In this document: one piece after another, positions 1 through 64,000 of the stretch
Numbering within the stretch: the stretch's first letter is position 1
Layout of the letters: each line of letters opens with the position of its first letter
From: Chelativorans sp. J32
Lineage (GTDB): Bacteria > Pseudomonadota > Alphaproteobacteria > Rhizobiales > Rhizobiaceae
DNA length: 64,000 bases
Reading direction: 5' to 3'
NCBI RefSeq assembly: GCF_000518985.1
Contig: NZ_JAEQ01000009.1
Coordinates: 62,001 to 126,000, forward strand
Made by a program: the position numbers and the translations under genes
Notes under the pieces: generated by a model
Databases searched by the model: none
The model's input: the letters and a program-made list of their open reading frames with translations, nothing else
Told to the model about the DNA's origin: nothing

Positions 1-781
1 TGCCGGCCGGTGCGAAAAAACCGAGCCAGGTCGATGTCTCCACTCCCTGAACCGTCTCGTTTACGGTCGGGATGTCCGGGTGGGAGGCAACGCGCTTCGG
101 CTCCGCCATCGCAATAATACGCAAATCGCCGCTTTCCACGAAGGTGTGTACGGTGGGAAGCGTCCCGTAGCTCATGTCGATCTGTTTTCCGACCAGGTTC
201 TGGATGGCCGGCGCGCCGCCCTGAAAGGGAACATGCGTGATCTGGATGCCGGCATATTTGTTCAGGAGTTCACCGGCGATGTGGTGCGCGGAGCCGATAC
301 CGGCGCTGCCGAACGTCATCTTGCCCGGGTTCTCCTTCGCCATACGAATGACGTCGTCGACGGTCTTGATGGGAGAGTCAGCAGGAACAGCGAGCGAGAG
401 ATAGGTCTCGCCGATGGTCCCGATGCCCTTCAGGTCCGTCTCAGGATCATAGGGCAAGCTCGCCTGAAGCGAAGGAGCCATCACGATCGGCGCGTTGACC
501 GCCATGACGAGCGTGTAGCCGTCCGGCTTGGAACGAACCACCTGGCCCACGCCGAGGGCGCCGCCTGCACCGGTCTTGTTGTCGATGAGGATCGTCGCAC
601 CGCCCAGCTTTTCGGCCATTTTCGGCTGAAGCAGCCGCGCCACGCCATCCGTGAGCGCTCCCGGCGGGTAAGGCGCCACGATGGTGATGTCGCGTTCGGG
701 ATAATTTTCCTGTGCCGCCAAGGGGGCGGCTACTCCGACTGTCAATATGGCGGTGGCCAGGAACTTCAGCACAGCTCTCAA
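1..781 (-). CDS. Tripartite tricarboxylate transporter substrate-binding protein (TctC/Bug family), C-terminus cut by window edge
   Basis: This periplasmic binding protein should capture a carboxylate for a TctAB-type permease that is not in the window. The reverse strand reads TTG at 781-779 after a GGAGG five bases upstream. A short signal peptide (LATAILTVGVAAPLAA) follows, and the mature protein begins ENYPERDITIVAPYPPGA, the usual TctC opening (YP.R.I..I.P..PGG). Later family segments are seen: ILIDNKTGAGGALG, TFGSAGIGSAHHIAGELL and HVPFQGGAPAIQNLVG. About 260 codons are present, against a usual length near 320, so only the C-terminus is missing. Upstream lies a TTCG-N6-CGAA dyad shared with neighbouring units. 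The family is clear; the ligand is unknown. Confidence 0.9.
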   Translation of the reverse strand, partial: MRAVLKFLATAILTVGVAAPLAAQENYPERDITIVAPYPPGALTDGVARLLQPKMAEKLGGATILIDNKTGAGGALGVGQVVRSKPDGYTLVMAVNAPIVMAPSLQASLPYDPETDLKGIGTIGETYLSLAVPADSPIKTVDDVIRMAKENPGKMTFGSAGIGSAHHIAGELLNKYAGIQITHVPFQGGAPAIQNLVGKQIDMSYGTLPTVHTFVESGDLRIIAMAEPKRVASHPDIPTVNETVQGVETSTWLGFFAPAG

Positions 782-814
782 TGATTCCTCCCATCAAGCT
801 GATTTGGCGCATTC

Positions 815-828
815 TTCGCTAGTGCGAA
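815..828. promoter_or_regulatory. Putative IclR operator, copy A
   Basis: The dyad is TTCG-CTAGTG-CGAA, 33 bases upstream of the tctC-like start. The same TTCG-N6-CGAA arrangement occurs at 1982-1995, 5277-5290 and 6782-6795, always in front of a unit of this cluster. Assignment to the adjacent IclR protein is inference from position and recurrence. Confidence 0.55.
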
Positions 829-1039
829 ATTTTTTGCGCTGCTGCGATCAAGTAAGGCGAAGCACCGCTGGGTGTCAAGCTTGACGTGGCAGCACCGGCG
901 GCCGAACCCCGGATATCGCGCGGCGCGCAAACGGCAGCCGGCGATGATCGCTCCGAAGAGCGGAGCGAGTTCCTTGGTTTTGAACCGGCTTATTCAACGA
1001 TAACGCTGTTTCTGCGGCGCGGATGTGGGGTGCTCGCCC

Positions 1040-1825
1040 CTAGGCCCTCTTCGCCCGGCGCGTGTTTTCTTCCGGACTGGACCGGCGCTGCACACCCGGC
1101 ATTTCCAGCGCGCGACACGTTTCCAGCAAACGTTCGACTACCTGGTCCAGCTTGGGCTCCATTCGGAAGGTAGGGCCGGCGACCGTCACCACGAAATTCG
1201 TTCGATTCCAGATGAACCGCGCCGACACGGTCGTAGCACTGGGCACGCTTTCCTCCCGATTGAGATACCAGCCCCGCTCGCTCCCTTGCTCGATATTCCT
1301 GCGCAATTCATCCATGGAGGTGATGGTGCGGTCGGTCAGCGGCTCAAGCTTCATGGTACGATAGAGCTTCTCCCGTCGCTCGGGGTCAAGACTGCCCAGG
1401 ATGGCCTTACCTGCCGAGGTAGCATGAAGCGCGCGCGTCCGATCGCCAACCCGGACCAGGAAGCGCAGGGCATGCGAAGGCTCAAAGACGAGCAGATAGG
1501 TCGCCGTTGCGTCGGTGACCTTGGCAAGCGAGACCGATTCGTCGAACTCGTCACGCAAATCGCGAAGCAATATTTCCGCTCTTATGATGATCGGATCGTT
1601 TTCGGCGATCTGGCTGGCAAGATTGTCGAGCTTTAGCGTCGGATAAAACCCGCCCCGCGGCCCCAGCTCATAAATATAGCCAAGCTCCAGAAGGGTTTGC
1701 AGAACATCGTGGCAGCTCGATACTGGAATTTCGAGCAGTTTGGAAATTTCCGACAGCGATAATGGCCGTTTGTGCTCGGCAAATAATTCAAAAAACTCTA
1801 GCGTCCGTTTGACGATCTTGGACAT
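1040..1825 (-). CDS. IclR-family transcriptional regulator
   Basis: This 261-residue protein has an N-terminal winged helix-turn-helix (about residues 5-65: RTLEFFELFAEHKRPLSLSE, then LEIPVSSCHDVLQTLLELGY) and a C-terminal effector-binding domain with the family segments LHATSAGKAILG and YLNREESVPSATTVSARF. An in-frame ATG lies 11 codons further up at 1858. I chose 1825 because the protein from there begins like the family (MSKIVKRTLEFF) and has GTGAGG just before it. The gene is divergent from the ketopantoate-reductase-like gene, and a perfect TTCG-N6-CGAA dyad lies between them. It is the likely regulator of the surrounding catabolic genes; whether it activates or represses cannot be told. 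Confidence 0.9.
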   Translation of the reverse strand: MSKIVKRTLEFFELFAEHKRPLSLSEISKLLEIPVSSCHDVLQTLLELGYIYELGPRGGFYPTLKLDNLASQIAENDPIIIRAEILLRDLRDEFDESVSLAKVTDATATYLLVFEPSHALRFLVRVGDRTRALHATSAGKAILGSLDPERREKLYRTMKLEPLTDRTITSMDELRRNIEQGSERGWYLNREESVPSATTVSARFIWNRTNFVVTVAGPTFRMEPKLDQVVERLLETCRALEMPGVQRRSSPEENTRRAKRA

Positions 1826-1977
1826 CGCCTCACCACAATTCTGAAACGGCCAGTACATGGGCGCGGATGACGGGCAAGGTCAAGGGGGAGGAACGACTTT
1901 GCTGTTCTCTTACCGAAGCACCACCCGTCCAGCCTGCCAAGCAGATTTGACTACCACCACCTTCGTGATAATGAAAT

Positions 1978-1999
1978 CTCTTTCGTTACATCGAAAGAG
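1978..1999. promoter_or_regulatory. Putative IclR operator, copy B (perfect 8-bp arms)
   Basis: CTCTTTCG-TTACAT-CGAAAGAG is a perfect inverted repeat, the best of the four copies. It lies in the divergent region between the iclR gene and the gene starting at 2028, 28 bases before that start. It is preceded by ATGAAAT at the same distance as in copy D at 6782-6795. Position suggests control of both divergent genes, including autoregulation. Confidence 0.65.
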
Positions 2000-2027
2000 G
2001 CGACCGGCTTTGGGAGGCAAACGACAA

Positions 2028-3011
2028 ATGCGTATCTGCATTTATGGTGCTGGCGCCGGTGGGGGCCACTTTGCGGTGCGTCTGCAGCAGGCGGGCCACG
2101 ATGTCTCGGTGGTCGCCCGGGGCGACAACTTGGCCGCTATCCGTGCCGATGGCCTCAAGCTCGTCGCTGCCGGCGAGGAATCGACCGCTCATCCTCTAGC
2201 CTCGGATGATCCGACCGATCTGGGCATCCAGGATCTTGTGATCGTAACCGTCAAGGCCACGGCCCTTTCCTCCGTTGCCAGGGGACTCACTCCGCTCGTC
2301 GGGCCGGAAACGCTGGTTCTTTTCACCCAGAACGGCATGCCGTGGTGGTATCCCATAGGTCTGCCCGCAGGGGACGCCATCCCACCTCGCCTGCCCTCAT
2401 TCGCCCTATCGGAACAATTCCTGCGCACTATGCCGGCAGAAAGGATTCTCGGCGGATTGATCTATTCTGCCAATGAGATGCGCGCGCCGGGCATCGTGGT
2501 GAACAATTCTCCCGGCGCGAACCGGATCGATATCGCAGCGATCACGATGCCTCCGAGGACAAATGTTGAGCCTGTGCGGCAAGCATTCCGCGACGCCGGC
2601 ATTGCCTCGCCCGAGGTCACGGATATCCGCGCGGCGATTTGGAAGAAGCTCCTGTTCAATATGAGCGGATCGGTAATCGCGCTTGCGACCGGCAACAAAA
2701 GCTCGATCTCGAAACACGATGCGGCTTTGGGCGTCATCTACCAGCGCATCGTGACGGAAGGTCTCGAGATCGCGGCAGCATATGGATACTCGCTGCACTC
2801 GGAGCTTGTTCCCGAGGAGATGCTTCGGAAGACACTCGACCATAAACCTTCCCTGCTGCAGGATTATGAGCAGCGCCGGCGGATGGAGATCAATGAAATC
2901 GTACTGGCGCCGGTCGAGTTCGCTCGCGCGGCAGGAATTCCGGCGCCTACCCTGGAAACCATAGCGGCAATCGTCGCCAGGCTCGCCCGCGATCGCGGTT
3001 TGCTTGCCTAG
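2028..3011 (+). CDS. Ketopantoate reductase-like protein (ApbA/PanE family)
   Basis: The 327-residue protein starts with MRICIYGAGAGGGHFAVRL, a dinucleotide-binding GxGxxG strand-turn-helix. It has the PanE family's central VTVKATAL segment, LVLFTQNGMPWW, and a C-terminal helical domain with IRAAIWKKLLFNMSGSVIA and EINEIVLAPVEFARAAGIPAPT. The start at 2028 has GGGAGG 11 bases before it; the open frame continues upstream to 1857 but has no homology-like content there. PanE reduces 2-oxo acids with NADPH. Being in a hydroxyacid and acyl-CoA cluster under a shared operator, it probably reduces another branched 2-oxo acid rather than serving pantothenate synthesis; that is inference. It overlaps the next, convergent gene by 4 bases. 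Confidence 0.85.
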   Translation: MRICIYGAGAGGGHFAVRLQQAGHDVSVVARGDNLAAIRADGLKLVAAGEESTAHPLASDDPTDLGIQDLVIVTVKATALSSVARGLTPLVGPETLVLFTQNGMPWWYPIGLPAGDAIPPRLPSFALSEQFLRTMPAERILGGLIYSANEMRAPGIVVNNSPGANRIDIAAITMPPRTNVEPVRQAFRDAGIASPEVTDIRAAIWKKLLFNMSGSVIALATGNKSSISKHDAALGVIYQRIVTEGLEIAAAYGYSLHSELVPEEMLRKTLDHKPSLLQDYEQRRRMEINEIVLAPVEFARAAGIPAPTLETIAAIVARLARDRGLLA

Positions 3012-3958
3012 ACGATCATCCGGACCGGGTTTCCGTCGAGCCAGCCAAGCACCGCTTCCAGCGTCTCACGGTAGAAAACCGCATAGGTGTCCCGGGTGAC
3101 GTAGCCGATATGAGGCGTCATGAGCAGATTGGGCGCATGGCGCAGCGGATGCTCCTCCGGCAGCGGTTCCTCATCGAAGACGTCGAGCGCGGCTCCGGCA
3201 ATCATCTGGTGCTGGAGCGCGTTGAGCAGCGCCGCCTGGTCAATGATCCCGGCCCGAGAGGTGTTGATGAGGAAGGCATCGCGTTTCATCCGAGCGAACT
3301 CGGCCGCACCCACGATACCGGTGGTGCGGGGCGACAGGCGGAGATGCACGCTGACGAAATCGGAACTGGCGAAGAGTTCTTCCCTGGAGACGCGCTCGGC
3401 ACCTTTTTCGGAGGCTGCCTCTTCGGTGAGGTTCTGGCTCCAGGCCACGACTTCCATGCCGAAGGCGCGGCCGTAAGCCGCCATCTTGGCGCCGAGCCGG
3501 CCAAGTCCCAGCAAGCCGAGCCGCGCTCCGGCAAGATCGCGGCCAACTCCGACCTGCCAGCCGCCCTCGGCCAGTGACGCGCTTTCCCGTGATATGCCTC
3601 TTGCCAGCTGTAGCACGAAGGCGAAAGCGAGTTCCGCGGTGGAATGGCCTACCGAATTCGTGCCGCAGACCAGAATGCCCCTTGCCTTGGCCGCAGCCAG
3701 GTCAAGCGAAGCATTGTTCATGCCCGTCGTCACGATCAGCTTCAACCTTGGCAGGCGCGCGATCAAGGATGCCGGAAACGGCGTGCGCTCACGCATCAAG
3801 CAGACCGCGTCGAAAACAGCCAGTCTCTTGGCCAAGTCATCCTCGTGGCGGACCGTATCATGGAAAATCGTGAGCTCGGCGCGGCCCGAAAGCGATGACC
3901 AATCAGCGAAAGTGCTGGCGACGTTCTGATAGTCGTCAAGAACTGCGATCCTCATCAT
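3008..3958 (-). CDS. D-2-hydroxyacid dehydrogenase (NAD-dependent)
   Basis: The protein is 316 residues. Its catalytic domain opens with MMRIAVLDDYQN. Its NAD-binding Rossmann motif reads LGLLGLGRLGAKMAAYGRAF. The catalytic Arg is in INTSRAGIIDQAALLNAL, the Glu in ALDVFDEEPLPEEHPLRHA, and the His in LLMTPHIGYVT. The family interconverts D-2-hydroxyacids and 2-oxoacids. The chosen ATG at 3958 overlaps the stop of the upstream hydroxyacid oxidase gene (ATGA), so the two are co-translated. Pairing an L-selective oxidase with a D-selective dehydrogenase would let the cell pass either enantiomer through the same 2-oxoacid; this is inference. Confidence 0.9.
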   Translation of the reverse strand: MMRIAVLDDYQNVASTFADWSSLSGRAELTIFHDTVRHEDDLAKRLAVFDAVCLMRERTPFPASLIARLPRLKLIVTTGMNNASLDLAAAKARGILVCGTNSVGHSTAELAFAFVLQLARGISRESASLAEGGWQVGVGRDLAGARLGLLGLGRLGAKMAAYGRAFGMEVVAWSQNLTEEAASEKGAERVSREELFASSDFVSVHLRLSPRTTGIVGAAEFARMKRDAFLINTSRAGIIDQAALLNALQHQMIAGAALDVFDEEPLPEEHPLRHAPNLLMTPHIGYVTRDTYAVFYRETLEAVLGWLDGNPVRMIV

Positions 3959-5196
3959 GGCCTCGGACCTCCCCAGTTGTGGCGAACAGAATGCTCGTCC
4001 AGTTGCTCTAGCCGAGTGACGCCACACAGCGCCATTGCGGTCTCGATTTCGGCGCGAAACAGCGTCAGGGCGTGCTCGACTCCGGCCCTGCCCGCAGTGG
4101 CCAACGCAAAGACACCCACGCGCCCCAGTTGCACCGCCGAGGCCCCAAGCGCAACGGCCTTTACGACGTCCACTCCCGATCGGAAGCCGCCATCGATCAG
4201 CAAAGGAATGCGGCCCCCCACTTCGGACCGGAATTCCGGCAGCATCTCTATTGGCGAAACACTGCCATCCAGCTGTCGGCCTCCATGATTGGATATGACG
4301 ATACCGTCATAGCCGGCGGCCAGCGCCTGACCTGCCTGACGCGGATCGAGCAGCCCTTTCACGAGCAACGGCCCATGCCATTCGTCGCGCAGGATCTTGA
4401 GCAGGTCCCAGCTCAGTGCACGCGTGAAGCGGTGGCGGCGGTTCTCGGACTGATTTGAAGCGGTCGCCCGCGACCCGTCCCTCTCCACCTGCAGATAGGG
4501 CGTTGGCTGGCCATGATAGAGCATCTTCATCGCCCAGACGGGACGGGCGGCGACATCGAGGAATTTCCCCGGCGTCCAGCGAAAGGGCATCACGAAGCCA
4601 TTATACGCATCGCGCAGACGCTGCCCCGGCACGGCCACGTCGATGGTCACTTCCAGCGCAGAGAAGCCACAGTCCCGAATCCGCGCCACCCATTTGCGCG
4701 TCAATTCCCGATCAGGCGGCGGATAGAGCTGAAACCACGCCCGGCCCTCCCCCGCCCGCGCCACGTCTTCAGGAGAAACACTGGCGGCATTCGGCATCAC
4801 GTAAGGTATGCCGGTCCGGGCAGCCGCTTCTGCCAATGCGATCTCGCCGCGCGGCCAGGAGGCGGAAGCAAGGCCTGTCGGGCCAATGATCACAGGCAAG
4901 CTGAGTTCCTGTCCGAAAAGCGTGACGGAGGTATCGCAGAAGCTGACGTCCCTCGGTGCGGAAGGCACGAGACGCACCGAATCGATGGCTTCGCGGTTCA
5001 TGCGTATGGCGATTTCGCTCCCTGCCCCTCCATCGATGTAATCGAAGACCATCCTTGGTAGCGCGCGCTTTGCACTGCTGCGGAAATCCCAGGGCGTGTG
5101 GATCCCTTTCAATCTCCTTTGCCGCGCTGCTTCAAACCAAGCGGCAAGAGGCCGCCCTCCACCACTCGCCTCGGAATGTGTGACGGTATCCACCAC
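3955..5196 (-). CDS. FMN-dependent alpha-hydroxyacid oxidase/dehydrogenase (L-lactate/mandelate dehydrogenase family)
   Basis: This 413-residue protein has the alpha-hydroxyacid dehydrogenase fold: RMVFDYIDGGAGSE near residue 50, IIGPTGLAS, and the active-site block GIVISNHGGRQLDGSVSPIE holding the catalytic His and substrate Arg. FMN-phosphate segments LLIDGGFRSGVDVVKA and ALGASAVQLGR follow. It starts with GTG at 5196 (a second GTG follows) after AGGAGGAG. Members oxidise L-2-hydroxyacids (lactate, glycolate, mandelate) to 2-oxoacids. The 4-base overlap with the D-hydroxyacid dehydrogenase gene indicates a two-gene operon. It is divergent from the prpD-like gene, with a TTCG-N6-CGAA dyad between. 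Exact substrate cannot be read. Confidence 0.9.
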   Translation of the reverse strand: MVDTVTHSEASGGGRPLAAWFEAARQRRLKGIHTPWDFRSSAKRALPRMVFDYIDGGAGSEIAIRMNREAIDSVRLVPSAPRDVSFCDTSVTLFGQELSLPVIIGPTGLASASWPRGEIALAEAAARTGIPYVMPNAASVSPEDVARAGEGRAWFQLYPPPDRELTRKWVARIRDCGFSALEVTIDVAVPGQRLRDAYNGFVMPFRWTPGKFLDVAARPVWAMKMLYHGQPTPYLQVERDGSRATASNQSENRRHRFTRALSWDLLKILRDEWHGPLLVKGLLDPRQAGQALAAGYDGIVISNHGGRQLDGSVSPIEMLPEFRSEVGGRIPLLIDGGFRSGVDVVKAVALGASAVQLGRVGVFALATAGRAGVEHALTLFRAEIETAMALCGVTRLEQLDEHSVRHNWGGPRP

Positions 5197-5276
5197 GCCG
5201 GCTCCTCCTGCCTTTTCCCATGCCTTGACGCGGCGAGTCGGACGCCGCTAGTAAAATTCTTCACAGCGTATAAACA

Positions 5277-5290
5277 TTCGGCATGGCGAA
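5277..5290. promoter_or_regulatory. Putative IclR operator, copy C
   Basis: The dyad TTCG-GCATGG-CGAA is in the 144-base divergent region between the hydroxyacid oxidase gene and the mmgE/prpD-like gene, 50 bases before the latter. It is the weakest copy, with only the 4-bp arms conserved, but it has the same N6 spacing as the other three. Confidence 0.5.
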
Positions 5291-5340
5291 ATACAGGATT
5301 GATATCTGCCCATGGCTGATGATCGCACGGGAGGCGCGCT

Positions 5341-6735
5341 ATGACGAAATCCAGTCTGTCCGAATTCCTTGGTCTGCTCGTCGCCGACACACCCCCGAGC
5401 GCCATAACGTCGGCAGCGGTCGAGAGAGCGAAAGTCTCACTGACCCATAACCTTGCAGTCGCGCTTGCGGGGCGCGGCCGTGAACGGATCGCTCACAAGA
5501 TCGCAGAGACGAACTATAGCCTGCCCGCTCAGGCTACCATCCTTCACAGCGGCTGCCGGGTCTCGACGGAAGGAGCCGCCTTCGCCAATGGCGCGCTGTT
5601 TCACGCCCGCTCGCAGGACGACACGCACCCGGATTCCACGACCCATCCCGGGGCCCCCGTCATGGCGGCCGCCCTCGCAATAGCGGAAGAGTATGACTCG
5701 ACGGGCGCGAAATTCCTCGAGGCGATCATCATCGGCTACGAGGTGCTCTGCCGGATTGGCCGCGACTTCGACCAGGAGGTAACGGGCCGAGGCTTCCGCG
5801 CGGCCGGTGTCTATGGTGTGTTCGGCGCAACAGCTGCTGCGGCGCGGCTGATGCGCCTGACCTCCGCCCAAACCGCGCACGCGCTTGGCATCGCGACACA
5901 TCTTGCGGGAGGGCTCGCACAGGTATGGCAGGAAGGCAGTGCGGAATTTCCCCTGCAACTTGGCTTTGCGGCGCGGAACGGCATCACGGCGGCGCGGGCT
6001 GCAGCTGCCGGCGCCACGGCGGCTCGCTTTGCACTTGAGGGTCCCCGCGGCTTCTTCAACGGCTATGCTGGATGCGTGGCTAACCCCAGGGAAGCATGGG
6101 CAGATTATGATTTCTGGCAGATCGAAGAAGCGACGGTAAAACCCTACCCTGCCTGCGCAATCCTTCAGGGCCCGCTGCAGGTGCTAACGGAATTGCTGAC
6201 ACAGGAAGACCTGTCGCACCATGAGGTCGCAGGGCTTGTCCTGGAACTGAACCCCTATGAGGCGCGCTACCCGGGCATTGACAATACCGGCCCTTTCGCA
6301 AGCCCCACGGCAACGAAGATGAGTGCGCAATTCTGCCTGGGCAACGCTTTGCTGCGGCGTCGGCTCGCCCTTTCGGATCTCGAGCTTGTCGGAGACCCGG
6401 CAATCCTAGGCGAAGTATCCAAGATCGCCGTCATCGCCACGGATGAAATACCTGAACGGCTTTGTCGCATCACGGTCCAAACCACCGATGGACGCCAACT
6501 CTCCAGCGCTCTGACCGAGACCCTAGGTCGCCCCTCCACAGCCCAGATTGGCCAATTTGCAATCGGGCTAGCGGAGGAAATCGGTGCTTCGCGCGAGGAG
6601 CTTGGCCAACTCCTGGATCTCATCGGGGACATCGAGCGACAGCCAGATATCTCGGTTTTGGTCCAGACGGCAGCACGTATCGGCGGCGACCGGCAGGGGC
6701 GAACGCATCCACACGCAGAAGAGGACGCGGCTTGA
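5341..6735 (+). CDS. MmgE/PrpD family protein
   Basis: The protein is 464 residues, a normal length for MmgE/PrpD. It contains AFANGALFHARSQDDTHPDS, the family's conserved His/Asp-containing stretch, then HPGAPVMAAALAIAEEY, YGVFGATAAAARL, KPYPACAILQGPL and later RLCRITVQTTDGRQ. The founding member PrpD dehydrates 2-methylcitrate; the wider family isomerises or dehydrates other hydroxy-acids (cis-aconitate decarboxylase has the same fold). The start has GGGAGG nearby and is preceded by operator copy C. Here it probably processes a hydroxylated acid intermediate; no methylcitrate synthase or lyase is near, so PrpD itself is unlikely. Confidence 0.85.
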   Translation: MTKSSLSEFLGLLVADTPPSAITSAAVERAKVSLTHNLAVALAGRGRERIAHKIAETNYSLPAQATILHSGCRVSTEGAAFANGALFHARSQDDTHPDSTTHPGAPVMAAALAIAEEYDSTGAKFLEAIIIGYEVLCRIGRDFDQEVTGRGFRAAGVYGVFGATAAAARLMRLTSAQTAHALGIATHLAGGLAQVWQEGSAEFPLQLGFAARNGITAARAAAAGATAARFALEGPRGFFNGYAGCVANPREAWADYDFWQIEEATVKPYPACAILQGPLQVLTELLTQEDLSHHEVAGLVLELNPYEARYPGIDNTGPFASPTATKMSAQFCLGNALLRRRLALSDLELVGDPAILGEVSKIAVIATDEIPERLCRITVQTTDGRQLSSALTETLGRPSTAQIGQFAIGLAEEIGASREELGQLLDLIGDIERQPDISVLVQTAARIGGDRQGRTHPHAEEDAA

Positions 6736-6761
6736 CATAGCTCGGCGCGATCAAATATCAC
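6732..6761 (+). promoter_or_regulatory. Candidate sigma-70 promoter of the CoA-transferase operon
   Basis: A perfect -35 TTGACA (6732-6737) is followed after 18 bases by TATCAC (6756-6761), 4 of 6 matches to the -10 consensus. Transcription would begin near 6768, just before operator copy D, which would suit a repressor that blocks the promoter-proximal region. Confidence 0.45.
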
Positions 6762-6781
6762 TCCGTCACAATGAAATTATT

Positions 6782-6795
6782 TTCGTAATACCGAA
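6782..6795. promoter_or_regulatory. Putative IclR operator, copy D
   Basis: TTCG-TAATAC-CGAA, with one further arm base pair on each side (TTTCG/CGAAA), lies 23 bases before the CoA-transferase start. The upstream ATGAAAT is at exactly the same distance as in copy B at 1971-1995, so the two sites share ATGAAAT-N3-TTTCG-N6-CGAAA. Confidence 0.6.
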
Positions 6796-6818
6796 ATTAT
6801 GAGTTGGAGAGCGGCGGA

Positions 6819-8027
6819 ATGAGCAGCACCGCGGTGCACGGTGACGAGATGGAGACGGCTAGCCCCACGGGTCCGCTGGCAGGCGTGCGGGTGCTCGATC
6901 TAACGACGGTGATCATGGGTCCGGCTGCAACGCAGATCCTCGGCGATCTCGGGGCGGACGTGATCAAGATCGAGAGCCCCTCCGGTGATTCCATGCGCTG
7001 GATAGGGCCGGCCAAGCATGAGGGGATGGGGCCGCTCTACCTTCAGTCCAACCGGAACAAGCGCAGTGTTGTCCTCGACCTGAAGACCAAGGAAGGCAAG
7101 GACGCGCTCTTGAGCCTCGTGCCCCAGGCCGACATCCTGGTCTATAACGTGCGTCCCCAGGCCATGAAGCGTCTTGGGCTCGACTACGCCACAGTGTCGG
7201 CGATAAACCCGCGGATCATCTTCTGCGGCGCCGTCGGTTATGGCAGCGAGGGCCCGAATGCCGGCCAGGCCGTGTATGACGATCTGATGCAAGCGGCGGC
7301 TGGTATTTCCGGCCTCTTCCAAGCCGTCGATGGCGCGCCACGATACGCGCCGGTCAATATCTGCGATCGGGTTGTGGGCCTTTATCTCACCATCGCCCTG
7401 ACGAGCGCCCTCTATCATCGCGCCATGACGGGCCAGGGCCAGGAAATCGAAGTGCCGATGTTCGAGACCATGGCGCAGTTCGTCGTGGCCGACCACATGG
7501 GCGGGCATGCCTTTGATCCCGATATCGGCCCGATGGGGTACAAGCGGCTCCTGTCACGGGCGCGCGGACCATACAAAACCAAGGACGGTTATCTTTCGCT
7601 CGTCGTCTACTCCGACAAGCACTGGCGAGCATTCTGCGAGCTGGTGGGTGACCCCGGCATGATCGATCGCGATCCGCGTTTTGCCACCCAGGAGCTTCGC
7701 ACACAGAATGCCGAGCTCGCGGGACAATATCTCGCCAAACACATGCCCACGCGAACCAATGCGGAATGGATCGAGTTCTGCCACTCGATCGATACGCCGG
7801 TCTCGCCGGTGAACATGATCGAGGACCTGTTCGAGGATCCGCATCTAAAGGCGGTCGGAATGTTCAGCAAGCTCGAGCATCCCACCGAGGGAACGCTCAA
7901 TGTAGCCCGCTTCCCGGTCAAGTTCGCAAAATCACCCGCTTCGATCCGGCGCCTCGCGCCCAATCTGGGCGAGCACACCCGAGAAGTTCTGCAAGCCGCC
8001 ACAGCCAAAAAGACAGACGCGGCCTGA
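6819..8027 (+). CDS. CaiB/BaiF (family III) CoA-transferase
   Basis: The 402-residue protein has the family III opening GPLAGVRVLDLTTVIMGPAA, then LGADVIKIESPSGDSMRWIG, SNRNKRSVVLDLKTKEGKDA and YDDLMQAAAGISGL, where the aspartate (YDD) is the expected acyl-anhydride nucleophile. These enzymes move CoA between acyl-CoA and a free carboxylate. I chose ATG 6819 over an in-frame TTG at 6804 because of the closer GGAGAG/GCGGA. It leads a five-enzyme run (CoA-transferase, acyl-CoA dehydrogenase, AtuA-like, enoyl-CoA hydratase) and likely activates the pathway acid. Confidence 0.9.
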   Translation: MSSTAVHGDEMETASPTGPLAGVRVLDLTTVIMGPAATQILGDLGADVIKIESPSGDSMRWIGPAKHEGMGPLYLQSNRNKRSVVLDLKTKEGKDALLSLVPQADILVYNVRPQAMKRLGLDYATVSAINPRIIFCGAVGYGSEGPNAGQAVYDDLMQAAAGISGLFQAVDGAPRYAPVNICDRVVGLYLTIALTSALYHRAMTGQGQEIEVPMFETMAQFVVADHMGGHAFDPDIGPMGYKRLLSRARGPYKTKDGYLSLVVYSDKHWRAFCELVGDPGMIDRDPRFATQELRTQNAELAGQYLAKHMPTRTNAEWIEFCHSIDTPVSPVNMIEDLFEDPHLKAVGMFSKLEHPTEGTLNVARFPVKFAKSPASIRRLAPNLGEHTREVLQAATAKKTDAA

Positions 8028-8057
8028 GCCGCCGCCAATGCAGGGAAAGATCAGCTT

Positions 8058-9233
8058 ATGAATTTCGATGCCCTTGCCACCACACCCGAGCGCGCCGAAA
8101 TCCGCGATGCCGTAAAGGCCATCTGCGACCGCTTCGATGACCAATATTGGCAGGAGAAGGACCGAACCGGGTCCTTCCCCACCGAGTTCACCAAGGCCAT
8201 CGCCGAAGGCGGTTGGCTCGGCATCGCAATGCCGGAGGAATATGGAGGTGCCGGCCTCGGCGTGACCGAGGCGGCGATCATGATGCAGGTGATCGGCAAT
8301 TCGGCAGGCTCGTTCGCCGCCTGCTCAGCCGTCCATATCAATATTTTCGGCCCCCATTCCATCGTGGTGCACGGAACGCCCGAGCAGAAGGAACGATGGC
8401 TGGTTCCGTTGATCAAGGGGGAAATTCGCGCTTGCTTCGGCGTGACCGAGCCGGACGCCGGACTTGACACGACCAAGCTCAAGACGCGCGCCGTGCGCCA
8501 AGGAGACAAATACGTCGTCACCGGCCGCAAGATGTGGATTTCGACCGCGCAAATCGCTGACAAGATCCTCCTCCTCGCCCGCACGACGCCGATCGAGGAA
8601 TGCAAGAAGCCGACCGACGGCCTTTCGATTTTCTTCACCGATCTCGACCGGAGCCGGATCGAGGTGCGTGAGGTGCACAAAATGGGCCGCGCGGCGGTCG
8701 ATTCAAATGCTCTGTTCATCGACAATCTGGAGATCCCTGTAGAGGATCGCATCGGCGAGGAAGGCAAGGGCTTCCGCTACATCCTTGACAGTCTCAACCC
8801 CGAGCGGATCCTGAACGCGGCCGAGTGCATCGGCGTTGGCCGTCGCGCTCTGTCGAGGGCCGTGCAGTACGCCAAGGACCGCGTCGTCTTCGGACGGCCT
8901 ATCGGCCAAAACCAGTCGATCCAACATCCGCTGGCGGAAAGCTGGTCGGAGCTGATGGCGGCGGAGCTGATGACGCTACGTGCGGCGGAGCTTTACGATG
9001 CGGGTCAACCCTGCGGCGCCGAGGCAAACGCCGCCAAATACATGAGCGCAGATGCAAACTTCCACGCTTGCGATCGCGCCGTGCGCACGCATGGCGGGAT
9101 GGGCTATGCCGCCGAGTTCAACGTCGAGCGTTATTTCCGCGAGGCCGTAGGCATGCGGCTGGCGCCCGTGTCTCGTGAACTGATCCTTTGCCATATCGCA
9201 GAGCGGGTGCTCGGCCTGCCGAAATCCTACTGA
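8058..9233 (+). CDS. Acyl-CoA dehydrogenase
   Basis: This 391-residue flavoprotein has CFGVTEPDAGLDTTKLKT and TGRKMWISTAQIADKIL (FAD and acyl-CoA binding), FGRPIGQNQSIQHPLAES, and the C-terminal THGGMGYAAEFNVERYFRE. It introduces a 2,3-double bond into an acyl-CoA and passes electrons to ETF. The usual C-terminal YEGT catalytic glutamate position reads LAPVSRE here, as in a common subgroup whose base must come from another position. It lies 30 bases downstream of the CoA-transferase and 22 before the AtuA-like gene, so probably in the same operon. Confidence 0.92.
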   Translation: MNFDALATTPERAEIRDAVKAICDRFDDQYWQEKDRTGSFPTEFTKAIAEGGWLGIAMPEEYGGAGLGVTEAAIMMQVIGNSAGSFAACSAVHINIFGPHSIVVHGTPEQKERWLVPLIKGEIRACFGVTEPDAGLDTTKLKTRAVRQGDKYVVTGRKMWISTAQIADKILLLARTTPIEECKKPTDGLSIFFTDLDRSRIEVREVHKMGRAAVDSNALFIDNLEIPVEDRIGEEGKGFRYILDSLNPERILNAAECIGVGRRALSRAVQYAKDRVVFGRPIGQNQSIQHPLAESWSELMAAELMTLRAAELYDAGQPCGAEANAAKYMSADANFHACDRAVRTHGGMGYAAEFNVERYFREAVGMRLAPVSRELILCHIAERVLGLPKSY

Positions 9234-9255
9234 CCAGCTCCGCGGGAGGAAAGAC

Positions 9256-11046
9256 GTGAGCGACAAGATCGTCCGCATTGGTGGAGCGTCGGGTGCGTGG
9301 GGTGATAGCCCGATGGCGATCCCCCAGCTCCTCACCGCCGAGCTCGACTACCTGATGATGGATTACCTGGCCGAGGTGACCATGTCGCTCCTGGCCAGGG
9401 CCCGTATGAAGGACCCGGCCGGCGGCTTTCCTCCCGATTGCATCGCGTATCTGAAGCCCAATTTGAAGGAACTGACGCAGCGCGGCATCAAGGTGGTGAC
9501 CAATGCCGGAGGCGTGAACCCCGCCGGTTGCCGTGACGCCTTGGAAGCTGCCGCACGGGAGCTTGGCCTTACGCTTAGGATCGCCATCGTTGAAGGCGAC
9601 GATGTGCTGCCGCTGCTTGACAGGATGCGCGCAGCAGGGACCCGTGACGCAAGTTCCGGCCGCGAAATGCCGGAGGAAATGCTGACGGCCAATGCCTATC
9701 TCGGCGCACTGCCGATAAAGGCCGCGCTTGACGCCGGAGCCGACATTGTAATCACCGGACGCTGCGCCGACAGCGCGCTCGCACTCGGCGTCCTGATGCA
9801 TGAATTTGGCTGGGCCGAGGAAGACTATGACAGGCTCGCTGCCGGTAGCCTCGTAGGCCACGTGCTTGAATGCGGACCGCAGGCGACGGGCGGCATCCAC
9901 ACCGACTGGGAAGATGTGCCGGGGTGGGAAAATATCGGCTATCCTATCGCCGAGTGCCGGCCCGATGGCTCCTTCATACTCACCAAACCGGAGAATACGG
10001 GCGGTCTCGTCACGCCGCCCGTGGTGGCCGAGCAAGTCCTTTACGAAGTCGGTGATCCCGCCAGCTATATGTTGCCGGATGTGACGGCGGATTTCTCGAA
10101 TATCACGATCACCCAACAGGGCGCCGACCGCGTTTTTGTTTCCGGCGCGAAAGGGCGTGCGCCGAGTTCCAGCTATAAGGTCTCGGCCACCTACCAGGAC
10201 GGATATCGGGCCGTAGCTGCGATCTCCATCGTCGGACCTGACGCAGCGCGGAAAGCGGAACGTACAGCCGAAGCCATGATCGCGCGGGCGCGCAGCCAGC
10301 TTGCTGCCCGCGGCCTGCCGGATTTCACGGCCACCCACATCGAGGCGCTGGGAGCAGAGGCAAGCTATGCCGGTGCCGCGAAGGCGCGTGATACTCGGGA
10401 GGTGCTTCTGCGTCTCGTCGTTCAACACGAAAGCCGCCAAGCACTCGATCTTTTCGCCAAGGAGATCGGATCGATCGGCCTTTCGTTCGCGCCGGGCACA
10501 ACCGGTATTTTCAGCGGACGCCCCAAGCCGACCCCCGTGGTGCGCCTTTTCACATTCTACGTGCCGAAGACCGAAATGCCGGTGCCGATCGTGACGGTCG
10601 GTAGGGAGCGGATGACGATCGCGGTGCCGTGCGGCAGCGAAGACCACGCGACAATCGAGCCGGCCGGAGAAGTTGCGTCCGTCCCAGATGAACCGACGGT
10701 GGAAGTACCGCTCATTCGGCTCGCCTATGCCCGCTCCGGCGACAAGGGGGATTCCTCCAATATCGCGATCATCGCACGGCGGCCGGAGTTTTTGCCGCTT
10801 ATCCGGCGCGAGGTGACCGCGGACAGAATGCTCGCGCATTTCAACGGGATAATCGAAGGACCTGCCGAGCGCTTTGAAGCACCGGGGCTGAACGCCCTCA
10901 ATTTTCTGCTGCACCGCGCCCTTGGCGGCGGGGGCATGGCATCGCTGCGCATCGATCCGCAGGGCAAAGCTTTCGGGCAGATGGCGCTGGAGATGAAGGT
11001 GCCCGTCCCTGCAAGCTGGGTTGATCAGGGCCTAGTGAAGGCCTGA
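9256..11046 (+). CDS. AtuA-like protein (DUF1446, acyclic terpene utilisation family) with C-terminal AtuA-like domain
   Basis: The 596-residue protein begins KIVRIGGASGAWGDSPMA, the DUF1446 signature, followed by VVTNAGGVNPAGCRDALE and ITGRCADSALALGVL. The C-terminal 100 residues (VEVPLIRLAYARSGDKGDSS, then LNALNFLLHRALGGGG) are the AtuA-like domain often fused or adjacent. It starts with GTG at 9256 after GGAGGAAAGAC. AtuA is required for growth on citronellol in Pseudomonas, but its reaction is not established; homologues occur in many acyl-CoA clusters without terpene genes. No geranyl-CoA carboxylase genes are here, so a terpene substrate is not supported. Confidence 0.85.
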   Translation: MSDKIVRIGGASGAWGDSPMAIPQLLTAELDYLMMDYLAEVTMSLLARARMKDPAGGFPPDCIAYLKPNLKELTQRGIKVVTNAGGVNPAGCRDALEAAARELGLTLRIAIVEGDDVLPLLDRMRAAGTRDASSGREMPEEMLTANAYLGALPIKAALDAGADIVITGRCADSALALGVLMHEFGWAEEDYDRLAAGSLVGHVLECGPQATGGIHTDWEDVPGWENIGYPIAECRPDGSFILTKPENTGGLVTPPVVAEQVLYEVGDPASYMLPDVTADFSNITITQQGADRVFVSGAKGRAPSSSYKVSATYQDGYRAVAAISIVGPDAARKAERTAEAMIARARSQLAARGLPDFTATHIEALGAEASYAGAAKARDTREVLLRLVVQHESRQALDLFAKEIGSIGLSFAPGTTGIFSGRPKPTPVVRLFTFYVPKTEMPVPIVTVGRERMTIAVPCGSEDHATIEPAGEVASVPDEPTVEVPLIRLAYARSGDKGDSSNIAIIARRPEFLPLIRREVTADRMLAHFNGIIEGPAERFEAPGLNALNFLLHRALGGGGMASLRIDPQGKAFGQMALEMKVPVPASWVDQGLVKA

Positions 11047-11056
11047 GGAGGAAAGA

Positions 11057-11842
11057 ATGAGCCAGCCTGACGCAATACTGACCGAACGCCGCGGCACCAC
11101 TCTTTGGATCACCATCAACCGGCCGGAACGGCGGAACGCGATCAACCAATCGGTGATCGACGGCATCAAAGCTGGCATCGAGCAGGCAATGGCCGACGCC
11201 ACCGTGCGCGCCGTGGTCCTTACGGGTGCCGGCGACAAGGCCTTCTGCGCGGGCGGAGACCTGCAACAGGGAACATCCGTCTTCGGCGATCTGCTCGACG
11301 AGCCGACCACAGACTTCGGCCGCCTCGCCCGCGTCGTGCGACAGGCAGGAATCCTCATTGTCGGCCGCATCAACGGAGCCTGCGTGGCCGGGGGCATGGC
11401 GTTGATGTCTCTTTGCGACCTCGTCGTCGCTGCCGATCACGCCCGCTTCGGCCTGCCCGAAACCAAGGTCGGCGTCATTCCAGTCCAGGTGCAGGTCTAT
11501 TTCCGTAACCTGATTCTGCCGCGCCACGCCGCAGAGCTCATCCTGACCGGCGAGCTGATCGACGTGAACCGCGCCCGCGAGATCGGCTTGATCAACTACG
11601 TTGCGCCCGCAGCGGAACTGGACGCGAAGGTTGAATGGCTCTTGGAAAAACTGCGCGGCGGGTCGCCCGTTGCGGTGAAGCGCATGAAGCAGGCCATGGC
11701 CGCCATGGAGATGATGAATTTCCACGAAGCCATCGCATTCGCCGAAAGCCAGATCATGATCACCGCGCAAACGAGCGACGCACGTGAAGGCCTCGCCTCC
11801 TTCAATGAAAAGCGCAGGCCCAGATGGGCGGACGACGCCTAG
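11057..11842 (+). CDS. Enoyl-CoA hydratase/isomerase family protein
   Basis: A 261-residue crotonase-fold protein. It has WITINRPERRNAINQSVIDG, the oxyanion-hole segment GAGDKAFCAGGDLQQG, a second one INGACVAGGMALMSLCDLVV, and FGLPETKVGVIPVQVQVYF, where hydratases carry their catalytic Glu. It lies 10 bases after the AtuA-like gene behind a GAGGAAAG site and is probably the last gene of the operon. It would hydrate the enoyl-CoA made by the neighbouring acyl-CoA dehydrogenase. The 172 bases to pqqA mark a change of function. Confidence 0.9.
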   Translation: MSQPDAILTERRGTTLWITINRPERRNAINQSVIDGIKAGIEQAMADATVRAVVLTGAGDKAFCAGGDLQQGTSVFGDLLDEPTTDFGRLARVVRQAGILIVGRINGACVAGGMALMSLCDLVVAADHARFGLPETKVGVIPVQVQVYFRNLILPRHAAELILTGELIDVNRAREIGLINYVAPAAELDAKVEWLLEKLRGGSPVAVKRMKQAMAAMEMMNFHEAIAFAESQIMITAQTSDAREGLASFNEKRRPRWADDA

Positions 11843-11924
11843 CCATTCTTTTTCTTTTGCTCGCCCGCATCCAAGCAGCCCGATGCGGTTGATCGGCTGC
11901 CGGCTGATTGCAGCCGCCCCTCCA

Positions 11925-11943
11925 ATCTATGGCAGCCATAGAT
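11925..11943. promoter_or_regulatory. Dyad resembling a LysR box upstream of pqqA
   Basis: ATCTATGG-CAG-CCATAGAT is a perfect 8-bp inverted repeat containing T-N11-A (TATGGCAGCCATA), the general LysR-family recognition form. It lies 72 bases before pqqA. The window encodes one LysR regulator, at 19200-20240, next to the PQQ genes. The link between them is inference. Confidence 0.45.
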
Positions 11944-11974
11944 AGTTCACCGCCGATGAGAACTGCATGATGGC

Positions 11975-11995
11975 GACGTGGCAATCCGCCACGTC
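11975..11995 (+). other. Hairpin in the pqqA leader
   Basis: GACGTGGC-AATCC-GCCACGTC forms a perfect 8-bp stem with a 5-base loop, ending four bases before the AGGAGGA ribosome-binding site of pqqA. It could be an RNA stabiliser or limit translation, or belong to the upstream operon as a T-poor terminator. There is no U-tract. Confidence 0.45.
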
Positions 11996-12014
11996 TACTC
12001 AGGAGGATATTCTC

Positions 12015-12095
12015 ATGGCTTGGAAAACGCCGAAGATCAGCGAAGTGCAGGTGGGCATGGAAATCAACATGTACGCCTGCGCGAAGCGCAAGTAA
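12015..12095 (+). CDS. pqqA: PQQ precursor peptide PqqA
   Basis: A 26-codon gene reading MAWKTPKISEVQVGMEINMY and then ACAKRK before TAA. The Glu16 and Tyr20 pair in the EINMY core is the pair PqqE cross-links and from which PQQ is built. The N-terminal W-K-P-I/V-E leader residues match the family. AGGAGG lies 9 bases upstream of ATG. It is followed within 37 bases by pqqB. The peptide is bound by PqqD, modified by PqqE, then trimmed by peptidases. Confidence 0.97.
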   Translation: MAWKTPKISEVQVGMEINMYACAKRK

Positions 12096-12131
12096 TGCTT
12101 TGCCCCTGCCGCAGCCTCTAGGTAATTCAGC

Positions 12132-13052
12132 ATGTTGCGAGCTATCGTTCTGGGCGCTGCGGCAGGTGGCGGCGTACCGCAGTGGAACTGCAATTGCGAT
12201 ATCTGCCGGAAGGCGCGGGCCACCCCTTCCTTCCAGGCAACACAGGCTTCGGTCGCCATCAGCTGTGATGATCTAAACTGGTTCTTGATCAACGCCTCGC
12301 CCGATATCCGTCAGCAGATCAACGGCACACCTCGGCTTCACCCGGCGGGCACTGCCATGCGGCACAGCCCGATTGCGGGCGTGTTTTTGACCAATGGCGA
12401 GGTGGATGCGGTGACGGGCCTCTTGTCGCTGCGTGAGGGATCGCCCTTCTCGATCTACGCGCATCCCAAAGTTCTGTCGGTGCTCGCAGACAACAGCATC
12501 TTCAACGTGCTGAACCCCGAGATCGTGGCGCGCCGTCCCATCGAGATCGAAAAGCCTTTCGAGCCGGTGCTTGCAGACGGCAGCCCGTCCGGCCTTGAGG
12601 TGACGGCGTTCATCGTGCCCGGCAAACCAGCATGGTATCTTGAAGGAACCGAGCGCGCAGATGCGGAGGAAGAAGGCGATACCATCGCCCTTCACATCAA
12701 GGCTCGCGAAGGCGGCGAGCTATTCTTCGTTGCCGCCTGCGGTGATGTGAACGCGGACCTTGCCAGCCGTCTCGAGGGGGCGCCGCTCGTCTTCTTCGAC
12801 GGGACCCTTTGGCGCGACGACGAGATGATCGCTGCCGGGCTGGGGAAGAAGACCGGCAGGAGAATGGGTCATATCTCCATTTCCGGAGAGGATGGCGCGC
12901 TGAGCAAACTCGCCGGGCTACAGCTCGGACAAAAGATTTTCCTGCACATCAACAATTCGAACCCCGTGCTTCTGCCAGGCTCGGCCGAGCGCCGACGGGC
13001 CGAGGAAGCCGGATGGCAGATTGCCTATGATGGTATGGAGCTGACATTATGA
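12132..13052 (+). CDS. pqqB: PQQ biosynthesis protein PqqB
   Basis: A 306-residue metallo-beta-lactamase-fold protein starting MLRAIVLGAAAGGGVPQWNC, with the Cys-rich CNCDICRKAR segment typical of PqqB zinc binding. SPDIRQQI and FLTNGEVDAVTGLLSLREG follow, and the C-terminus has MGHISISGEDGAL and KIFLHINNSNPVL. PqqB is thought to hydroxylate the tyrosine-derived part of the cross-linked PqqA product. The stop overlaps the pqqC start (ATGA). Confidence 0.96.
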   Translation: MLRAIVLGAAAGGGVPQWNCNCDICRKARATPSFQATQASVAISCDDLNWFLINASPDIRQQINGTPRLHPAGTAMRHSPIAGVFLTNGEVDAVTGLLSLREGSPFSIYAHPKVLSVLADNSIFNVLNPEIVARRPIEIEKPFEPVLADGSPSGLEVTAFIVPGKPAWYLEGTERADAEEEGDTIALHIKAREGGELFFVAACGDVNADLASRLEGAPLVFFDGTLWRDDEMIAAGLGKKTGRRMGHISISGEDGALSKLAGLQLGQKIFLHINNSNPVLLPGSAERRRAEEAGWQIAYDGMELTL

Positions 13053-13816
13053 TGCTGGCCTCGGCACGATCCGAAATCGACGAAAGCCCGCTTGAAAGCG
13101 CCGAAGCATTGGAAAAGCGCCTCTACGAGATCGGTGCCAAGCGCTATCACAACCTGCATCCGTTCCACCGCATGTTGCATGGAGGCAAGCTCAACAAGGG
13201 CCAGGTCCAGGCTTGGGCGCTCAACCGCTACTATTACCAAAGCTCGATCCCGATCAAGGATGCGGTGGTTCTCTCGCGCTTCCGCGACCGGAACATCCGC
13301 CTGGAATGGCGCCACCGCATTGAGGACCATGACGGCGATATAGGGACGGAAGGCGGGATAGAGCGCTGGCTCATCCTGACCGACGGCCTGGGCCTCGACC
13401 GTGCCTATGTGGAGTCCACGCGCGGCATCCTGCCCGCTACCCGTTTTGCCGTGGACGCCTATGTGAATTTTGTGGGGCAGCGAACGCCGCTCGAGGCGAT
13501 TGCTTCTTCATTGACGGAGCTCTTCGCGCCCAACCTCCACGAGGAGCGCATTGCCGGGATGCTGGAGCACTACGACTTCATCACTCCGAATGTAATGGCC
13601 TACTTCAAGAGACGCCTCGATCAGGCCACGCGGGATGCGCAGTTCGCCCTCAACTTCGTGAAGGAGCACGCCCGCACGCCGGAAGAGCGGCAGGCCGTCT
13701 GCGAAGCGCTCATCTTCAAGACGAATGTGCTTTGGGTTCAGCTCGACGCACTGCACCATGCCTATGTCTGCGGCCACATCCCCCCGGGAGCGTTCGATCC
13801 AGAGGCTCTCGCATGA
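13049..13816 (+). CDS. pqqC: Pyrroloquinoline-quinone synthase PqqC
   Basis: A 255-residue all-helical oxidase. It contains YHNLHPFHRMLHGGKLNKGQ, ALNRYYYQSSIPIKDAVVLS, RIEDHDGD and the C-terminal KTNVLWVQLDALHHAYVCG, all hallmarks of PqqC. It performs the final ring closure and eight-electron oxidation of the PQQ precursor using O2. It overlaps pqqB and pqqD by ATGA on both sides, so the operon is translationally coupled. Confidence 0.97.
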   Translation: MMLASARSEIDESPLESAEALEKRLYEIGAKRYHNLHPFHRMLHGGKLNKGQVQAWALNRYYYQSSIPIKDAVVLSRFRDRNIRLEWRHRIEDHDGDIGTEGGIERWLILTDGLGLDRAYVESTRGILPATRFAVDAYVNFVGQRTPLEAIASSLTELFAPNLHEERIAGMLEHYDFITPNVMAYFKRRLDQATRDAQFALNFVKEHARTPEERQAVCEALIFKTNVLWVQLDALHHAYVCGHIPPGAFDPEALA

Positions 13817-14136
13817 GCGAACTGCAGCGCAGCACCCCTCGCCCGCAACTTTCGGATGACAGCCGCCCGAAGCTTGCCCGCCACGCGCGGCTGAAATTCG
13901 ACAAGGTGCGCGAACAATGGGTGCTGCTGGTGCCGGAACGGGTGCTTGTTCCCGACGACACGTCGGTGGAAATCCTGAACCTGTGCGACGGCGAGCGGAG
14001 CATCAGCGGGATCGTGGGCGCGCTCTGCCAGAAATACGCAGCAGAACGAGAGCTCATCCGAAACGACGTCATCGCGCTGCTGCAGGATCTTGCCGACAAG
14101 GGCTACCTGACCGTCTCCGGGGAGGACAAGCAATGA
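13813..14136 (+). CDS. pqqD: PqqA-binding chaperone PqqD
   Basis: A 107-residue protein with a disordered basic N-terminus (about 20 residues) and the PqqD winged-helix core: FDKVREQWVLLVPERVLVPD, then ILNLCDGERSISGIVGALCQ and DVIALLQDLADKGYLTV. It presents PqqA to the radical-SAM enzyme PqqE. The ATG at 13813 overlaps the pqqC stop; the frame is open further upstream, but that part lies inside pqqC. Confidence 0.96.
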   Translation: MSELQRSTPRPQLSDDSRPKLARHARLKFDKVREQWVLLVPERVLVPDDTSVEILNLCDGERSISGIVGALCQKYAAERELIRNDVIALLQDLADKGYLTVSGEDKQ

Positions 14137-15302
14137 CCGATCTGCTCGAGCACGCAAGCCAGTCCGAAGCCAAGATCCGGTCTGGCGCCGGGAAGACCTA
14201 TGGGATTCCGATGGCGGTTCTCGCGGAACTGACACACCGCTGCCCGCTCCAATGCCCCTATTGCTCGAACCCGGTGGAGCTGGAACGGGCCGGTGCCGAG
14301 CTTTCCACGGAAGAGTGGAAACGCGCGATAACCGAGATGGCCGATATGGGCGTGCTGCAGATCCATTTCTCCGGCGGTGAGCCCACGGCGCGTCGTGATC
14401 TCGTGGAACTGGTACGACATGCGACCGAAGCCGGCCTTTATTCCAATCTCATCACTTCCGCCGTTCTCCTGACGCGCGACCGCCTCGAACAGCTTAGCGA
14501 TGCAGGCCTTTCCCATGTGCAGATCAGCTTTCAGGGGAGTGAGGAAGGTCTTGCCGATCGCGTCGGCGGATACAAGGGAGGCCATTCCAAGAAGCTCGAA
14601 GCGGCCCGCTGGACGCGCGAGCTTGGCCTGCCGCTCACCGTCAACGCCGTCATGCACCGCCAGAATTTGCACCTATTGCCGAAGATCATCGATATGGCGG
14701 TGGTACTCGACGCAGACCGGCTGGAGGTCGCGAACGTTCAGTATTACGGCTGGGCGTTGAAGAACCGGGCCGCGTTGATGCCGACCGAAGAGCAGGTGGA
14801 CGAGACGACCCGCATCGTGGAAGAGGCGCAGGAACGGCTGCGCGGCCTTCTCGCCATAGATTATGTGATCCCCGACTATTACGCACTTAGGCCAAAGAAG
14901 TGCATGGGCGGCTGGGGCCAGCAATTCTTCAACATATCGCCGTCCGGCAAGGTGCTGCCCTGTCATGCCGCCGAGTCCATAACGGGCCTCAACTTCGATT
15001 CCGTGCGCGACCACTCGCTTGCCTGGATCTGGGAGAACTCGCCCGCGCTCAATCTTTATCGCGGCACGGACTGGATGCCCGAGCCCTGCAGAAGCTGCAG
15101 CCACATGGAGGAAGATCTCGGCGGTTGCCGCTGCCAGGCCTTCGCTCTTACGGGAGATGCGGCTGCCACGGATCCGGCCTGCGCGCTCTCGCCTTTGCAC
15201 GAAAAGATCTTTCGCACTGCTCAAACCGAAGCAGAGGCTGCTTCCAACGAGTTCATCTTCCGCAATTTTGCAGGAGGAACAGCGGAGAGCGGCCGGAAGT
15301 GA
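14133..15302 (+). CDS. pqqE: PqqA peptide cyclase PqqE (radical SAM)
   Basis: A 389-residue radical-SAM/SPASM enzyme. The [4Fe-4S]-SAM motif CPLQCPYC (CxxxCxxC) is near residue 36, followed by IHFSGGEPTAR. The C-terminal SPASM cysteines are in KKCMGGWGQQFFNISPSGKV, PCHAAESI and CRSCSHMEEDLGGCRCQAF. It forms the Glu-Tyr carbon-carbon bond in PqqA. ATG 14133 overlaps the pqqD stop and is preceded by GGGGAGG; upstream in-frame starts lie inside pqqD and were rejected. Confidence 0.97.
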   Translation: MTDLLEHASQSEAKIRSGAGKTYGIPMAVLAELTHRCPLQCPYCSNPVELERAGAELSTEEWKRAITEMADMGVLQIHFSGGEPTARRDLVELVRHATEAGLYSNLITSAVLLTRDRLEQLSDAGLSHVQISFQGSEEGLADRVGGYKGGHSKKLEAARWTRELGLPLTVNAVMHRQNLHLLPKIIDMAVVLDADRLEVANVQYYGWALKNRAALMPTEEQVDETTRIVEEAQERLRGLLAIDYVIPDYYALRPKKCMGGWGQQFFNISPSGKVLPCHAAESITGLNFDSVRDHSLAWIWENSPALNLYRGTDWMPEPCRSCSHMEEDLGGCRCQAFALTGDAAATDPACALSPLHEKIFRTAQTEAEAASNEFIFRNFAGGTAESGRK

Positions 15303-16312
15303 AATCCGGAGACAGCACCAGCGGCGATGCGGCGAGGCCACTAGGGGAGGTGCCGCCAGAACTCTGGTCCGGCTATCTGCCGGTCGGGGGTGGTCATGAG
15401 ATCTATGTCGAAACGGCAGGCTCTCCGGCTGGTATCCCCGCTGTCTTCCTCCACGGTGGGCCGGGCAGCGGTTGTCAGCCGGAACACAGGACATTGTTTG
15501 CCGGTGGGCGGTTTCATGCCGTCCTGTTCGATCAACGGGGCGCGGGGCGGAGCAGGCCGCATGGACGCCGTCTCGCCAACACGACCGATCATCTGATTGA
15601 GGACATGGAGATCATCCGCCAGACGCTCGGTTTCGAGAAATGGCTGGTGGTCGGCGGTTCGTGGGGGGCCACTTTGGCGCTCGCCTATGCGGAGCGACAT
15701 CCCGAGCGCGTCATCGGTATCGTCTTGCGCGCAACGTTTCTCGGCACGCGCACCGAACTTGACGGCGCATTTCGGGACAATCTCACGCGTTTTTACCCTC
15801 CCCTCCACCGCGATTTTCTGAACCTCGTGCCGGAAGACGAGCGTTGCGATCCGCTTTCCGCCTATTGGCGGCGCATCCTCGGCGACGACGCTCGCGAAGC
15901 GGCCCGCTTCGCATATGTGTGGGCTGTCGTGGAACGCGCCCTTGCCTCGCTGGTGCCTCCGGCTGACCGGCTCGATCTCGCAGCGATCAAGCAGAGTTCG
16001 AGTTCGCCACCCGCAAGCGCCTTCATGGAGGCCCATTATTTCAGTCACGACTGCTTTCTGGCGGAAGCACCGCTTCTGGAAAATGCCCACCGGCTGAAGG
16101 GCATTCCCGGTATCATCATTCAGGGCCGCTACGACCTTCTATGCCCTCCTGCGACAGCATATGCGCTGGCGGCCCGCTGGCCAGGGGCGGAGGTGCGCAT
16201 CGTGGAAGGCGCCGGCCATCTTTTGGGAGAAACAGGCGTCCGCGATGCGGTGGTGAAGGCAATTGCGGATGTGGCGGATCAGGTGCCGGTCACACAGCTT
16301 GCGAGAGGTTGA
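15299..16312 (+). CDS. pip: Proline iminopeptidase (alpha/beta hydrolase, peptidase family S33)
   Basis: The 337-residue protein shows the S33 pattern in order: FLHGGPGSGCQPEHRTLF (oxyanion loop), FDQRGAGRSRPH, VGGSWGATLALAYAERHP with the nucleophilic Ser, QGRYDLLCPP with the acidic residue, and GAGHLLGE with the His. It removes N-terminal proline residues. GTG at 15299 overlaps the pqqE stop (GTGA), putting it in the pqq operon. A role in trimming PqqA or its fragments is suggested by this coupling and by the absence of pqqF, but is inference. Its 3' end overlaps the convergent M16C gene by 23 bases. Confidence 0.88.
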   Translation: MKSGDSTSGDAARPLGEVPPELWSGYLPVGGGHEIYVETAGSPAGIPAVFLHGGPGSGCQPEHRTLFAGGRFHAVLFDQRGAGRSRPHGRRLANTTDHLIEDMEIIRQTLGFEKWLVVGGSWGATLALAYAERHPERVIGIVLRATFLGTRTELDGAFRDNLTRFYPPLHRDFLNLVPEDERCDPLSAYWRRILGDDAREAARFAYVWAVVERALASLVPPADRLDLAAIKQSSSSPPASAFMEAHYFSHDCFLAEAPLLENAHRLKGIPGIIIQGRYDLLCPPATAYALAARWPGAEVRIVEGAGHLLGETGVRDAVVKAIADVADQVPVTQLARG

Positions 16313-19127
16313 ATGCGCCTGGGCGCTCCTGCAGCGCGGCATTCAAAGCAGCCTCCGACCCCAAAACCGCGACGCGCTTCTCCCGCGCTTCAATAAGGTC
16401 GGCCAGCTTGAGGAAATCGGCTCGGGTGGTCGCAAGGAGACGATCGCGCCGCTCCTGCCGTCTCTCGCAAGTGTCCCCGGCAAGCCTGGCGAGCATCGCT
16501 TCAAACCCCCGCTCGCCGGGAAGCCTGGGGCGGTCGATCTCGCCGAAAGCGCTGATAATGCTTCGCCTGATGTCGTCTTCGTGAACCGACTCCCGCAGGA
16601 ATCGGGGGACCGCGTCGAAAATGTCGAGCGTGCGCAGGAGGTTCGGGTCCCGGTAGGATAAGAAGCGGAGACCTCCGGACAAAGGATCCAGTCGCACCAA
16701 AGCTCCATAAGCTCCACCTTGCATACGCACCTGGTCCCACAGCCATGTCCCGGCAATATAGCGCGTGGCAGCGGCATGAGCGCCCACCTGCGCCGCCTCT
16801 TCGGAGAGCTTCAGCCCCTGCCCTACGAAATTGACCGGCGCTTCGATGGGAAGGCCCATCGAACCGGAAAGCGCCGGAGGGAGGCTGCCTCGTTGCGACG
16901 TTCTCCCGTCGGACAGATGTTCCAGGAACGCCAGCACGGCCGCCGCGACACCGTCCGCAGCGGCTGGCTCGACGGTCACGTCGCAGATTGCACCCTCGCG
17001 CCGGATCAAAAGCCGCCGCAGTCGCTCCAAATCGGCAAGGACCGATTCCCAGTCGGTTTCCGCGCGCTCGCACAGGCGCTGAAGAAAACGAAGCTGCGAA
17101 ACGCCGTTCAGCACCTCGGCAAAAGCCCCTGCCGGATGGAGCGCGGCGGAAAGGGCGAGATCCGCATACTCATGCCCGCGTGGTATCAAACGGGCTCTGT
17201 GCCGTGAAATCTCGTCCTGGAGAAGCGCCATGAAGCGATTGTGATCGTCGAACCGCGCGGCCGTCAGGATATCGGTTAGGATGGCCAGGATCGCGCCCAG
17301 ATTTTCCTTCATCCCCCGGAAGCGCAGGAAAAGCCAGGCTTGAGCCTGGGACGAGGTTTGGCAAGCAAAGGCGCGTTGTTCCACGGAGACCCCTCCGACA
17401 AAGCGGGCCATGCGCAGCGCCAAGTCTTCCGCGCTGTCCCTTTCAGTCCCGCATTCCAGGAGCGCGCGCCCGAACAGGGGCGCAAGTGGCAACAGCGTTG
17501 CAGGCAGGGTGTCGATACGGAAGCCAAGCTGGAGATAACAAATTCCGTTGGTCGGCAATGGGTGGAGGAGCACGCACGGATGGTCCTGCCGCATGATTTC
17601 ACACCGCGTAGGCGTCTCCTCGCGGGGCAATTCGTCAAGACCGAGCACCGGTACATTCGCGATGCCGGTATGTTCGTCCGCCGTAGATAAATGCACATAA
17701 GTGGCCAGAAGAGCCTGCAACCTGCTCCGCTCGGCCGCCTTTTCGCGAGCTTCAAGCGTCGGATCGGGAGAGAGTGTCACGGTAGCCCGGTGGAGGTTTT
17801 CCCCAAACAGGATTCGCAGCCGCTCGCGCAGATGGGCATCCGCTTCCATCTTCTCCCTGAGCGCCGCGAGGGGTGTTTCGAATGCCAGGAAATCGATCGG
17901 ATCATGCCCGGAGCGCCAGGGCCCGAGAATGCGAAGCATGAGCGCCAAACCCGGCGGATGGCGCCCGCCGTCATTTTCCCGGAGCCGGAACGCGAGGCGA
18001 TTAAGGCAAGCTTCCACAAGCGCCCTTGGCGGACCTTTCCGGATCAACTCGGTGATCACCTCATCGACCAATTGATCGAAGCGGATCGCATCCCGGGCGG
18101 CGACACCACTCAGGCCTATCGAAAAGATCGGCTGCCGTGTCTCTCGTGAGAGGCCGTCGCCTATCAAGCCTTCGCCAAGCCCGCTTTCAATCACCGCGCG
18201 CCGGAGCGGTGCCGCATCGGAGCCCAGAAGCAATTCCGCCAGGAACAGCTGCTCCAGCGCTTCGAACGGATCGGAAAGGTCAGGCAGAACCCATCCGCGT
18301 ATGACGTGCCCGCCGGGACCGCCGGAGCCAATGCTCCGACGCACGAGCCGCGGCGTGGCAAACGACACCTGGCGTGAAGAAACGCCTGCAGGAGTACCAA
18401 GGCCCCATCCATCCAGATGTCTCTGCAAAAACGCGAGCGCCTGCTGCATGTCGAGATCGCCCGACAGGAACACGATCGCGTTGGAGGGATGGTAGTATTT
18501 GGAATGGAACCGCTGCAGCGCTTCATGCGCCAGCGTGGGGATCAATGCCGGATCGCCGCCGTGGTCGAACCGATAGGAAGTGTCAGGGAAAAGGGCCGCA
18601 CGCAACTCCTTTACCAGCACGGCGGCAGGGTCCGCATAGACGCCCTTCATCTCGTTGAGGACGACTCCACCGAAATGCGCTGGCTTCCCGCCTTTTTCGG
18701 GAATGATATGCCATGCTTCCTGTCGAAAAGTGCTTTCCCGCAGGAGCGGGTGGAACACGGCGTCCAGATAGACTTCGAAGAGATTATAGAAGTCACGCTC
18801 GTTCTGGCTTGCCGCCATATAGGTCGTCATATCCGGCAGCGTGGAGGCATTGAGATGCGTGTGCAGCGAGCCTTTCAGCAATTCAGCGAAGGGCGCAGCC
18901 GAAGGAAAATGCCGCGAGCCGCAGAGCACCGAATGTTCGAGGATATGCGCCACGCCGGTGGAATCGGACAACGGCGTCCGGAATGTTATTCCAAAGCACT
19001 TATTCGCATCGCCGTTCGCCAGCGTGAGAATTTCGGCACCGGTCGCCTCATGGATGAATGCCCGGGCCGAGGATGCGAGTTCCGGGATCTCCGCCTCACG
19101 CACAAGCTTGAACGAATCCACTGTCAC
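16290..19127 (-). CDS. M16C metallopeptidase (presequence protease/insulinase-related)
   Basis: A 945-residue protein, the full length of the PreP/Cym1 class. The inverted zinc motif HILEH is at residues 61-65 in GVAHILEHSVLCGSRHFP, with the distal zinc Glu in GGVVLNEMKGVYADP. FHSKYYHPSNAIVFLSGDLD is also family-typical. Such enzymes form a closed chamber that degrades short peptides. It starts with GTG at 19127 after AGGAG. The canonical PQQ peptidases PqqF/PqqG are M16B; an M16C protein converging on the pqq operon may process PqqA here, which is inference. It lies 72 bases downstream of the lysR gene on the same strand. Confidence 0.85.
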   Translation of the reverse strand: MTVDSFKLVREAEIPELASSARAFIHEATGAEILTLANGDANKCFGITFRTPLSDSTGVAHILEHSVLCGSRHFPSAAPFAELLKGSLHTHLNASTLPDMTTYMAASQNERDFYNLFEVYLDAVFHPLLRESTFRQEAWHIIPEKGGKPAHFGGVVLNEMKGVYADPAAVLVKELRAALFPDTSYRFDHGGDPALIPTLAHEALQRFHSKYYHPSNAIVFLSGDLDMQQALAFLQRHLDGWGLGTPAGVSSRQVSFATPRLVRRSIGSGGPGGHVIRGWVLPDLSDPFEALEQLFLAELLLGSDAAPLRRAVIESGLGEGLIGDGLSRETRQPIFSIGLSGVAARDAIRFDQLVDEVITELIRKGPPRALVEACLNRLAFRLRENDGGRHPPGLALMLRILGPWRSGHDPIDFLAFETPLAALREKMEADAHLRERLRILFGENLHRATVTLSPDPTLEAREKAAERSRLQALLATYVHLSTADEHTGIANVPVLGLDELPREETPTRCEIMRQDHPCVLLHPLPTNGICYLQLGFRIDTLPATLLPLAPLFGRALLECGTERDSAEDLALRMARFVGGVSVEQRAFACQTSSQAQAWLFLRFRGMKENLGAILAILTDILTAARFDDHNRFMALLQDEISRHRARLIPRGHEYADLALSAALHPAGAFAEVLNGVSQLRFLQRLCERAETDWESVLADLERLRRLLIRREGAICDVTVEPAAADGVAAAVLAFLEHLSDGRTSQRGSLPPALSGSMGLPIEAPVNFVGQGLKLSEEAAQVGAHAAATRYIAGTWLWDQVRMQGGAYGALVRLDPLSGGLRFLSYRDPNLLRTLDIFDAVPRFLRESVHEDDIRRSIISAFGEIDRPRLPGERGFEAMLARLAGDTCERRQERRDRLLATTRADFLKLADLIEAREKRVAVLGSEAALNAALQERPGAFNLSQAV

Positions 19128-19199
19128 CTGTTCGGGATCTCCTGCACTCGGCGCATGGATGGACCGGCGAAAGCCTCTGCACGCTCTCCCATTGCCTTG

Positions 19200-20240
19200 T
19201 TATCGGTTCGATAGCGACATGGCATTCGGAAGTTCGACATTTTCGAGGAATGGCGGAGTATCCTTCAGGGGGGGCAGTTGGAGCGTCGCCGCGGCATCCT
19301 GCAACGCCTGAAGGAAACTCGCATAGGGCTGGGTACGCCTATATTGCGTCGGAACGAGTGCCACCATTTTCCGCGGCGGGAACGAAACACGGTAAAGGTG
19401 AACGCCTTGCGGCGGGGTCCCGTCCATCATGCAGGCAAGCACCGGGGCCAGGCATACGCCGAGCCCAGCCCGGACAAGAGCCAACGCATCCTCGTAGCTG
19501 CGCGTGCTGGCGATTTGGCGGTTTTCCGGCAGCACCTCCGCATACCATTCCTGAACACGTTGCGTATGATTGGTTCCGAAGGAAAACCGGATCGACCTGT
19601 TGAGCACGTCCTGTTTCGCGCTCGAAAGCTGGCGCGGATGCAGAACGCCGTCGAGACTGATTTCTTCCGGGACAGCCAGGACATACGGGTCCTCGAGCAA
19701 CGGGATTTCCATGAAGCCGGTCCCCGCGCTGGCGACGGAACCCGCATTGATGAGGCCTACATTCGCCCGTCTCCCATAAAGCATCTCCAGCACATCCGGA
19801 GGGGCGCAGTCGTGAATGTCATATTCGACGTCGGAATATTCCTCCTGGACCGTGGCAGCCGCCCTGGGCAACACGAGGCGCAGCATCGAGCTTAATCCGG
19901 CCACCCGTATCGTCACGTGAATGCCTTCGCTGAACTCGGCGAGCCCATCCTCCAGTTCCTGCATGCTTCTCAAGACCTGCTCGGCCTTGCGAAGAAGGAA
20001 ACTCCCGGCTTCGGTCAGGATCATCTGGTTGGACCGCCGCTCGAACAGCGGCGTTCCCACGACGGCCTCCAGGCTTGCGATCTGCTGAGAGAGCGAGGGC
20101 TGCGAGAGGCCGAGTTGCTTGCTGGCTTTCGTCACCGTTTCGTTATGCGCGACAGCCCAGAAGATACGCATGCGCTGGAGTGTGATCTCGCCATTGCGCT
20201 TCCCGGCCCTTCGGGGTTTCAGCACCTCGGCATTCGACAT
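19200..20240 (-). CDS. LysR-family transcriptional regulator
   Basis: The 346-residue protein carries the LysR helix-turn-helix near residues 20-80: MRIFWAVAHNETVTKASKQL, then GLSQPSLSQQIASLEAVVGT and PLFERRSNQMILTEAG. A periplasmic-binding-like effector domain follows. It has an N-terminal extension of about 20 basic residues. It is transcribed away from the TolQ/TolR-like cassette and toward the M16C peptidase gene. It is the only local candidate to control the PQQ genes, and a T-N11-A dyad sits in front of pqqA. The effector is unknown. Confidence 0.9.
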   Translation of the reverse strand: MSNAEVLKPRRAGKRNGEITLQRMRIFWAVAHNETVTKASKQLGLSQPSLSQQIASLEAVVGTPLFERRSNQMILTEAGSFLLRKAEQVLRSMQELEDGLAEFSEGIHVTIRVAGLSSMLRLVLPRAAATVQEEYSDVEYDIHDCAPPDVLEMLYGRRANVGLINAGSVASAGTGFMEIPLLEDPYVLAVPEEISLDGVLHPRQLSSAKQDVLNRSIRFSFGTNHTQRVQEWYAEVLPENRQIASTRSYEDALALVRAGLGVCLAPVLACMMDGTPPQGVHLYRVSFPPRKMVALVPTQYRRTQPYASFLQALQDAAATLQLPPLKDTPPFLENVELPNAMSLSNR

Positions 20241-20674
20241 TCAGTTCTCCCTACCGTCACTCCAGGTCCGTATGCCTGGATCACCCCGGAAATTCCATCG
20301 CTTCGGTCATTAACATAAAAAACATATTGAACAGCTCGATGCGCTTTTGCCTCGAAAGCACCGGCAGGTTTCCGGCGCCGCTCCGATTGATGTCGGGCCT
20401 TAACACCTTAAAAACCTCAAGCCACGTTAGAAGAAATCCGCTCGTATCACAGCCCCTTCTTGCGGGTAGAGGGCACATACCTGCCCATTTTCCACCCCGG
20501 ATAAGTAGAGAGAAAGCATAACTCCGGCTTGACGAGCTTGCTCTGGCAACTGCATCCTCTCAAAACAGCTGTACTTTCTTGTCTAGGCAGTTCTGTGAAC
20601 ATGCCAGCTCGAAGCCAGATCTGATCGGGAGGTTGGTGCATGCCGCATGCGCCAGGAGGAAAACAGGGGGAGAG
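20241..20674. other. Divergent intergenic region, lysR to TolQ-like gene (434 bp)
   Basis: No convincing gene is present; the short open frames lack ribosome-binding sites and coding character. The lysR-proximal part is locally AT-rich (ATTAACATAAAAAACATATT, 20309-20328) and the stretch near 20400 (CCTTAACACCTTAAAAACC) is also AT-rich, consistent with promoter DNA. I saw no strong -35/-10 pair and no copy of the pqqA-proximal dyad. Confidence 0.4.
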
Positions 20675-21445
20675 ATGTCGGTCATAACGAATGGCAGGCT
20701 GATTGGTACGCCAGCCGAGTCTCGCGATTACATGCCGCTGATCCTGTGGCTCATCCTGATCAGCTGCATCGGGCTGGGACTCCTCGTCCTGTTTCGGCTC
20801 GGTCTCATTCAGATCATGCTCGAGACCGACCGCAGCCACATCTCGATGCTGATCCTGGCGATCTTCGCGCTCACCACCCTGCACTGCCTCTATCAGGTCG
20901 TCGTCATCTCGCGGGAATTGGTGGCAGCCCGGCGCATCCGCCAAACCATACTTGATGGCGCCAGCGGATTTCTGCTTATCGGCGACCAGGTGAAAACGGC
21001 GGAGGGCGAGGTTCTGGAGCCGGGCATCGCCGCCCGCCACATCGCCAATCTGGTTGCAAAATCCAGGGCCCAGAACGGACGCCGGGTCGATCAGACCTTG
21101 CTTTTGCGCTCGCTCGCCGACCAGTTGCGGGGGCGGGAAAAGCTGGGCTTTTTCGTGGCGGAAGCACTCCTCAGACTGGCCCTTCTGGGCACGGCGGTAG
21201 GCTTCATCCTGATGCTGGTGCCAATCGCCGGATTGAGTTCCTTCGACGTCGAGACCCTGCGCACCGCCCTCGCAGGAATGAGCGGCGGCATGGCCGTCGC
21301 GCTCAATGTGACGGTTGCGGGTATCACCTGCGCATTGCTCCTGAAGATGGAGTACTACATTCTCGACGCGGCCAATGCCCAGCTTTTCAACATCATCACA
21401 GAGGTTACAGAGGTCCACGTCGTCTCCGCGCTGGAGAAGAACTGA
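20675..21445 (+). CDS. MotA/TolQ/ExbB-like proton-channel protein
   Basis: A 256-residue membrane protein. Two hydrophobic helices lie near residues 20-65 (LILWLILISCIGLGLLVLF and MLILAIFALTTLHCLYQVVV). A charged cytoplasmic stretch of about 85 residues follows, then two more helices (ALLGTAVGFILMLVPIAG-like and GGMAVALNVTVAGITCALLL). The LGT..G and NVTVAG helices match the conserved Thr/Gly helices lining the TolQ/ExbB/MotA proton path. The ATG at 20675 has GGGGGAGAG directly upstream. Its stop overlaps the next gene, which has a TolR-type helix, so the two should form one H+-driven complex. Its target is unknown. Confidence 0.75.
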   Translation: MSVITNGRLIGTPAESRDYMPLILWLILISCIGLGLLVLFRLGLIQIMLETDRSHISMLILAIFALTTLHCLYQVVVISRELVAARRIRQTILDGASGFLLIGDQVKTAEGEVLEPGIAARHIANLVAKSRAQNGRRVDQTLLLRSLADQLRGREKLGFFVAEALLRLALLGTAVGFILMLVPIAGLSSFDVETLRTALAGMSGGMAVALNVTVAGITCALLLKMEYYILDAANAQLFNIITEVTEVHVVSALEKN

Positions 21446-22083
21446 TGGAGGGCTCTGGCTTTTTCTCCGAAGCCGGAAGCGATGACGGCACCTTCGTCCC
21501 ATTTACCGACATTCTGTTCAATGTCCTTCTGGGCTTCGCCTTTATGGTGTTCATCGCCTTTTCGCTTTTCAACCCGGAGGCGAAGTCGGGACTTATCGAT
21601 CTGAAGGCTGAGATGATCGTCACTGTGTCATGGCCGGACAATCATCCGGACGACGTCGACACCTATGTCGAGGACCCGGCCGGAAACGTCGTCTGGTACC
21701 ATGCGCGGGAGGCCGGTCTCATCCATCTGGATCGGGACGACCGAGGCAACTACCGCGATACGATCGTCGTCAACGGGGAGCGGATCCAAAACCCGCTCAA
21801 CCAGGAGAATGTCACGTTTCGCGGCATTCTTCCCGGCGAATATGTCGTCAACATCTACCACTATATCGCCAATTCCACGGACGACCTGCCGGTGACGGTG
21901 AAGGTGGAAAAGCTGAACCCGCAGCTGCAGGTCATCTATTACGGCACCTTGATGCTGAACCATCGGGGGCACGAGCGCACCGCCGTCCGGTTCACGCTCG
22001 ATGAAGAGGGCAACGTGTCCGATGTGAACGAGCGGGAAAAATCCCTGGTCCGCGCGGTCAGAAAACCCAAGGCCGGAGGGTAG
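21445..22083 (+). CDS. TolR/ExbD/MotB-like anchored periplasmic protein with an atypical C-terminal domain
   Basis: The protein is 212 residues. One N-terminal helix near residues 17-42 reads VPFTDILFNVLLGFAFMVFI. The Asp after P-F-T sits where ExbD/TolR/MotB carry their essential proton-binding Asp. The periplasmic part is not the ExbD/TolR fold and has no OmpA peptidoglycan domain. It instead has SWPDNHPDDVDTYVEDPAGN and an all-beta-looking region (GEYVVNIYHYIANS, VEKLNPQLQVIYYGTL) resembling DUF2135/pre-peptidase-type beta domains. It starts at ATG overlapping the upstream TGA. The partner is the TolQ-like protein just upstream; the domain call is tentative. Confidence 0.7.
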   Translation: MEGSGFFSEAGSDDGTFVPFTDILFNVLLGFAFMVFIAFSLFNPEAKSGLIDLKAEMIVTVSWPDNHPDDVDTYVEDPAGNVVWYHAREAGLIHLDRDDRGNYRDTIVVNGERIQNPLNQENVTFRGILPGEYVVNIYHYIANSTDDLPVTVKVEKLNPQLQVIYYGTLMLNHRGHERTAVRFTLDEEGNVSDVNEREKSLVRAVRKPKAGG

Positions 22084-22092
22084 GCGGAAGCT

Positions 22093-22674
22093 ATGAACAT
22101 TCCGACTTTGACGGGCGTCGTCGTCTGCTATGGTCTGATCGCCGCGCTCCTCCTCAGCCTCAATGTGGTGTCGTTATGGCGATGGTGGATCAAGGCCGCC
22201 GCCGTCATTGTGACGACTGTTTTCGTCGTCGCATCCTACGCGGCGATCAATGGCATGCTCGGCTGGCCGACGACGAAAAGGCCGCCCGGACGCTTTCATC
22301 TCCTTGCCACCCATATCGTCGAGCCGGACAAGGCCACATCCGCCGGCGGTGCGCTCTATCTATGGATGGAGGAACTGGACGACGACAACATGCCACGCGG
22401 CGCTCCCCGCGCCTTCCAGCTTCCTTATAGCGACCAACTGGCCAGGGATATGGACCGCGCGCAGCAGCGCCTCGACAATGGCGAGGCGATCATGGGCGTG
22501 GTCGATGAAGCCCAGGCCATCGAAGCCGATCAAGAGAAGATTCGCATCGGCGAGATGAGCGAAAATGCCGAACTCTCGGCGGCTACGGACACGGTCCCCT
22601 TTCAATCCGACGGCATGATGATCGAATTCGAGAACCTGCCGCCGGTGGATCTGCCCGACAAGGGGCCACTATGA
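22093..22674 (+). CDS. Membrane protein of unknown function, third gene of the TolQ/TolR-like cassette
   Basis: The protein is 193 residues with two N-terminal hydrophobic helices (about residues 8-28 and 32-53), the conserved-looking LGWPTTKRPPGRFHLLATHI, and then a soluble acidic tail with a helical Glu/Asp/Gln-rich part (DRAQQRLDNGEAIMGVVDEA). It begins 9 bases after the previous stop, so it is very likely co-transcribed and part of the same envelope complex. I do not recognise the family. The tail could contact the beta domain of the neighbouring protein. Confidence 0.65.
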   Translation: MNIPTLTGVVVCYGLIAALLLSLNVVSLWRWWIKAAAVIVTTVFVVASYAAINGMLGWPTTKRPPGRFHLLATHIVEPDKATSAGGALYLWMEELDDDNMPRGAPRAFQLPYSDQLARDMDRAQQRLDNGEAIMGVVDEAQAIEADQEKIRIGEMSENAELSAATDTVPFQSDGMMIEFENLPPVDLPDKGPL

Positions 22675-23045
22675 TCACTCCGCGGTCTGACGGATGACCG
22701 TATAAGGAACTCGCCGCACCGGCAGGACGCAAGCACGCATCTTTTGGCGTTTAGTAATTCAACGGCACTGCTCCGTAGCTGCGGAGAATACCCCAGCTCG
22801 CTTTCAGAAACGAATAATGCCGAATCGCCAAGTGCACGGTGCGCCTTCATAAATTCGTAAACAAGACAGAGATAGTCGACTTATATTTGGTTTTCGTTCG
22901 TCAGGGCGAAAGAATTGAACAAGAAACAAATTTCTTTTGACGCAACTGTTTTGTGGGCGTTTAATGCTGATGGGAAGCGGCGGACGCTCCCGGAAAAGAA
23001 GAGGTAGAGGGCCTTTTCTTGGGGTTATCGCAAGTGGAGGAAATC
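22675..23045 (+). promoter_or_regulatory. Leader and promoter region of the PQQ dehydrogenase gene (371 bp)
   Basis: No gene was found here. The best promoter in the window lies at 22937-22965: TTGACG, 17 bases, TTTAAT. Immediately upstream is AAGAAA-CAAA-TTTCTT (22921-22936), a perfect 6-bp inverted repeat that could be an activator or repressor site touching the -35 box. The untranslated leader is then about 70 bases. The promoter shows the dehydrogenase is transcribed independently of the TolQ/TolR-like cassette. Confidence 0.7.
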
Positions 23046-24785
23046 ATGTTAATTAAATCGGCCGCGCTCCGCGGCATTTTCATGTCGGCGCTTCTAGCGT
23101 CGACTGCCATTCCGGCTCTGGCTGCAGAAGTCACCCCGGAGCGCCTTTTGAACGCCGCGCAGGAGCCGCAAAACTGGCTCATGGTGCACAAGGAATACAA
23201 CAGCAACCGTTTTTCGCAGCTCGACGAAATCAACAAGGACAATGTGAAGAACCTGAAGGTCGCGTTTACCACCGCGATCGGCGGCCTGATGGGCGCGGGC
23301 ACCAATCCCATGGGAGGACACCAGGCCACTCCACTCGTCAATGACGGCTATATGTATGTGGTCGACAGCTGGGGGGCGGTCTACAAGATCGATGTTCGCG
23401 ACGGGAAAAGCGGCAAGATCGTCTGGGTCATGGACCCGGGCGTCGATAAGGCGGATGTCTGGATCCCGTCCAATCGCGGAGTGGCGCTCTACAAGAATTT
23501 CGTGATCTCCGTCACCGCCGATGGAAAGGTGAACTGGACCAATGCCGACACCGGCGAGCTGGTCAAGACCGTTCAGGTGGACGATCCGAAGAACGGGTAT
23601 TCGCTGACTGCCGCGCCGCTGGTCGTCGGAGATAAACTGCTGATCGGCGGCTCCGGCGGCGACCGCGGGGCGCGCGATCATATCACCGCGCTAAACGCCG
23701 ATACTGGCGAGCAGCTCTGGCGCACCTATTCGGTACCCGCTCCGGGCGAGCCGGGATCGGAGACCTGGGGCGGAGAGAACAACGCCTGGATGCATGGCGG
23801 CGGCGCATTCTGGGTGACGGGTGCCTATGATCCCGAGACCAAGCTTACGCTGTGGGGAACGGGCCAGCCGGTCCCGATGTATGATCCGGAATACCGGCCG
23901 GGCGACAACCTCTATACCAACAGCACATTGGCATTGGACGTCGATACCGGAAAAATCGAGTGGTACTTCCAGTATACGCCCGGCGATTTCCTCGATTATG
24001 ACGAGGTCGGCTCACGCCAGATCATCAACGCGAAGGTGGATGGCGAAGATCGCAAGCTGATGGGCTACTTCGCCCGTAACGGCTTCTTCTACACCCATGA
24101 TCGGACGAACGGGCAATTCCTCGGCGCCAAGCAATACGTGACGAAGCTGAACTGGACCGACGGCATCGATCCCAAGACCGGCAAACCGGTAGAGTATGAT
24201 GATTCCAAGGACATCCAGGTCTACAAGGTGGGAGCGCCTTCGCGGCGTGACCAGGGCGCCATCGAGGCATGCCCCCACATCCAGGGCGGCGTGAACCTCT
24301 TCCCGACCTCATACAGCCCGAAAACAGGCGCCGTATACGGAGCCGGAATGGAAGGCTGCGCCGAGGTGACGACGGACCCCGCGCGCTCCGATGGCAAGAT
24401 TGCCTGGAACGGCGGCCAAGCAGTGAATGCCGGCCGCATAACCGGCAGCATCACGGCCATGGATCCGACGAATACGGAGCAGAAGGCACAGAAGCTGTTC
24501 GACTACCCGAACTATTCCGGCGTGGTCAGCACCGCCGGAGGGCTGGTGTTCACGGCGACCATGGACGGGACGATCCATGCTCTCGACGACGAGACGCTTG
24601 AGGAGCTCTGGAGCTTCAACGCCGGCTCTCCGATCTCTGCTCCCCCGATGACCTATGCGGTCGACGGCAAGCAGTATGTGGCCATACTCGTCGGTGCGCA
24701 CCGTATCCCCTACGGCCGCATCACCAACACGCCGGAGCTGCAGGATATTCAAAACACGTCGATGCTGTACGTGTTCTCGCTCTAG
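23046..24785 (+). CDS. Periplasmic PQQ-dependent alcohol dehydrogenase (methanol/ethanol family) with atypical metal site
   Basis: The 579-residue protein has a signal peptide ending at ALAA (residue 27), then the eight-bladed propeller with repeated DxxTGxxxW docking motifs (DADTGEQLW, DVDTGKIEW). The active-site segment GDFLDYDEVG contains Asp317-Tyr-Asp319; the D-x-D pattern marks lanthanide-type enzymes (XoxF, ExaF, PedH). The family arginine is in ARNGFFYTHDRTNG. Two metal ligands differ: Asp206 replaces the usual Glu (GGSGGDRGAR) and Gln274 replaces the usual Asn (GTGQPVPMYD). The vicinal Cys-Cys pair is absent (KADVWIPSNRG); the only cysteines are 409 and 438 in the mature region. GGAGG precedes ATG 23046. 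Substrate is unknown. Confidence 0.88.
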   Translation: MLIKSAALRGIFMSALLASTAIPALAAEVTPERLLNAAQEPQNWLMVHKEYNSNRFSQLDEINKDNVKNLKVAFTTAIGGLMGAGTNPMGGHQATPLVNDGYMYVVDSWGAVYKIDVRDGKSGKIVWVMDPGVDKADVWIPSNRGVALYKNFVISVTADGKVNWTNADTGELVKTVQVDDPKNGYSLTAAPLVVGDKLLIGGSGGDRGARDHITALNADTGEQLWRTYSVPAPGEPGSETWGGENNAWMHGGGAFWVTGAYDPETKLTLWGTGQPVPMYDPEYRPGDNLYTNSTLALDVDTGKIEWYFQYTPGDFLDYDEVGSRQIINAKVDGEDRKLMGYFARNGFFYTHDRTNGQFLGAKQYVTKLNWTDGIDPKTGKPVEYDDSKDIQVYKVGAPSRRDQGAIEACPHIQGGVNLFPTSYSPKTGAVYGAGMEGCAEVTTDPARSDGKIAWNGGQAVNAGRITGSITAMDPTNTEQKAQKLFDYPNYSGVVSTAGGLVFTATMDGTIHALDDETLEELWSFNAGSPISAPPMTYAVDGKQYVAILVGAHRIPYGRITNTPELQDIQNTSMLYVFSL

Positions 24786-24807
24786 CCGGCGGCTAGCCTG
24801 ACAAGAC

Positions 24808-24836
24808 GGAACGGGCGCACATGCGGCGCCCGTTCC
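24808..24836 (+). terminator. Hairpin terminator after the PQQ dehydrogenase
   Basis: GGAACGGGCGC and GCGCCCGTTCC form a perfect 11-bp stem with a 7-base loop, 22 bases after the dehydrogenase stop. The following sequence is not a strong T-run (GATCCGTTTCC), so termination may be partial or the stem may mainly protect the dehydrogenase mRNA. Confidence 0.65.
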
Positions 24837-24905
24837 GATCCGTTTCCTGACGGGCCTCGACGAGTGGCGAGCCCTCGGTGTTGGAACGGGCCAAAAGGTA
24901 AAATC

Positions 24906-25667
24906 ATGCGCACACCTCTTCGCCTCCTGACGTTTATCGCCGGGTGCCTGGCGGCTGTCGGCATCGCCTCGGCCCAGACCCGGCCGGAGATATACGACAT
25001 ATGGAAGGTCACGCTCGGCATGAAGGCCGGGGAAATTCCCGACGAGTTCATCGAGCATGCCTGCGGTACCCATGGGGGACCGCCATCCCTAAAGCTGGCT
25101 GGCTTCACGGACTTCATGAAGTGCAAGCCCGAAGCAAATGGTTTGCGGGAAGTCTATTTCCGGTATGACGACGAATACGAATACTGGGCCCGAGCCAATG
25201 AGCTGGAACTGGAAACGCAGCTCTTCAGCGGCACACGCTTGTTCGATTATCCCGTTATAATGTCGCTCCTGTTCGATGAGGACGGAGCGGTCCGGGGTGT
25301 GCGCGTCATCACCGATCCCCGGGTCGGCGATGCCGAGCGCGGCCGGCGGGAATTCTGGACAATGGCGAACTTCGTGAAGATTCGTTTCGGGCCCGATAAT
25401 TGGAACTGCCGGGACTTGCCCAAGGAAGAAGGGGAATCGCCGGCCGGGAGTTATTTTATCAAGGAGCGTTGCGAAAAACGGCTCGATGGCGATCTCTATC
25501 TTTACGAGAGAAGATACTACCACAAGAAGGGCCAGACCTTCATCGATCCTCATTCCGGGGGGATCAACACGGAAGCTTATGTGAGCTCCACCTGGTTCGA
25601 GCTTCTAGATGGGGGAATAGAGCCGGTCCCGACCGCTACTCAGCAACCCGCCCGTCGGGAAGGATAG
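24906..25667 (+). CDS. Secreted protein of unknown function next to the PQQ dehydrogenase
   Basis: The 253-residue protein has a clear signal peptide (MRTPLRLLTFIAGCLAAVGI, then ASAQ). The mature part is rich in aromatic and charged residues, with cysteines in EHACGTHGGPP, DFMKCKPEA, NWNCRDLP and KERCEKRLDG, enough for two disulfides. It is hydrophilic with no membrane helix. ATG 24906 follows AAAGG. I do not recognise a family. It is probably periplasmic, and its position suggests a part in dehydrogenase maturation or electron transfer. The 3' end overlaps the convergent pentapeptide gene by 32 bases. Confidence 0.7.
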   Translation: MRTPLRLLTFIAGCLAAVGIASAQTRPEIYDIWKVTLGMKAGEIPDEFIEHACGTHGGPPSLKLAGFTDFMKCKPEANGLREVYFRYDDEYEYWARANELELETQLFSGTRLFDYPVIMSLLFDEDGAVRGVRVITDPRVGDAERGRREFWTMANFVKIRFGPDNWNCRDLPKEEGESPAGSYFIKERCEKRLDGDLYLYERRYYHKKGQTFIDPHSGGINTEAYVSSTWFELLDGGIEPVPTATQQPARREG

Positions 25668-26433
25668 CGCCCGATATCTTCAGCCCCTCGGTGGTCGCAT
25701 GTTCCATATTGGCGCGCTCCAGCCGCGAACCCCGCAGATCGGCGTTCGACAAATCCGCCCTCGAAAGATCGGCGGCCAGGAAGTCCACCTGAATGGCCGA
25801 AGCCTGCGACAGGTTCGCGCCGACCAGATGGCTTTGCTCGAAGCTCGCCCCATTCATCTTGGCCGCCGTCAATATCGCCCGCTGCAGGTCGGCGCCTCGA
25901 AGGTTCGTGCGCTCCAGGATCGCGCCGGTCAAATCCGCGCCGGCAAGCCTCGCCTCCTTCGCGACCGCCGCTTCGATATGTGCGCCCGCCAGTTTGGCCT
26001 GGGTCAAACGGGCCCGTCCCATCCGCGTGCCGTCAAGGATGGCACCCTCGAGATTTGCAGCCGAGAGATCAGCTTCATAGAGCAGAGAGCCGGTCAAATC
26101 GGCTTTGCGCAGAGATGCCCTTTTCAGGTCGGTCTTGTTGAGATTCGCGTGTTGCAGATTGGCGCCGTCCAGCTTGGCGCCCGCGAGTTTGGCACGATGC
26201 AGCACGGCGTTGCTGAGATTGGCATTGGTGAGATCCGCGCCCGAAAGGTCGCGCCGCTTCAGCCGCACGCCGCTCAGATCGCAGCCGGGACAATCGGCCG
26301 TCTTGCCCGCAAGGAAAGCTTCCCGGTCGGCATTGCCGCTGCTCTGCGCCGCCACGGAGCCGCTCCAGACCGACGCCAGGACGATCAAGACGAAAGACCG
26401 GTAAAGCGAAGACGTGCGGCCGCAGTCGAGCAT
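25636..26433 (-). CDS. Secreted pentapeptide-repeat protein
   Basis: The protein is 265 residues. A signal peptide (about 1-30) is followed by a short linker, a CPGC motif (TADCPGCDLSGVRLKRRDLS), then roughly 35 tandem A(D/N)LxX-type pentapeptides (for example LSGADLTNANLSNAVLHRAK and LAGADLTGAILERTNLRGAD) up to about residue 250. Such repeats fold as a right-handed quadrilateral beta-helix. Export to the periplasm is indicated by the signal peptide. The function of such exported CPGC-pentapeptide proteins is unknown to me. It converges on the secreted hypothetical gene with a 32-base coding overlap. Confidence 0.88.
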   Translation of the reverse strand: MLDCGRTSSLYRSFVLIVLASVWSGSVAAQSSGNADREAFLAGKTADCPGCDLSGVRLKRRDLSGADLTNANLSNAVLHRAKLAGAKLDGANLQHANLNKTDLKRASLRKADLTGSLLYEADLSAANLEGAILDGTRMGRARLTQAKLAGAHIEAAVAKEARLAGADLTGAILERTNLRGADLQRAILTAAKMNGASFEQSHLVGANLSQASAIQVDFLAADLSRADLSNADLRGSRLERANMEHATTEGLKISGAILPDGRVAE

Positions 26434-26561
26434 GTTGACACCTTGAAAATTCGTTGCGACGAACAGCGTAAAAGATTGAATTCATACCCGCAAGCGGCAA
26501 ATCATTCATATTTTCTGCTGTCACTTCTGCAAAGTCTTAAGAAATGCCTGGAGGAGCTTTC

Positions 26562-27053
26562 ATGCCGAGACTAGCACTTGCCCTCTCTTTGCTTCTGGCA
26601 ACCGCGTTGCCGGGAGCTGCTTCCATGCTCGTCGGCCAAGCCTCGGTCATCGATTCCGATGTCCTCGATCTCGACGGGCAGCGGATCATGCTTTACGGGC
26701 TCGAGTCCGTGGAGCGCGGGCAAACCTGCCTGATCGACGGCACGGCTTGGGATTGCTATCCTGCGGCCGTCAGGCAGCTGGAGACGCTTGTCTCGGAAGG
26801 GCCAGTCGAATGCGAACAGGTTGGCGAGCCGGATCGCTACCGCCGCATCCTTGCCTATTGCCGGATCGGGGAAAAAGATCTGAACGAGGCATTCGTCGCC
26901 TCCGGTTTTGCCGTTGCGCGCCCCGACGAGACGGATCGCTTCGTGGCTGCCGAAGAGGCCGCCAAGAAGGCGGGGCTCGGTCTTTGGCAGGGTAAGTTCC
27001 TTCGGCCGATGGACTACCGCGTTTCCGTAGGGATCATGGTCGACCGCCCGTAG
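26562..27053 (+). CDS. Secreted thermonuclease-like (SNase fold) protein
   Basis: The 163-residue protein has a signal peptide (MPRLALALSLLLATALPGAA) and an OB-fold thermonuclease-like domain: SVIDSDVLDLDGQRIMLYGL, QTCLIDGTAWDCYPAAVRQL, EPDRYRRILAYCRIGEKDLN and GFAVARPDETDRFVAAEEAA. GGAGGAG lies just before ATG 26562. The classic nuclease pattern places an Arg where this protein has IMLYGLES, so one catalytic arginine appears missing. Nuclease activity is therefore doubtful. Cys residues suggest periplasmic disulfides. Its reason for lying near the PQQ module is unknown. Confidence 0.8.
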   Translation: MPRLALALSLLLATALPGAASMLVGQASVIDSDVLDLDGQRIMLYGLESVERGQTCLIDGTAWDCYPAAVRQLETLVSEGPVECEQVGEPDRYRRILAYCRIGEKDLNEAFVASGFAVARPDETDRFVAAEEAAKKAGLGLWQGKFLRPMDYRVSVGIMVDRP

Positions 27054-27098
27054 CTTAAAGGCAGACGGTGCTCGCGGACGTTTACGGCCGCTGATGGT

Positions 27099-28175
27099 TC
27101 ATCGCGAACCTTCGGACCGTTCCAGATAGCTGTTTTCCGCACTGTAGGACAGACCTGCCGTCGGGCCGCCCGCGATGACATGGATCCTCGAGCCGATCGT
27201 GGCTGCTCCAAGGCCATGGCGCGAATGGGGCATGGCCGGCAGGCTGCTCCAGCTATCGCTCTGCGGATCATAAAGTTCAGCTTCGTCGAATGTCTTTCTG
27301 CGAGCACCAAAGGTCTCGCCGCCGAAGACAACAGCACGCCCATCTATCACTGCAGCAGCGACGCCGCTGCGCCCGGTGGGCAGCGGAGCCGCATGATCCC
27401 AACGGTCCGCCGCCGGATCGTAAACCTCCGTCGAATCCATTTCCGCAGTGGCTTCATCGCGGCCGCCAAAGATATAGATCTTACGGTCGAGCGCTGCAGA
27501 AGCATGATGATTGCGTGGAAAAGCTATAGGTGCCGCGGCGCTCCACTGATCGGAGGCCGGATCATAAATCTCGTGAACCGCCAGACTCTTCTCGCCATCA
27601 TGTCCCCCTATCGCATGTATTCTCCCGTTCGATGTCGTAAGTGCCAGCGCCCCACGCGCTGTCGGCATGGGGCTGGCCTGCCGCCAACTGCTGCCGGCCT
27701 CGAGATCGAGCACCTGGACATCGGCCAAGGGTTCCCAACTGGTCCCGCGATAGCCTCCGATAAGAAAGAGTTTGTCATCGAGCACCACGAGTCCCGCGTG
27801 ATGAAGCCCTTCGGACAGAGGAGGCAATACAGTCCATCGATCACTCTGCGGGTCGTAGCGGAATACCCCGTTGGGCAGGGATGGCTCCTCGATGTTCGGG
27901 CCTGCAGCAAAGCCGCCTAGGAAATAAATATATTTCCCATCTCCTGCCACGCTCACCTCCGAGCGCGCCTGCGGAACGGGACTGGCCTGATGCCATCTCC
28001 ACCGGCCCCCCTCGGTGGCATTCACCGAAATGAGGGAGGTTCGCAGGACGAGGACGACAAGAAGGCAGATCAGGATGGCAGAAGCGGCAGCCGATGGCGC
28101 GGCTGCCCCCCGCGTCGGACCAACCTGCTTAGGCCTTGATCCAGGCGACAATGGCCTTTTTCCGACCTGTGGCAT
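27099..28175 (-). CDS. Kelch-repeat beta-propeller protein, membrane-anchored
   Basis: The 358-residue protein has a cytoplasmic basic start, one helix near residues 28-50 (SAILICLLVVLVLRTSLISV) and a periplasmic region of about six Kelch repeats, visible as YIYFLGGFAAG, KLFLIGGYRGTSW, RIHAIGGHDGEKS, KIYIFGGRDEATA, RAVVFGGETFGA and RIHVIAGGPTAG, each followed by a YDPxxDxW-type strand. ATG 28175 is preceded by GAGGGAG. The propeller is probably a binding platform; the ligand is not evident. It is divergent from the cytochrome c gene. Confidence 0.88.
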   Translation of the reverse strand: MPQVGKRPLSPGSRPKQVGPTRGAAAPSAAASAILICLLVVLVLRTSLISVNATEGGRWRWHQASPVPQARSEVSVAGDGKYIYFLGGFAAGPNIEEPSLPNGVFRYDPQSDRWTVLPPLSEGLHHAGLVVLDDKLFLIGGYRGTSWEPLADVQVLDLEAGSSWRQASPMPTARGALALTTSNGRIHAIGGHDGEKSLAVHEIYDPASDQWSAAAPIAFPRNHHASAALDRKIYIFGGRDEATAEMDSTEVYDPAADRWDHAAPLPTGRSGVAAAVIDGRAVVFGGETFGARRKTFDEAELYDPQSDSWSSLPAMPHSRHGLGAATIGSRIHVIAGGPTAGLSYSAENSYLERSEGSR

Positions 28176-28328
28176 GGAAGGCTCCCTCGATGGCTCTTAT
28201 GCTGAGCGGCAAGCAATCCCAGGCTGTGTTCCCGCCATCATATCACAGATGCTTTCTCATGGATGCTTCTCCCGTCAAGAACAAGACAAGTCGTTCAACA
28301 GAAAAGCTCGCGTCTCATCAGCCTTTTG

Positions 28329-28357
28329 TTGACAAGATTGGGCCGGCTAACCATGAT
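28329..28357 (+). promoter_or_regulatory. Candidate promoter of the cytochrome c gene
   Basis: Perfect -35 TTGACA at 28329-28334, 17-base spacer, -10 CATGAT (4 of 6) at 28352-28357, about 115 bases upstream of the cytochrome start and downstream of the divergent Kelch gene. The rest of the 298-base gap has no gene. Confidence 0.5.
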
Positions 28358-28473
28358 CGGGTTGCGGGGATCATGCAAACTATCCCACACATCGCTTGTC
28401 TATGCGGCGCCTGCGGACGCCCTGTCCGCGGAGGAGGCAATCGGCGTTTAGGCCAAATTTTTCGAGGAGTTCG

Positions 28474-29058
28474 ATGAAAATGCTGGGTGGAGGAATGAAG
28501 TACGCGAAGCGGGCGAGCCTTGCTGCTCTTTTTCTTTTCGGGGCCGTTGGCTGGGCGTCGGCGGACGAGGCGTCGATCGAGCGCGGCCGGACGATATTCG
28601 ATGGCAAGGGCGCATGCTCGTTCTGCCATGGCTGGGCCGGTGACGGCCAGGGTGATCCTCGCTCCGAGGGCGGCGCCCCATCGCTGCGTGCTTCCGCTCT
28701 CAATCGCGATCAGGTCCGCGAAATCGTGCAATGCGGCCGGCTCGGCACCGCGATGCCCTATTTCGACCGTTTCGCCTATACGGATGATCGTTGCTACGGC
28801 ATGACCGCGGCCGATGCCGGTGCTGAGATGCCGACGCGCTCCTTCACCACGTTGCAGGCACACGAGATTGACGCGGTGGCCGACTATGTCGCCGCCAAGG
28901 TGCTGGGCGCCGGCGACGTGACGTTCGAGCAATGCGTCGAGTTCTTCGGCAAAGTGGTTGAAGCCTGCGGCAATTATCCCACCGCATCGGGCGAAAAGCC
29001 GGATATGTCGAAGGCCGAGCCAACCCCGCAAAGCGGCGCGCCTACCGATGCCCACTAA
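28474..29058 (+). CDS. Periplasmic monohaem cytochrome c
   Basis: The 194-residue protein has a signal peptide (KYAKRASLAALFLFGAVGWA) and a single haem-binding CSFCHG near residue 43. The likely axial Met lies in GAEMPTRSF near residue 119. Four more cysteines (VQCGRLG, DRCYGM, EQCVEF, EACGNYP) could form two disulfides. A Pro-rich tail ends the protein. ATG 28474 has GAGGAG 4 bases upstream; an internal ATG at 28495 is too close to its GGAGG. It is a plausible electron acceptor for the PQQ dehydrogenase, like XoxG or MxaG, though four genes lie between them. Confidence 0.85.
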   Translation: MKMLGGGMKYAKRASLAALFLFGAVGWASADEASIERGRTIFDGKGACSFCHGWAGDGQGDPRSEGGAPSLRASALNRDQVREIVQCGRLGTAMPYFDRFAYTDDRCYGMTAADAGAEMPTRSFTTLQAHEIDAVADYVAAKVLGAGDVTFEQCVEFFGKVVEACGNYPTASGEKPDMSKAEPTPQSGAPTDAH

Positions 29059-29096
29059 ACAGGTCGGGCGAGCCTCATCGAGCAAATGAGCGCGGC

Positions 29097-29119
29097 GGGT
29101 CGGGCATAAAGTCCGACCC
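29097..29119. terminator. Bidirectional terminator between cytochrome c and phhA
   Basis: GGGTCGG-N9-CCGACCC forms a perfect 7-bp stem followed on the plus strand by ATTCTTTATT. It lies in the 85-base gap between convergent genes. Confidence 0.7.
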
Positions 29120-29143
29120 ATTCTTTATTGTCGCAAGGCCGGA

Positions 29144-29935
29144 TCAGGAGGCCTTTGCTTCGAAAGCGGGCGGGAAATCGCCGAGCACCTTCGCCTCGTT
29201 TATCCGCGCTCCGATGTCTTCCTCGATGATGGATTCCAGCTGCGCGAAGCTGTCGATCACGTAGTAAATCGGCTGCACAATGTCGATCCGGTAAGGTGTG
29301 CGCAGCACCGTCATCAGGTCGAATGGCCGGAATTCGACGGAAGCGGTTTCCATCGCATTTCGCGTCTCGCTCGGGGAGGACACGATGCCCGCACCGAAGC
29401 AGCGTCTGCCCTTTGGCGTGTTTATCAGGCCAAACTCCACTGTGAACCAAAAAATTCGGAACAGATGCCAGGAGTAGCCCTTGCCCAGCTGCATTGCTTT
29501 CTGCCCGAAGCGGCGCACGAAATTGGCATAGCTCTGGTTGGTGAGCAGAGGGCAATGGCCGAACACTTCGTGGAAGAGATCCGGTTCCTCGATATAGTCG
29601 ATATGCTCGCGACGGCGCATGAAAGTGGCGAGCGGAAATTTCCCCTGCGATAGCAGCTCATAGAAGCGTGAGGGTGGGATAAGGGCCGGAACGCCTTCCA
29701 CGCCAAAGCCCGTGCTCTCCGCAAGACGCCTGTTGACGTCCTTGAGTTGCGGAACCTTGTCCGGGTTGAGTCCCAGCGTCCTCACCCCTTCGAGATATTC
29801 ATCGCAGGCTTTGTCGGCAAGCAGTGTCATCTGCCGCCGGTAGAGCTCTCCCCAAATTGCATCTTCCTCGGGCGTATAGAGATAAGTGCCGTCGGGTTCC
29901 GGAAGCTTCGCGGTATAGGTGCTTTGCTTGGCCAT
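29144..29935 (-). CDS. phhA: Phenylalanine 4-monooxygenase (phenylalanine hydroxylase)
   Basis: A 263-residue single-domain bacterial aromatic amino-acid hydroxylase. The iron ligands are in DLFHEVFGHCPLLTN (two His of HxxxxH) and the Glu in WFTVEFGLINT. PALIPPSRFYELLSQGKFPL and YIEEPDLFHEVFGH are family-typical. It converts phenylalanine to tyrosine with a tetrahydropterin cofactor and O2. ATG 29935 is preceded by GGAGGAG; upstream in-frame starts run into the divergent promoter region. It is divergent from an Lrp-type gene, a common arrangement for phhA. Confidence 0.95.
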   Translation of the reverse strand: MAKQSTYTAKLPEPDGTYLYTPEEDAIWGELYRRQMTLLADKACDEYLEGVRTLGLNPDKVPQLKDVNRRLAESTGFGVEGVPALIPPSRFYELLSQGKFPLATFMRRREHIDYIEEPDLFHEVFGHCPLLTNQSYANFVRRFGQKAMQLGKGYSWHLFRIFWFTVEFGLINTPKGRRCFGAGIVSSPSETRNAMETASVEFRPFDLMTVLRTPYRIDIVQPIYYVIDSFAQLESIIEEDIGARINEAKVLGDFPPAFEAKAS

Positions 29936-29966
29936 GACGTCTCCTCCTTCGTCAGAGCGCATCATC

Positions 29967-30010
29967 TCTGTTGCAATTATATCCCCGCCAGGCTGAATAT
30001 TTGTTTCAGA
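29967..30010. promoter_or_regulatory. Putative Lrp operator dyad between phhA and the lrp-type gene
   Basis: Two inverted half-sites, TCTGTTGCAATTAT on one strand and TCTGAAACAAATAT on the other, agree at 10 of 14 positions (TCTGnnnCAAnTAT) and span 44 bases in the 115-base divergent region. The adjacent Lrp-family protein is the likely binder; this is inference. Confidence 0.4.
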
Positions 30011-30050
30011 GTTGCCAGTAGATGGTGCGCTGGCGGGAGGATTTTTCACA

Positions 30051-30524
30051 ATGCCATCCGACGAGAAGGAAAGTTTTCAACCATCGCGCCGCTTGCTTCG
30101 CCTGATCCAGGCCGACTGCGGGCAATCGGTGGCCGAGCTGGCGGAAAAGGCGCGCATGTCGCAGAGTTCGGCCTGGCGCCGGCTCCAGGAAATGGAGGTC
30201 GAAGGCGTCATCCGAAAGCGTGTCGCGTTGCTGGATCCTGCGAAGCTCGACCTGAAACTCTGCATCATCGCGCACGTCACCCTGGAGGACCACCATGACG
30301 AGGCGATCGCATCCTTTTCAACCGTCGTCAGGGAGCGGCCGGAGATAATGGAGTGCTATGCCCTGTCTGGTACCTTCGATTACATGCTTAAGATCCGCGC
30401 CGCGGATGTCGAAAGCTATGAGGCGTTCATGACACGATACCTGATGCGCAATCCGCATGTGCGCACCGTCGTATCCAGTTTCGTGCTGCGAGAGCTCAAA
30501 TCCACGACTGAATTACCCATCTGA
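30051..30524 (+). CDS. Lrp/AsnC-family transcriptional regulator
   Basis: A 157-residue protein. The N-terminal helix-turn-helix (SVAELAEKARMSQSSAWRRL, then EMEVEGVIRKRVALLDP) is followed by a RAM effector domain (IMECYALSGTFDYMLKIRAA, then YLMRNPHVRTVVSSFVLREL). ATG 30051 is chosen over an in-frame TTG at 30012 because of GGGAGG upstream and the normal family length. Divergence from phhA suggests it senses phenylalanine or tyrosine and controls hydroxylase expression. Confidence 0.92.
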   Translation: MPSDEKESFQPSRRLLRLIQADCGQSVAELAEKARMSQSSAWRRLQEMEVEGVIRKRVALLDPAKLDLKLCIIAHVTLEDHHDEAIASFSTVVRERPEIMECYALSGTFDYMLKIRAADVESYEAFMTRYLMRNPHVRTVVSSFVLRELKSTTELPI

Positions 30525-30716
30525 AGGCGCAATATTCGCTCAGAAGGGCTTGGCCCGGCGCTGGCACGTCATCTGAATGCGGGCAGTTCATGGTACGAGA
30601 CGGGCACTCTACTTATCTCGACATACAGCCTCACCAAATTCCCAACTGGAAAAGCTGTGCCGACCTAACGGACAATACCCAATTGCGATCGTCTTATCGG
30701 CTTGGAGGGTAACCTT

Positions 30717-32324
30717 ATGGTTGGAGAGCCGCTGCTGGTCAGAATCCGCGCGCACATCGTTTCGGGCGCCTCTCTCAAACCACGCTCTTGGGCCGGACTG
30801 ACGCTCATTGGAGCCTGGCTTCTGCCCTATCCGGCGACAGCCGAGACGGTGACCAGCGTGCGCTTCGCGGAAGCGCTCCCCAAGCTTGAAAGCATCATCG
30901 AGCAAGGGATGGAGCGAACCGGCGTGCCCGGTTTGGCCATCGTCATCGTCCACGACGACGATGTAAAATATCTAAGGGGTTATGGCGTCCGCGAGGTGGG
31001 AAGGCCTGACCCGGTCGATCCCGACACGGTTTTCCAGCTCGCCTCGATGTCGAAGCCGATCGCCTCGACGGTGGTCGCCACGCTGGTCGGCGACGGCCTG
31101 GTCGCCTGGGACGATCCAATCGTAAAACATGATGCAGGATTTCAGCTGCAGGATTCCTGGGTGACGCGCAATGTCACGCTTCGAGACATGTTTTCTCACC
31201 GAAGCGGCCTGCCCGACCACAGCGGCGACCTTCTCGAAGATCTGGGTTATGGTCGGGACGAAATCTTGTTCCGCCTGCGATATGTCAATCCGGCAGGCCC
31301 CTTCAGGGCTAGCTACGCCTACACCAATTTCGGACTGACGGAAGCAGCCGTCGCAGCCGCCAAGGCGGCAGGTAGGCCATGGGAGGATCTGTCCCAGGAG
31401 CGATTGTATGGCCCTGCAGGAATGTCGCGCACCAGCTCCCGGCACGCGGACTTCCTTGCCGCTGAAAATCGCGCCGTCAACTCCGTTCGCGCCGGCGATA
31501 AATGGATTTCCGGTCCCGCGCGCGATCCAGACGCCCAGTCTCCGGCGGGAGGGGTCAGTTCCACGGTGCGCGATCTTGGCCAGTGGCTGCGGCTTCAGCT
31601 CGGCGATGGAAGCCTTGACGGAAAGCAGATCGTTGCCGCGGCCGCTCTTGCCGAGACCCATCAGCCGGTTATCGTCTCCGGAACGCCAAGCTCGCCAGAG
31701 AGCTTTCCGCCCTTCTACGGACTGGGATGGATTGTCGATACTGACGCAGACGGGCGGATCCAACTCAGCCACTCGGGCGCGTTCAATCTCGGGATTGGCA
31801 CGACCGTGCGTCTCGTCCCAGCAGAACGGCTGGGCATTGCCGTCCTGACCAACGGCTTTCCCGTCGGCCTGGCCGAAGGCGTAAGCAGGAGCTTTCTGGA
31901 TCTCGTATTCACAGGTGAAGTGGAACGGGACTGGGTCGAGGCCTTCGGCCAGCTCATGGCGCAAGTGATGAAGCCGGATTACGGCGAAGCCTTCGACGCA
32001 GCCGTCTCCCGCCAAAGCTCCTCGGCGGCCTTGTCCGCCACAAGTTACACGGGAACCTACGGCAACGAACTTTTCGGCGAGGTCACGATCTTCGAGGAGA
32101 AGGAAAACGGCACCCTCACCATGAAGCTGGGTCCCGAGAACAAGAACTTCCCACTTCAGCACATAGATCGCGATACTTTCGCATACCAGCCGGTGGGTGA
32201 GAATGCGTTCGGCCCGAGCGCCGTCACCTTCACCGTCGAAGCCGACCGGTCGAACGCGGTCACGATCGAGAATCTGGATCTCCACGGCCAGGGCACCTTC
32301 ATCCGAATCCCCAGCGAACCGTGA
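30717..32324 (+). CDS. Secreted serine hydrolase, beta-lactamase/D-aminopeptidase class C family
   Basis: The 535-residue protein has a signal-type N-terminus (WAGLTLIGAWLLPYPATAE). The catalytic SxxK is in FQLASMSKPIAS, the YxN in ASYAYTNFGLTE, and the HxG in IQLSHSGAFNLG, all in the usual order. A C-terminal lipocalin-like beta domain (about residues 430-535) follows, including SYTGTYGNELFGEVTIFEEK. The family includes esterases and peptidases; the substrate is not readable. ATG 30717 has GGAGGG upstream, and an in-frame TTG at 30702 was rejected. It stands alone, with 192 uninformative bases upstream. Confidence 0.88.
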   Translation: MVGEPLLVRIRAHIVSGASLKPRSWAGLTLIGAWLLPYPATAETVTSVRFAEALPKLESIIEQGMERTGVPGLAIVIVHDDDVKYLRGYGVREVGRPDPVDPDTVFQLASMSKPIASTVVATLVGDGLVAWDDPIVKHDAGFQLQDSWVTRNVTLRDMFSHRSGLPDHSGDLLEDLGYGRDEILFRLRYVNPAGPFRASYAYTNFGLTEAAVAAAKAAGRPWEDLSQERLYGPAGMSRTSSRHADFLAAENRAVNSVRAGDKWISGPARDPDAQSPAGGVSSTVRDLGQWLRLQLGDGSLDGKQIVAAAALAETHQPVIVSGTPSSPESFPPFYGLGWIVDTDADGRIQLSHSGAFNLGIGTTVRLVPAERLGIAVLTNGFPVGLAEGVSRSFLDLVFTGEVERDWVEAFGQLMAQVMKPDYGEAFDAAVSRQSSSAALSATSYTGTYGNELFGEVTIFEEKENGTLTMKLGPENKNFPLQHIDRDTFAYQPVGENAFGPSAVTFTVEADRSNAVTIENLDLHGQGTFIRIPSEP

Positions 32325-32430
32325 GGGCCAAGCGGCATGCTTCGTTGTCGATACCGCGTGGAAACAGGCAGAAGAGGTCCCGGCAACAATTCCACGCCTA
32401 GGCATGGCCTGAAGACGGCAAAGCGCGTCT

Positions 32431-32528
32431 ACAGCGCCGTGCGTCCATTCGGACGCACAAAGGGCGTTGTAAGTTATTGAATCGACGCATCGTGCTTTCC
32501 GAAACCATTTCCGGTTTCGGGCCGATGC
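32431..32528. repeat. RIME-like two-palindrome intergenic repeat
   Basis: Two neighbouring palindromes: ACAGCGCC-GTGCGTCC-ATTC-GGACGCAC-aaag-GGCGTTGT (32431-32470) and GCATCG-CCGAAACC-loop-GGTTTCGG-CGATGC arms (32487-32528). The order, spacing and words (GCGTCC..GGACGC, CTTTCCGAAA) match my knowledge of the Rhizobium-specific intergenic mosaic elements that are abundant in rhizobial genomes. It ends 16 bases before the next start codon, so the gene at 32545 may have RNA structure just upstream of its ribosome-binding site. Confidence 0.7.
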
Positions 32529-32544
32529 CGCAGAGGTGTAGCAA

Positions 32545-33480
32545 ATGGGATTTGACGCGGTGGCCGGCGGTCACATCCTCATTAGCATGCTGGCGCTGCT
32601 CGGCGCCTTGCTCCTGATCGTGTCGCTCTTCATAAACAAGCAGGTCGCCCATTACACAGAGCGCGACGAGCGCCATAAGGAAAAGCAGCTCGAATATTAT
32701 CGGAACACATTTTCCCAACTGGGCGTGATATTTCTCGGGATCGGCGTATCGCTGTTCATCTTCTTCTTTCAGCAAAGCTACCTCGAACGTCAGAGGCAGA
32801 ACGCACAAACCCAGGAGCTTTTGGGAAAGCTTGCGGTCCGACTGAGCCGGGCAACGACGCTTCTCGAATTCGTTGCCGAGGTCGACCCCGTGCTCGACAA
32901 TGGCGGCGCCTATCTGGCTCCCGAGGACGGCGGAACGAACGGAGCCGTGCGGGCAAGCGGCCCAGCCCTGGCCAAACAGATCGAGGAGATTGCGCTGCTC
33001 CAGCGGGAAATCGATCTCGATGGTTTCGCAGCCATGCAATTCTCGGAGGATTTCCAGTCATCGCCGCTAGTGAACCGGATGGATCCGCACCTATGGTTCG
33101 CCATGGTCAAGGACGAGGCGGACCTGGAATATGCTGTCGAGCAGCTTCGCCAGGATTACATGGATTTGCAGGCCGCCCTGGCCGGACAACCACCGGGTAT
33201 TGGTGTAGCCAAGCCGGACCTCGCTGGTGGCATCAAGCGCGAAGCACTGGACGTACTCTGGGATTATGCATGGCTTCGTGACCGCAGCCGTCGCGTGGCC
33301 GGGCGGGCGTGTTGGCTGCTCAGTCACGGTCCGAACTTATTCACGTTAAAACCGATACAGGCCATTGAGGCCGCATATAAATCCCACCAGGAATGGCTCG
33401 ATCAAGCGCAAAGGACCTACGGCCAGGTCTCAGCAGGCCGCGAGAATTGCTACCAGATCCTCAGGGCTGAGCAATCCTGA
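32545..33480 (+). CDS. Membrane protein of unknown function
   Basis: The 311-residue protein has two membrane helices (about residues 9-30, HILISMLALLGALLLIVSLF, and 56-78, QLGVIFLGIGVSLFIFFFQQ) with a charged loop between them (YTERDERHKEKQLEYY). A long soluble region rich in helices follows (about 80-311; RQRQNAQTQELLGKLAVRLS, LALLQREIDLDG-like). The family is not recognised. It sits alone, directly after the RIME-like repeat and convergent with the efflux operon. ATG has AGAGG at a short distance. Confidence 0.75.
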   Translation: MGFDAVAGGHILISMLALLGALLLIVSLFINKQVAHYTERDERHKEKQLEYYRNTFSQLGVIFLGIGVSLFIFFFQQSYLERQRQNAQTQELLGKLAVRLSRATTLLEFVAEVDPVLDNGGAYLAPEDGGTNGAVRASGPALAKQIEEIALLQREIDLDGFAAMQFSEDFQSSPLVNRMDPHLWFAMVKDEADLEYAVEQLRQDYMDLQAALAGQPPGIGVAKPDLAGGIKREALDVLWDYAWLRDRSRRVAGRACWLLSHGPNLFTLKPIQAIEAAYKSHQEWLDQAQRTYGQVSAGRENCYQILRAEQS

Positions 33481-33501
33481 GTGTCTGGCAGCGCCCTGTT
33501 C

Positions 33502-34569
33502 TCAGGTTCTCGACGCCAAATCCGAATCCGGCTCGGCGTTCGTATTCACGGTAACGACGACCGACATGCCGGGAGCGAGTTTTTCGGCGTTGGGCTGATC
33601 GGGATCGATTGAAATGCGAACCGGCACGCGCTGGGCGACCTTGGTGAAATTGCCGGTGGCGTTGTCAGGCTTAATGACACTGAATTCAGACCCGGTTGCC
33701 GGGGAAAACCGCTCGATATGGCCTTTCAGTGCCGAGTGCCGCAATGCATCGACCGTCATCGTGACGGGTTGGCCCACCTTCATCTCCGCCAGTTGCGTTT
33801 CCTTGAAATTGGCAACGACCCAAAGGCGATCCGGCACCAGCGCAACCAGCTGGGTTCCGGCGGCCACATACTGGCCGAGCTTCGCGCCAACTTCGCCCAG
33901 CCTTCCGTCCTGCGGGGCCATGATTCGCGTATTCTCCAGATCGATCTCCGCCAGATGCATGGCGGCTTCCGCGCCCTGAACGGCCGCTTCCAGCGACTGG
34001 CGATTGACGATCACGGATTGCAGGTCCTCCTTTGCGACTTCGAGGCCAGCACTGGCTTGGTCTAAAGCTGCACGAGCCTGCTCTGCCGCCGCGCGGCTTT
34101 GATCGGCTTCGCTCGCGGTCATGACGCCCTTCTTCATCAAGGGCTCGACGCGGCGCCAGTTCGCCTCCGCTATTTCGAGCGCTACGCGCGCACCCTCCAA
34201 CTGAGCCTCGCTGGCACGCAGGCGCGCTTCTGCGGAGTGGCGCTGCTGTTCCGAATTGGCGAGTGCAGCCTGCTGCGCCGCAAGCGTCGCCCGGGCCTGC
34301 TCGAGCTTCTGACGGTAGATGCGGTCGTCAAGCCGCACGAGGAGGTCGCCTGCCTTAACCTCCTGGAAGTCCTGTACGGGGACTTCCACCACATAGCCGG
34401 CAAGCTGTGGCGCGATGAGCGTTACCTGCCCGCGCACATAGGCGTTCTCGGTCATTTCGACGGTTCGTGTGAACGGCGGGAGCTGCCAGACATAAAGGAT
34501 GAGCAGGAGGCCTATGAGGCCGAGCACGATGGCCACTGCGGTGGCTGGAGAACGAAGAGCTTTAAACAT
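33502..34569 (-). CDS. HlyD/EmrA-type membrane fusion protein
   Basis: The 355-residue adaptor has one N-terminal helix (TAVAIVLGLIGLLLILYVWQ), a lipoyl-like domain (TENAYVRGQVTLIAPQLAGY, then GDLLVRLDD), a long Ala/Gln/Glu-rich coiled-coil hairpin (about residues 85-205) and a beta-barrel end (VALVPDRLWVVANFKETQLA). It links the inner-membrane transporter to an outer-membrane channel. The frame is open to 34638, but that would overlap the transporter gene by 55 bases; I chose the Met at 34569, 14 bases after its stop. It is the last gene of marR-emrB-emrA. Confidence 0.9.
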   Translation of the reverse strand: MFKALRSPATAVAIVLGLIGLLLILYVWQLPPFTRTVEMTENAYVRGQVTLIAPQLAGYVVEVPVQDFQEVKAGDLLVRLDDRIYRQKLEQARATLAAQQAALANSEQQRHSAEARLRASEAQLEGARVALEIAEANWRRVEPLMKKGVMTASEADQSRAAAEQARAALDQASAGLEVAKEDLQSVIVNRQSLEAAVQGAEAAMHLAEIDLENTRIMAPQDGRLGEVGAKLGQYVAAGTQLVALVPDRLWVVANFKETQLAEMKVGQPVTMTVDALRHSALKGHIERFSPATGSEFSVIKPDNATGNFTKVAQRVPVRISIDPDQPNAEKLAPGMSVVVTVNTNAEPDSDLASRT

Positions 34570-34583
34570 GATCAACGGAAGAA

Positions 34584-36287
34584 CTACAGGTTTGCGGTTG
34601 CTTGGGGGTGCGCTAGGTGGCGGCGCATGGCGTCCCACCCGATATGGATAAGGAGGAAGACGAAGGCGGTGGCGGCAATGATTGCCATGAGAAGGAAGGC
34701 GTCGTTATAGGCGAGAATATTCGCTTCGCGCGTGACCTGCTGTCCGACGAGCATTAGTCCCTCGGCCCGGAGGATCGCCTGATCGGTTATCGTGCGCGCA
34801 TAGGCCATGCCCAATTGCGCCGCGCGTTGCGCGATTATGGGGTCGGTCATCGCCAAATGCTCGACGAGCACGTTCGAATGGAATTTCTCGCGAATGGTGA
34901 TGAAGGTGCCGATCACCGCGGAGCCAAGCAGCCCTCCGATGCTCTGGGTGGTCAGGAACACGATGATGAAGCTCAAAATATAGTTCGGTCCCTTCTGCAG
35001 TGCCGAAGTGATGCCCCGGAACATCGCCGGGGGCAGAAACAGGGCACCCGCAAAGGCGATCATGGCCTGGCTGACGAACATCTGCTCAGGTCGAGTGAGG
35101 TTGGTGGACCGGCTATCCATGAAAGCACCGACGGCGATCAGCGCCAATGCCGCAAGATGAATGGCAGGTTCTCGTCCGGCCTTCATGATTGCAGCGCATG
35201 TCAGGCCACCGGCGACCGAGGCCAGCAGAATGATGACATAGAGCGTGACGGTCTGGTCATTCGTGAGCCCCAGCACCTGAAAGAGGCCGGATGCTCCCGT
35301 GGTCTGCTCCGATAGAACGATGCGGAAAAGCAGCAAGGCGCCGGCAAAGTGCAGAATGGCCGGACTTGCCAGCCATCTTACGTCGACCAGAGGATTGCTG
35401 CGATTGAGTTCAATGACGACCGCTGCGGTGACGAGTACGATGGCCATCGCCAGCAGAACGCCGAGCCAGGGTGCTTCGAGCCACCAATATGCCCTTCCCA
35501 GCACGAGGGCCACGGCGAGGCAACCGAACCCAATTGCGATCAGCAGATAGCTCAGCACGTCGAGCCGCTCGATCACCTTGGCGCGCGGGGGTGGCGTGAG
35601 CGGCAGGAGATAAACCAGACAGAACCCAATCATCGCGAGCGCCAGCTCGTGCATGGTGAGGCCACGCCATCCGTCCATGTCGAAAAGCGCAGGAGATATG
35701 ATACGGGCGAGCGGCGCACCCAGCGAGATGTTGGTGAGTGCGAGGGATAATCCTACCGTCAGTTTTCGCTCGGGCGGGAAGGCTTCCAGCATATAGAGGA
35801 ACCCGAGGGAGGACATGGGCGCGGCGGCGATGCCGCTCATGAAGCGCACGACGATTGCCGACGAAAGGTCGTGGATGAAAAGATTGAGAACACATGCCAG
35901 CACGAAGCCGAGAATGCTTATTTCGGCAAAGTTCCGCAGCCCATATTGTGTGCGGATCTTGACCAGTGCGAGCGACAACGAAACATTCGGCGCCATATAG
36001 GCGGCGACCATCCACAAGGCCTCGTTCGAGGTGGCGCTGATCTCGCCCTGTATCTGCGTGATATTGGCATTGATGAGATTGAGCCCAAGCCCCTGGGAAA
36101 GCGAGAGCACCACCGCAGCCGCCATATAGGCCACCGCAAGCCAAGCGGGTTTTGGCATAAACGCAGGTTGCGGCGATGGGCGCGACGCTCCCTCCTCCAA
36201 TACAGCCTCACTGGAAACCGGACCGTTATCGGCCGGCAAAGCCTCTGGCTCGTCTTCCCGATCCCGGGCAGGTCGCGCTTCCGTCAT
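34584..36287 (-). CDS. EmrB/QacA-type (DHA2) multidrug efflux MFS transporter
   Basis: The 567-residue protein has a polar N-terminal tail of about 48 residues and about 14 hydrophobic helices, the DHA2 count. Family-typical pieces are NITQIQGEISATSNEALWMV and ERKLTVGLSLALTNISLGAP. It exports hydrophobic compounds through the EmrA-type adaptor encoded just downstream. It lies 15 bases after the MarR regulator gene. Given the aromatic catabolic genes nearby, export of toxic aromatics is possible but not shown. Confidence 0.92.
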   Translation of the reverse strand: MTEARPARDREDEPEALPADNGPVSSEAVLEEGASRPSPQPAFMPKPAWLAVAYMAAAVVLSLSQGLGLNLINANITQIQGEISATSNEALWMVAAYMAPNVSLSLALVKIRTQYGLRNFAEISILGFVLACVLNLFIHDLSSAIVVRFMSGIAAAPMSSLGFLYMLEAFPPERKLTVGLSLALTNISLGAPLARIISPALFDMDGWRGLTMHELALAMIGFCLVYLLPLTPPPRAKVIERLDVLSYLLIAIGFGCLAVALVLGRAYWWLEAPWLGVLLAMAIVLVTAAVVIELNRSNPLVDVRWLASPAILHFAGALLLFRIVLSEQTTGASGLFQVLGLTNDQTVTLYVIILLASVAGGLTCAAIMKAGREPAIHLAALALIAVGAFMDSRSTNLTRPEQMFVSQAMIAFAGALFLPPAMFRGITSALQKGPNYILSFIIVFLTTQSIGGLLGSAVIGTFITIREKFHSNVLVEHLAMTDPIIAQRAAQLGMAYARTITDQAILRAEGLMLVGQQVTREANILAYNDAFLLMAIIAATAFVFLLIHIGWDAMRRHLAHPQATANL

Positions 36288-36302
36288 AGCTGAAGGTCCT
36301 GA

Positions 36303-36755
36303 TCAGGCTGAGGTATCGATGTTGCGCCCGACCTGCCGGAGGACTTTGGTAGCCAACTCGAGTTCGCTCTTTTCGATGCCGGTGAGCACCTGCTCGCGCA
36401 GGTGATTGGCGTAAGCGATGATGTCGTCGGCTTCCTTGCGGGCCTTGGCCGTGAGAAAGATGCCATTGGCACGGCGATCCCGCTCCAATGGCTGGCGCGT
36501 GACGAACCCCTTCTTCTCCAGACCGTCGATCAAGGTGACCATGGACGGCTGTTCCATTTCCATGGCAGCCGCCAATTCCACCTGCGTCGCGCCTTCGTTC
36601 TTGGCAAGATACATGAGGAGACGCGCACGGGAATGTGTGAGGCCCTGCGACTTCACCCGTGCGTCGAATAAGGTCCGAAGCTTCCTGTTCACTTTGGTGA
36701 GCTCTTCGATGAAAGACGCTCTAGCTGCGGGGGTTTGCATATAGATAGAAACCAT
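36303..36755 (-). CDS. MarR-family regulator of the EmrAB-type pump
   Basis: A 150-residue winged-helix protein with THSRARLLMYLAKNEGATQV, ELAAAMEMEQPSMVTLIDGL (recognition helix) and the wing VTRQPLERDRRANGIFLT. It is the first gene of the efflux operon, so it likely represses it and is relieved by pump substrates. The ATG at 36755 has a poor ribosome-binding site and a TTAG-N4-CTAA dyad only 5 bases upstream; an in-frame ATG at 36740 is an alternative start. Confidence 0.9.
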   Translation of the reverse strand: MVSIYMQTPAARASFIEELTKVNRKLRTLFDARVKSQGLTHSRARLLMYLAKNEGATQVELAAAMEMEQPSMVTLIDGLEKKGFVTRQPLERDRRANGIFLTAKARKEADDIIAYANHLREQVLTGIEKSELELATKVLRQVGRNIDTSA

Positions 36756-36759
36756 ATTG

Positions 36760-36771
36760 TTAGATACCTAA
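36760..36771. promoter_or_regulatory. Putative MarR operator at the efflux operon start
   Basis: TTAG-ATAC-CTAA is in an AT-rich patch (ATTGTTAGATACCTAATTAA) directly before the marR start. Its position suits autorepression by blocking the promoter or the ribosome-binding site. Confidence 0.45.
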
Positions 36772-36913
36772 TTAAGTTTGATTTCGCCTGTTTGCAAGGG
36801 CAGTGCGCAAAATCTGGGTGAGTATTTTGGAGCGCTGGAAAAAGCCCGGACGGGAGCTCACCGAGCGGCCACGCGCCCTAAACGGCAGTGGACGGTGGCC
36901 CCTTCAGGAAACG

Positions 36914-36938
36914 TTTTAGGCTTGAAGTAATTCTTGCC
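36914..36938. promoter_or_regulatory. Shared anthranilate-island element, copy 1
   Basis: TTTTAGGCTTGAAGTAATTC followed by TTGCC. It matches 18 of 20 bases with the element upstream of the 2-aminobenzoyl-CoA monooxygenase gene (53303-53322, other strand). It also has partial dyad form GGC-N2-GAA-N4-TTC-N2-GCC. It lies 114 bases before the 2-aminobenzoate-CoA ligase start, pointing in the direction of transcription. One of the two MarR proteins of the island is the likely binder (inference). Confidence 0.6.
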
Positions 36939-37051
36939 AAATGTCATCCTCAGGTGGTTTCGACGAGGATGGGAGGCTCGCCGTGCTTTTGGCTACCCGA
37001 CGGCATTGGGTGCCGGCCGAATTCGATCTCCCTCAGTATGAGTGAGGACGC

Positions 37052-38680
37052 ATGACGCTTGGACCGACCGCCCATATCGACACCTTCACGCGCGATAATC
37101 TTCCGCCGCGGCATGAATGGCCCGACTTCCTGCTCGACGGCTTCGAGTATCCGGAATACGTCAACGCGGGCGTCGAATTGACGGACCGGCTGGTCGAGAA
37201 GGGGTTTGGGGATCGGACAGCGCTTATCGGCAATGGCCGTCGCCGCACCTACAAAGAACTTTCAGACTGGACGAACCGGCTCGCCCACGCGCTGGTGGAG
37301 AATTACGGAGTGAAGCCGGGCAATCGGATCCTGATCCGTTCCGCCAACAACCCGGCTATGGTTGCCTGCTGGCTCGCGGCCACAAAGGCCGGCGCGGTTG
37401 TGGTGAACACCATGCCGATGCTCAGGGCGGGGGAACTCGCGAAGATCGTCGATAAAGCAGAGATCAGCCTTGCACTTTGTGACACACGGCTGATGGACGA
37501 GCTTATCGCTTGCGCCAAGGACAGCCGTTTCCTGAAACAGGTGGTGGGCTTCGACGGCACCGCAAATCACGATGCGGAACTCGATCGGATCGCCCTCGAC
37601 AAATCGGTTCTGTTCGAAGCCGTGCAGACCGGCCGGGACGATGTCGCCCTTCTCGGCTTCACATCGGGCACCACGGGAGTGCCCAAGGCCACCATGCATT
37701 TCCATCGTGACCTGCTGATCATTGCCGATGCTTACGCGAAAGAAGTGCTGACGGTCACACCCGAGGATATTTTCGTGGGTTCTCCTCCCCTCGCCTTCAC
37801 CTTCGGCTTGGGTGGCCTGGCGATTTTCCCGCTTCGTTTCGGAGCCGCCGCCACGCTACTCGAGCAGGCGACGCCCGCAAACATGATCAAGATCATTGAG
37901 ACCTATAAGGCCACCATCTCCTTCACGGCACCCACCGCCTACCGGGCAATGCTCAAGGCGATGGATGAGGGCGCTGACCTCTCGTCCCTTCGCGCTGCCG
38001 TCTCGGCCGGCGAAACGCTGCCCGGCCCCGTTTTCGAAGAGTGGATGAAGAAGACGGGCAAGCCCATCCTCGATGGCATCGGCTCTACCGAGATGCTGCA
38101 CATTTTCATCTCGAACCGCTTTGATGATCTGAAGCCCGGGTCCACCGGACGTCCGGTCAGGGGATACGAAGCCCGCATCGTCGACGAAGATATGAACGAG
38201 CTTCCGCGTGGCACCCCAGGCTGGCTCGCGGTCCGCGGGCCTACCGGTTGCCGATATCTCGCCGATCCCCGACAGCACGACTATGTGCGCCACGGCTGGA
38301 ACGTAACGGGCGACACTTTCATGCAGGATGAAGAAGGATTCTTCCACTTCGTGGCCCGATCCGATGATATGATCGTCAGTGCCGGCTACAATATTGCCGG
38401 TCCAGAGGTCGAGGCAGCTTTGCTAACCCATCCGGATGTTGCCGAATGCGCTGTGATCGGAGCGCCGGATGCGGAACGGGGGCATATTGTCGAAGCCTAT
38501 GTGGTCGTCGTTCCCGGCGTGGAGCGCGATGAACTGTGCGTGAAGCGGCTACAGGACCACGTGAAGGCCACCATCGCCCCTTATAAATATCCGCGGTCGA
38601 TAAAGTTCATCGATGCCTTGCCAAAGACCCAGACCGGCAAGATCCAGCGCTTCCGGCTGAGAGCTGAGAGGGTGAATTGA
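37052..38680 (+). CDS. 2-aminobenzoate (anthranilate)-CoA ligase, benzoate-CoA ligase family
   Basis: The 542-residue adenylate-forming enzyme has [20 protein letters not shown] (P-loop), [29 protein letters not shown] and the C-terminal catalytic Lys segment [14 protein letters not shown]. The N-terminal part ([20 protein letters not shown]) is typical of 2-aminobenzoate-CoA ligases. The pairing with 2-aminobenzoyl-CoA monooxygenase/reductase at 50961-53252 fixes the substrate. It makes 2-aminobenzoyl-CoA from anthranilate, ATP and CoA. Its stop overlaps the tryptophan dioxygenase start. Confidence 0.93.
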
Positions 38681-39513
38681 GCCAGGCCTACGACCCGTCA
38701 GACGAAGGTGCTGAAATGTCGTTTCAGGATCGTATGTCCTATAGCGACTATCTGCACCTTGAGCGGGTGCTCGATGCCCAAGAGCCTCTCTCCACCGCAC
38801 ATGACGAGATGCTGTTCATCATACAGCATCAGACATCCGAACTCTGGATGAAGCTGGCGATCCACGAGATCGGCTCCGCCATGCGGATGATCCGCACCGA
38901 CCAGCTCGAACCCTCGTTCAAGATGTTGACCCGTGTGGCGCGCATTTTCGAGCAGCTAAACAGTGCCTGGGATGTGCTGAGGACGATGACGCCGAGCGAA
39001 TATACCGAATTTCGCGGCGCTCTGGGTCAGTCCTCCGGTTTTCAATCGTGGCAGTACCGCGCGATCGAATTCCTCGCCGGCAATCGGAACCTGGCGATGC
39101 TGCGCCCGCATGCGCACCGGCCGGAGGTCATCGCCAAGTTGGAAACGATACTGGCCGAACCCTCCCTCTATGATGAGGCAATCCTGCTGCTTTCCCGCCA
39201 GGGGTTCGATATCGGCGCTGACGCGAAGCGCAGCACGTGGCGCGAACCGCGCACCGAGAACGAGGAGGTGCTGGAGGCCTGGCGCATGGTCTATGGCGAT
39301 CCGCTGCGGTACTGGCAGCTTTATGAGCTTGCGGAAAAGCTCGTCGACTTCGAAGACTATTTTCGCCGATGGCGTTTCAATCATGTGACGACGGTGGAAC
39401 GCATCATCGGCCTGAAACGGGGCACCGGCGGAACGTCGGGTGTTTCCTATCTGAGGAAGATGCTGGAGGTTGAACTCTTTCCAGAACTCTGGAAAGTTCG
39501 CACCAGGCTCTGA
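38677..39513 (+). CDS. kynA: Tryptophan 2,3-dioxygenase
   Basis: The 278-residue haem enzyme has [40 protein letters not shown] (distal His and substrate contacts), [20 protein letters not shown] and the proximal-haem region [20 protein letters not shown], followed by [15 protein letters not shown]. It opens the indole ring of L-tryptophan to N-formylkynurenine. TTG 38677 overlaps the ligase stop with GAGAGGG before it; ATG 38716 is an alternative that would trim 13 non-conserved residues. Together with kynureninase at 44098 it feeds anthranilate to the ligase. Confidence 0.96.
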
Positions 39514-39535
39514 GCCACAAACAGGGAGGGGAATA

Positions 39536-40669
39536 ATGAGAAGAATTCTCGCAGCAGCAGGCCTGTCGCTTGCTCTATCCGGTTACGCCTATGCTGAACC
39601 GGTGAAAATCGGCGTCATCACCACGCTTTCCGGCGGCGGTGCCGGGCTTGGCATTGATACGCGCGATGCGTTCACGCTGGCCATCAAGCAATCCGGCAAC
39701 AAGGACGTCGAACTCGTCATCGAGGATGACGCGCAAAAGCCGGAGCTGGCCGTTCAGATCGCCGAAAAGATGATCCAGAGCGACAAGGTCGATCTGATGA
39801 CCGGCATCATTTGGTCCAATCTCGCGATGGCGGTCGTCCCCAATGTGGTGGCGCAGGACATCATCTATCTTTCACCGAATGCCGGCCCGTCCGCGCTTGC
39901 CGGCGCGAATTGCAATCCGAACTATTTCAACGTCGCCTATCAGAACGACAATTTCCATGAGGCGATGGGGCAATACGCCACTCAGACTTACAAGAAGACC
40001 TTCATCCTTGCGCCGAACTATCCGGCGGGCAAGGACTCGCTCACCGGCTTCAAGCGCTTCTATAAGGGAGAACTCGCGGGCGAGCTTTATACGCAAGTCG
40101 GCCAAACCGACTATGCCGCCGAGATCGCGCAGATCCGCGCTTCGGGTGCGGACTCGGTCTTCTTCTTCCTGCCTGGCGGCATGGGCATAGCCTTCATGAA
40201 GCAATATGCCCAGTCGGGCGTGAATATCCCGGTCATGGGGCCGAGCTTCTCCTTCAGCCAGGATGTGCTGCCCGCGGTGGGCGATGCAGCCCTCGGCGTG
40301 AAGAACTCCGCCTCCTGGTCCAAGGATCTGGACAATGAGGCCAACAAGAAATTTGTTGAAGCCTTCCAGGCCGAATATGGGCGGCTGCCGTCGATCTATG
40401 CCGCTCAGAGCTGGGATACGGCCAACCTGATCCTCTCTGCTCTTTCCAAGGCGAGCGTGAAGGACAAGGAAGCCTTCCGCGCCGCGCTGAAGGAAGCGGA
40501 CTTCGACTCGGTTCGTGGTGACTTCAAGTTCAACACCAACAACCATCCCATCCAGGACATCTATATCCGCGAGGTTGTGAAGGAAGGCGACGTGTTGACG
40601 AACAAGATCGTGGCCACCGCCTTCGAGGATCACACGGACGCTTACGCCGACCAGTGCTCGATGCCATAG
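39536..40669 (+). CDS. ABC transporter substrate-binding protein (LivJ-type, aromatic/branched-chain)
   Basis: The 377-residue protein has a signal peptide ending AYA, then EPVKIGVITTLSGGGAGLGI, the type I periplasmic-binding fold opening. IEDDAQKPELAVQIAEKMIQ and PVMGPSFSFSQDVLPAVGD follow. ATG 39536 follows GGGAGGGG. It is the first of five importer genes inserted between the tryptophan dioxygenase and kynureninase, so the cargo is probably tryptophan, kynurenine or anthranilate rather than branched-chain amino acids. That is inference from context. Confidence 0.9.
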   Translation: MRRILAAAGLSLALSGYAYAEPVKIGVITTLSGGGAGLGIDTRDAFTLAIKQSGNKDVELVIEDDAQKPELAVQIAEKMIQSDKVDLMTGIIWSNLAMAVVPNVVAQDIIYLSPNAGPSALAGANCNPNYFNVAYQNDNFHEAMGQYATQTYKKTFILAPNYPAGKDSLTGFKRFYKGELAGELYTQVGQTDYAAEIAQIRASGADSVFFFLPGGMGIAFMKQYAQSGVNIPVMGPSFSFSQDVLPAVGDAALGVKNSASWSKDLDNEANKKFVEAFQAEYGRLPSIYAAQSWDTANLILSALSKASVKDKEAFRAALKEADFDSVRGDFKFNTNNHPIQDIYIREVVKEGDVLTNKIVATAFEDHTDAYADQCSMP

Positions 40670-40683
40670 GCTGGCACCAGACG

Positions 40684-40716
40684 GGGCCGCGCCGGTCGCC
40701 AGGACCGATGCGGCCC
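40684..40716 (+). terminator. Intercistronic hairpin after the ABC binding-protein gene
   Basis: GGGCCGC and GCGGCCC form the outer stem; CGGTC-GCCAG-GACCG forms the inner stem. It has no T-run. Such stems after binding-protein genes commonly stabilise that mRNA and limit read-through, giving more binding protein than permease. Confidence 0.65.
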
Positions 40717-40763
40717 TAGGCTGCTACGATAACATCTCCGATCAAAGCTCCGGATCGCGCACC

Positions 40764-41684
40764 TTGTCCACCGCCCTCCTGATCGAGCAACTGCTGAACG
40801 GACTCCAGCTTGGGGTGATGCTGTTCCTCATGGCGGCGGGGCTGACGCTCATTTTCGGCGTCATGGGCCTGATCAACCTGGCGCATGGCTCGCTTTATAT
40901 GATCGGCGCCTTCGCCTGTGCTCTGGTCGCCGCAGCCACGGGCTCCTTCTGGATCGGTCTTTTGGCCAGCCTGGTTGCCGCTGCTGCCGCGGGCGCAATT
41001 GTCGAGATCCTGGTCATTCGCCGGCTTTACGAGCGCGACCACCTCGACCAGGTGCTTGCAACATTCGCATTGATCCTGATGTTTTCGGAAGGAGCGCGCT
41101 GGCTGTTCGGATCCTTCCCGCTTTATCTCGATATCCCGCCCCTCCTTCAAGGTGCGGTCCCTCTGCCCGGTGGCGGCCAATACCAGCTATACCGGCTTGG
41201 CATCATCACCGTCGGGGTCCTTGTGGCGCTCGGCCTCTATCTTCTCATTTCGCGCACCAGGCTAGGCATGCGCATCCGCGCCGGCGAGTCCGACCGTGAG
41301 ATGATCGCGGCGCTGGGTGTCGATATTTCAACGCTCTACACCGTGGTGTTTGCCCTTGGCGCGGCACTTGCCGGATTGGCGGGCGCCATGGTCGGTGCAT
41401 TGCAGTCGGTACAGGTCGGAATGGGCGAGCCGGTCCTGATCCTTGCCTTCGTCGTCATTGTGATCGGCGGCATCGGCTCCATCAAGGGGGCGCTCTTCGG
41501 AGCGGTGCTCGTGGGGATCGTCGACACGATGGGTCGCTTCCTCCTTCCGCAAGCGCTGACGCTGGTGCTTCCACCGTCCCAGGCCGCGCTGGTGGGTGGA
41601 GCCTTGGCATCCATGCTGATCTATATCGTCATGGCGCTCATCCTCGCCGTCAGGCCAAGTGGCCTGTTCGCTGCACAATCATGA
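40764..41684 (+). CDS. ABC transporter permease, LivH family
   Basis: The 306-residue membrane protein has about eight hydrophobic helices. It starts LLIEQLLNGLQLGVMLFLMA and has GLTLIFGVMGLINLAHGSLY, the LivH signature, plus the cytoplasmic coupling segment RAGESDREMIAALGVDISTL. It starts with TTG at 40764; the ribosome-binding site is weak, so the exact start is uncertain. Its stop overlaps the next permease start (ATGA). Confidence 0.92.
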   Translation: MSTALLIEQLLNGLQLGVMLFLMAAGLTLIFGVMGLINLAHGSLYMIGAFACALVAAATGSFWIGLLASLVAAAAAGAIVEILVIRRLYERDHLDQVLATFALILMFSEGARWLFGSFPLYLDIPPLLQGAVPLPGGGQYQLYRLGIITVGVLVALGLYLLISRTRLGMRIRAGESDREMIAALGVDISTLYTVVFALGAALAGLAGAMVGALQSVQVGMGEPVLILAFVVIVIGGIGSIKGALFGAVLVGIVDTMGRFLLPQALTLVLPPSQAALVGGALASMLIYIVMALILAVRPSGLFAAQS

Positions 41685-42667
41685 GGCCTCCTGCCGTGAA
41701 GCGCGAAGCGATTGCCAATGCAGGCCTTGCACTGCTCCTGCTTGCCGTACCGCTCGCGGCATCCACCATGGGCGAGCCCTTTTACATAACGCTTGCCACA
41801 CGCATCGCGGTGCTTGCGCTAGCGGCAGTCGGTCTCAACATCGCGCTTGGTCTCGGCGGGCTCGTTTCCTTCGGGCACGCCGCCTTCTTCGGCCTCGGCG
41901 GCTATGCCGCGGGGATCCTGGCGACGCATGCCTTCAATGCGGAACCGCTGTTCTTCGGCATCCCCTCCACCACTTCCATGCCAGTGATCTGGCTGGTGGC
42001 GATGCTCGTTTGCGGTCTGATCGCGCTCCCCATCGGAGCCATAAGCCTGCGCACCTCGGGCGTGTATTTCATCATGATAACGCTCGCCTTCGCGCAGATG
42101 ATCTATTATTTTGCCATTTCCTGGCCCGCTTATGGCGGAGAGGACGGCCTTTCGATCTATGTCCGCAACAGCTTTCCGGGCATCAACACCGCACGTCCCC
42201 TGCCCTTCTTTCTTGTCTGCTATGGGCTGCTCGCCCTCGGGCTGATGCTCTTCTGGGCGCTGCGGGGCTCGCGGTTCGGGGCCGCCCTGCAAGCAGCGCG
42301 GCAGAATGCGACCCGCCTTGCCGCCGTCGGCATTCCGCCTTTCAGGATCCGGCTCACCGCCTTTGCCATCTCGGCGATGGTCACGGGACTGGCCGGCGCG
42401 CTTTTTGCAGATCTTAACCGGTTCACGAGTCCTTCCATGCTTTCCTGGCACATGTCCGGCGAACTTCTGGTTCTCGTCATACTTGGCGGCAAGGGCCGGC
42501 TCTTCGGCCCGGTGGCCGGTGCCATGCTCTATGTGCTTCTGGAATATTGGCTGGGCGGAATCACCGAACGCTGGCAGTTCTTCTTGGGCCTCATCCTGCT
42601 TGGCGTCGTGCTCTTCGCTCGGGGCGGTCTGATGGGTCTCATTGCCGGGAAAGAACGCCATGGTTGA
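41681..42667 (+). CDS. ABC transporter permease, LivM family
   Basis: The 328-residue partner permease has the LivM opening LNIALGLGGLVSFGHAAFFG and the coupling region ARQNATRLAAVGIPPFRIRL, then AFAISAMVTGLAGALFADLN. About nine hydrophobic helices are present. It forms a heterodimer with the LivH protein in the inner membrane. Its 3' end overlaps the LivG-type gene by 8 bases. Confidence 0.92.
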   Translation: MRPPAVKREAIANAGLALLLLAVPLAASTMGEPFYITLATRIAVLALAAVGLNIALGLGGLVSFGHAAFFGLGGYAAGILATHAFNAEPLFFGIPSTTSMPVIWLVAMLVCGLIALPIGAISLRTSGVYFIMITLAFAQMIYYFAISWPAYGGEDGLSIYVRNSFPGINTARPLPFFLVCYGLLALGLMLFWALRGSRFGAALQAARQNATRLAAVGIPPFRIRLTAFAISAMVTGLAGALFADLNRFTSPSMLSWHMSGELLVLVILGGKGRLFGPVAGAMLYVLLEYWLGGITERWQFFLGLILLGVVLFARGGLMGLIAGKERHG

Positions 42668-43409
42668 CCCGGTCCTTGAAATCCGCGATCTGCGCAAGAA
42701 TTTCGGTGCGCTCAAAGCCACCGACGGTGTGAGCCTCGATCTCCTCCCTGGCGAGATTCATGCTCTCATCGGGCCCAATGGCGCAGGCAAGAGCACACTC
42801 ATCCATCAGATCTCCGGTTCGCTCAAACCCGACGGCGGCACGATCCGCTTTCTCGGGCAGGATATGTCAGGTCTGGACATGGCCGCACGGGCGCGCTTGG
42901 GATTGGCTCGCAGTTTCCAGACGTCGTCGGTTGCACAGGAATTTTCCGCCCTGCGCAACGTCATGCTGGCGGTCCAGGCCAGGCAAGGCTCCAGCCTCCG
43001 CTTCCTCCGCCCGGTGATGCGGGACAGAAGCCTTGTCGAGCCTGCGATGGCCAAGCTCGAAAGGGTCGGCTTGGCGGATCGGGCGCATGTTCCCGCCGCG
43101 GAACTGTCCCATGGAGAGCGGCGGCAACTGGAAATCGCCATCGCTCTGGCGCTCGATCCCAAGGCCTTTCTCCTGGACGAGCCAATGGCGGGGATGGGGC
43201 CCGAGGGCTCGAAGAGGCTCACGGAGTTCCTGGGCAACCTGCGCCGAGAGGCGCCTATCCTTCTTGTCGAGCACGACATGGATGCCGTCTTCGCGCTCGC
43301 GGACCGGATCTCCGTCCTCGTCTATGGCCGCATCATCGCGACGGGAAAGGTGAGTGACATCCGGAACGATCCCGAAGTGCGTCGGGCCTATCTCGGAGAT
43401 GCCGCGTGA
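42660..43409 (+). CDS. ABC transporter ATP-binding protein, LivG family
   Basis: The 249-residue ATPase has Walker A GPNGAGKSTL, signature LSHGERRQLEIAIAL, Walker B LLDEPMAGMGPE and the switch His in LVEHDMDAVF. LARSFQTSSVAQEFSALRN is typical of LivG (Q-loop). ATG 42660 starts a protein with the normal LivG beginning; an in-frame upstream TTG at 42642 was rejected. Confidence 0.93.
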   Translation: MVDPVLEIRDLRKNFGALKATDGVSLDLLPGEIHALIGPNGAGKSTLIHQISGSLKPDGGTIRFLGQDMSGLDMAARARLGLARSFQTSSVAQEFSALRNVMLAVQARQGSSLRFLRPVMRDRSLVEPAMAKLERVGLADRAHVPAAELSHGERRQLEIAIALALDPKAFLLDEPMAGMGPEGSKRLTEFLGNLRREAPILLVEHDMDAVFALADRISVLVYGRIIATGKVSDIRNDPEVRRAYLGDAA

Positions 43410-44092
43410 GCCTGTTGAAACTCGAAGGCGTTGAAAGCTTCTACGGTGCCTCCCAAGCACTTTTCGGCGTGAGCCTTGAGGTGAAGCAAGGTGAAGTGGT
43501 CGCCCTCATGGGCCGCAACGGCATGGGCAAGACCACGACCATCCGGTCGATCTTCGGCCTCGTGCGGGTGCGGACCGGCTCGATCCGCTTCGAAAACCGC
43601 GACATCGCCGGCATGAGGCCGCATCGCATCGCGCGGCTTGGGCTCGGGCTGGTACCGGAAGGCCGCCGCTGCTTTCCCAACCTCACCGTTTCGGAAAATC
43701 TGATGGCCGCCGCGCGGACCGGCGAATGGACGTTCACCAAGGTGGTCGAACTCTTCCCCCGGCTTGCCGAACGGCGCGATCAGTACGCCAACACGCTCTC
43801 CGGCGGCGAACAGCAGATGCTCGCGGTCGGCCGCGCGCTGATGACCAACCCGCGCCTCCTCGTACTGGACGAGGCGACTGAAGGATTGGCTCCGGTGATC
43901 CGGCAGGACATCTGGTCTGCGATCGCCAAGCTCAAGGCGGGAGGGCAATCGATCTTGGTGGTGGACAAAACCCTTTCCGAGCTTCTGCGCGTTGTTGACC
44001 GCTGCTTCATCCTGGAAAAGGGTGCGACCGTGTTCGAGGGAGCGCCGGAGGCGCTGACACCGGACATGCAGGACCGCTATCTGGGCGTCTGA
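43406..44092 (+). CDS. ABC transporter ATP-binding protein, LivF family
   Basis: The 228-residue ATPase starts GTG at 43406, overlapping the LivG-type stop. It has Walker A GRNGMGKTTT, GLGLVPEGRRCFPNLTVSEN typical of LivF, signature LSGGEQQMLAVGRAL and Walker B LLVLDEATEGL. It ends the importer operon only 5 bases before the convergent kynureninase gene, with no clear terminator in between. Confidence 0.93.
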   Translation: MSLLKLEGVESFYGASQALFGVSLEVKQGEVVALMGRNGMGKTTTIRSIFGLVRVRTGSIRFENRDIAGMRPHRIARLGLGLVPEGRRCFPNLTVSENLMAAARTGEWTFTKVVELFPRLAERRDQYANTLSGGEQQMLAVGRALMTNPRLLVLDEATEGLAPVIRQDIWSAIAKLKAGGQSILVVDKTLSELLRVVDRCFILEKGATVFEGAPEALTPDMQDRYLGV

Positions 44093-44097
44093 TCCAA

Positions 44098-45345
44098 TCA
44101 GGTTACAGCTGCCTTGACCGAGAAGCGCTCATCCTTCCAAGCCTCTGTCCGCAACACGTCTTCGAGCACATCGACTGCCTGCAGCACGTCTCGATAGCGC
44201 AGATAGAGCGGTGTAAATCCGAAGCGCATGGTTGCAGGCGCGCGGAAGTCACCGATCACGCCGCGCGAGATCAATGCCTGCATGATCTCATATGCACGGT
44301 CATGCGCGAAGGAAATCTGGCTTCCGCGCCTTGAGGCATCGCGCGGGCTTTCCAGCGTGAGGCCAAAGGAGCCGCAGCGGGTTTCGACCAGGCGAATGAA
44401 CAGGTCCGTCAGGGCGATGCTCTTCTCCCGGACCGCATCCATATCCACCTCATCCCAGATTTCGAGCGCTGACTTCAGCGCCCGCAGGGAGAGGATGGGC
44501 TGCGTGCCGCACTGGAATTTGCGGATGCCTTGTTCCGGATCGTAACGCGTTTCGAAAGCGAAGGGGCGCGCATGTCCCCACCAGCCGCTCAGCGGCTGGC
44601 TTGCATCGGCTTGAAGACGCTCGGCGACATAGATGAAGGCCGGCGCCCCGGGGCCGCCATTCAGGTATTTATACGTGCAGCCGACCGCGAAATCGACATT
44701 GGCACCGTCGAGATCGACGGGCAAGGCACCGGCCGAATGGCAGAGATCCCAGACGATGAGCGCGCCGGCGTCATGCGCCTTGCGCGTCAACGCCGCCATG
44801 TCACGCAATTCGCCGGACTTGTAATTGACATGGTTCAGAAGAACGACGGCGACCTGATCGTCGATCAGTTCTTCGATCCTGGCGGCGTCGACACTCTCCA
44901 AAAGCAACCGCGCGCCCGGTATCGTGGAGATCACGCCTTCCGCCATATAGAGGTCAGTCGGGAAACTGCCGCCTTCGGCAACGATAGCGGTCCGGCCAGG
45001 ACGCAGGCCCATCGCCGCGTGCAGCGCCTTGTAGATATTGATCGAGGTCGTGTCGCAGACGACGGTCTGGCCGGGTGCGGCTCCGATCAGGCGTCCGATG
45101 CGGTCACCCAGCGTCATCGGCAGATCGAACCACCCAGCGCTGTTCCAGCTGCGGATCAGGCCGTTACCCCACTCCTCCCGCGCGGCCTTTTCCAACTCAT
45201 GGAAGACGAAATGCGCCGCCGGCCCGAGCGAGTTCCCGTCGAGATAGATGACATCTTCAGGCAGCTCGAACCTGGCGCGGAACGGGCGCAGCGGATCAGT
45301 CTCGTCCATCGCATCGACGGAAGCACGATCCGCCTCGTCTGTCAT
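44098..45345 (-). CDS. kynU: Kynureninase
   Basis: The 415-residue PLP enzyme has DVIYLDGNSLGPAAHFVFHE, DTTSINIYKALHAAM, IVWDLCHSAGALPVDLDGAN (the PLP Asp) and the Schiff-base lysine in VGCTYKYLNGGPGAPAFIYV. LSGWWGHARPFAFETRYDPE is kynureninase-typical. It cleaves kynurenine to anthranilate and alanine, joining tryptophan dioxygenase to the 2-aminobenzoate-CoA ligase. ATG 45345 overlaps the FadB-like stop by 4 bases. The frame is open further upstream but runs inside that gene. Confidence 0.95.
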   Translation of the reverse strand: MTDEADRASVDAMDETDPLRPFRARFELPEDVIYLDGNSLGPAAHFVFHELEKAAREEWGNGLIRSWNSAGWFDLPMTLGDRIGRLIGAAPGQTVVCDTTSINIYKALHAAMGLRPGRTAIVAEGGSFPTDLYMAEGVISTIPGARLLLESVDAARIEELIDDQVAVVLLNHVNYKSGELRDMAALTRKAHDAGALIVWDLCHSAGALPVDLDGANVDFAVGCTYKYLNGGPGAPAFIYVAERLQADASQPLSGWWGHARPFAFETRYDPEQGIRKFQCGTQPILSLRALKSALEIWDEVDMDAVREKSIALTDLFIRLVETRCGSFGLTLESPRDASRRGSQISFAHDRAYEIMQALISRGVIGDFRAPATMRFGFTPLYLRYRDVLQAVDVLEDVLRTEAWKDERFSVKAAVT

Positions 45346-47318
45346 GAATGCGTCCCTTGCTGGGAAACATACATGGGGCCGCCACGATAGGCGGGGAACC
45401 CATAGCCATTGATCAGGACCAGGTCGATGTCGCTTGCCCGCTCGGCTATGCCCTCCTTCAGCAGAGCGTTGCCTTCCGCAGCCATGGCCGAAAGCAGGCG
45501 CGAGGCGATCTCCGCCGCTGCGATCTGACGTGGCACGATTCCCTTTGCCGCGCGGCAGGCATCGATCAAAGCGGTGACTTCGGGATCGACCGTGCGCTTG
45601 CCATCGGGATAGGTGTACCAGCCGCGGCCCGTTTTCTGGCCGAAGCGACCCATTTCGCAAAGGCGGTCTGCGATCTCGACATAGCGTTCCGACGGGTCGC
45701 GCGTGGCGGCCTGACGCTTGCGCCGGGCCCAGGCGATTTCGAGCCCGGCCAGATCGAACACCGCGAATGGGCCCATGGCAAAACCGTAATTTTCCATCGC
45801 CGCATCGATCTCCTGAGGCGATGCGCCGTCTTCAACGAGGAACTCGGCCTCGCGCCGGTAAGCGGAGAAGATGCGGTTGCCGATGAAGCCCTCACAAACG
45901 CCGCAGACCACAGGCAGTTTCTTGAGCCTGCGGGCAAAAGCCAGTCCCGTAGCAAGCACATCCGGCGCCGTTCTCGCGCAGCGGACGACCTCGACCAGCC
46001 GCATCACATTGGCGGGCGAGAAGAAATGCAGGCCGCAAACGCGCTCCGGGAACGATGTCACGGCGGCTATCGCGTCCGGGTCGAGATAGCTTGTGTTGGT
46101 GGCAAGAACGGTCTCGGGGCGGACGATCCGGCCCAGTTTTTCGAACAGCTCGCTCTTTACCTGGAGGTCGTCGAACACCGCCTCGATGACGAGGTCTGCC
46201 GCAGCGAGCGCTTCCATGGAGCTGCCGACGGAAAGGCGTTCCAAACGCCCGGACCGGCCGGCCTCGTCGATGCGTCCTGATTTCAAAGCCCTGTCGAGCA
46301 GTCCCGTGATCCGGTCGAGACCTTTGGCGGCGGCCTCGTCGGTCTGCTCCACCACGATCACCCGATAACCCGCGTCGAGCGCCGCAACGGCGATGCCCGA
46401 GCCCATGAGGCCGCTTCCGACGACACCCACGATCTCGACCTTTCGCGGCTCGACACCTTCAAGGCCGGACACTTTTGCCGCTGCACGCTCGGCAAAGAAG
46501 ACATGTCGCAGCGCCTTCGCCTGATCGGAATCGCGCAACCGCAGGAAGGTGGCGCGTTCGTCCGACAAGCCGTCCGCGAGCGAGCGTTCGCCAGCGCTTC
46601 TGACGAGACGCACCGCTTCGATCGCCGCCTCGCTTCCCCGTGCCCGGGAAAGCGCCTTGGCGGCGCCATCTTCGATCGCCTTAGGATCCTCGGCAGGAAC
46701 GGCTAGTGCGCCGGTTCTCCGAGGCAGTTTTGCACTTTGATCGCGCGCGGCAGATATCGCGCCTTTCACCGGGTCGTCCGCAACCTCGTCTACAATGCCG
46801 AGAGACAAGGCATCTCTTGCGGTGACGGTACGACCGCTGGAGATCAGTTCCACGGCCTTGACCACACCCGTCAGCCGGGGAAGACGCTGTGTCCCGCCCG
46901 CACCCGGCACGATCCCGAGCTTTACCTCCGGCAGGCCCAGCGTCGCGGCACTCCCGGCAACGCGATGATGGCAGGCGAGCGCGATTTCGAGCCCGCCTCC
47001 CAACGCCGCGCCGTTGATCGCCGCGACGATCTGCTTTCCGCTCCCCTCGATCGCCTCAACGACGGTCGGCAGGGTGGGCTCGGTCGCGGGTTGCCCGAAC
47101 TCACGGATATCCGCGCCCCCGATGAAAGCCTTGCCTGCTCCGGTGATGACCAGCGCCCGAACATTTTGGTCCGAGTTCGCCTGACGCACCGCATCCAGCA
47201 AACCGGCACGCATATCGGCCGAGATGGCATTCACCGGCGGGTTGTTCAGCGTTACGACGAGGACGCCGTCTTCCAGCCTCGCGGAAACGGTCTCGGAAAA
47301 ACGGATTGCCTCATCCAT
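45342..47318 (-). CDS. Bifunctional enoyl-CoA hydratase/3-hydroxyacyl-CoA dehydrogenase (FadB-like)
   Basis: The 658-residue protein has an N-terminal crotonase domain (VTLNNPPVNAISADMRAGLL; oxyanion hole GAGKAFIGGADIREFG; NGAALGGGLEIALACHHRVA; catalytic-Glu region GLPEVKLGIVPGAGGTQRLP). It has a C-terminal NAD domain starting near residue 295 (VGVVGSGLMGSGIAVAALDA), with catalytic VCGLHFFSPANVMRLVEVV. It performs two beta-oxidation steps. In this operon it would process the ring-derived CoA ester after 2-aminobenzoyl-CoA is dearomatised. It starts 7 bases after the Rid gene. Confidence 0.92.
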   Translation of the reverse strand: MDEAIRFSETVSARLEDGVLVVTLNNPPVNAISADMRAGLLDAVRQANSDQNVRALVITGAGKAFIGGADIREFGQPATEPTLPTVVEAIEGSGKQIVAAINGAALGGGLEIALACHHRVAGSAATLGLPEVKLGIVPGAGGTQRLPRLTGVVKAVELISSGRTVTARDALSLGIVDEVADDPVKGAISAARDQSAKLPRRTGALAVPAEDPKAIEDGAAKALSRARGSEAAIEAVRLVRSAGERSLADGLSDERATFLRLRDSDQAKALRHVFFAERAAAKVSGLEGVEPRKVEIVGVVGSGLMGSGIAVAALDAGYRVIVVEQTDEAAAKGLDRITGLLDRALKSGRIDEAGRSGRLERLSVGSSMEALAAADLVIEAVFDDLQVKSELFEKLGRIVRPETVLATNTSYLDPDAIAAVTSFPERVCGLHFFSPANVMRLVEVVRCARTAPDVLATGLAFARRLKKLPVVCGVCEGFIGNRIFSAYRREAEFLVEDGASPQEIDAAMENYGFAMGPFAVFDLAGLEIAWARRKRQAATRDPSERYVEIADRLCEMGRFGQKTGRGWYTYPDGKRTVDPEVTALIDACRAAKGIVPRQIAAAEIASRLLSAMAAEGNALLKEGIAERASDIDLVLINGYGFPAYRGGPMYVSQQGTHS

Positions 47319-47325
47319 GGTGCTC

Positions 47326-47721
47326 TTACTCCGGTATGACGGCCATGGCCTGGATCTCGACCTTTGCCCGATCTTCCATCAAGGCGGAAACCTCGACAGC
47401 GGCCATGGTCGGATAATGCCAGCCCATCACCTCGCGATAGAAACTGCCGATCTTCTTGAGGTTAGCAAGATATTCGGCCTTGTCGGTGAAATACCAGGTC
47501 ATCGAAGTGATGTGCTCCGGCTTCCCGCCGGCTTCAGCCAGCACCGCAGCCACGTTCGACAAGGCCTTGCCGATCTGCTCGGCGATATCGTCGCTTTCAA
47601 ACTCGCAATTTTCGTTCCAGCCCACCTGGCCGCCAATGAATATAAGCCGCCCTTGGGCGGCAATGCCATTCGAGTAACCTCTAGGCTTCATCCACCCCTT
47701 GGGCTGCAGAATGGTGTTCAT
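47326..47721 (-). CDS. Rid (YjgF/YER057c/UK114) family protein lacking the archetypal RidA arginine
   Basis: The 131-residue protein has LIFIGGQVGWNENCEFESDD, then QIGKALSNVAAVLAEAGGKP and KVEIQAMAVIP. RidA imine deaminases carry a key Arg in a PxRxxVEV motif; here the segment is YPTMAAVEVSALM with no Arg. It therefore belongs to another Rid subgroup and deaminase activity is uncertain. In the operon it might still act on the enamine left after 2-aminobenzoyl-CoA reduction, releasing ammonia (inference). Confidence 0.88.
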   Translation of the reverse strand: MNTILQPKGWMKPRGYSNGIAAQGRLIFIGGQVGWNENCEFESDDIAEQIGKALSNVAAVLAEAGGKPEHITSMTWYFTDKAEYLANLKKIGSFYREVMGWHYPTMAAVEVSALMEDRAKVEIQAMAVIPE

Positions 47722-47763
47722 GGAAATCCTCTCAACTTAAGCCAACCATATTTCGGAAACCGC

Positions 47764-48912
47764 TCACGCATTGCTCAGCACCTGCCGCGCGATCACCACT
47801 TTCTGCACGTCCGAAGCACCCTCGTAGATGCGCAATGCGCGTATCTCCCGATAGAGGCTTTCAACGATGTGTCCTCGGCGCACCCCATCGCCTCCATGAA
47901 GCTGGACGGCGCGGTCGATCACGTCCTGCGCGCGATCCGTCGCGAAAAGCTTGGCCATTGCCGCCTCGCGGGTGACACGCGCCGCACCCATGTCCTTTGT
48001 CCAGGCTGCGCGGTAGACGAGAAGGGCGGCGGCATCGATGTCGAGCGCCATATCCGCTAGGTGCCCCTGCACCATCTGCAAATCCGCCATGGGCGCGCCG
48101 AAGAGATTTCGGCCGGAGGCCCGGTTCACGCTCTCGTCAAAGGCCCGGCGGGCAAAACCCAGAGCAGCGGCTCCAACCGTCGAGCGGAACACGTCCAGCA
48201 CCGACATCGCTATGCGGAAGCCCCCGCCTGGCTTTCCGATCATAGCGCCCGCCGGCAAGCGCACACGATCAAAGGAAAGGCGCGCGAGCGGATGCGGTGC
48301 GATCACTTCCAGCCGCTCGGCGATCGTCAGGCCCTCGGCATCGGCTGGCACCAGAAATGCTGAAATGCCCTTCGCGCCAGGCGCCTCCCCTGTACGCGCA
48401 AAGACGACATAAAGGTCGGCGATGCCGCCATTGGAAATCCAGGTCTTCTCGCCGGTGAGAAGGTAGTCGCTGCCATCGCGCTCGGCCGTCATGTCCATGG
48501 CGGCCACATCCGAGCCCGAGCGTGGCTCGGAAAGCGCGAAAGCGGAAATCGCGGCCCCCGTGCGGGTCTTTTCAAGCCAGCGCTGCTGCTCCGGCGTGCC
48601 ATAGAAGCTGATCGCCCCGGTGCCCAGACCTTGCATTGCAAAGGCAAAATCTGCGAGCCCGTCGTGCCGGGCAAGCGTTTCACGCGTAATACAAAGCGTG
48701 CGCACGTCAAGTGAAGCGGGACCAGCAGGATCGATCGCGGTCGGCTTTAGCCAGCCGTCACGGCCGAGCATCTGCACCAATTCCCGGCACGCGCTATCCA
48801 CGTCACCGTGATCGACGGGAAGGTTCGCCGCGCACCACGCCTCGAGCCGCTCGGCATAATCGCGATGACGATCCTCGAAGAAGGGCCAGTTGAGGAAGCT
48901 CCTGTCCGGCAT
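47764..48912 (-). CDS. Acyl-CoA dehydrogenase of the 2-aminobenzoyl-CoA operon
   Basis: The 382-residue flavoprotein has [40 protein letters not shown], and the C-terminal [20 protein letters not shown] and [20 protein letters not shown], with the standard catalytic Glu (YEG). It begins at 48912 on an ATG overlapping the upstream hydratase stop (TGATG). It would oxidise an alicyclic CoA ester produced from 2-aminobenzoyl-CoA. Confidence 0.92.
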
Positions 48913-49730
48913 CAGTTGCCCTCGAAGACCGGCTTCTGCTTTGCGACGAACGCGTGGTAGGCGCGCTCGAAATCCTTGGTCTGCATGCAGATGGCCTGCG
49001 CCTGTGCTTCCGCCTCGATCGCTTGGTCGAGCCCCATCGACCATTCCTGATTGAGCTGTGTCTTGGTGATCCCATGGGCGAAAGTCGGGCCGGAGACGAT
49101 GCGTGCCGCCAGATTAAGCGCTTCCGCCTCCAGAGCCTCGGCGGAAACGAGGCGGTTGTAGAAGCCCCAGCGCTCACCCTCCTCCGCACTCATCGTGCGG
49201 CCGGTATAGAGGAGCTCGGCAGCCCTTCCCTGGCCTATGATGCGCGGCAGGATCGCGCACGCGCCCATGTCGCAGCCCGCAAGACCGACGCGTGTGAAAA
49301 GGAAGGCCGTCTTGGCCGCCGGTGTCGCGAGCCGCAGATCCGAGGCCATGGCAAGAATAGCACCGGCACCGACGGCTACCCCGTCGATCGCGGAAATGAT
49401 CGGCTTGCCGCAATTGAGCATTGCCTTGACGAGATCCCCCGTCATGCGGGTGAAAGCGAGGAGTTCCTTCATCTCCATACCGATGAGCGGGCCGATGATG
49501 TCGTGCACATCGCCGCCGGAACAGAAATTCCCGCCATTCGGCAGAAGCACCACCGCATCGACATCCCCGGCATAGACGAGATTGCGGAATGTATCGCGCA
49601 GCTCTGCGTAGGAATCGAAGGTCAGCGGATTTTTCCGATCGGGCCGGTCAAGCTGGATGACAGCGACCTTCCCCTCCATGCGCCAAAGGAAATGCTTCGG
49701 CTGCAGGCCTGCCATCTCGATCGGAGTCAA
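48912..49730 (-). CDS. Enoyl-CoA hydratase family protein of the anthranilate operon
   Basis: The 272-residue crotonase-fold protein has [60 protein letters not shown] and [20 protein letters not shown]. The C-terminal [20 protein letters not shown] resembles hydratases linked to aromatic CoA pathways. It is coupled by ATGA to the MarR gene upstream and by TGATG to the dehydrogenase downstream. It probably hydrates or ring-opens an intermediate. Confidence 0.9.
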
Positions 49731-50203
49731 TGCTCACCCTCCCAATTGCTGCGAAACACATGAAGCATTTCGGATAGCCGATGCACCTCGGCCGTACCGA
49801 TGCCATCCAGAAGCTCGGAGATCCATCGTTCATGGGCGGCTGCCATTTTCTCGAAAGCGGCAGTGCCGGCCCGCGTGAGCTGTACGACCGATGTGCGCTT
49901 GTCTCCCTCACGCTTGGTGCGCATGACATAGCCTTCGGCCACCAGCCGCTCGACGATGCCGGTGACATTGCCGTTGGAAACCAGCAGGAAACGCGAGAGA
50001 TCGCTCATCAGCATGCCGTCAGGCGCGCGGTAGAGCGCAGACATCACGTCGAAACGCGGCAGCGTCGAATCGAAGTCGCGCCTGAGGCGTTCGCGCAATT
50101 CGCCTTCCACGATGCGCGTGGTCCGCAACATCCTGATCCAGAGACGAAGACGCTCCTTATCTCCCGAGCGTCCTTCCACCACCGATAGCGGCGCGCTCAC
50201 CAT
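49727..50203 (-). CDS. MarR-family regulator inside the anthranilate operon
   Basis: The 158-residue protein has [40 protein letters not shown] (recognition helix) and the wing [17 protein letters not shown]. It is translated between the SDR gene (7-base overlap) and the hydratase gene (4-base overlap), so it is made with the enzymes it presumably controls. Aromatic CoA esters are usual ligands for MarR proteins in such operons. It is the best candidate to bind the shared elements at 36914 and 53303 (inference). Confidence 0.9.
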
Positions 50204-50964
50204 GTCTCTCCCCCCGAAACAGATATGGCCTGACCGGTGATGGAGGCCGCGCCCGGGCTGCAGAGCCAGAGGACCGCCGCCGCCACCTCTTCCGGCTGGA
50301 TGAACCTGCCCTGCGGATTGACTGCTTTCAAGCTCGCGCGCGCTTCCTCTTCCGACCGGCCGGTTTTCTCCACAATACGGGCGACGGATTCAGCGAGCAT
50401 CTCCGTCTCGACAAAACCGGGGCAGACGGCATTCACGGTGATCGAGCTTTTGGCGAATTCGACCGCCAGCGCCCGCATAAGGCCGATCACGCCATGCTTC
50501 GAGGCCACATAGGGAGCGACATAACCATAGCCTTTCAGCCCCGCGACGGAGGCGACAAAGACGATGCGCCCGGCCTTGCGTTCCAACATGCCTGCTAGGG
50601 CTGGCTTCACGGTCAGGAAGGCGCCGGTGAGGTTGACGTCGAGCATGCGCTGCCAATCGTCAAGCCTTGTCTTTGCAGCGGGGGCGCTGGAAGCGATACC
50701 GGCATTGGCGACGACGATATCGATCGGCCCCCTCGCTGCCTCGGCCTCCTCATAGAGCCGGTCCATCGAGGCCTGATCCGTCACGTCGCCCGCCATTGCG
50801 TGAATATCGGGGTGGCCACCGGCAACGGCCTGGAGCGGTTCGATGCGCCGACCACAAATGGTCACGGAAACGCCCGCTTCGGCCAGAGCCAGAGCGATCG
50901 CCCGGCCCACGCCTGATCCGCCCCCGGTCACGAGGGCGTGTTTGCCAGCGACCGACGTCATCAC
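50197..50964 (-). CDS. Short-chain dehydrogenase/reductase
   Basis: The 255-residue SDR has the cofactor motif [28 protein letters not shown], the catalytic Ser region [14 protein letters not shown] and [20 protein letters not shown] (Tyr and Lys of YxxxK). [15 protein letters not shown] follows. ATG 50964 overlaps the stop of the monooxygenase gene. It likely oxidises or reduces a hydroxy- or oxo-cyclohexane carboxyl-CoA after the dearomatising step. Confidence 0.92.
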
Positions 50965-53252
50965 ACCTTCCCGAGCATAGCGTCCTGCCGTTCCTTCAAC
51001 CGATAGGCCTGATCACGGCCACGCAGATATGGATCCGGCCATTTCACATGGCGGTCATTGAGGGTGACCGCTGCATGCAGGGTCCAATAAGGATCGGCAA
51101 GATGAGGCCGCGCCAGACAGACCAGATCCGCCCTGCCCGCCATGAGGATCGAGTTCACATGGTCGGGTTCGTAGATATTGCCTACCGCCATGGTAGCCAT
51201 ACCCGTCTCGTTGCGGATCCGATCCGACATCGGCGTCTGGAACATGCGGCCATAGACCGGCTTTGCGCGGGTCGAGGTCTGGCCGGCCGATACGTCGCAG
51301 ATGTCGACACCGGCCGCCTGCAGCATGCGCGCGATCTCGACGGCATCTTCGGGGCGGATGCCTTCGTCGCCGACCCAGTCATTCGCCGAGATACGCACGG
51401 AGATCGGTTTCTCCTCCGGCCACACGGCGCGAACCGCGTGGAAGATCTCCAGCGGGTAGCGCATGCGGTTCTCCAGGGAGCCGCCATATTCATCGGTGCG
51501 TCGGTTGGTGAGCGGCGTGATGAAGGCCGAAAGCAGATAGCCGTGTGCCATATGCAGTTCGAGCATGTCGAAGCCGGCCCGCTCCGCCATTTCGGCAGAG
51601 GTGACGAACGCGTCCCGCACCTCGTCCATGTCCTTGCGGGTCATCTCCTTGGGGATTTGGTGCGCATCGCTCCAGGGAACCGCCGAGGGCCCGAGGATCG
51701 GCCAATTGCCGGAGGGAAGCGGCATTTCGGAATCTTCCCAGGCGACCTGGGTCGAAGCCTTGGGACCGGCATGCCCGATCTGCGCGCAGATCTTCGCTTC
51801 AGTCTCGCTGTGAACGAAATTGACAAGCCGCTTCCACGCGACCTCATGCTCGGGCTTGTAGAAACCAGGGCAGCCCGGCGTGATGCGTCCCTCGGGCGTC
51901 ACGCAGGTCATTTCGATATAGACCAGTCCGGCGCCACCCTTGGCCCGCTCGGCATAATGCACGAAATGCCAATCGGTCGGGCAACCGTCGACAGCCTTGT
52001 ACTGCGCCATCGGCGACACGACGACGCGATTCATAAGACTCATGTCGCGCAACTTGAACGGCGCGAACATCGGCGCACGCGCGCCATTCACATTGCTGCC
52101 TGCCTTGCGCTGGAACCAGGACTCCGCGCTGCCGAGCCATTCGGGATCACGCAAACGAAGATTTTCATGGCTGATGCGCTGCGAGCGGGTGAGCAGTGAA
52201 TAATTGAACTGCACGGGATCGAGATGGAGATAGCGCTCCACATCCTCGAACCATTCGAGCGAGTTGCGCGCCGCCGACTGGAGCCTTAGCACCTCCGTGC
52301 GGCGAGCATCCTCGTATTTCGCGAAGGCAGCCTCGAGCGTCGGCTCGGAATGAAGATAGTCGGCCAGCGCCACCGCGCTTTCCAGCGCAAGCTTAGTGCC
52401 CGAACCGATGGAGAAATGGGCACTCGCCGCCGCGTCGCCCATCAGCGCCAGATTTTCATGCGACCAGCGCGCGCAGAGCACGCGTGGGAAATTGATCCAG
52501 GCCGAACCGCGGATATGGTTGGCGTTGGACATCAATTTGTGACCGCCCAGGTGAGCCGAGAAGATCTTCTCGCACGTGGCGATGGATTCTTCCTTGGACA
52601 TCTCGCCAAAGCCGAACTTGTCCCACGTCTCCTGCGAGCACTCGACGATGAAAGTCGCCGTGTCCTGGTCGAACTGGTAGGCGTGCGCCCATACCCAGCC
52701 GTGTTCGGTCTCCTCGAAGATGAACGTGAACGCGTCGTCGAATTTCTGATGCGTGCCGAGCCAGACGAACTTGCATTTGCGCACGTCGATATCGGGCTGG
52801 AAGACATCGGCGAAAATGGTGCGCGACTTGGAGTTCAAGCCATCGGCTGCGATCACCACGTCATGGCTTTCCATGAAAGGCCGCGGATCGTCGATCTCGG
52901 TCTGGAAACGCAGGTCGACGCCGAGCTCCCGCGCGCGCTCCTGCAGAAGCACCAGCAGCTTCTTGCGGCCGATGCCGCAGAAGCCGTGACCTGTCGAGAC
53001 GGTCCGCGTATCGCGATAGTAAACCGCGATATCGTCCCAATACGCGAAATGCTCGCGAATCTTCGCCGCGCTTACAGGATCGTTCGCCTCCAGATTGGTG
53101 AGCGTCTCATCGGAGAGCACCACGCCCCAACCAAAGGTATCGTCCGGCCGGTTGCGCTCATAGACCGTGACCTCATGGCTTGCACCGCGCAGCTTCATCG
53201 AGATCGCAAAGTAAAGACCGGCTGGACCGCCTCCGAGAACTGCTACTTTCAT
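50961..53252 (-). CDS. 2-aminobenzoyl-CoA monooxygenase/reductase (bifunctional)
   Basis: The 763-residue fusion matches the enzyme known from Azoarcus evansii. The N-terminal half is a FAD monooxygenase ([20 protein letters not shown] near residue 1; [34 protein letters not shown]). From about residue 395 an old-yellow-enzyme domain follows ([54 protein letters not shown]). It hydroxylates and then reduces 2-aminobenzoyl-CoA, removing aromaticity without ring cleavage. A related fusion acts on salicylyl-CoA, but the ligase here favours anthranilate. It is the first gene of the run down to kynU and is preceded by the shared element. Confidence 0.94.
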
Positions 53253-53302
53253 TCCACCATCCTCATTTTCGGCGAAGCCTGAAGCAGGATCGCACCGGCA
53301 TC

Positions 53303-53322
53303 GAAATATTTCAAGCCTAAAA
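53303..53322. promoter_or_regulatory. Shared anthranilate-island element, copy 2
   Basis: On the minus strand this reads TTTTAGGCTTGAAATATTTC, matching copy 1 at 36914-36933 in 18 of 20 bases and containing the palindrome GAAATATTTC. It lies 51 bases before the monooxygenase/reductase start, in the only sizeable gap (112 bases) of the minus-strand set, so a promoter is expected here. Confidence 0.6.
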
Positions 53323-53364
53323 TATCACGGCGCACTGGCCCGCCGATATGCCTTTCCGATCAAT

Positions 53365-54939
53365 CTAGCCCGCGTTTTCCTTCGCCTCCTCGGTGAAGGA
53401 GCGCACGGTGCGAATGGCGCCGTCGAGCGCCACTCCATCGGCATCCGCAAGGGCTGCTTCACGCAAGCGCCTGATCCAGTCGGCCGCGTCGCCGCGTCCC
53501 TTGAGCATGGGAAGGCAGCTGAGCACCCGGTCGAATTTGGAATGGCCCCTGGCGTGGGTGTCGGAATAGCCCTTGATTAGGCGCCGGCATTTCAGGACCT
53601 CGACGCCAAGCTCGTAGTCTTCCGCCTTCTTTTCCAGCGCCAGATCCAGCCACTTGCCAAGATGCTCTGCTTCCACTTTGTGGCGAAGCAGGCTGCGCCG
53701 CCAGCGGCGAAGGCCCCCGATCACCCAAAGCATGCCGAAGCCGACAATGCTGTCGGTGCGGATCCGGCGGCCCCGATCGACGAAACGGTTGAGCCGGTCC
53801 ATCAAACCGGGATGTGACTCGATCCCCGCTCCGAGCCTAGCCGGCAGGAGGCCGACGATCTCCTGCATGCGCGGATGGAAATATTCTGTCGTAAGAAGGG
53901 TTTGCTCCCCCTTTAACCGCACTTCACGGCGTACGCGCTCGGCGCGGGCCGAACGCGTCTTCAGATCGGCAACGCGGATGATGTCATCATAGACCATCCC
54001 GTTGGCCACATATTTCGCCGCCTCGCGCGAAAAAGCGTAGTCCTTGTCCGCCCGATCCGATGCGATGATTTTTTCGAGCCGGTCGAGATATTCCCTGCCG
54101 TAAGCACAATCGAGGAAATCGACAACCTTCCGCAGCCCGAGGCCCGCCATTTCCCGGACCTGTTCCGGAAATGCTGCGACGCGGTCGCAAAGACCATCCC
54201 ACTCCTTCTGGAGCTTACCGGGCCCCCGCACCGCGACGCCGTGGCCCGGGGCTTCCATCCGCTCGGGGGCAACCGGCACTTCCTTCGCCGCCGCCCGCTC
54301 GAATGCGGCCGCAAAGGCAGCCAGGCTCGCATCGGCGCCGCGGCCGCCGGCCTTGATCGTCGCTTCGAATTCTGAACGGGGAAACGGAAGCTCGCCGGAA
54401 CCGGCGAGCGCGCCGAAGAGGCTCGCCGAGATGACGGTTCCCGCCTGCTTGGCGATCGCTTCCATATCGAAATGGACAAAGCGCCGGGAGGCTTCGCCCA
54501 CCCGCTCCAGCACCTTGTTGCCGTCCGCGCGGCCATCGCCCGGGATGATCTTTTCCGAAACGGCGAGCATCCGGTGATTGGAGGCGATCAGCGCCGTCCG
54601 GTCCGGGGTGACGAAACCGCGCAAGACGGCCCTTCCCGCCTCAGCAAGCTCCGCTGCAATCACGATGTCCACATCGCCCGGAGATGGGCTCAAGGCAAAT
54701 ACGGGGCGTGCTTCCGGCCGCGCCGGGTCCTTCGGCATCATTTCCAGATAGTAGATGGTGGCGCCCGTACGCTGAGCCACACCCGCCACCGAGGTGGCCT
54801 GCACATGCCAGCCGCAGCGCATCGCGAGATCGGTGATCCAGTTGGTGAGCACGCCGCCGCCTTGCCCGCCGACCGCGAGAATTGCGAGCTTGATCACACC
54901 CCGAGTGGAGTCGGGACCCTCCGGCAGTCCAAAAGTCAC
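53365..54939 (-). CDS. Indolepyruvate oxidoreductase subunit beta with long C-terminal domain (IorB type)
   Basis: The 524-residue protein has the gamma-type pyruvate-ferredoxin oxidoreductase domain in its first 210 residues (KLAILAVGGQGGGVLTNWIT; QRTGATIYYLEMMPKDPARP), then about 300 residues rich in Arg and helices typical of the long aerobic IorB form (RTDSIVGFGMLWVIGGLRRW). GTG 54939 overlaps the iorA stop (GTGA). With IorA it converts indole-3-pyruvate or related aryl pyruvates to aryl-acetyl-CoA. Confidence 0.88.
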   Translation of the reverse strand: MTFGLPEGPDSTRGVIKLAILAVGGQGGGVLTNWITDLAMRCGWHVQATSVAGVAQRTGATIYYLEMMPKDPARPEARPVFALSPSPGDVDIVIAAELAEAGRAVLRGFVTPDRTALIASNHRMLAVSEKIIPGDGRADGNKVLERVGEASRRFVHFDMEAIAKQAGTVISASLFGALAGSGELPFPRSEFEATIKAGGRGADASLAAFAAAFERAAAKEVPVAPERMEAPGHGVAVRGPGKLQKEWDGLCDRVAAFPEQVREMAGLGLRKVVDFLDCAYGREYLDRLEKIIASDRADKDYAFSREAAKYVANGMVYDDIIRVADLKTRSARAERVRREVRLKGEQTLLTTEYFHPRMQEIVGLLPARLGAGIESHPGLMDRLNRFVDRGRRIRTDSIVGFGMLWVIGGLRRWRRSLLRHKVEAEHLGKWLDLALEKKAEDYELGVEVLKCRRLIKGYSDTHARGHSKFDRVLSCLPMLKGRGDAADWIRRLREAALADADGVALDGAIRTVRSFTEEAKENAG

Positions 54940-57089
54940 GCCACATTCTCCGCAAAAACAAGCCGGCGGCTCTCACGCCGCGCCTGCAGCCAACCGATCA
55001 CGCGCTGCCGCAGTCCGAACCAGAACCGCTCCCATCCCGTCGGGTTGTTCACAACATCGGCCTGGTAGAAGGAAGGGCAGAGCACGGCCGCATCCGCGAC
55101 CTCGCCGCAATTGCCGCAGCCGACGCAATTCTCGTCAATCGCGGCAACCGGGTCATCGCGCAAGGGATCGTCGAGCTGCTTGACCGAAAGAGACGGACAG
55201 CCGGAAAGCCGCATGCAGGCGTGATCGCCCGTGCACACATCCTCGTCCACGCCGAACTTGGTCTTCACCACGCGCCTGCCGTCGGCAATCGCCTTCCGCC
55301 GTATCGGATTTTCGCGCCGCTGCCGGTTCAACATGCATTCCGAAGAGGCGACGATGACCTTCGGCCCGCTCTCCTCCGTCGTCAACGCCTCCTTCAGGGT
55401 GTCGCGAAGCTTGCCCACGTCATATGTGCGCTCGATATGCTTCACCCATTTCACGCCCATGCCCTTGATGGCGTCGGTAATGGGGTGGTTGGTCGACTTC
55501 GTGCGATTGTCGGCCCGGGAGGAAAGGATATCCTGCCCGCCGGTCGCCGCCGAATAATAGTTGTCCACCACGACGATGACGCCGTCATTCTTGTTGAAGA
55601 CGGCATTGCCGATCGAGGAAGTGAGACCATTGTGCCAGAAGCCGCCATCGCCGACGAACGAGATCGAACGCCGCTTCGCATCCGGTGAATTGAAGGCGGA
55701 CGCGGACGCCGGCCCAAGGCCATACCCCATGGTCGTCGCCCCCAGATCGAAGGGCGGCATGATGGAGAACAGGTGGCAGCCGATATCCGAGGCGATGTGG
55801 TGCTTGCCCAATTCCTGTTCCACCAGCTTGGTCGCCGCGAAGATCGGCCGCTCGGGACAGCCCACGCAAAAGCCTGGCGGGCGCATGGGAACAGCTTTCG
55901 CAAGATCCTCGAAGAGCGGCGGCGCAGGCGTGTTGGGAGCGCGGATCGCCGGCGCGAGCATCTCGCCGGCATGGGTCCGCAGGAAATTACCGATGCCGGA
56001 CAGCATCACGTCGCCCGTATATTCGCCGGCCATCGGAAGCATGCTCTTGCCCTCGAGCCGCACCGTGGCTCCCGATTTATAGAGCATCGCCCCCAAGGCC
56101 TGCTCGATATAATCGGGCTGCCCCTCCTCCACGACGAGCACCGCGTCCTTCGTGGCGCAGAATTCCAGAAGCTCATCCTCGATAAGGGGATAGGTGACAT
56201 TCATGACGTAGAGCGGCACTTCCGTCTCGCCATACACATCCGCCAGCCCCAGGCGCTGCAGGGCGCGGATGACGCCATTATACATGCCACCCTGCATGAT
56301 GATGCCGACGCGCCCCGCGCCGCCAAAGACCTCGTTGAGCTTATGGCGCTTGATGTAGTCGATCGCCGCCGGCAACCGTTTCTGTATCTTTTCCTTCTCG
56401 TGCAGGAAGGAAGCGGGCGGCAGGACGATACGCTGGGTGTCGCGCCGGGGATTCTCCAGCGCGTCCGCCACGGTCATGGGCGGTCGCTTATTGTCCCGGG
56501 CGATGAAGGAGCCGTGCACATGGCAGCAACGGATGCGCACCTGCAACATGACCGGCGTGTTCGACGCCTCCGAAAGCTCGAAGCCGTGCTCGACGGCCGA
56601 GACGATGGACGGCAGATTCGGGCGGGGATCAAGCAGCCACACCTGGCTCTTCATCGCGAAGGCATGGCTGCGCTCCTGCATGATGGAGGAGCCTTCGCCA
56701 TAATCCTCGCCGACAATGATGAGCGCACCGCCGGTAACGCCACCGGAGGCGAGGTTTGCCAGTGCGTCTGAAGCCACATTGGTGCCGACGGTCGACTTGA
56801 AGGTGACGGCTCCCCGGATCGGGTAATGCACGGAAGCTGCCAACATCGCGGTGGCCGTCGCTTCCGAAGCGCTCGCTTCGAAATGCACGCCGAGTTCCCC
56901 CAGGATCTCCTGTGCATCCGCGAGCACGTCCATGAGATGGCTGATCGGCGCGCCCTGATAGCCACCGACATATCCGACGCCGCATTCCAGAAGCGCCTTG
57001 GTGATGGCGAGGATTCCCTCGCCGGAAAACTCCTGCCCTTCACCGAGCTTGAGCTTCTGCACTTCTTTCGCGAATGATCTTTCCGCCAT
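54936..57089 (-). CDS. iorA: Indolepyruvate ferredoxin oxidoreductase subunit alpha (IorA type)
   Basis: The 717-residue thiamine-diphosphate enzyme has an N-terminal alpha domain (ALLECGVGYVGGYQGAPISH), a TPP domain (FCVGCPERPIFAATKLVEQE; SISFVGDGGFWHNGLTSSIG; NKNDGVIVVVDNYYSAATGG) and a C-terminal cysteine cluster for Fe-S (CTGDHACMRLSGCPSLSV; NCVGCGNCGEVADAAVLCPS). It oxidatively decarboxylates aryl pyruvates. Its presence beside an isatin-hydrolase-like gene suggests a second, indolepyruvate-based entry of tryptophan to anthranilate, or phenylalanine/tyrosine use. Confidence 0.92.
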   Translation of the reverse strand: MAERSFAKEVQKLKLGEGQEFSGEGILAITKALLECGVGYVGGYQGAPISHLMDVLADAQEILGELGVHFEASASEATATAMLAASVHYPIRGAVTFKSTVGTNVASDALANLASGGVTGGALIIVGEDYGEGSSIMQERSHAFAMKSQVWLLDPRPNLPSIVSAVEHGFELSEASNTPVMLQVRIRCCHVHGSFIARDNKRPPMTVADALENPRRDTQRIVLPPASFLHEKEKIQKRLPAAIDYIKRHKLNEVFGGAGRVGIIMQGGMYNGVIRALQRLGLADVYGETEVPLYVMNVTYPLIEDELLEFCATKDAVLVVEEGQPDYIEQALGAMLYKSGATVRLEGKSMLPMAGEYTGDVMLSGIGNFLRTHAGEMLAPAIRAPNTPAPPLFEDLAKAVPMRPPGFCVGCPERPIFAATKLVEQELGKHHIASDIGCHLFSIMPPFDLGATTMGYGLGPASASAFNSPDAKRRSISFVGDGGFWHNGLTSSIGNAVFNKNDGVIVVVDNYYSAATGGQDILSSRADNRTKSTNHPITDAIKGMGVKWVKHIERTYDVGKLRDTLKEALTTEESGPKVIVASSECMLNRQRRENPIRRKAIADGRRVVKTKFGVDEDVCTGDHACMRLSGCPSLSVKQLDDPLRDDPVAAIDENCVGCGNCGEVADAAVLCPSFYQADVVNNPTGWERFWFGLRQRVIGWLQARRESRRLVFAENVA

Positions 57090-57100
57090 CGGATTTCTCC

Positions 57101-57586
57101 TCAGAAGTCATGCTTGCGGATGTTGACGAGCATTTTCTGCAGCGTCCGCACAAAGGCCGCATGTTCGGCCGCATCGATGCCCGAGAACATTCGCTCGTAG
57201 CTCCGCCGCATGGTCGGCCACAGTTTCTCGAAGGCCAGCCTGCCCTCGTCCGTAATGCTCACGCGGGTCGCGCGGCTGTCCTGCGGATCGGGGATGCGAC
57301 GCACCAAGCCCTCGGATTCAAGGGAATCGAGCGCCCGGCTCAGCGTCGATTGCTCAACGACAGCGTAGACCGCAAGACGGCTGATGACCAGATTGTCGAT
57401 CACCGAGAGGATCGCCAAAGTCCGCATCTTTGGCGTTGAGAGCCCCATTCTGGCAAGTTCTGCCCTCAGCGAAGCATTATAGCGCCCCATGATGCGATTC
57501 ATGAGATAAGGCGCGAATTGCTGAAGGCCGATTTCCCCCAGCGTCTGCCCTTCCTTGCCGTCGCTGATGATGACGCGATCGTTCAT
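57101..57586 (-). CDS. MarR-family regulator upstream of iorAB
   Basis: The 161-residue protein has ARMGLSTPKMRTLAILSVID, NLVISRLAVYAVVEQSTLSR (recognition helix) and RIPDPQDSRATRVSITDEGR (wing). ATG 57586 is preceded by AAGGGAA; the open frame runs further upstream through poor sequence. It sits between the cyclase-family gene and iorA. A perfect palindrome at 58584-58601 before the cyclase gene is a natural operator candidate. Confidence 0.9.
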   Translation of the reverse strand: MNDRVIISDGKEGQTLGEIGLQQFAPYLMNRIMGRYNASLRAELARMGLSTPKMRTLAILSVIDNLVISRLAVYAVVEQSTLSRALDSLESEGLVRRIPDPQDSRATRVSITDEGRLAFEKLWPTMRRSYERMFSGIDAAEHAAFVRTLQKMLVNIRKHDF

Positions 57587-57711
57587 CCAAGTTCCCTTGC
57601 AGGCTGACATCCCGGCCTCTGATCCCTGAGGCTCGAAATGGGCAGGGCTCCCATAGAGAGCCCCACCGGCCATAGATGTATTCTCGGGACGACCTGGTCG
57701 CCCAAGACCGG

Positions 57712-58503
57712 TCAAGCCTTGGGCACGAGCGCCAGGGCGCGCACGGGACTGCCGGTGCCCTGAACGATCTTCAGGGGCGCCGCGATCAGGATGGCGCCCT
57801 TGGGCGGCAGCTTGTCCAGATTGCAGAGACTTGCCAGGCCGTACCGATTCGCCTTGTGCAGGAGGTTATGCGCCGGGAAAGGCGGCTCCATCCCACCGGC
57901 GGCGCCGGCATCCGTGCCGATGCACTGCGTGCCCCAGCCGATCGCACCGCGCTCGAGGATATACTCGATGCAGTCGACGGTCGGCCCCGGCGAATGCGGC
58001 CCGTTCTCGTCCGCGTTGAGGAACGCCTCCTCCGAACCGTTCCGTTTATCCCAATCGGAGCGCATGACCACCCACTCGCCCTGGCCGATCGGCCCGTGCT
58101 TGGCTTCCCAGGCGCGCACGCCGTCAGCCGTGAGAAGGAAATCGGGATTCTCCGCCACTTCGGCCGAGCAGTCGATCACATTGACCGGCGCAACGAAGCT
58201 CTTGACCGGGATCGTGTCGGTGTAACCGTCGGAATATTCCTTCCCCGTGATCCAGTGATGGGGCGCATCGAAATGCGTCCCGGAATGCTCGCCGATCTTG
58301 AGCCAGTTCCATGCCCAGAACGGGCCGTTCTTGTCATATTCGGAGATCTTGTGAATCTCGATCTTCGGTGTGTCGACGGCCAATTCCGGCGGCAGCTTCA
58401 ACAGGGGTGTATCGGGTCCCAAGGGAGCAGTCAGATCGACGACCTCGATCCCCCCGCTCAGAAGCAATTCCGTGACTTTCCCAAGGGTGGCTGCTGCTGA
58501 CAT
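57712..58503 (-). CDS. Cyclase-family metal-dependent hydrolase: isatin hydrolase-like (alternative: kynurenine formamidase)
   Basis: The 263-residue protein carries the HxGTHxDxPxH metal motif as EHSGTHFDAPHHWITGKEYS, then TDWDKRNGSEEAFLNADENG and CIGTDAGAAGGMEPPFPAHN. The motif is shared by kynurenine formamidase (KynB, about 210 residues) and isatin hydrolase (about 260). Length and the segments KISEYDKNGPFWAWNW and GPHSPGP resemble my recollection of isatin hydrolase from Labrenzia. Either reaction ends at this island's anthranilate node: isatin to isatinate, or formylkynurenine to kynurenine. No other formamidase is visible. Confidence 0.8.
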   Translation of the reverse strand: MSAAATLGKVTELLLSGGIEVVDLTAPLGPDTPLLKLPPELAVDTPKIEIHKISEYDKNGPFWAWNWLKIGEHSGTHFDAPHHWITGKEYSDGYTDTIPVKSFVAPVNVIDCSAEVAENPDFLLTADGVRAWEAKHGPIGQGEWVVMRSDWDKRNGSEEAFLNADENGPHSPGPTVDCIEYILERGAIGWGTQCIGTDAGAAGGMEPPFPAHNLLHKANRYGLASLCNLDKLPPKGAILIAAPLKIVQGTGSPVRALALVPKA

Positions 58504-58956
58504 GGCGATACCTCCTTTTGCCCCTGCCGGATCTGCCGGCGTCTGTCATATGCGCTATCCCGGGAAGGGAGACTAGACGGAATTATTTGCATCTGCAAAT
58601 ATAGTTTTAAGGGGAACTAAAGAATGCACACCTTCAGCACCACCCGGAAACCACCGGGAACGCTAGCCGACCTGCTTGTGAAAAAGCTGCGCGGACGATA
58701 TTCCGCCGGCGTGAGAACCGCCAGCAAAAAGCATGCAGTTGCAGGTATTTTTGTTCTCATCGCGAAATCTATCCGTCGGCTGGGCGGGAGCATTTCCTCT
58801 ATAATCTCGCAGAGAAATTTCACGCTTGAAGGATTTTCATTGATTGCTACTGAGTCTCGTGATCATTTGAGCACGCACGGGAAAGCGGGTGTATCCGCGA
58901 TCTATGAGGGAACTGCCACGCAGGAGCAATCTGCGGGCGATCAAAGGAGGACTGGC
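58504..58956. other. Divergent intergenic region with a perfect palindrome (453 bp)
   Basis: No gene supported. The frame from 58624 is open into the downstream binding-protein gene, but its sequence is unlike any leader and the real start at 58957 has AAAGGAGG plus a signal peptide. A TATAAT at 58800 lacks a -35 partner. The notable feature is the palindrome at 58584-58601. Confidence 0.5.
58584..58601. promoter_or_regulatory. Perfect 18-bp palindrome, putative MarR operator
   Basis: TATTTGCA-TC-TGCAAATA has perfect 8-bp arms with a 2-base centre, a form typical of MarR-family sites. It is 80 bases upstream of the cyclase-family gene, in whose operon a MarR gene follows. It differs from the TTTTAGGCTTGAA-type elements, suggesting the two MarR proteins have separate targets. 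Confidence 0.6.
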
Positions 58957-59748
58957 ATGAAACTCGGCAGATTTTTATTGGGTGTCGTTGCTGCGGCCAC
59001 CCTTTCTATAGCGCCAGCCGCTGCGCAGGATAAGATCGTCGTTGGCGCCTATCCCGCCAATCCGCCATGGGAATTCAAAACTGAAAGCGGGGCTTTCGAA
59101 GGCTTTGAGGTGGACGTGGCCGCCGAAGTCGGCAAGCGGCTCGGCAAGGAAGTCGAGTTTCAGGACATGGGCTTTCAGGCGCTCTTTGCCGCCACGAGTT
59201 CCGGCCGCATCGATTTCGCGATCTCCTCCATTTCCGTCACCAACGATCGTCTGCAGAACCAGTCCTTCACCCAGCCCTATTACGATAGCGATGGAACGGT
59301 CGTGGGCCGCGAGGATTCCACCGTCGCCTCTCTCGAAGATCTGAAGGGCAAGGTCATCGGCGTCGTCGCCGGCACGACTGGTGACAAATGGGCCAATGAG
59401 AACAAGGACAAGCTGGGGATTTCCGAAATCCGCAGCTACAACGCCCAGCAGGACCTGCTGCTCGATGTTCGCAATGGCCGTGTCGAAGGTGGCGCGGGCG
59501 AACTCGCCGGCTTCCAATACGCCATGACGCAGATGCCCGGCCTGAAGATCCTGGTCCGCATCCCCACCGGCGAGCGTTTCGCCATGATGTCCCGCAAGGA
59601 TCATCCGCTCGTGGCCGAGGCCAATGACGCCATTTCGGCCATGAAGGAAGATGGAACGCTCGCTGCGATCCACAAGAAGTGGTTCGGCGTCGACCCCGAC
59701 GAGGGCACCAGCACAGTCACGGTAATGCCGCTTCCCAAAGCTGAATAA
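58957..59748 (+). CDS. Amino-acid ABC transporter substrate-binding protein (family 3)
   Basis: The 263-residue protein has a signal peptide (LGVVAAATLSIAPAAAQ), then IVVGAYPANPPWEFKTESGA, FEGFEVDVAAEVGKRLGKEV and GRIDFAISSISVTNDRLQNQ, the polar-amino-acid binding pattern. ATG 58957 has AAAGGAGG six bases upstream. The permease follows after a hairpin. The aromatic context makes an aromatic amino acid or related acid a reasonable ligand, but nothing in the sequence fixes it. Confidence 0.9.
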   Translation: MKLGRFLLGVVAAATLSIAPAAAQDKIVVGAYPANPPWEFKTESGAFEGFEVDVAAEVGKRLGKEVEFQDMGFQALFAATSSGRIDFAISSISVTNDRLQNQSFTQPYYDSDGTVVGREDSTVASLEDLKGKVIGVVAGTTGDKWANENKDKLGISEIRSYNAQQDLLLDVRNGRVEGGAGELAGFQYAMTQMPGLKILVRIPTGERFAMMSRKDHPLVAEANDAISAMKEDGTLAAIHKKWFGVDPDEGTSTVTVMPLPKAE

Positions 59749-59780
59749 GCACTTTCTTCGTGCCTTTGCGGCACGCCTAA

Positions 59781-59803
59781 GCACCGGCCAATTCGGCCGG
59801 TGC
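59781..59803 (+). terminator. Intercistronic hairpin after the amino-acid binding-protein gene
   Basis: GCACCGGCC-AATTC-GGCCGGTGC forms a perfect 9-bp stem without a T-run, 32 bases after the stop. It likely lowers permease expression relative to binding protein. A GTG at 59800 inside this stem was rejected as the permease start. Confidence 0.65.
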
Positions 59804-59829
59804 CCTCCCTCACCGTCCGGACCTCTGCG

Positions 59830-60507
59830 ATGGATCTGATCAGCACCTTTTTCAATTGGGAAATCCTCGTCCGCTCTTTCCCGATGCTCATGCGCGGGGT
59901 CGGCAACACCTTGCTCCTTGGCTGCGCGAGCATCGTCTTCGGCGGCATTGCGGGCCTGATCGTCTGCCTCATGCGCCTTTATGGCCCAAAGCCCCTGCGC
60001 CTGTTCGCAATCGGTTATATCGACATGCTGCGGGCAATGCCGATCCTCGTCCTGCTGATCCTGATCTATTATGCCCTCCCCTTTGTCGGGATCCGGTTCT
60101 CGTCCTTCACATCGGCGACGCTTGCCTTATCCCTCGTCCTTTCGGCTTTCACGGCCGAGGTGTGCCGCGCCGGCATCGAGAGCATCCCGCGCGGGCAGTT
60201 CGAGGCAGCGTCCGCGCTTGGGCTGAACTTCTGGACAACCATGCGCAAAGTGATCCTGCCGCAGGCGTTGCGTGTGGTCGTCCCGCCGCTCACCAGCAAC
60301 TGCGTCTCGATCTACAAGGACACCGCGCTCGCTTCCGTGGTGGCGATGCCGGATCTGCTGAAGCAGGCCACCGACGCGCAGGCGCTGATGGCGAACCCGA
60401 CGCCGCTCATTGGCGCCGCCGCCCTCTATCTGGCCTTCCTTTGGCCACTGGTGCGGCTGGTCAATCATCTGGAGGAGCGCGGCAAACAACAAATGACGGC
60501 AAGGTGA
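59830..60507 (+). CDS. Amino-acid ABC transporter permease (HisM/GlnP type)
   Basis: The 225-residue protein has five or six hydrophobic helices and the His/Glu/Gln permease signature: FPMLMRGVGNTLLLGCASIV, IDMLRAMPILVLLILIYYAL and the EAA-loop EVCRAGIESIPRGQFEAASA followed by LGLNFWTTMRKVILPQALRV. It should pair with the preceding binding protein. No ATP-binding gene follows; the next gene is a TRAP binding protein. The ATPase must come from elsewhere in the genome. Confidence 0.9.
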   Translation: MDLISTFFNWEILVRSFPMLMRGVGNTLLLGCASIVFGGIAGLIVCLMRLYGPKPLRLFAIGYIDMLRAMPILVLLILIYYALPFVGIRFSSFTSATLALSLVLSAFTAEVCRAGIESIPRGQFEAASALGLNFWTTMRKVILPQALRVVVPPLTSNCVSIYKDTALASVVAMPDLLKQATDAQALMANPTPLIGAAALYLAFLWPLVRLVNHLEERGKQQMTAR

Positions 60508-60624
60508 CGTCAGAGGAATGACGACCTGACGTTCGGGCAGGCGCCGGACCGCAGTCCTGCCGGTGAGAGAAACAAATGTGGGGCGCCCACGCGGCCATGA
60601 CGCGAAGGGCATTTAGGAGGTGAC

Positions 60625-61635
60625 ATGCGTAATCTACTGACAACAATCATGGCCGCAGGCGTTGCCTTGTCGGCCTTTGCCATCCCTCAGGTCGCGACTG
60701 CGCAGCAGATCAAGGTCGGCCTTTCCCTTCCGCAAAACGCGGCCGGCTTCGACTTCGTGAACGGCATGTACGAGACGTTCAAGGAGGAGGTCGAGGCCAA
60801 CTCGGATATGACGGTCGATCTCGTCTATGCCGGCGCACTTGGAGCACCGAACGAGCGGCTGAACCAGATGCGCCGCGGCGTCATCCAGATGACCGACGGC
60901 GCGGACGGGAATTACGCAACGATCCACAGCGACATCCAGATCCTCAACATGCCCTACCTGTTCCCGTCGGAACAGACTGCATGGGCAGTCTTCGACGGTC
61001 CTTTCGGCCAGAAAATGGCCGAGCAGATTCGCGAGAATACGGGCATCCGCGTGCTTGGCTGGTGGGAATCCGGTGGCTTCAAGCATTTCAGCGCCAACAG
61101 GGCCATCAAGGCGCCTACCGACATGGCCGGCCTGAAGATGCGCGTGCTCGGCCCGCTCGCGACGATTCCCGTCGAGGCACTTGGTGCTTCGGCTGCGCCG
61201 ATCGCCTTTGGCGAACTTTACACCTCCCTGCGTACGGGCGTGGTGGACGGGCAGGACAATTCCGTCTCCACCTTCAATCTCGTGAAGCTCTACGAGGTTC
61301 AATCCCATCTGACCCTGACCGGCCACACCTATGCCTTCGGCCCCCTTGGCATCAACGACGCGTTCTTCTCGGGCCTGCCCGAGGACAAACAGAAGGTGAT
61401 CATCGACGCGGCAGCAAAGGCCATCGAATTCAACCGGACGAAATCTCGGGAGATCGAGGCCGGCGCAATCACATTCGCTAAGGAAAAGGGAGTGGACATC
61501 GTCGAGCTCACCGCCGAGGAGCGCGATGCGTTCCGCGCCGCCATGCAGCCGCCGGCCGTCGAATGGCTGAGGGCGAATGTCGACACGCCCGAGCTGATCG
61601 ACGAGGCGATCGCCGCCGTGGAAGCCGCCAACTGA
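60625..61635 (+). CDS. TRAP transporter solute-binding protein (DctP family)
   Basis: The 336-residue protein has a signal peptide ending ATAQ, then IKVGLSLPQNAAGFDFVNGM, typical DctP segments IQILNMPYLFPSEQTAWAVF, GLKMRVLGPLATIPVEALGA and LYTSLRTGVVDGQDNSVSTF, with the ligand-carboxylate Arg in KMRVLG. AGGAGGTGAC precedes the ATG. The cargo is an organic acid of unknown identity. It is followed directly by the two membrane subunits. Confidence 0.93.
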   Translation: MRNLLTTIMAAGVALSAFAIPQVATAQQIKVGLSLPQNAAGFDFVNGMYETFKEEVEANSDMTVDLVYAGALGAPNERLNQMRRGVIQMTDGADGNYATIHSDIQILNMPYLFPSEQTAWAVFDGPFGQKMAEQIRENTGIRVLGWWESGGFKHFSANRAIKAPTDMAGLKMRVLGPLATIPVEALGASAAPIAFGELYTSLRTGVVDGQDNSVSTFNLVKLYEVQSHLTLTGHTYAFGPLGINDAFFSGLPEDKQKVIIDAAAKAIEFNRTKSREIEAGAITFAKEKGVDIVELTAEERDAFRAAMQPPAVEWLRANVDTPELIDEAIAAVEAAN

Positions 61636-61636
61636 C

Positions 61637-62110
61637 ATGGCGAAGGCACTCTCTCTGATCGAACAGGCACTCCGCGTGATCGCGGCCATCTGCCTCTTCA
61701 TCCTGACCACTCTGGTCGTATCGCAGGTTGTCCTGCGATACGGCTACGGCGGCGTACCGTTCTTTACGGAGGAAGTCGCGCGCTATGCGATGATCTGGAT
61801 GGCTTTGCTTGCCGCTGCCGTGGGCGTGCGTGAAGCTAGCCACATCCGCATCGATTTCGTGCCGGATATCATCGGAGCCGCCTCCCCCCGCGCGCGGCTG
61901 CTGCTCGACGCGCTGCTGGATATCATCTCGCTCACCGTGTTTCTCGTCCTCCTCTGGTACGGGATCGACATGATGATGTTCGCAGCCGGCCAGACCAGCG
62001 AAGGCCTGCGCATTTCGCTTTCCTACCCCTACGCTGCCGTACCCGTCTCGTTCTTTTGCGCCTCTCTTTTCGCAGCGCTTCGGCTCGTACAGAGAAGTGC
62101 CGCGAAATGA
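61637..62110 (+). CDS. TRAP transporter small permease (DctQ family)
   Basis: The 157-residue protein has four hydrophobic helices (about residues 13-35, 45-65, 90-110 and 125-150) and the DctQ segment YGGVPFFTEEVARYAMIWMA. The start is 1 base after the dctP stop; its stop overlaps the dctM start (ATGA). It helps couple binding protein and large permease. Confidence 0.9.
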   Translation: MAKALSLIEQALRVIAAICLFILTTLVVSQVVLRYGYGGVPFFTEEVARYAMIWMALLAAAVGVREASHIRIDFVPDIIGAASPRARLLLDALLDIISLTVFLVLLWYGIDMMMFAAGQTSEGLRISLSYPYAAVPVSFFCASLFAALRLVQRSAAK

Positions 62111-63402
62111 GCGCCTCCCTTACAATCCTGATCACGAGCTTTGTCGGGCTCATCCTGGTCGGCTTGCCGATCGCCTGGGCGATGATCGCCGGTGTGCTTC
62201 TGTGGATGACCTACACCGGCAGTTGGAGCTTCCTGCCCATCGTGGCGGAACGGCTTTACCAGGGCATGGATTCCTTCGTCCTGATGGCGATCCCGCTCTT
62301 CGTTCTCGCGGGAGAGCTCGTGAATGAAGGGAAGATAACCGACCGGCTCATCAATTTCGCCAACGCCTTGTTCGGCTGGATGCGCGGCGGCCTTGCCCAG
62401 GTCAATATCGGCGCCTCGATCCTCTTCGCCGGCATCACCGGCGTGGCATTGGGCGACATCGCCTCGCTCGGGCGTGTCTTCATTCCCGCCATGGTGAGAC
62501 AGGGTTACACCTCCGCCTATGCGGCAGCAGTAACCGCCTCCTCCTCGATCATCGGCCCAATGGTGCCGCCTTCCCTCGTCGCGGTCATCTACGGCTCGAT
62601 GACGGACGTTTCCATTGGCGCGCTGATGGCGGCAACCCTCGTGCCGGGTCTTCTGATCGGCGTCGTGCAGATGATGCTCGTCGCGGTTCAGGCCCGCATC
62701 TACGGATTTCAAAGGGTGGAGATGGACCGCTCGCCCCGCGCCCTGGTACGGGTCACCGGCCACGCGCTCGTGCCATTGATGATACCGGTCATCATTCTTG
62801 CCGGCATGTTGGGCGGACTGATGACACCCACGGAAGCGGGCGGTGTCGCGGCGGTTTATGCGCTCGTCGTTTCCGTCTTCCTCTTCCGTTCGATCAATCT
62901 ACCGGCCCTCTCGGATGTCTTCAGCCGTTCGGCCCTCTTTTCAGGGCAGTTGCTGATCATCGTGGGCTGCGGTGCGGCCTTCTCCTGGGCGATGGGGATG
63001 GAAAACGTTCCCGGCATGATCGGCGCGACCATAGCCGGCTGGGAGCTCGGCTATTTCGCCACGATGCTGGTGTTCAATCTTATCCTGCTCGTGCTCGGCA
63101 TGTTCATCGATCCGACGACAGTGATCATCCTGTTCGGTCCCCTGCTTTCAGCCGCGGCGGTCCAGGCCGGCATTGATCCACTGCATTTCGGTGCCGTGGC
63201 CATCCTCAACCTGAATATCGGGTTGCTTACGCCCCCGCTCGGCGTATGCCTGTTTGCGGCCGAGCGCATCGCCAACTGCGGCTTCGTCCCCTTGCTGCGG
63301 GCAACCGCGCCGTTCCTCCTCGTCAACCTGATCGCGCTGGCGATCGTCGTGGCGGTTCCGGAACTCAGCCTCGGGCTGCCGAGACTTCTCGGCTTCCAAT
63401 GA
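62107..63402 (+). CDS. TRAP transporter large permease (DctM family)
   Basis: The 431-residue protein has about twelve helices and the DctM signatures YQGMDSFVLMAIPLFVLAGE, GGLAQVNIGASILFAGITGV, SSIIGPMVPPSLVAVIYGSM and MFIDPTTVIILFGPLLSAAA. It drives solute import with a sodium gradient. ATG 62107 overlaps the dctQ stop; the frame is open further upstream only inside dctQ. Confidence 0.93.
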   Translation: MSASLTILITSFVGLILVGLPIAWAMIAGVLLWMTYTGSWSFLPIVAERLYQGMDSFVLMAIPLFVLAGELVNEGKITDRLINFANALFGWMRGGLAQVNIGASILFAGITGVALGDIASLGRVFIPAMVRQGYTSAYAAAVTASSSIIGPMVPPSLVAVIYGSMTDVSIGALMAATLVPGLLIGVVQMMLVAVQARIYGFQRVEMDRSPRALVRVTGHALVPLMIPVIILAGMLGGLMTPTEAGGVAAVYALVVSVFLFRSINLPALSDVFSRSALFSGQLLIIVGCGAAFSWAMGMENVPGMIGATIAGWELGYFATMLVFNLILLVLGMFIDPTTVIILFGPLLSAAAVQAGIDPLHFGAVAILNLNIGLLTPPLGVCLFAAERIANCGFVPLLRATAPFLLVNLIALAIVVAVPELSLGLPRLLGFQ

Positions 63403-63415
63403 AATGGAGCACTTC

Positions 63416-64000
63416 ATGACGAATTCAGATCCTATCGCGCCGGATGGCTCCGCCTACTTCCTCTACCACTCGATCGGCATGTATCCCGGCAAAGCGCAGG
63501 CCATGGCACAGGCTTTCACGGATTTCTCCGAAAGCTGGGGCGCGCTTGATGACGGGCAGTGGATGCGGGCGCTTTCTGCCAGGCAGGAATTCATCGATCT
63601 TTGGAGCCGCCTGATCGGCGCGCCGAAGGGGACACTCACCTCAGCTGAGAATGTCACGACGGCACTCTATAGTCTCGTCGGCGCGCTTCCGTCGGAGCAT
63701 CTTCAGGGGCGGAAGATCCTTGTGGCTGGCGACTGCTTCCCTAGCCTTCACTTCCTGCTCGCCGGCCTTGCACCGCGTCTCGGCTTCACGCTGGAAACCG
63801 TTCCGCTGCGTCGGGGGGAAAACTGGGTGCGCGACGAAGACATGATCGCGCACTGGGACGAAAGCGTAGGCGTGGCGCTGCTCACATTCGTGACCTCGAC
63901 GGCTTCGCACCGCTGTGATCTCGCCGCACTGGCGGACCACGGGCGGCGCATGGGCAGTCTGGTGGGTGTGGATATTACCCAGGGCGTCGGCCTCTTGCCT
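63416..64000 (+). CDS. Kynureninase-like/class V PLP-dependent enzyme, 3' end cut by window edge
   Basis: The first 195 residues are present. They resemble the kynureninase branch of class V aminotransferases: LTSAENVTTALYSLVGALPS aligns with the DTTSINIYKAL region of kynU; VALLTFVTSTASHRCDLAAL aligns with VVLLNHVNYKSGELRDMAAL; LVGVDITQGVGLLP aligns with IVWDLCHSAGALPV and holds the PLP Asp. The Schiff-base lysine would lie beyond the window. It starts 13 bases after dctM, so it probably handles the TRAP cargo. Its substrate may be kynurenine-like but differs from that of kynU. Confidence 0.75.
   Translation, partial: MTNSDPIAPDGSAYFLYHSIGMYPGKAQAMAQAFTDFSESWGALDDGQWMRALSARQEFIDLWSRLIGAPKGTLTSAENVTTALYSLVGALPSEHLQGRKILVAGDCFPSLHFLLAGLAPRLGFTLETVPLRRGENWVRDEDMIAHWDESVGVALLTFVTSTASHRCDLAALADHGRRMGSLVGVDITQGVGLLP

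Follow-up and report, generated by a model that had tools for sequence, protein, structure and literature searches.

A conserved three-gene MotA/TolQ/ExbB-type cassette is probably an undescribed helper of PQQ dehydrogenases

The Q-R-S locus and its gene neighbourhood

The window, that is, the whole 64,000-nucleotide stretch of DNA that we analysed, carries three co-oriented genes on the + strand, here called Q, R and S. The stop codon of Q overlaps the ATG of R by one base, R and S are separated by 9 bases, and an AG-rich stretch lies 5′ of the Q ATG. An earlier note, made from the sequence alone, had described this trio as a proton-driven envelope cassette flanked by a LysR gene and a PQQ dehydrogenase, and both flanking genes were found as described. 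The features of the region are the following:

12132..13052, + strand: pqqB (TIGR02108, 383.8 bits)
13049..13816, + strand: pqqC (TIGR02111, 362.9 bits)
13917..15302, + strand: pqqE-like radical SAM gene, named by eye, clustering with the PqqE-like genes of loci L041 and L048; its true start is probably further in
19200..20240, - strand: LysR-type regulator, named by eye, divergent from the trio; the LysR cluster recurs in 15 loci
20675..21445, + strand: Q, channel subunit of the MotA/TolQ/ExbB family, 256 aa (PF01618, hydropathy and conservation in 106 relatives)
21445..22083, + strand: R, subunit in the ExbD/TolR position, 212 aa, with a predicted helix carrying Asp22 (PFTDILFN) and a putative periplasmic acidic beta-sandwich domain
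22093..22674, + strand: S, predicted two-helix membrane protein, 193 aa, with a compact soluble domain modelled in an OB-like arrangement
23046..24785, + strand: PQQ-dependent alcohol dehydrogenase of the methanol/ethanol family (TIGR03075, 472.8 bits; motif TPGDFLDYDE)
24864..25667, + strand: protein that recurs near the trio (cluster 12, 19 loci, by clustering) and has no NCBIfam family
25636..26433, - strand: pentapeptide-repeat-like exported protein, named from reading the repeats, recurrent trio neighbour (cluster 5, 24 loci)
26544..27053, + strand: small SNase-like protein, family named by eye, recurrent trio neighbour (cluster 13, 19 loci)
28396..29058, + strand: cytochrome-c-like protein, recurrent trio neighbour (cluster 10, 20 loci); matches to cytochrome families at E 1.9e-6 to 6.5e-4, below cut-offs

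The dehydrogenase narrowly missed the curated TIGR03075 cut-off of 480 bits, and its DYD motif (Asp at +2) is presumably that of a lanthanide-type enzyme. The pqqB, pqqC and pqqE-like genes lie 5-9 kb upstream of the trio. Between them and the trio, at 16290-19127, there is a gene for a 945-aa peptidase-like protein that reads as M16 by eye; PqqF and PqqG are M16 proteases, and the 945-aa protein may act in PQQ precursor processing. As the earlier note had stated, no TonB, TolA or receptor gene was seen near the trio, a judgement made by eye only on the ORFs at 5-36 kb of the window.

Features of the three proteins

Q passed the Pfam profile PF01618 (MotA_ExbB) narrowly, with 23.6 bits against a cut-off of 22.9, and its relative in locus L035 reached 34 bits. 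Hydropathy predicted about four membrane helices. In 106 relatives, the polar-ring threonines were kept (T205 0.98, T245 1.00) and glycines G204, G208 and G237 were invariant (1.00; these five positions are numbered on the extended ORF), so that the reading of the first protein as a TolQ/ExbB/MotA-type subunit with Thr/Gly helices holds. Q also matched ZorA weakly, with E 1.2e-4 in PADLOC and 17.4 and 11.9 bits in NCBIfam (cut-offs 100 and 700, respectively), and a PDB sequence search with Q gave weak TolQ/ZorA-like matches. With NCBIfam scores this far below their cut-offs, and no PADLOC match for R, membership of the Zorya defence family was rejected.

R contains a single predicted helix (residues 19-42) that holds PFTDILFN with Asp22 and is followed by beta structure. 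Neither R nor S had a credible family match in Pfam, NCBIfam or PADLOC profile searches, or a credible match in the PDB sequence search. A profile test set beforehand gave no match of R to PF02472 (ExbD/TolR) up to E 10; in the source genome this profile finds one gene only, the TolR at C34, and a separate TolQ-TolR-TolA set is present elsewhere. R was thereby ruled out as a canonical ExbD/TolR, as had been anticipated, and the trio was rejected as a plain Tol paralogue in terms of membership. Profile comparison aligned R residues 49-146 with residues 134-216 of E. coli YfaP (E 1.2e-5), and a wider profile gave E 9.8e-5 against 0.043 for the best decoy. The periplasmic domain, which the earlier note had called unusual, is hence foreign to ExbD/TolR but not wholly new, being related to YfaP/DUF2135, even though R does not match the Pfam profile of DUF2135 (PF09906). 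A 1118-aa VIT-domain protein at locus L159 (genome G531) carries a C-terminal DUF2135, and the match of the R profile in this protein overlaps with it, a further link between R and DUF2135.

A fold search placed the R model closest to TerD folds. Foldseek itself gave R no match at E ≤0.001, and its best one (2.9e-3, TM 0.14) is not meaningful. Homology to TerD, which the fold search suggested, found no support in sequence profiles, where hhalign gave E 0.14-0.3, the same level as decoys. Metal binding by R would thus rest on the putative fold and on an acidic cluster that is invariant in 111 relatives; calcium binding appears in the title of TerD entry 2kxt, from the tellurite-resistance family. 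R differs from TerD in its membrane anchor and, by family topology, its periplasmic location.

The helix Asp of R, taken in the earlier note as the proton carrier, stood in the window protein and in 88 of 111 relatives; in the other 23 the position is V, A or S. On an R tree built by a quick method from 113 rows (111 clustered relatives, and two of the three loci from elsewhere in the phylum), Asp22 changes at least twice, being lost in two lineages. One includes L134, whose record is titled Rhodopseudomonas, along with numerous genomes of 6-9 Mb from one genus of the window's order, and the other consists mostly of Rhodobacterales-type records. An acid four residues before the Asp position is present in 22 of the 23 Asp-less proteins and also in 46 of the 88 that bear the Asp. 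Either the carrier has shifted, perhaps to this earlier acid, or these copies are not proton-driven. Nothing else speaks as strongly against a simple, proton-driven motor as this twofold loss of Asp inside the PQQ-linked clade. Genomes with an Asp-less R (for instance L036 and L098) keep the Q channel residues, and part of both groups keeps PQQ neighbours; such variants put the idea of a proton carrier to a natural test.

For S, two helices are predicted and no family matched credibly, in line with the unrecognised third membrane protein of the earlier note. In its structural model, the helices are accompanied by a compact domain and the conserved tail forms a strand, not an arm that spans the periplasm. 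A TonB/TolA-like arm is therefore unlikely, judging from the model, and because of this compactness the outer-membrane process that the earlier note had put forward as a client also becomes less likely.

When compared with TolQ-TolR and ExbB-ExbD, the trio has the same order of a channel gene followed by a gene for a single-helix protein, a Q that matches PF01618 and carries the LGT/T motifs, and the PFxDxxL Asp in most R proteins. It differs in the YfaP-like beta domain of R, the approximately four predicted helices of Q, the compact S in place of TolA or TonB and the lack of the R Asp in two lineages. The yfaA-yfaP set of E. coli, which shares with R the aligned region of YfaP, has no proton-channel gene among the features shown.

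Distribution of the trio and its association with PQQ dehydrogenases

Of 397 genomes searched in the window's order, 44 had R relatives, the source genome having one R. By score, we divided their matches into a close class (E ≤1e-50), with 35 places spread over 34 genomes, and a divergent class with 12 places; ten genomes have divergent R only. Of 398 genomes drawn from the phylum, 18 had an R match, three of them outside the order at high score. From a GTDB contig scan that found at least 501 R relatives, the best 80 were kept, a set that leans to the window's nearest relatives and bears the titles Devosia, Bauldia, Rhodobacterales, Rhodobiaceae, PS1, SAR86, Pseudomonadales and HIMB59. Conservation of the trio extends over Alpha- and Gammaproteobacteria. 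We counted gene order in the 103 R loci that have 900 nt or more of flank on either side: Q immediately precedes R in 85 of them, S immediately follows it in 90, and 81 show both. Uncertain ORF starts lower these counts, and the three-gene cassette first read from the letters of the window is borne out. In L095, L107 and L112, R occurs without a recognised Q or S. A search of plasmids returned only distant Azospirillum copies (29-30% identity, 7 records).

PqqC was detected in 34/34 genomes of the order with close R versus 18/68 genomes without R, the latter randomly drawn from the 353 R-less genomes of the order; counted by genus, the figures were 13/13 and 14/42. A PQQ dehydrogenase (E ≤1e-80) was present in 37/37 genomes with close R, including three outside the order, versus 20/68 without R, and PqqC in two of the three R genomes outside the order. 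The R-less genomes that have PqqC or a PQQ dehydrogenase indicate that quinoproteins can work without the trio.

The association was also visible in gene neighbourhoods. Defining linkage as the presence of any of nine PQQ markers, whose profiles were built from genes of these same loci, we found a marker within approximately 10 kb in 55 of 80 GTDB contig loci (36/52 when at least 15 kb was required) versus 1 of 40 random regions, which were taken from genomes with R in the order and phylum sets and not from the GTDB contig genomes (Fisher 9e-12, a value that, like all Fisher values here, ignores shared ancestry). The corresponding counts were 8/26 for close loci of the order (26 of the 35 close places examined), 2/3 for loci from elsewhere in the phylum and 1/12 for divergent loci. 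On the R tree, the presence of PQQ neighbours changes at least 10 times. The families represented among the neighbours were TIGR03864, 03866, 03863, 03861, 04559, 03871, 04557, 02108 and 02111 (03864 and 03863 below cut-offs). The ABC genes of the TIGR03861/03863/03864/03866 kind, which NCBIfam names after PQQ alcohol dehydrogenase or alcohol systems, presumably resemble lut genes.

Loci lacking such neighbours still belonged to genomes with the enzyme. Of the 25 unlinked GTDB contig loci, 24 (all but L077) trace to 23 searched genomes, every one of which matched TIGR03075, 22 with a best match of at least 250 bits and one with a partial match of 156 bits; 14 of the 23 passed the curated cut-off that the window enzyme just misses. 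At a loose threshold, TIGR03075 also picked up 9 of the 14 control genomes, always below the cut-off; at 1e-80 no control genome matched. The association between the trio and PQQ enzymes is well supported, and the tie to PQQ dehydrogenases that the earlier note had suspected from a single locus is strengthened by these co-occurrence counts. No such tie exists for the divergent R subfamily, with PqqC found in one of its 10 genomes, although one divergent copy (L052) sits in a PQQ cluster.

Several groups of loci had features of their own. Loci L051, L053-L058 and L060-L062 belong to the divergent Q-R(-S) subfamily, whose genomes for the most part lack PqqC. In the gammaproteobacterial loci L091, L105, L116, L126, L127 and L146, the trio is accompanied by FHA/vWA, L,D-transpeptidase-like and two-component genes, not every one of them in each locus, and not by PQQ genes; PQQ dehydrogenases lie elsewhere in these genomes. 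Loci L076, L077, L080, L095, L100, L103, L107 and L112 come from small genomes of 2.3-2.5 Mb, with Rhizobium sp. Q54 or Alphaproteobacteria as record titles. Most of these genomes have R in multiple copies, and each of the four in which TIGR03075 was searched yielded 14-20 matches, partials included. A short Sel1-like-repeat protein (by eye, cluster 26) is encoded upstream of Q in L039, L040, L041, L048, L049, L050, L065 and L066.

The capacity to make PQQ was less constant than its use. In 50 genomes behind hand-chosen GTDB-scan loci, two of which (L070 and L073) share PqqC places with G158 and G182 of the order set, PqqC was found in 20 and absent in 30, many of the assemblies being incomplete. 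At least 28 of these 30 have a PQQ dehydrogenase in the trio locus. The absence follows groups, with 6/6 SAR86-titled and 4/4 Pseudomonadales-titled records lacking PqqC. Several alphaproteobacterial-titled records, for example Devosia sp. Root635, also lack it, and PqqC was present in Devosia sp. Root413D1. Genome G599 (L162), which has the trio and a PQQ dehydrogenase, has no PqqC either. The trio thus follows PQQ use more than PQQ synthesis. In these enzymes, Asp at position +2 from the catalytic Asp marks the lanthanide type and Thr the calcium type. Of 51 trio-linked dehydrogenases, 26 had Asp at this position, 23 had Thr and two were unread; PqqC was absent in 21/21 genomes with the trio beside a Thr+2 enzyme and in 7/14 with the Asp+2 type.

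Possible roles of the trio

We tentatively propose that the three proteins assemble into a single inner-membrane machine of MotA/TolQ/ExbB type, which would be a dedicated accessory of periplasmic PQQ dehydrogenases, acting in the loading or upkeep of their cofactor or metal. By analogy with the family, Q subunits would surround a small number of R helices as a ring, and the protons let through would set R in motion. The YfaP/DUF2135-like beta-sandwich of R, with its TerD-like predicted fold and conserved acidic cluster, might bind a hard cation or a cofactor-metal pair, and S could keep the complex or its client near the membrane. Most likely, the machine would load, exchange or maintain the metal-PQQ cofactor of quinoproteins on the periplasmic side of the inner membrane. 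Since calcium-type and lanthanide-type enzymes, PQQ makers and scavengers all share the trio, the common step is likely to lie at the enzyme, and linkage to both Asp+2 and Thr+2 dehydrogenases suits a step common to all quinoproteins. A bolder version, which we consider possible but doubtful, is that the trio is the first dedicated proton-driven envelope machine for quinoproteins, one with a TerD/YfaP-type cation-binding subunit through which the membrane potential would load or repair metal-PQQ in makers and scavengers alike, including the streamlined marine SAR86, PS1 and HIMB59.

A rather unlikely alternative is that the trio is a Ton-like energiser of outer-membrane uptake, for external PQQ, a lanthanide carrier or an alcohol substrate, with S replacing TonB. 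The 30 genomes without detectable PqqC that keep R need outside PQQ, given that at least 28 of them have the enzyme in the locus. According to the consulted part of PMC12124388, PqqU is largely absent from Alphaproteobacteria, so some other PQQ route may exist there, and several of the trio records without PqqC bear alphaproteobacterial titles. Two large TonB-receptor-like proteins (by eye) are also encoded near the trio of G599. Against uptake, no TonB-receptor-like cluster was recognised in the 60 neighbour clusters that occur most often (each judged by eye on the first part of a single representative), the modelled S has no periplasm-spanning arm, and PQQ makers keep the trio too.

Unlikely as well, and somewhat more so, is a sensor or regulator of the proton motive force that would match periplasmic alcohol oxidation and electron flow to the membrane state while delivering nothing. 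The recurrence of cytochrome-c-like, LysR and two-component genes beside the trio agrees with it, and a role without pumping would accord with the two lineages whose helix Asp is missing; however, the Q channel residues are kept in 98-100% of the 106 relatives, and Pfam, NCBIfam and PADLOC searches found no signalling domain in Q, R or S.

We give little credence to uptake or insertion specific to lanthanides for lanthanide-dependent dehydrogenases. The Asp at +2 in the window enzyme and in 26 of the 51 linked dehydrogenases in all, together with the neighbouring lut-like ABC genes, would favour such a role, but the 23 Thr+2 enzymes, calcium type by the general rule, imply that the trio is not lanthanide-only. 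Equally improbable is that the trio serves in Zorya-like defence against phages, or that it is an unrelated Tol/Ton paralogue found with PQQ users only because of a common habitat: the distant ZorA similarity of Q and the gammaproteobacterial group with FHA/vWA and L,D-transpeptidase-like genes speak for it, but PQQ linkage is repeated in different arrangements and lineages, and 7/7 searched genomes of that group carry a PQQ dehydrogenase over the cut-off. Least probable of all is export of PQQ from cytoplasm to periplasm, proposed because the window and loci L041, L048 and L098 have pqqB, C and E close to the trio (L161 has pqqC and pqqB-like genes there) and in keeping with PqqC in 34/34 close-R genomes, since a trio that follows PQQ use over synthesis, with PqqC absent in 30 of 50 often incompletely assembled genomes, in all 21 with Thr+2 loci and in G599, argues against it; PQQ delivery as suggested in the earlier note is unlikely in this sense.

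Should the trio indeed assist the loading or upkeep of quinoproteins, it would bear on enzymes that are abundant in soil and ocean bacteria, for which it is poorly known how PQQ and its metal get to them and into them in the periplasm; a conserved, putatively energised system that tracks the enzymes and not PQQ synthesis would make the question of cofactor entry directly testable. It would also give the Tol/Ton/Mot motor family a new client and a new periplasmic module, along with natural variants devoid of the standard helix Asp.

We found no description of the trio in the open-access literature. The consulted parts of PMC6277846, PMC10848612, PMC9301485, PMC4264754, PMC11996626, PMC13088180, PMC12124388, PMC9389320, PMC12505986, PMC12905483 and PMC7391723 do not describe it with PQQ enzymes, and a word search in the available portions of motor papers returned no PQQ, DUF2135 or YfaP. 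The trio shares its TIGR03861/03863/03864/03866 neighbours with the lut (LutAEF/LutH) and ped sets, but it is absent from the lut list in the part of PMC7391723 consulted. The same part names no ExbB/TolQ/MotA gene from a transposon screen for XoxF function in M. extorquens, which would count against a helper role if that strain carries the trio. In the portion of PMC6277846 available to us, two MotA/TolQ/ExbB genes, MEALZ_3990 and MEALZ_3991, are lowered by lanthanum together with mxa genes, and we regard this pair as a lead only towards a candidate counterpart of the trio.
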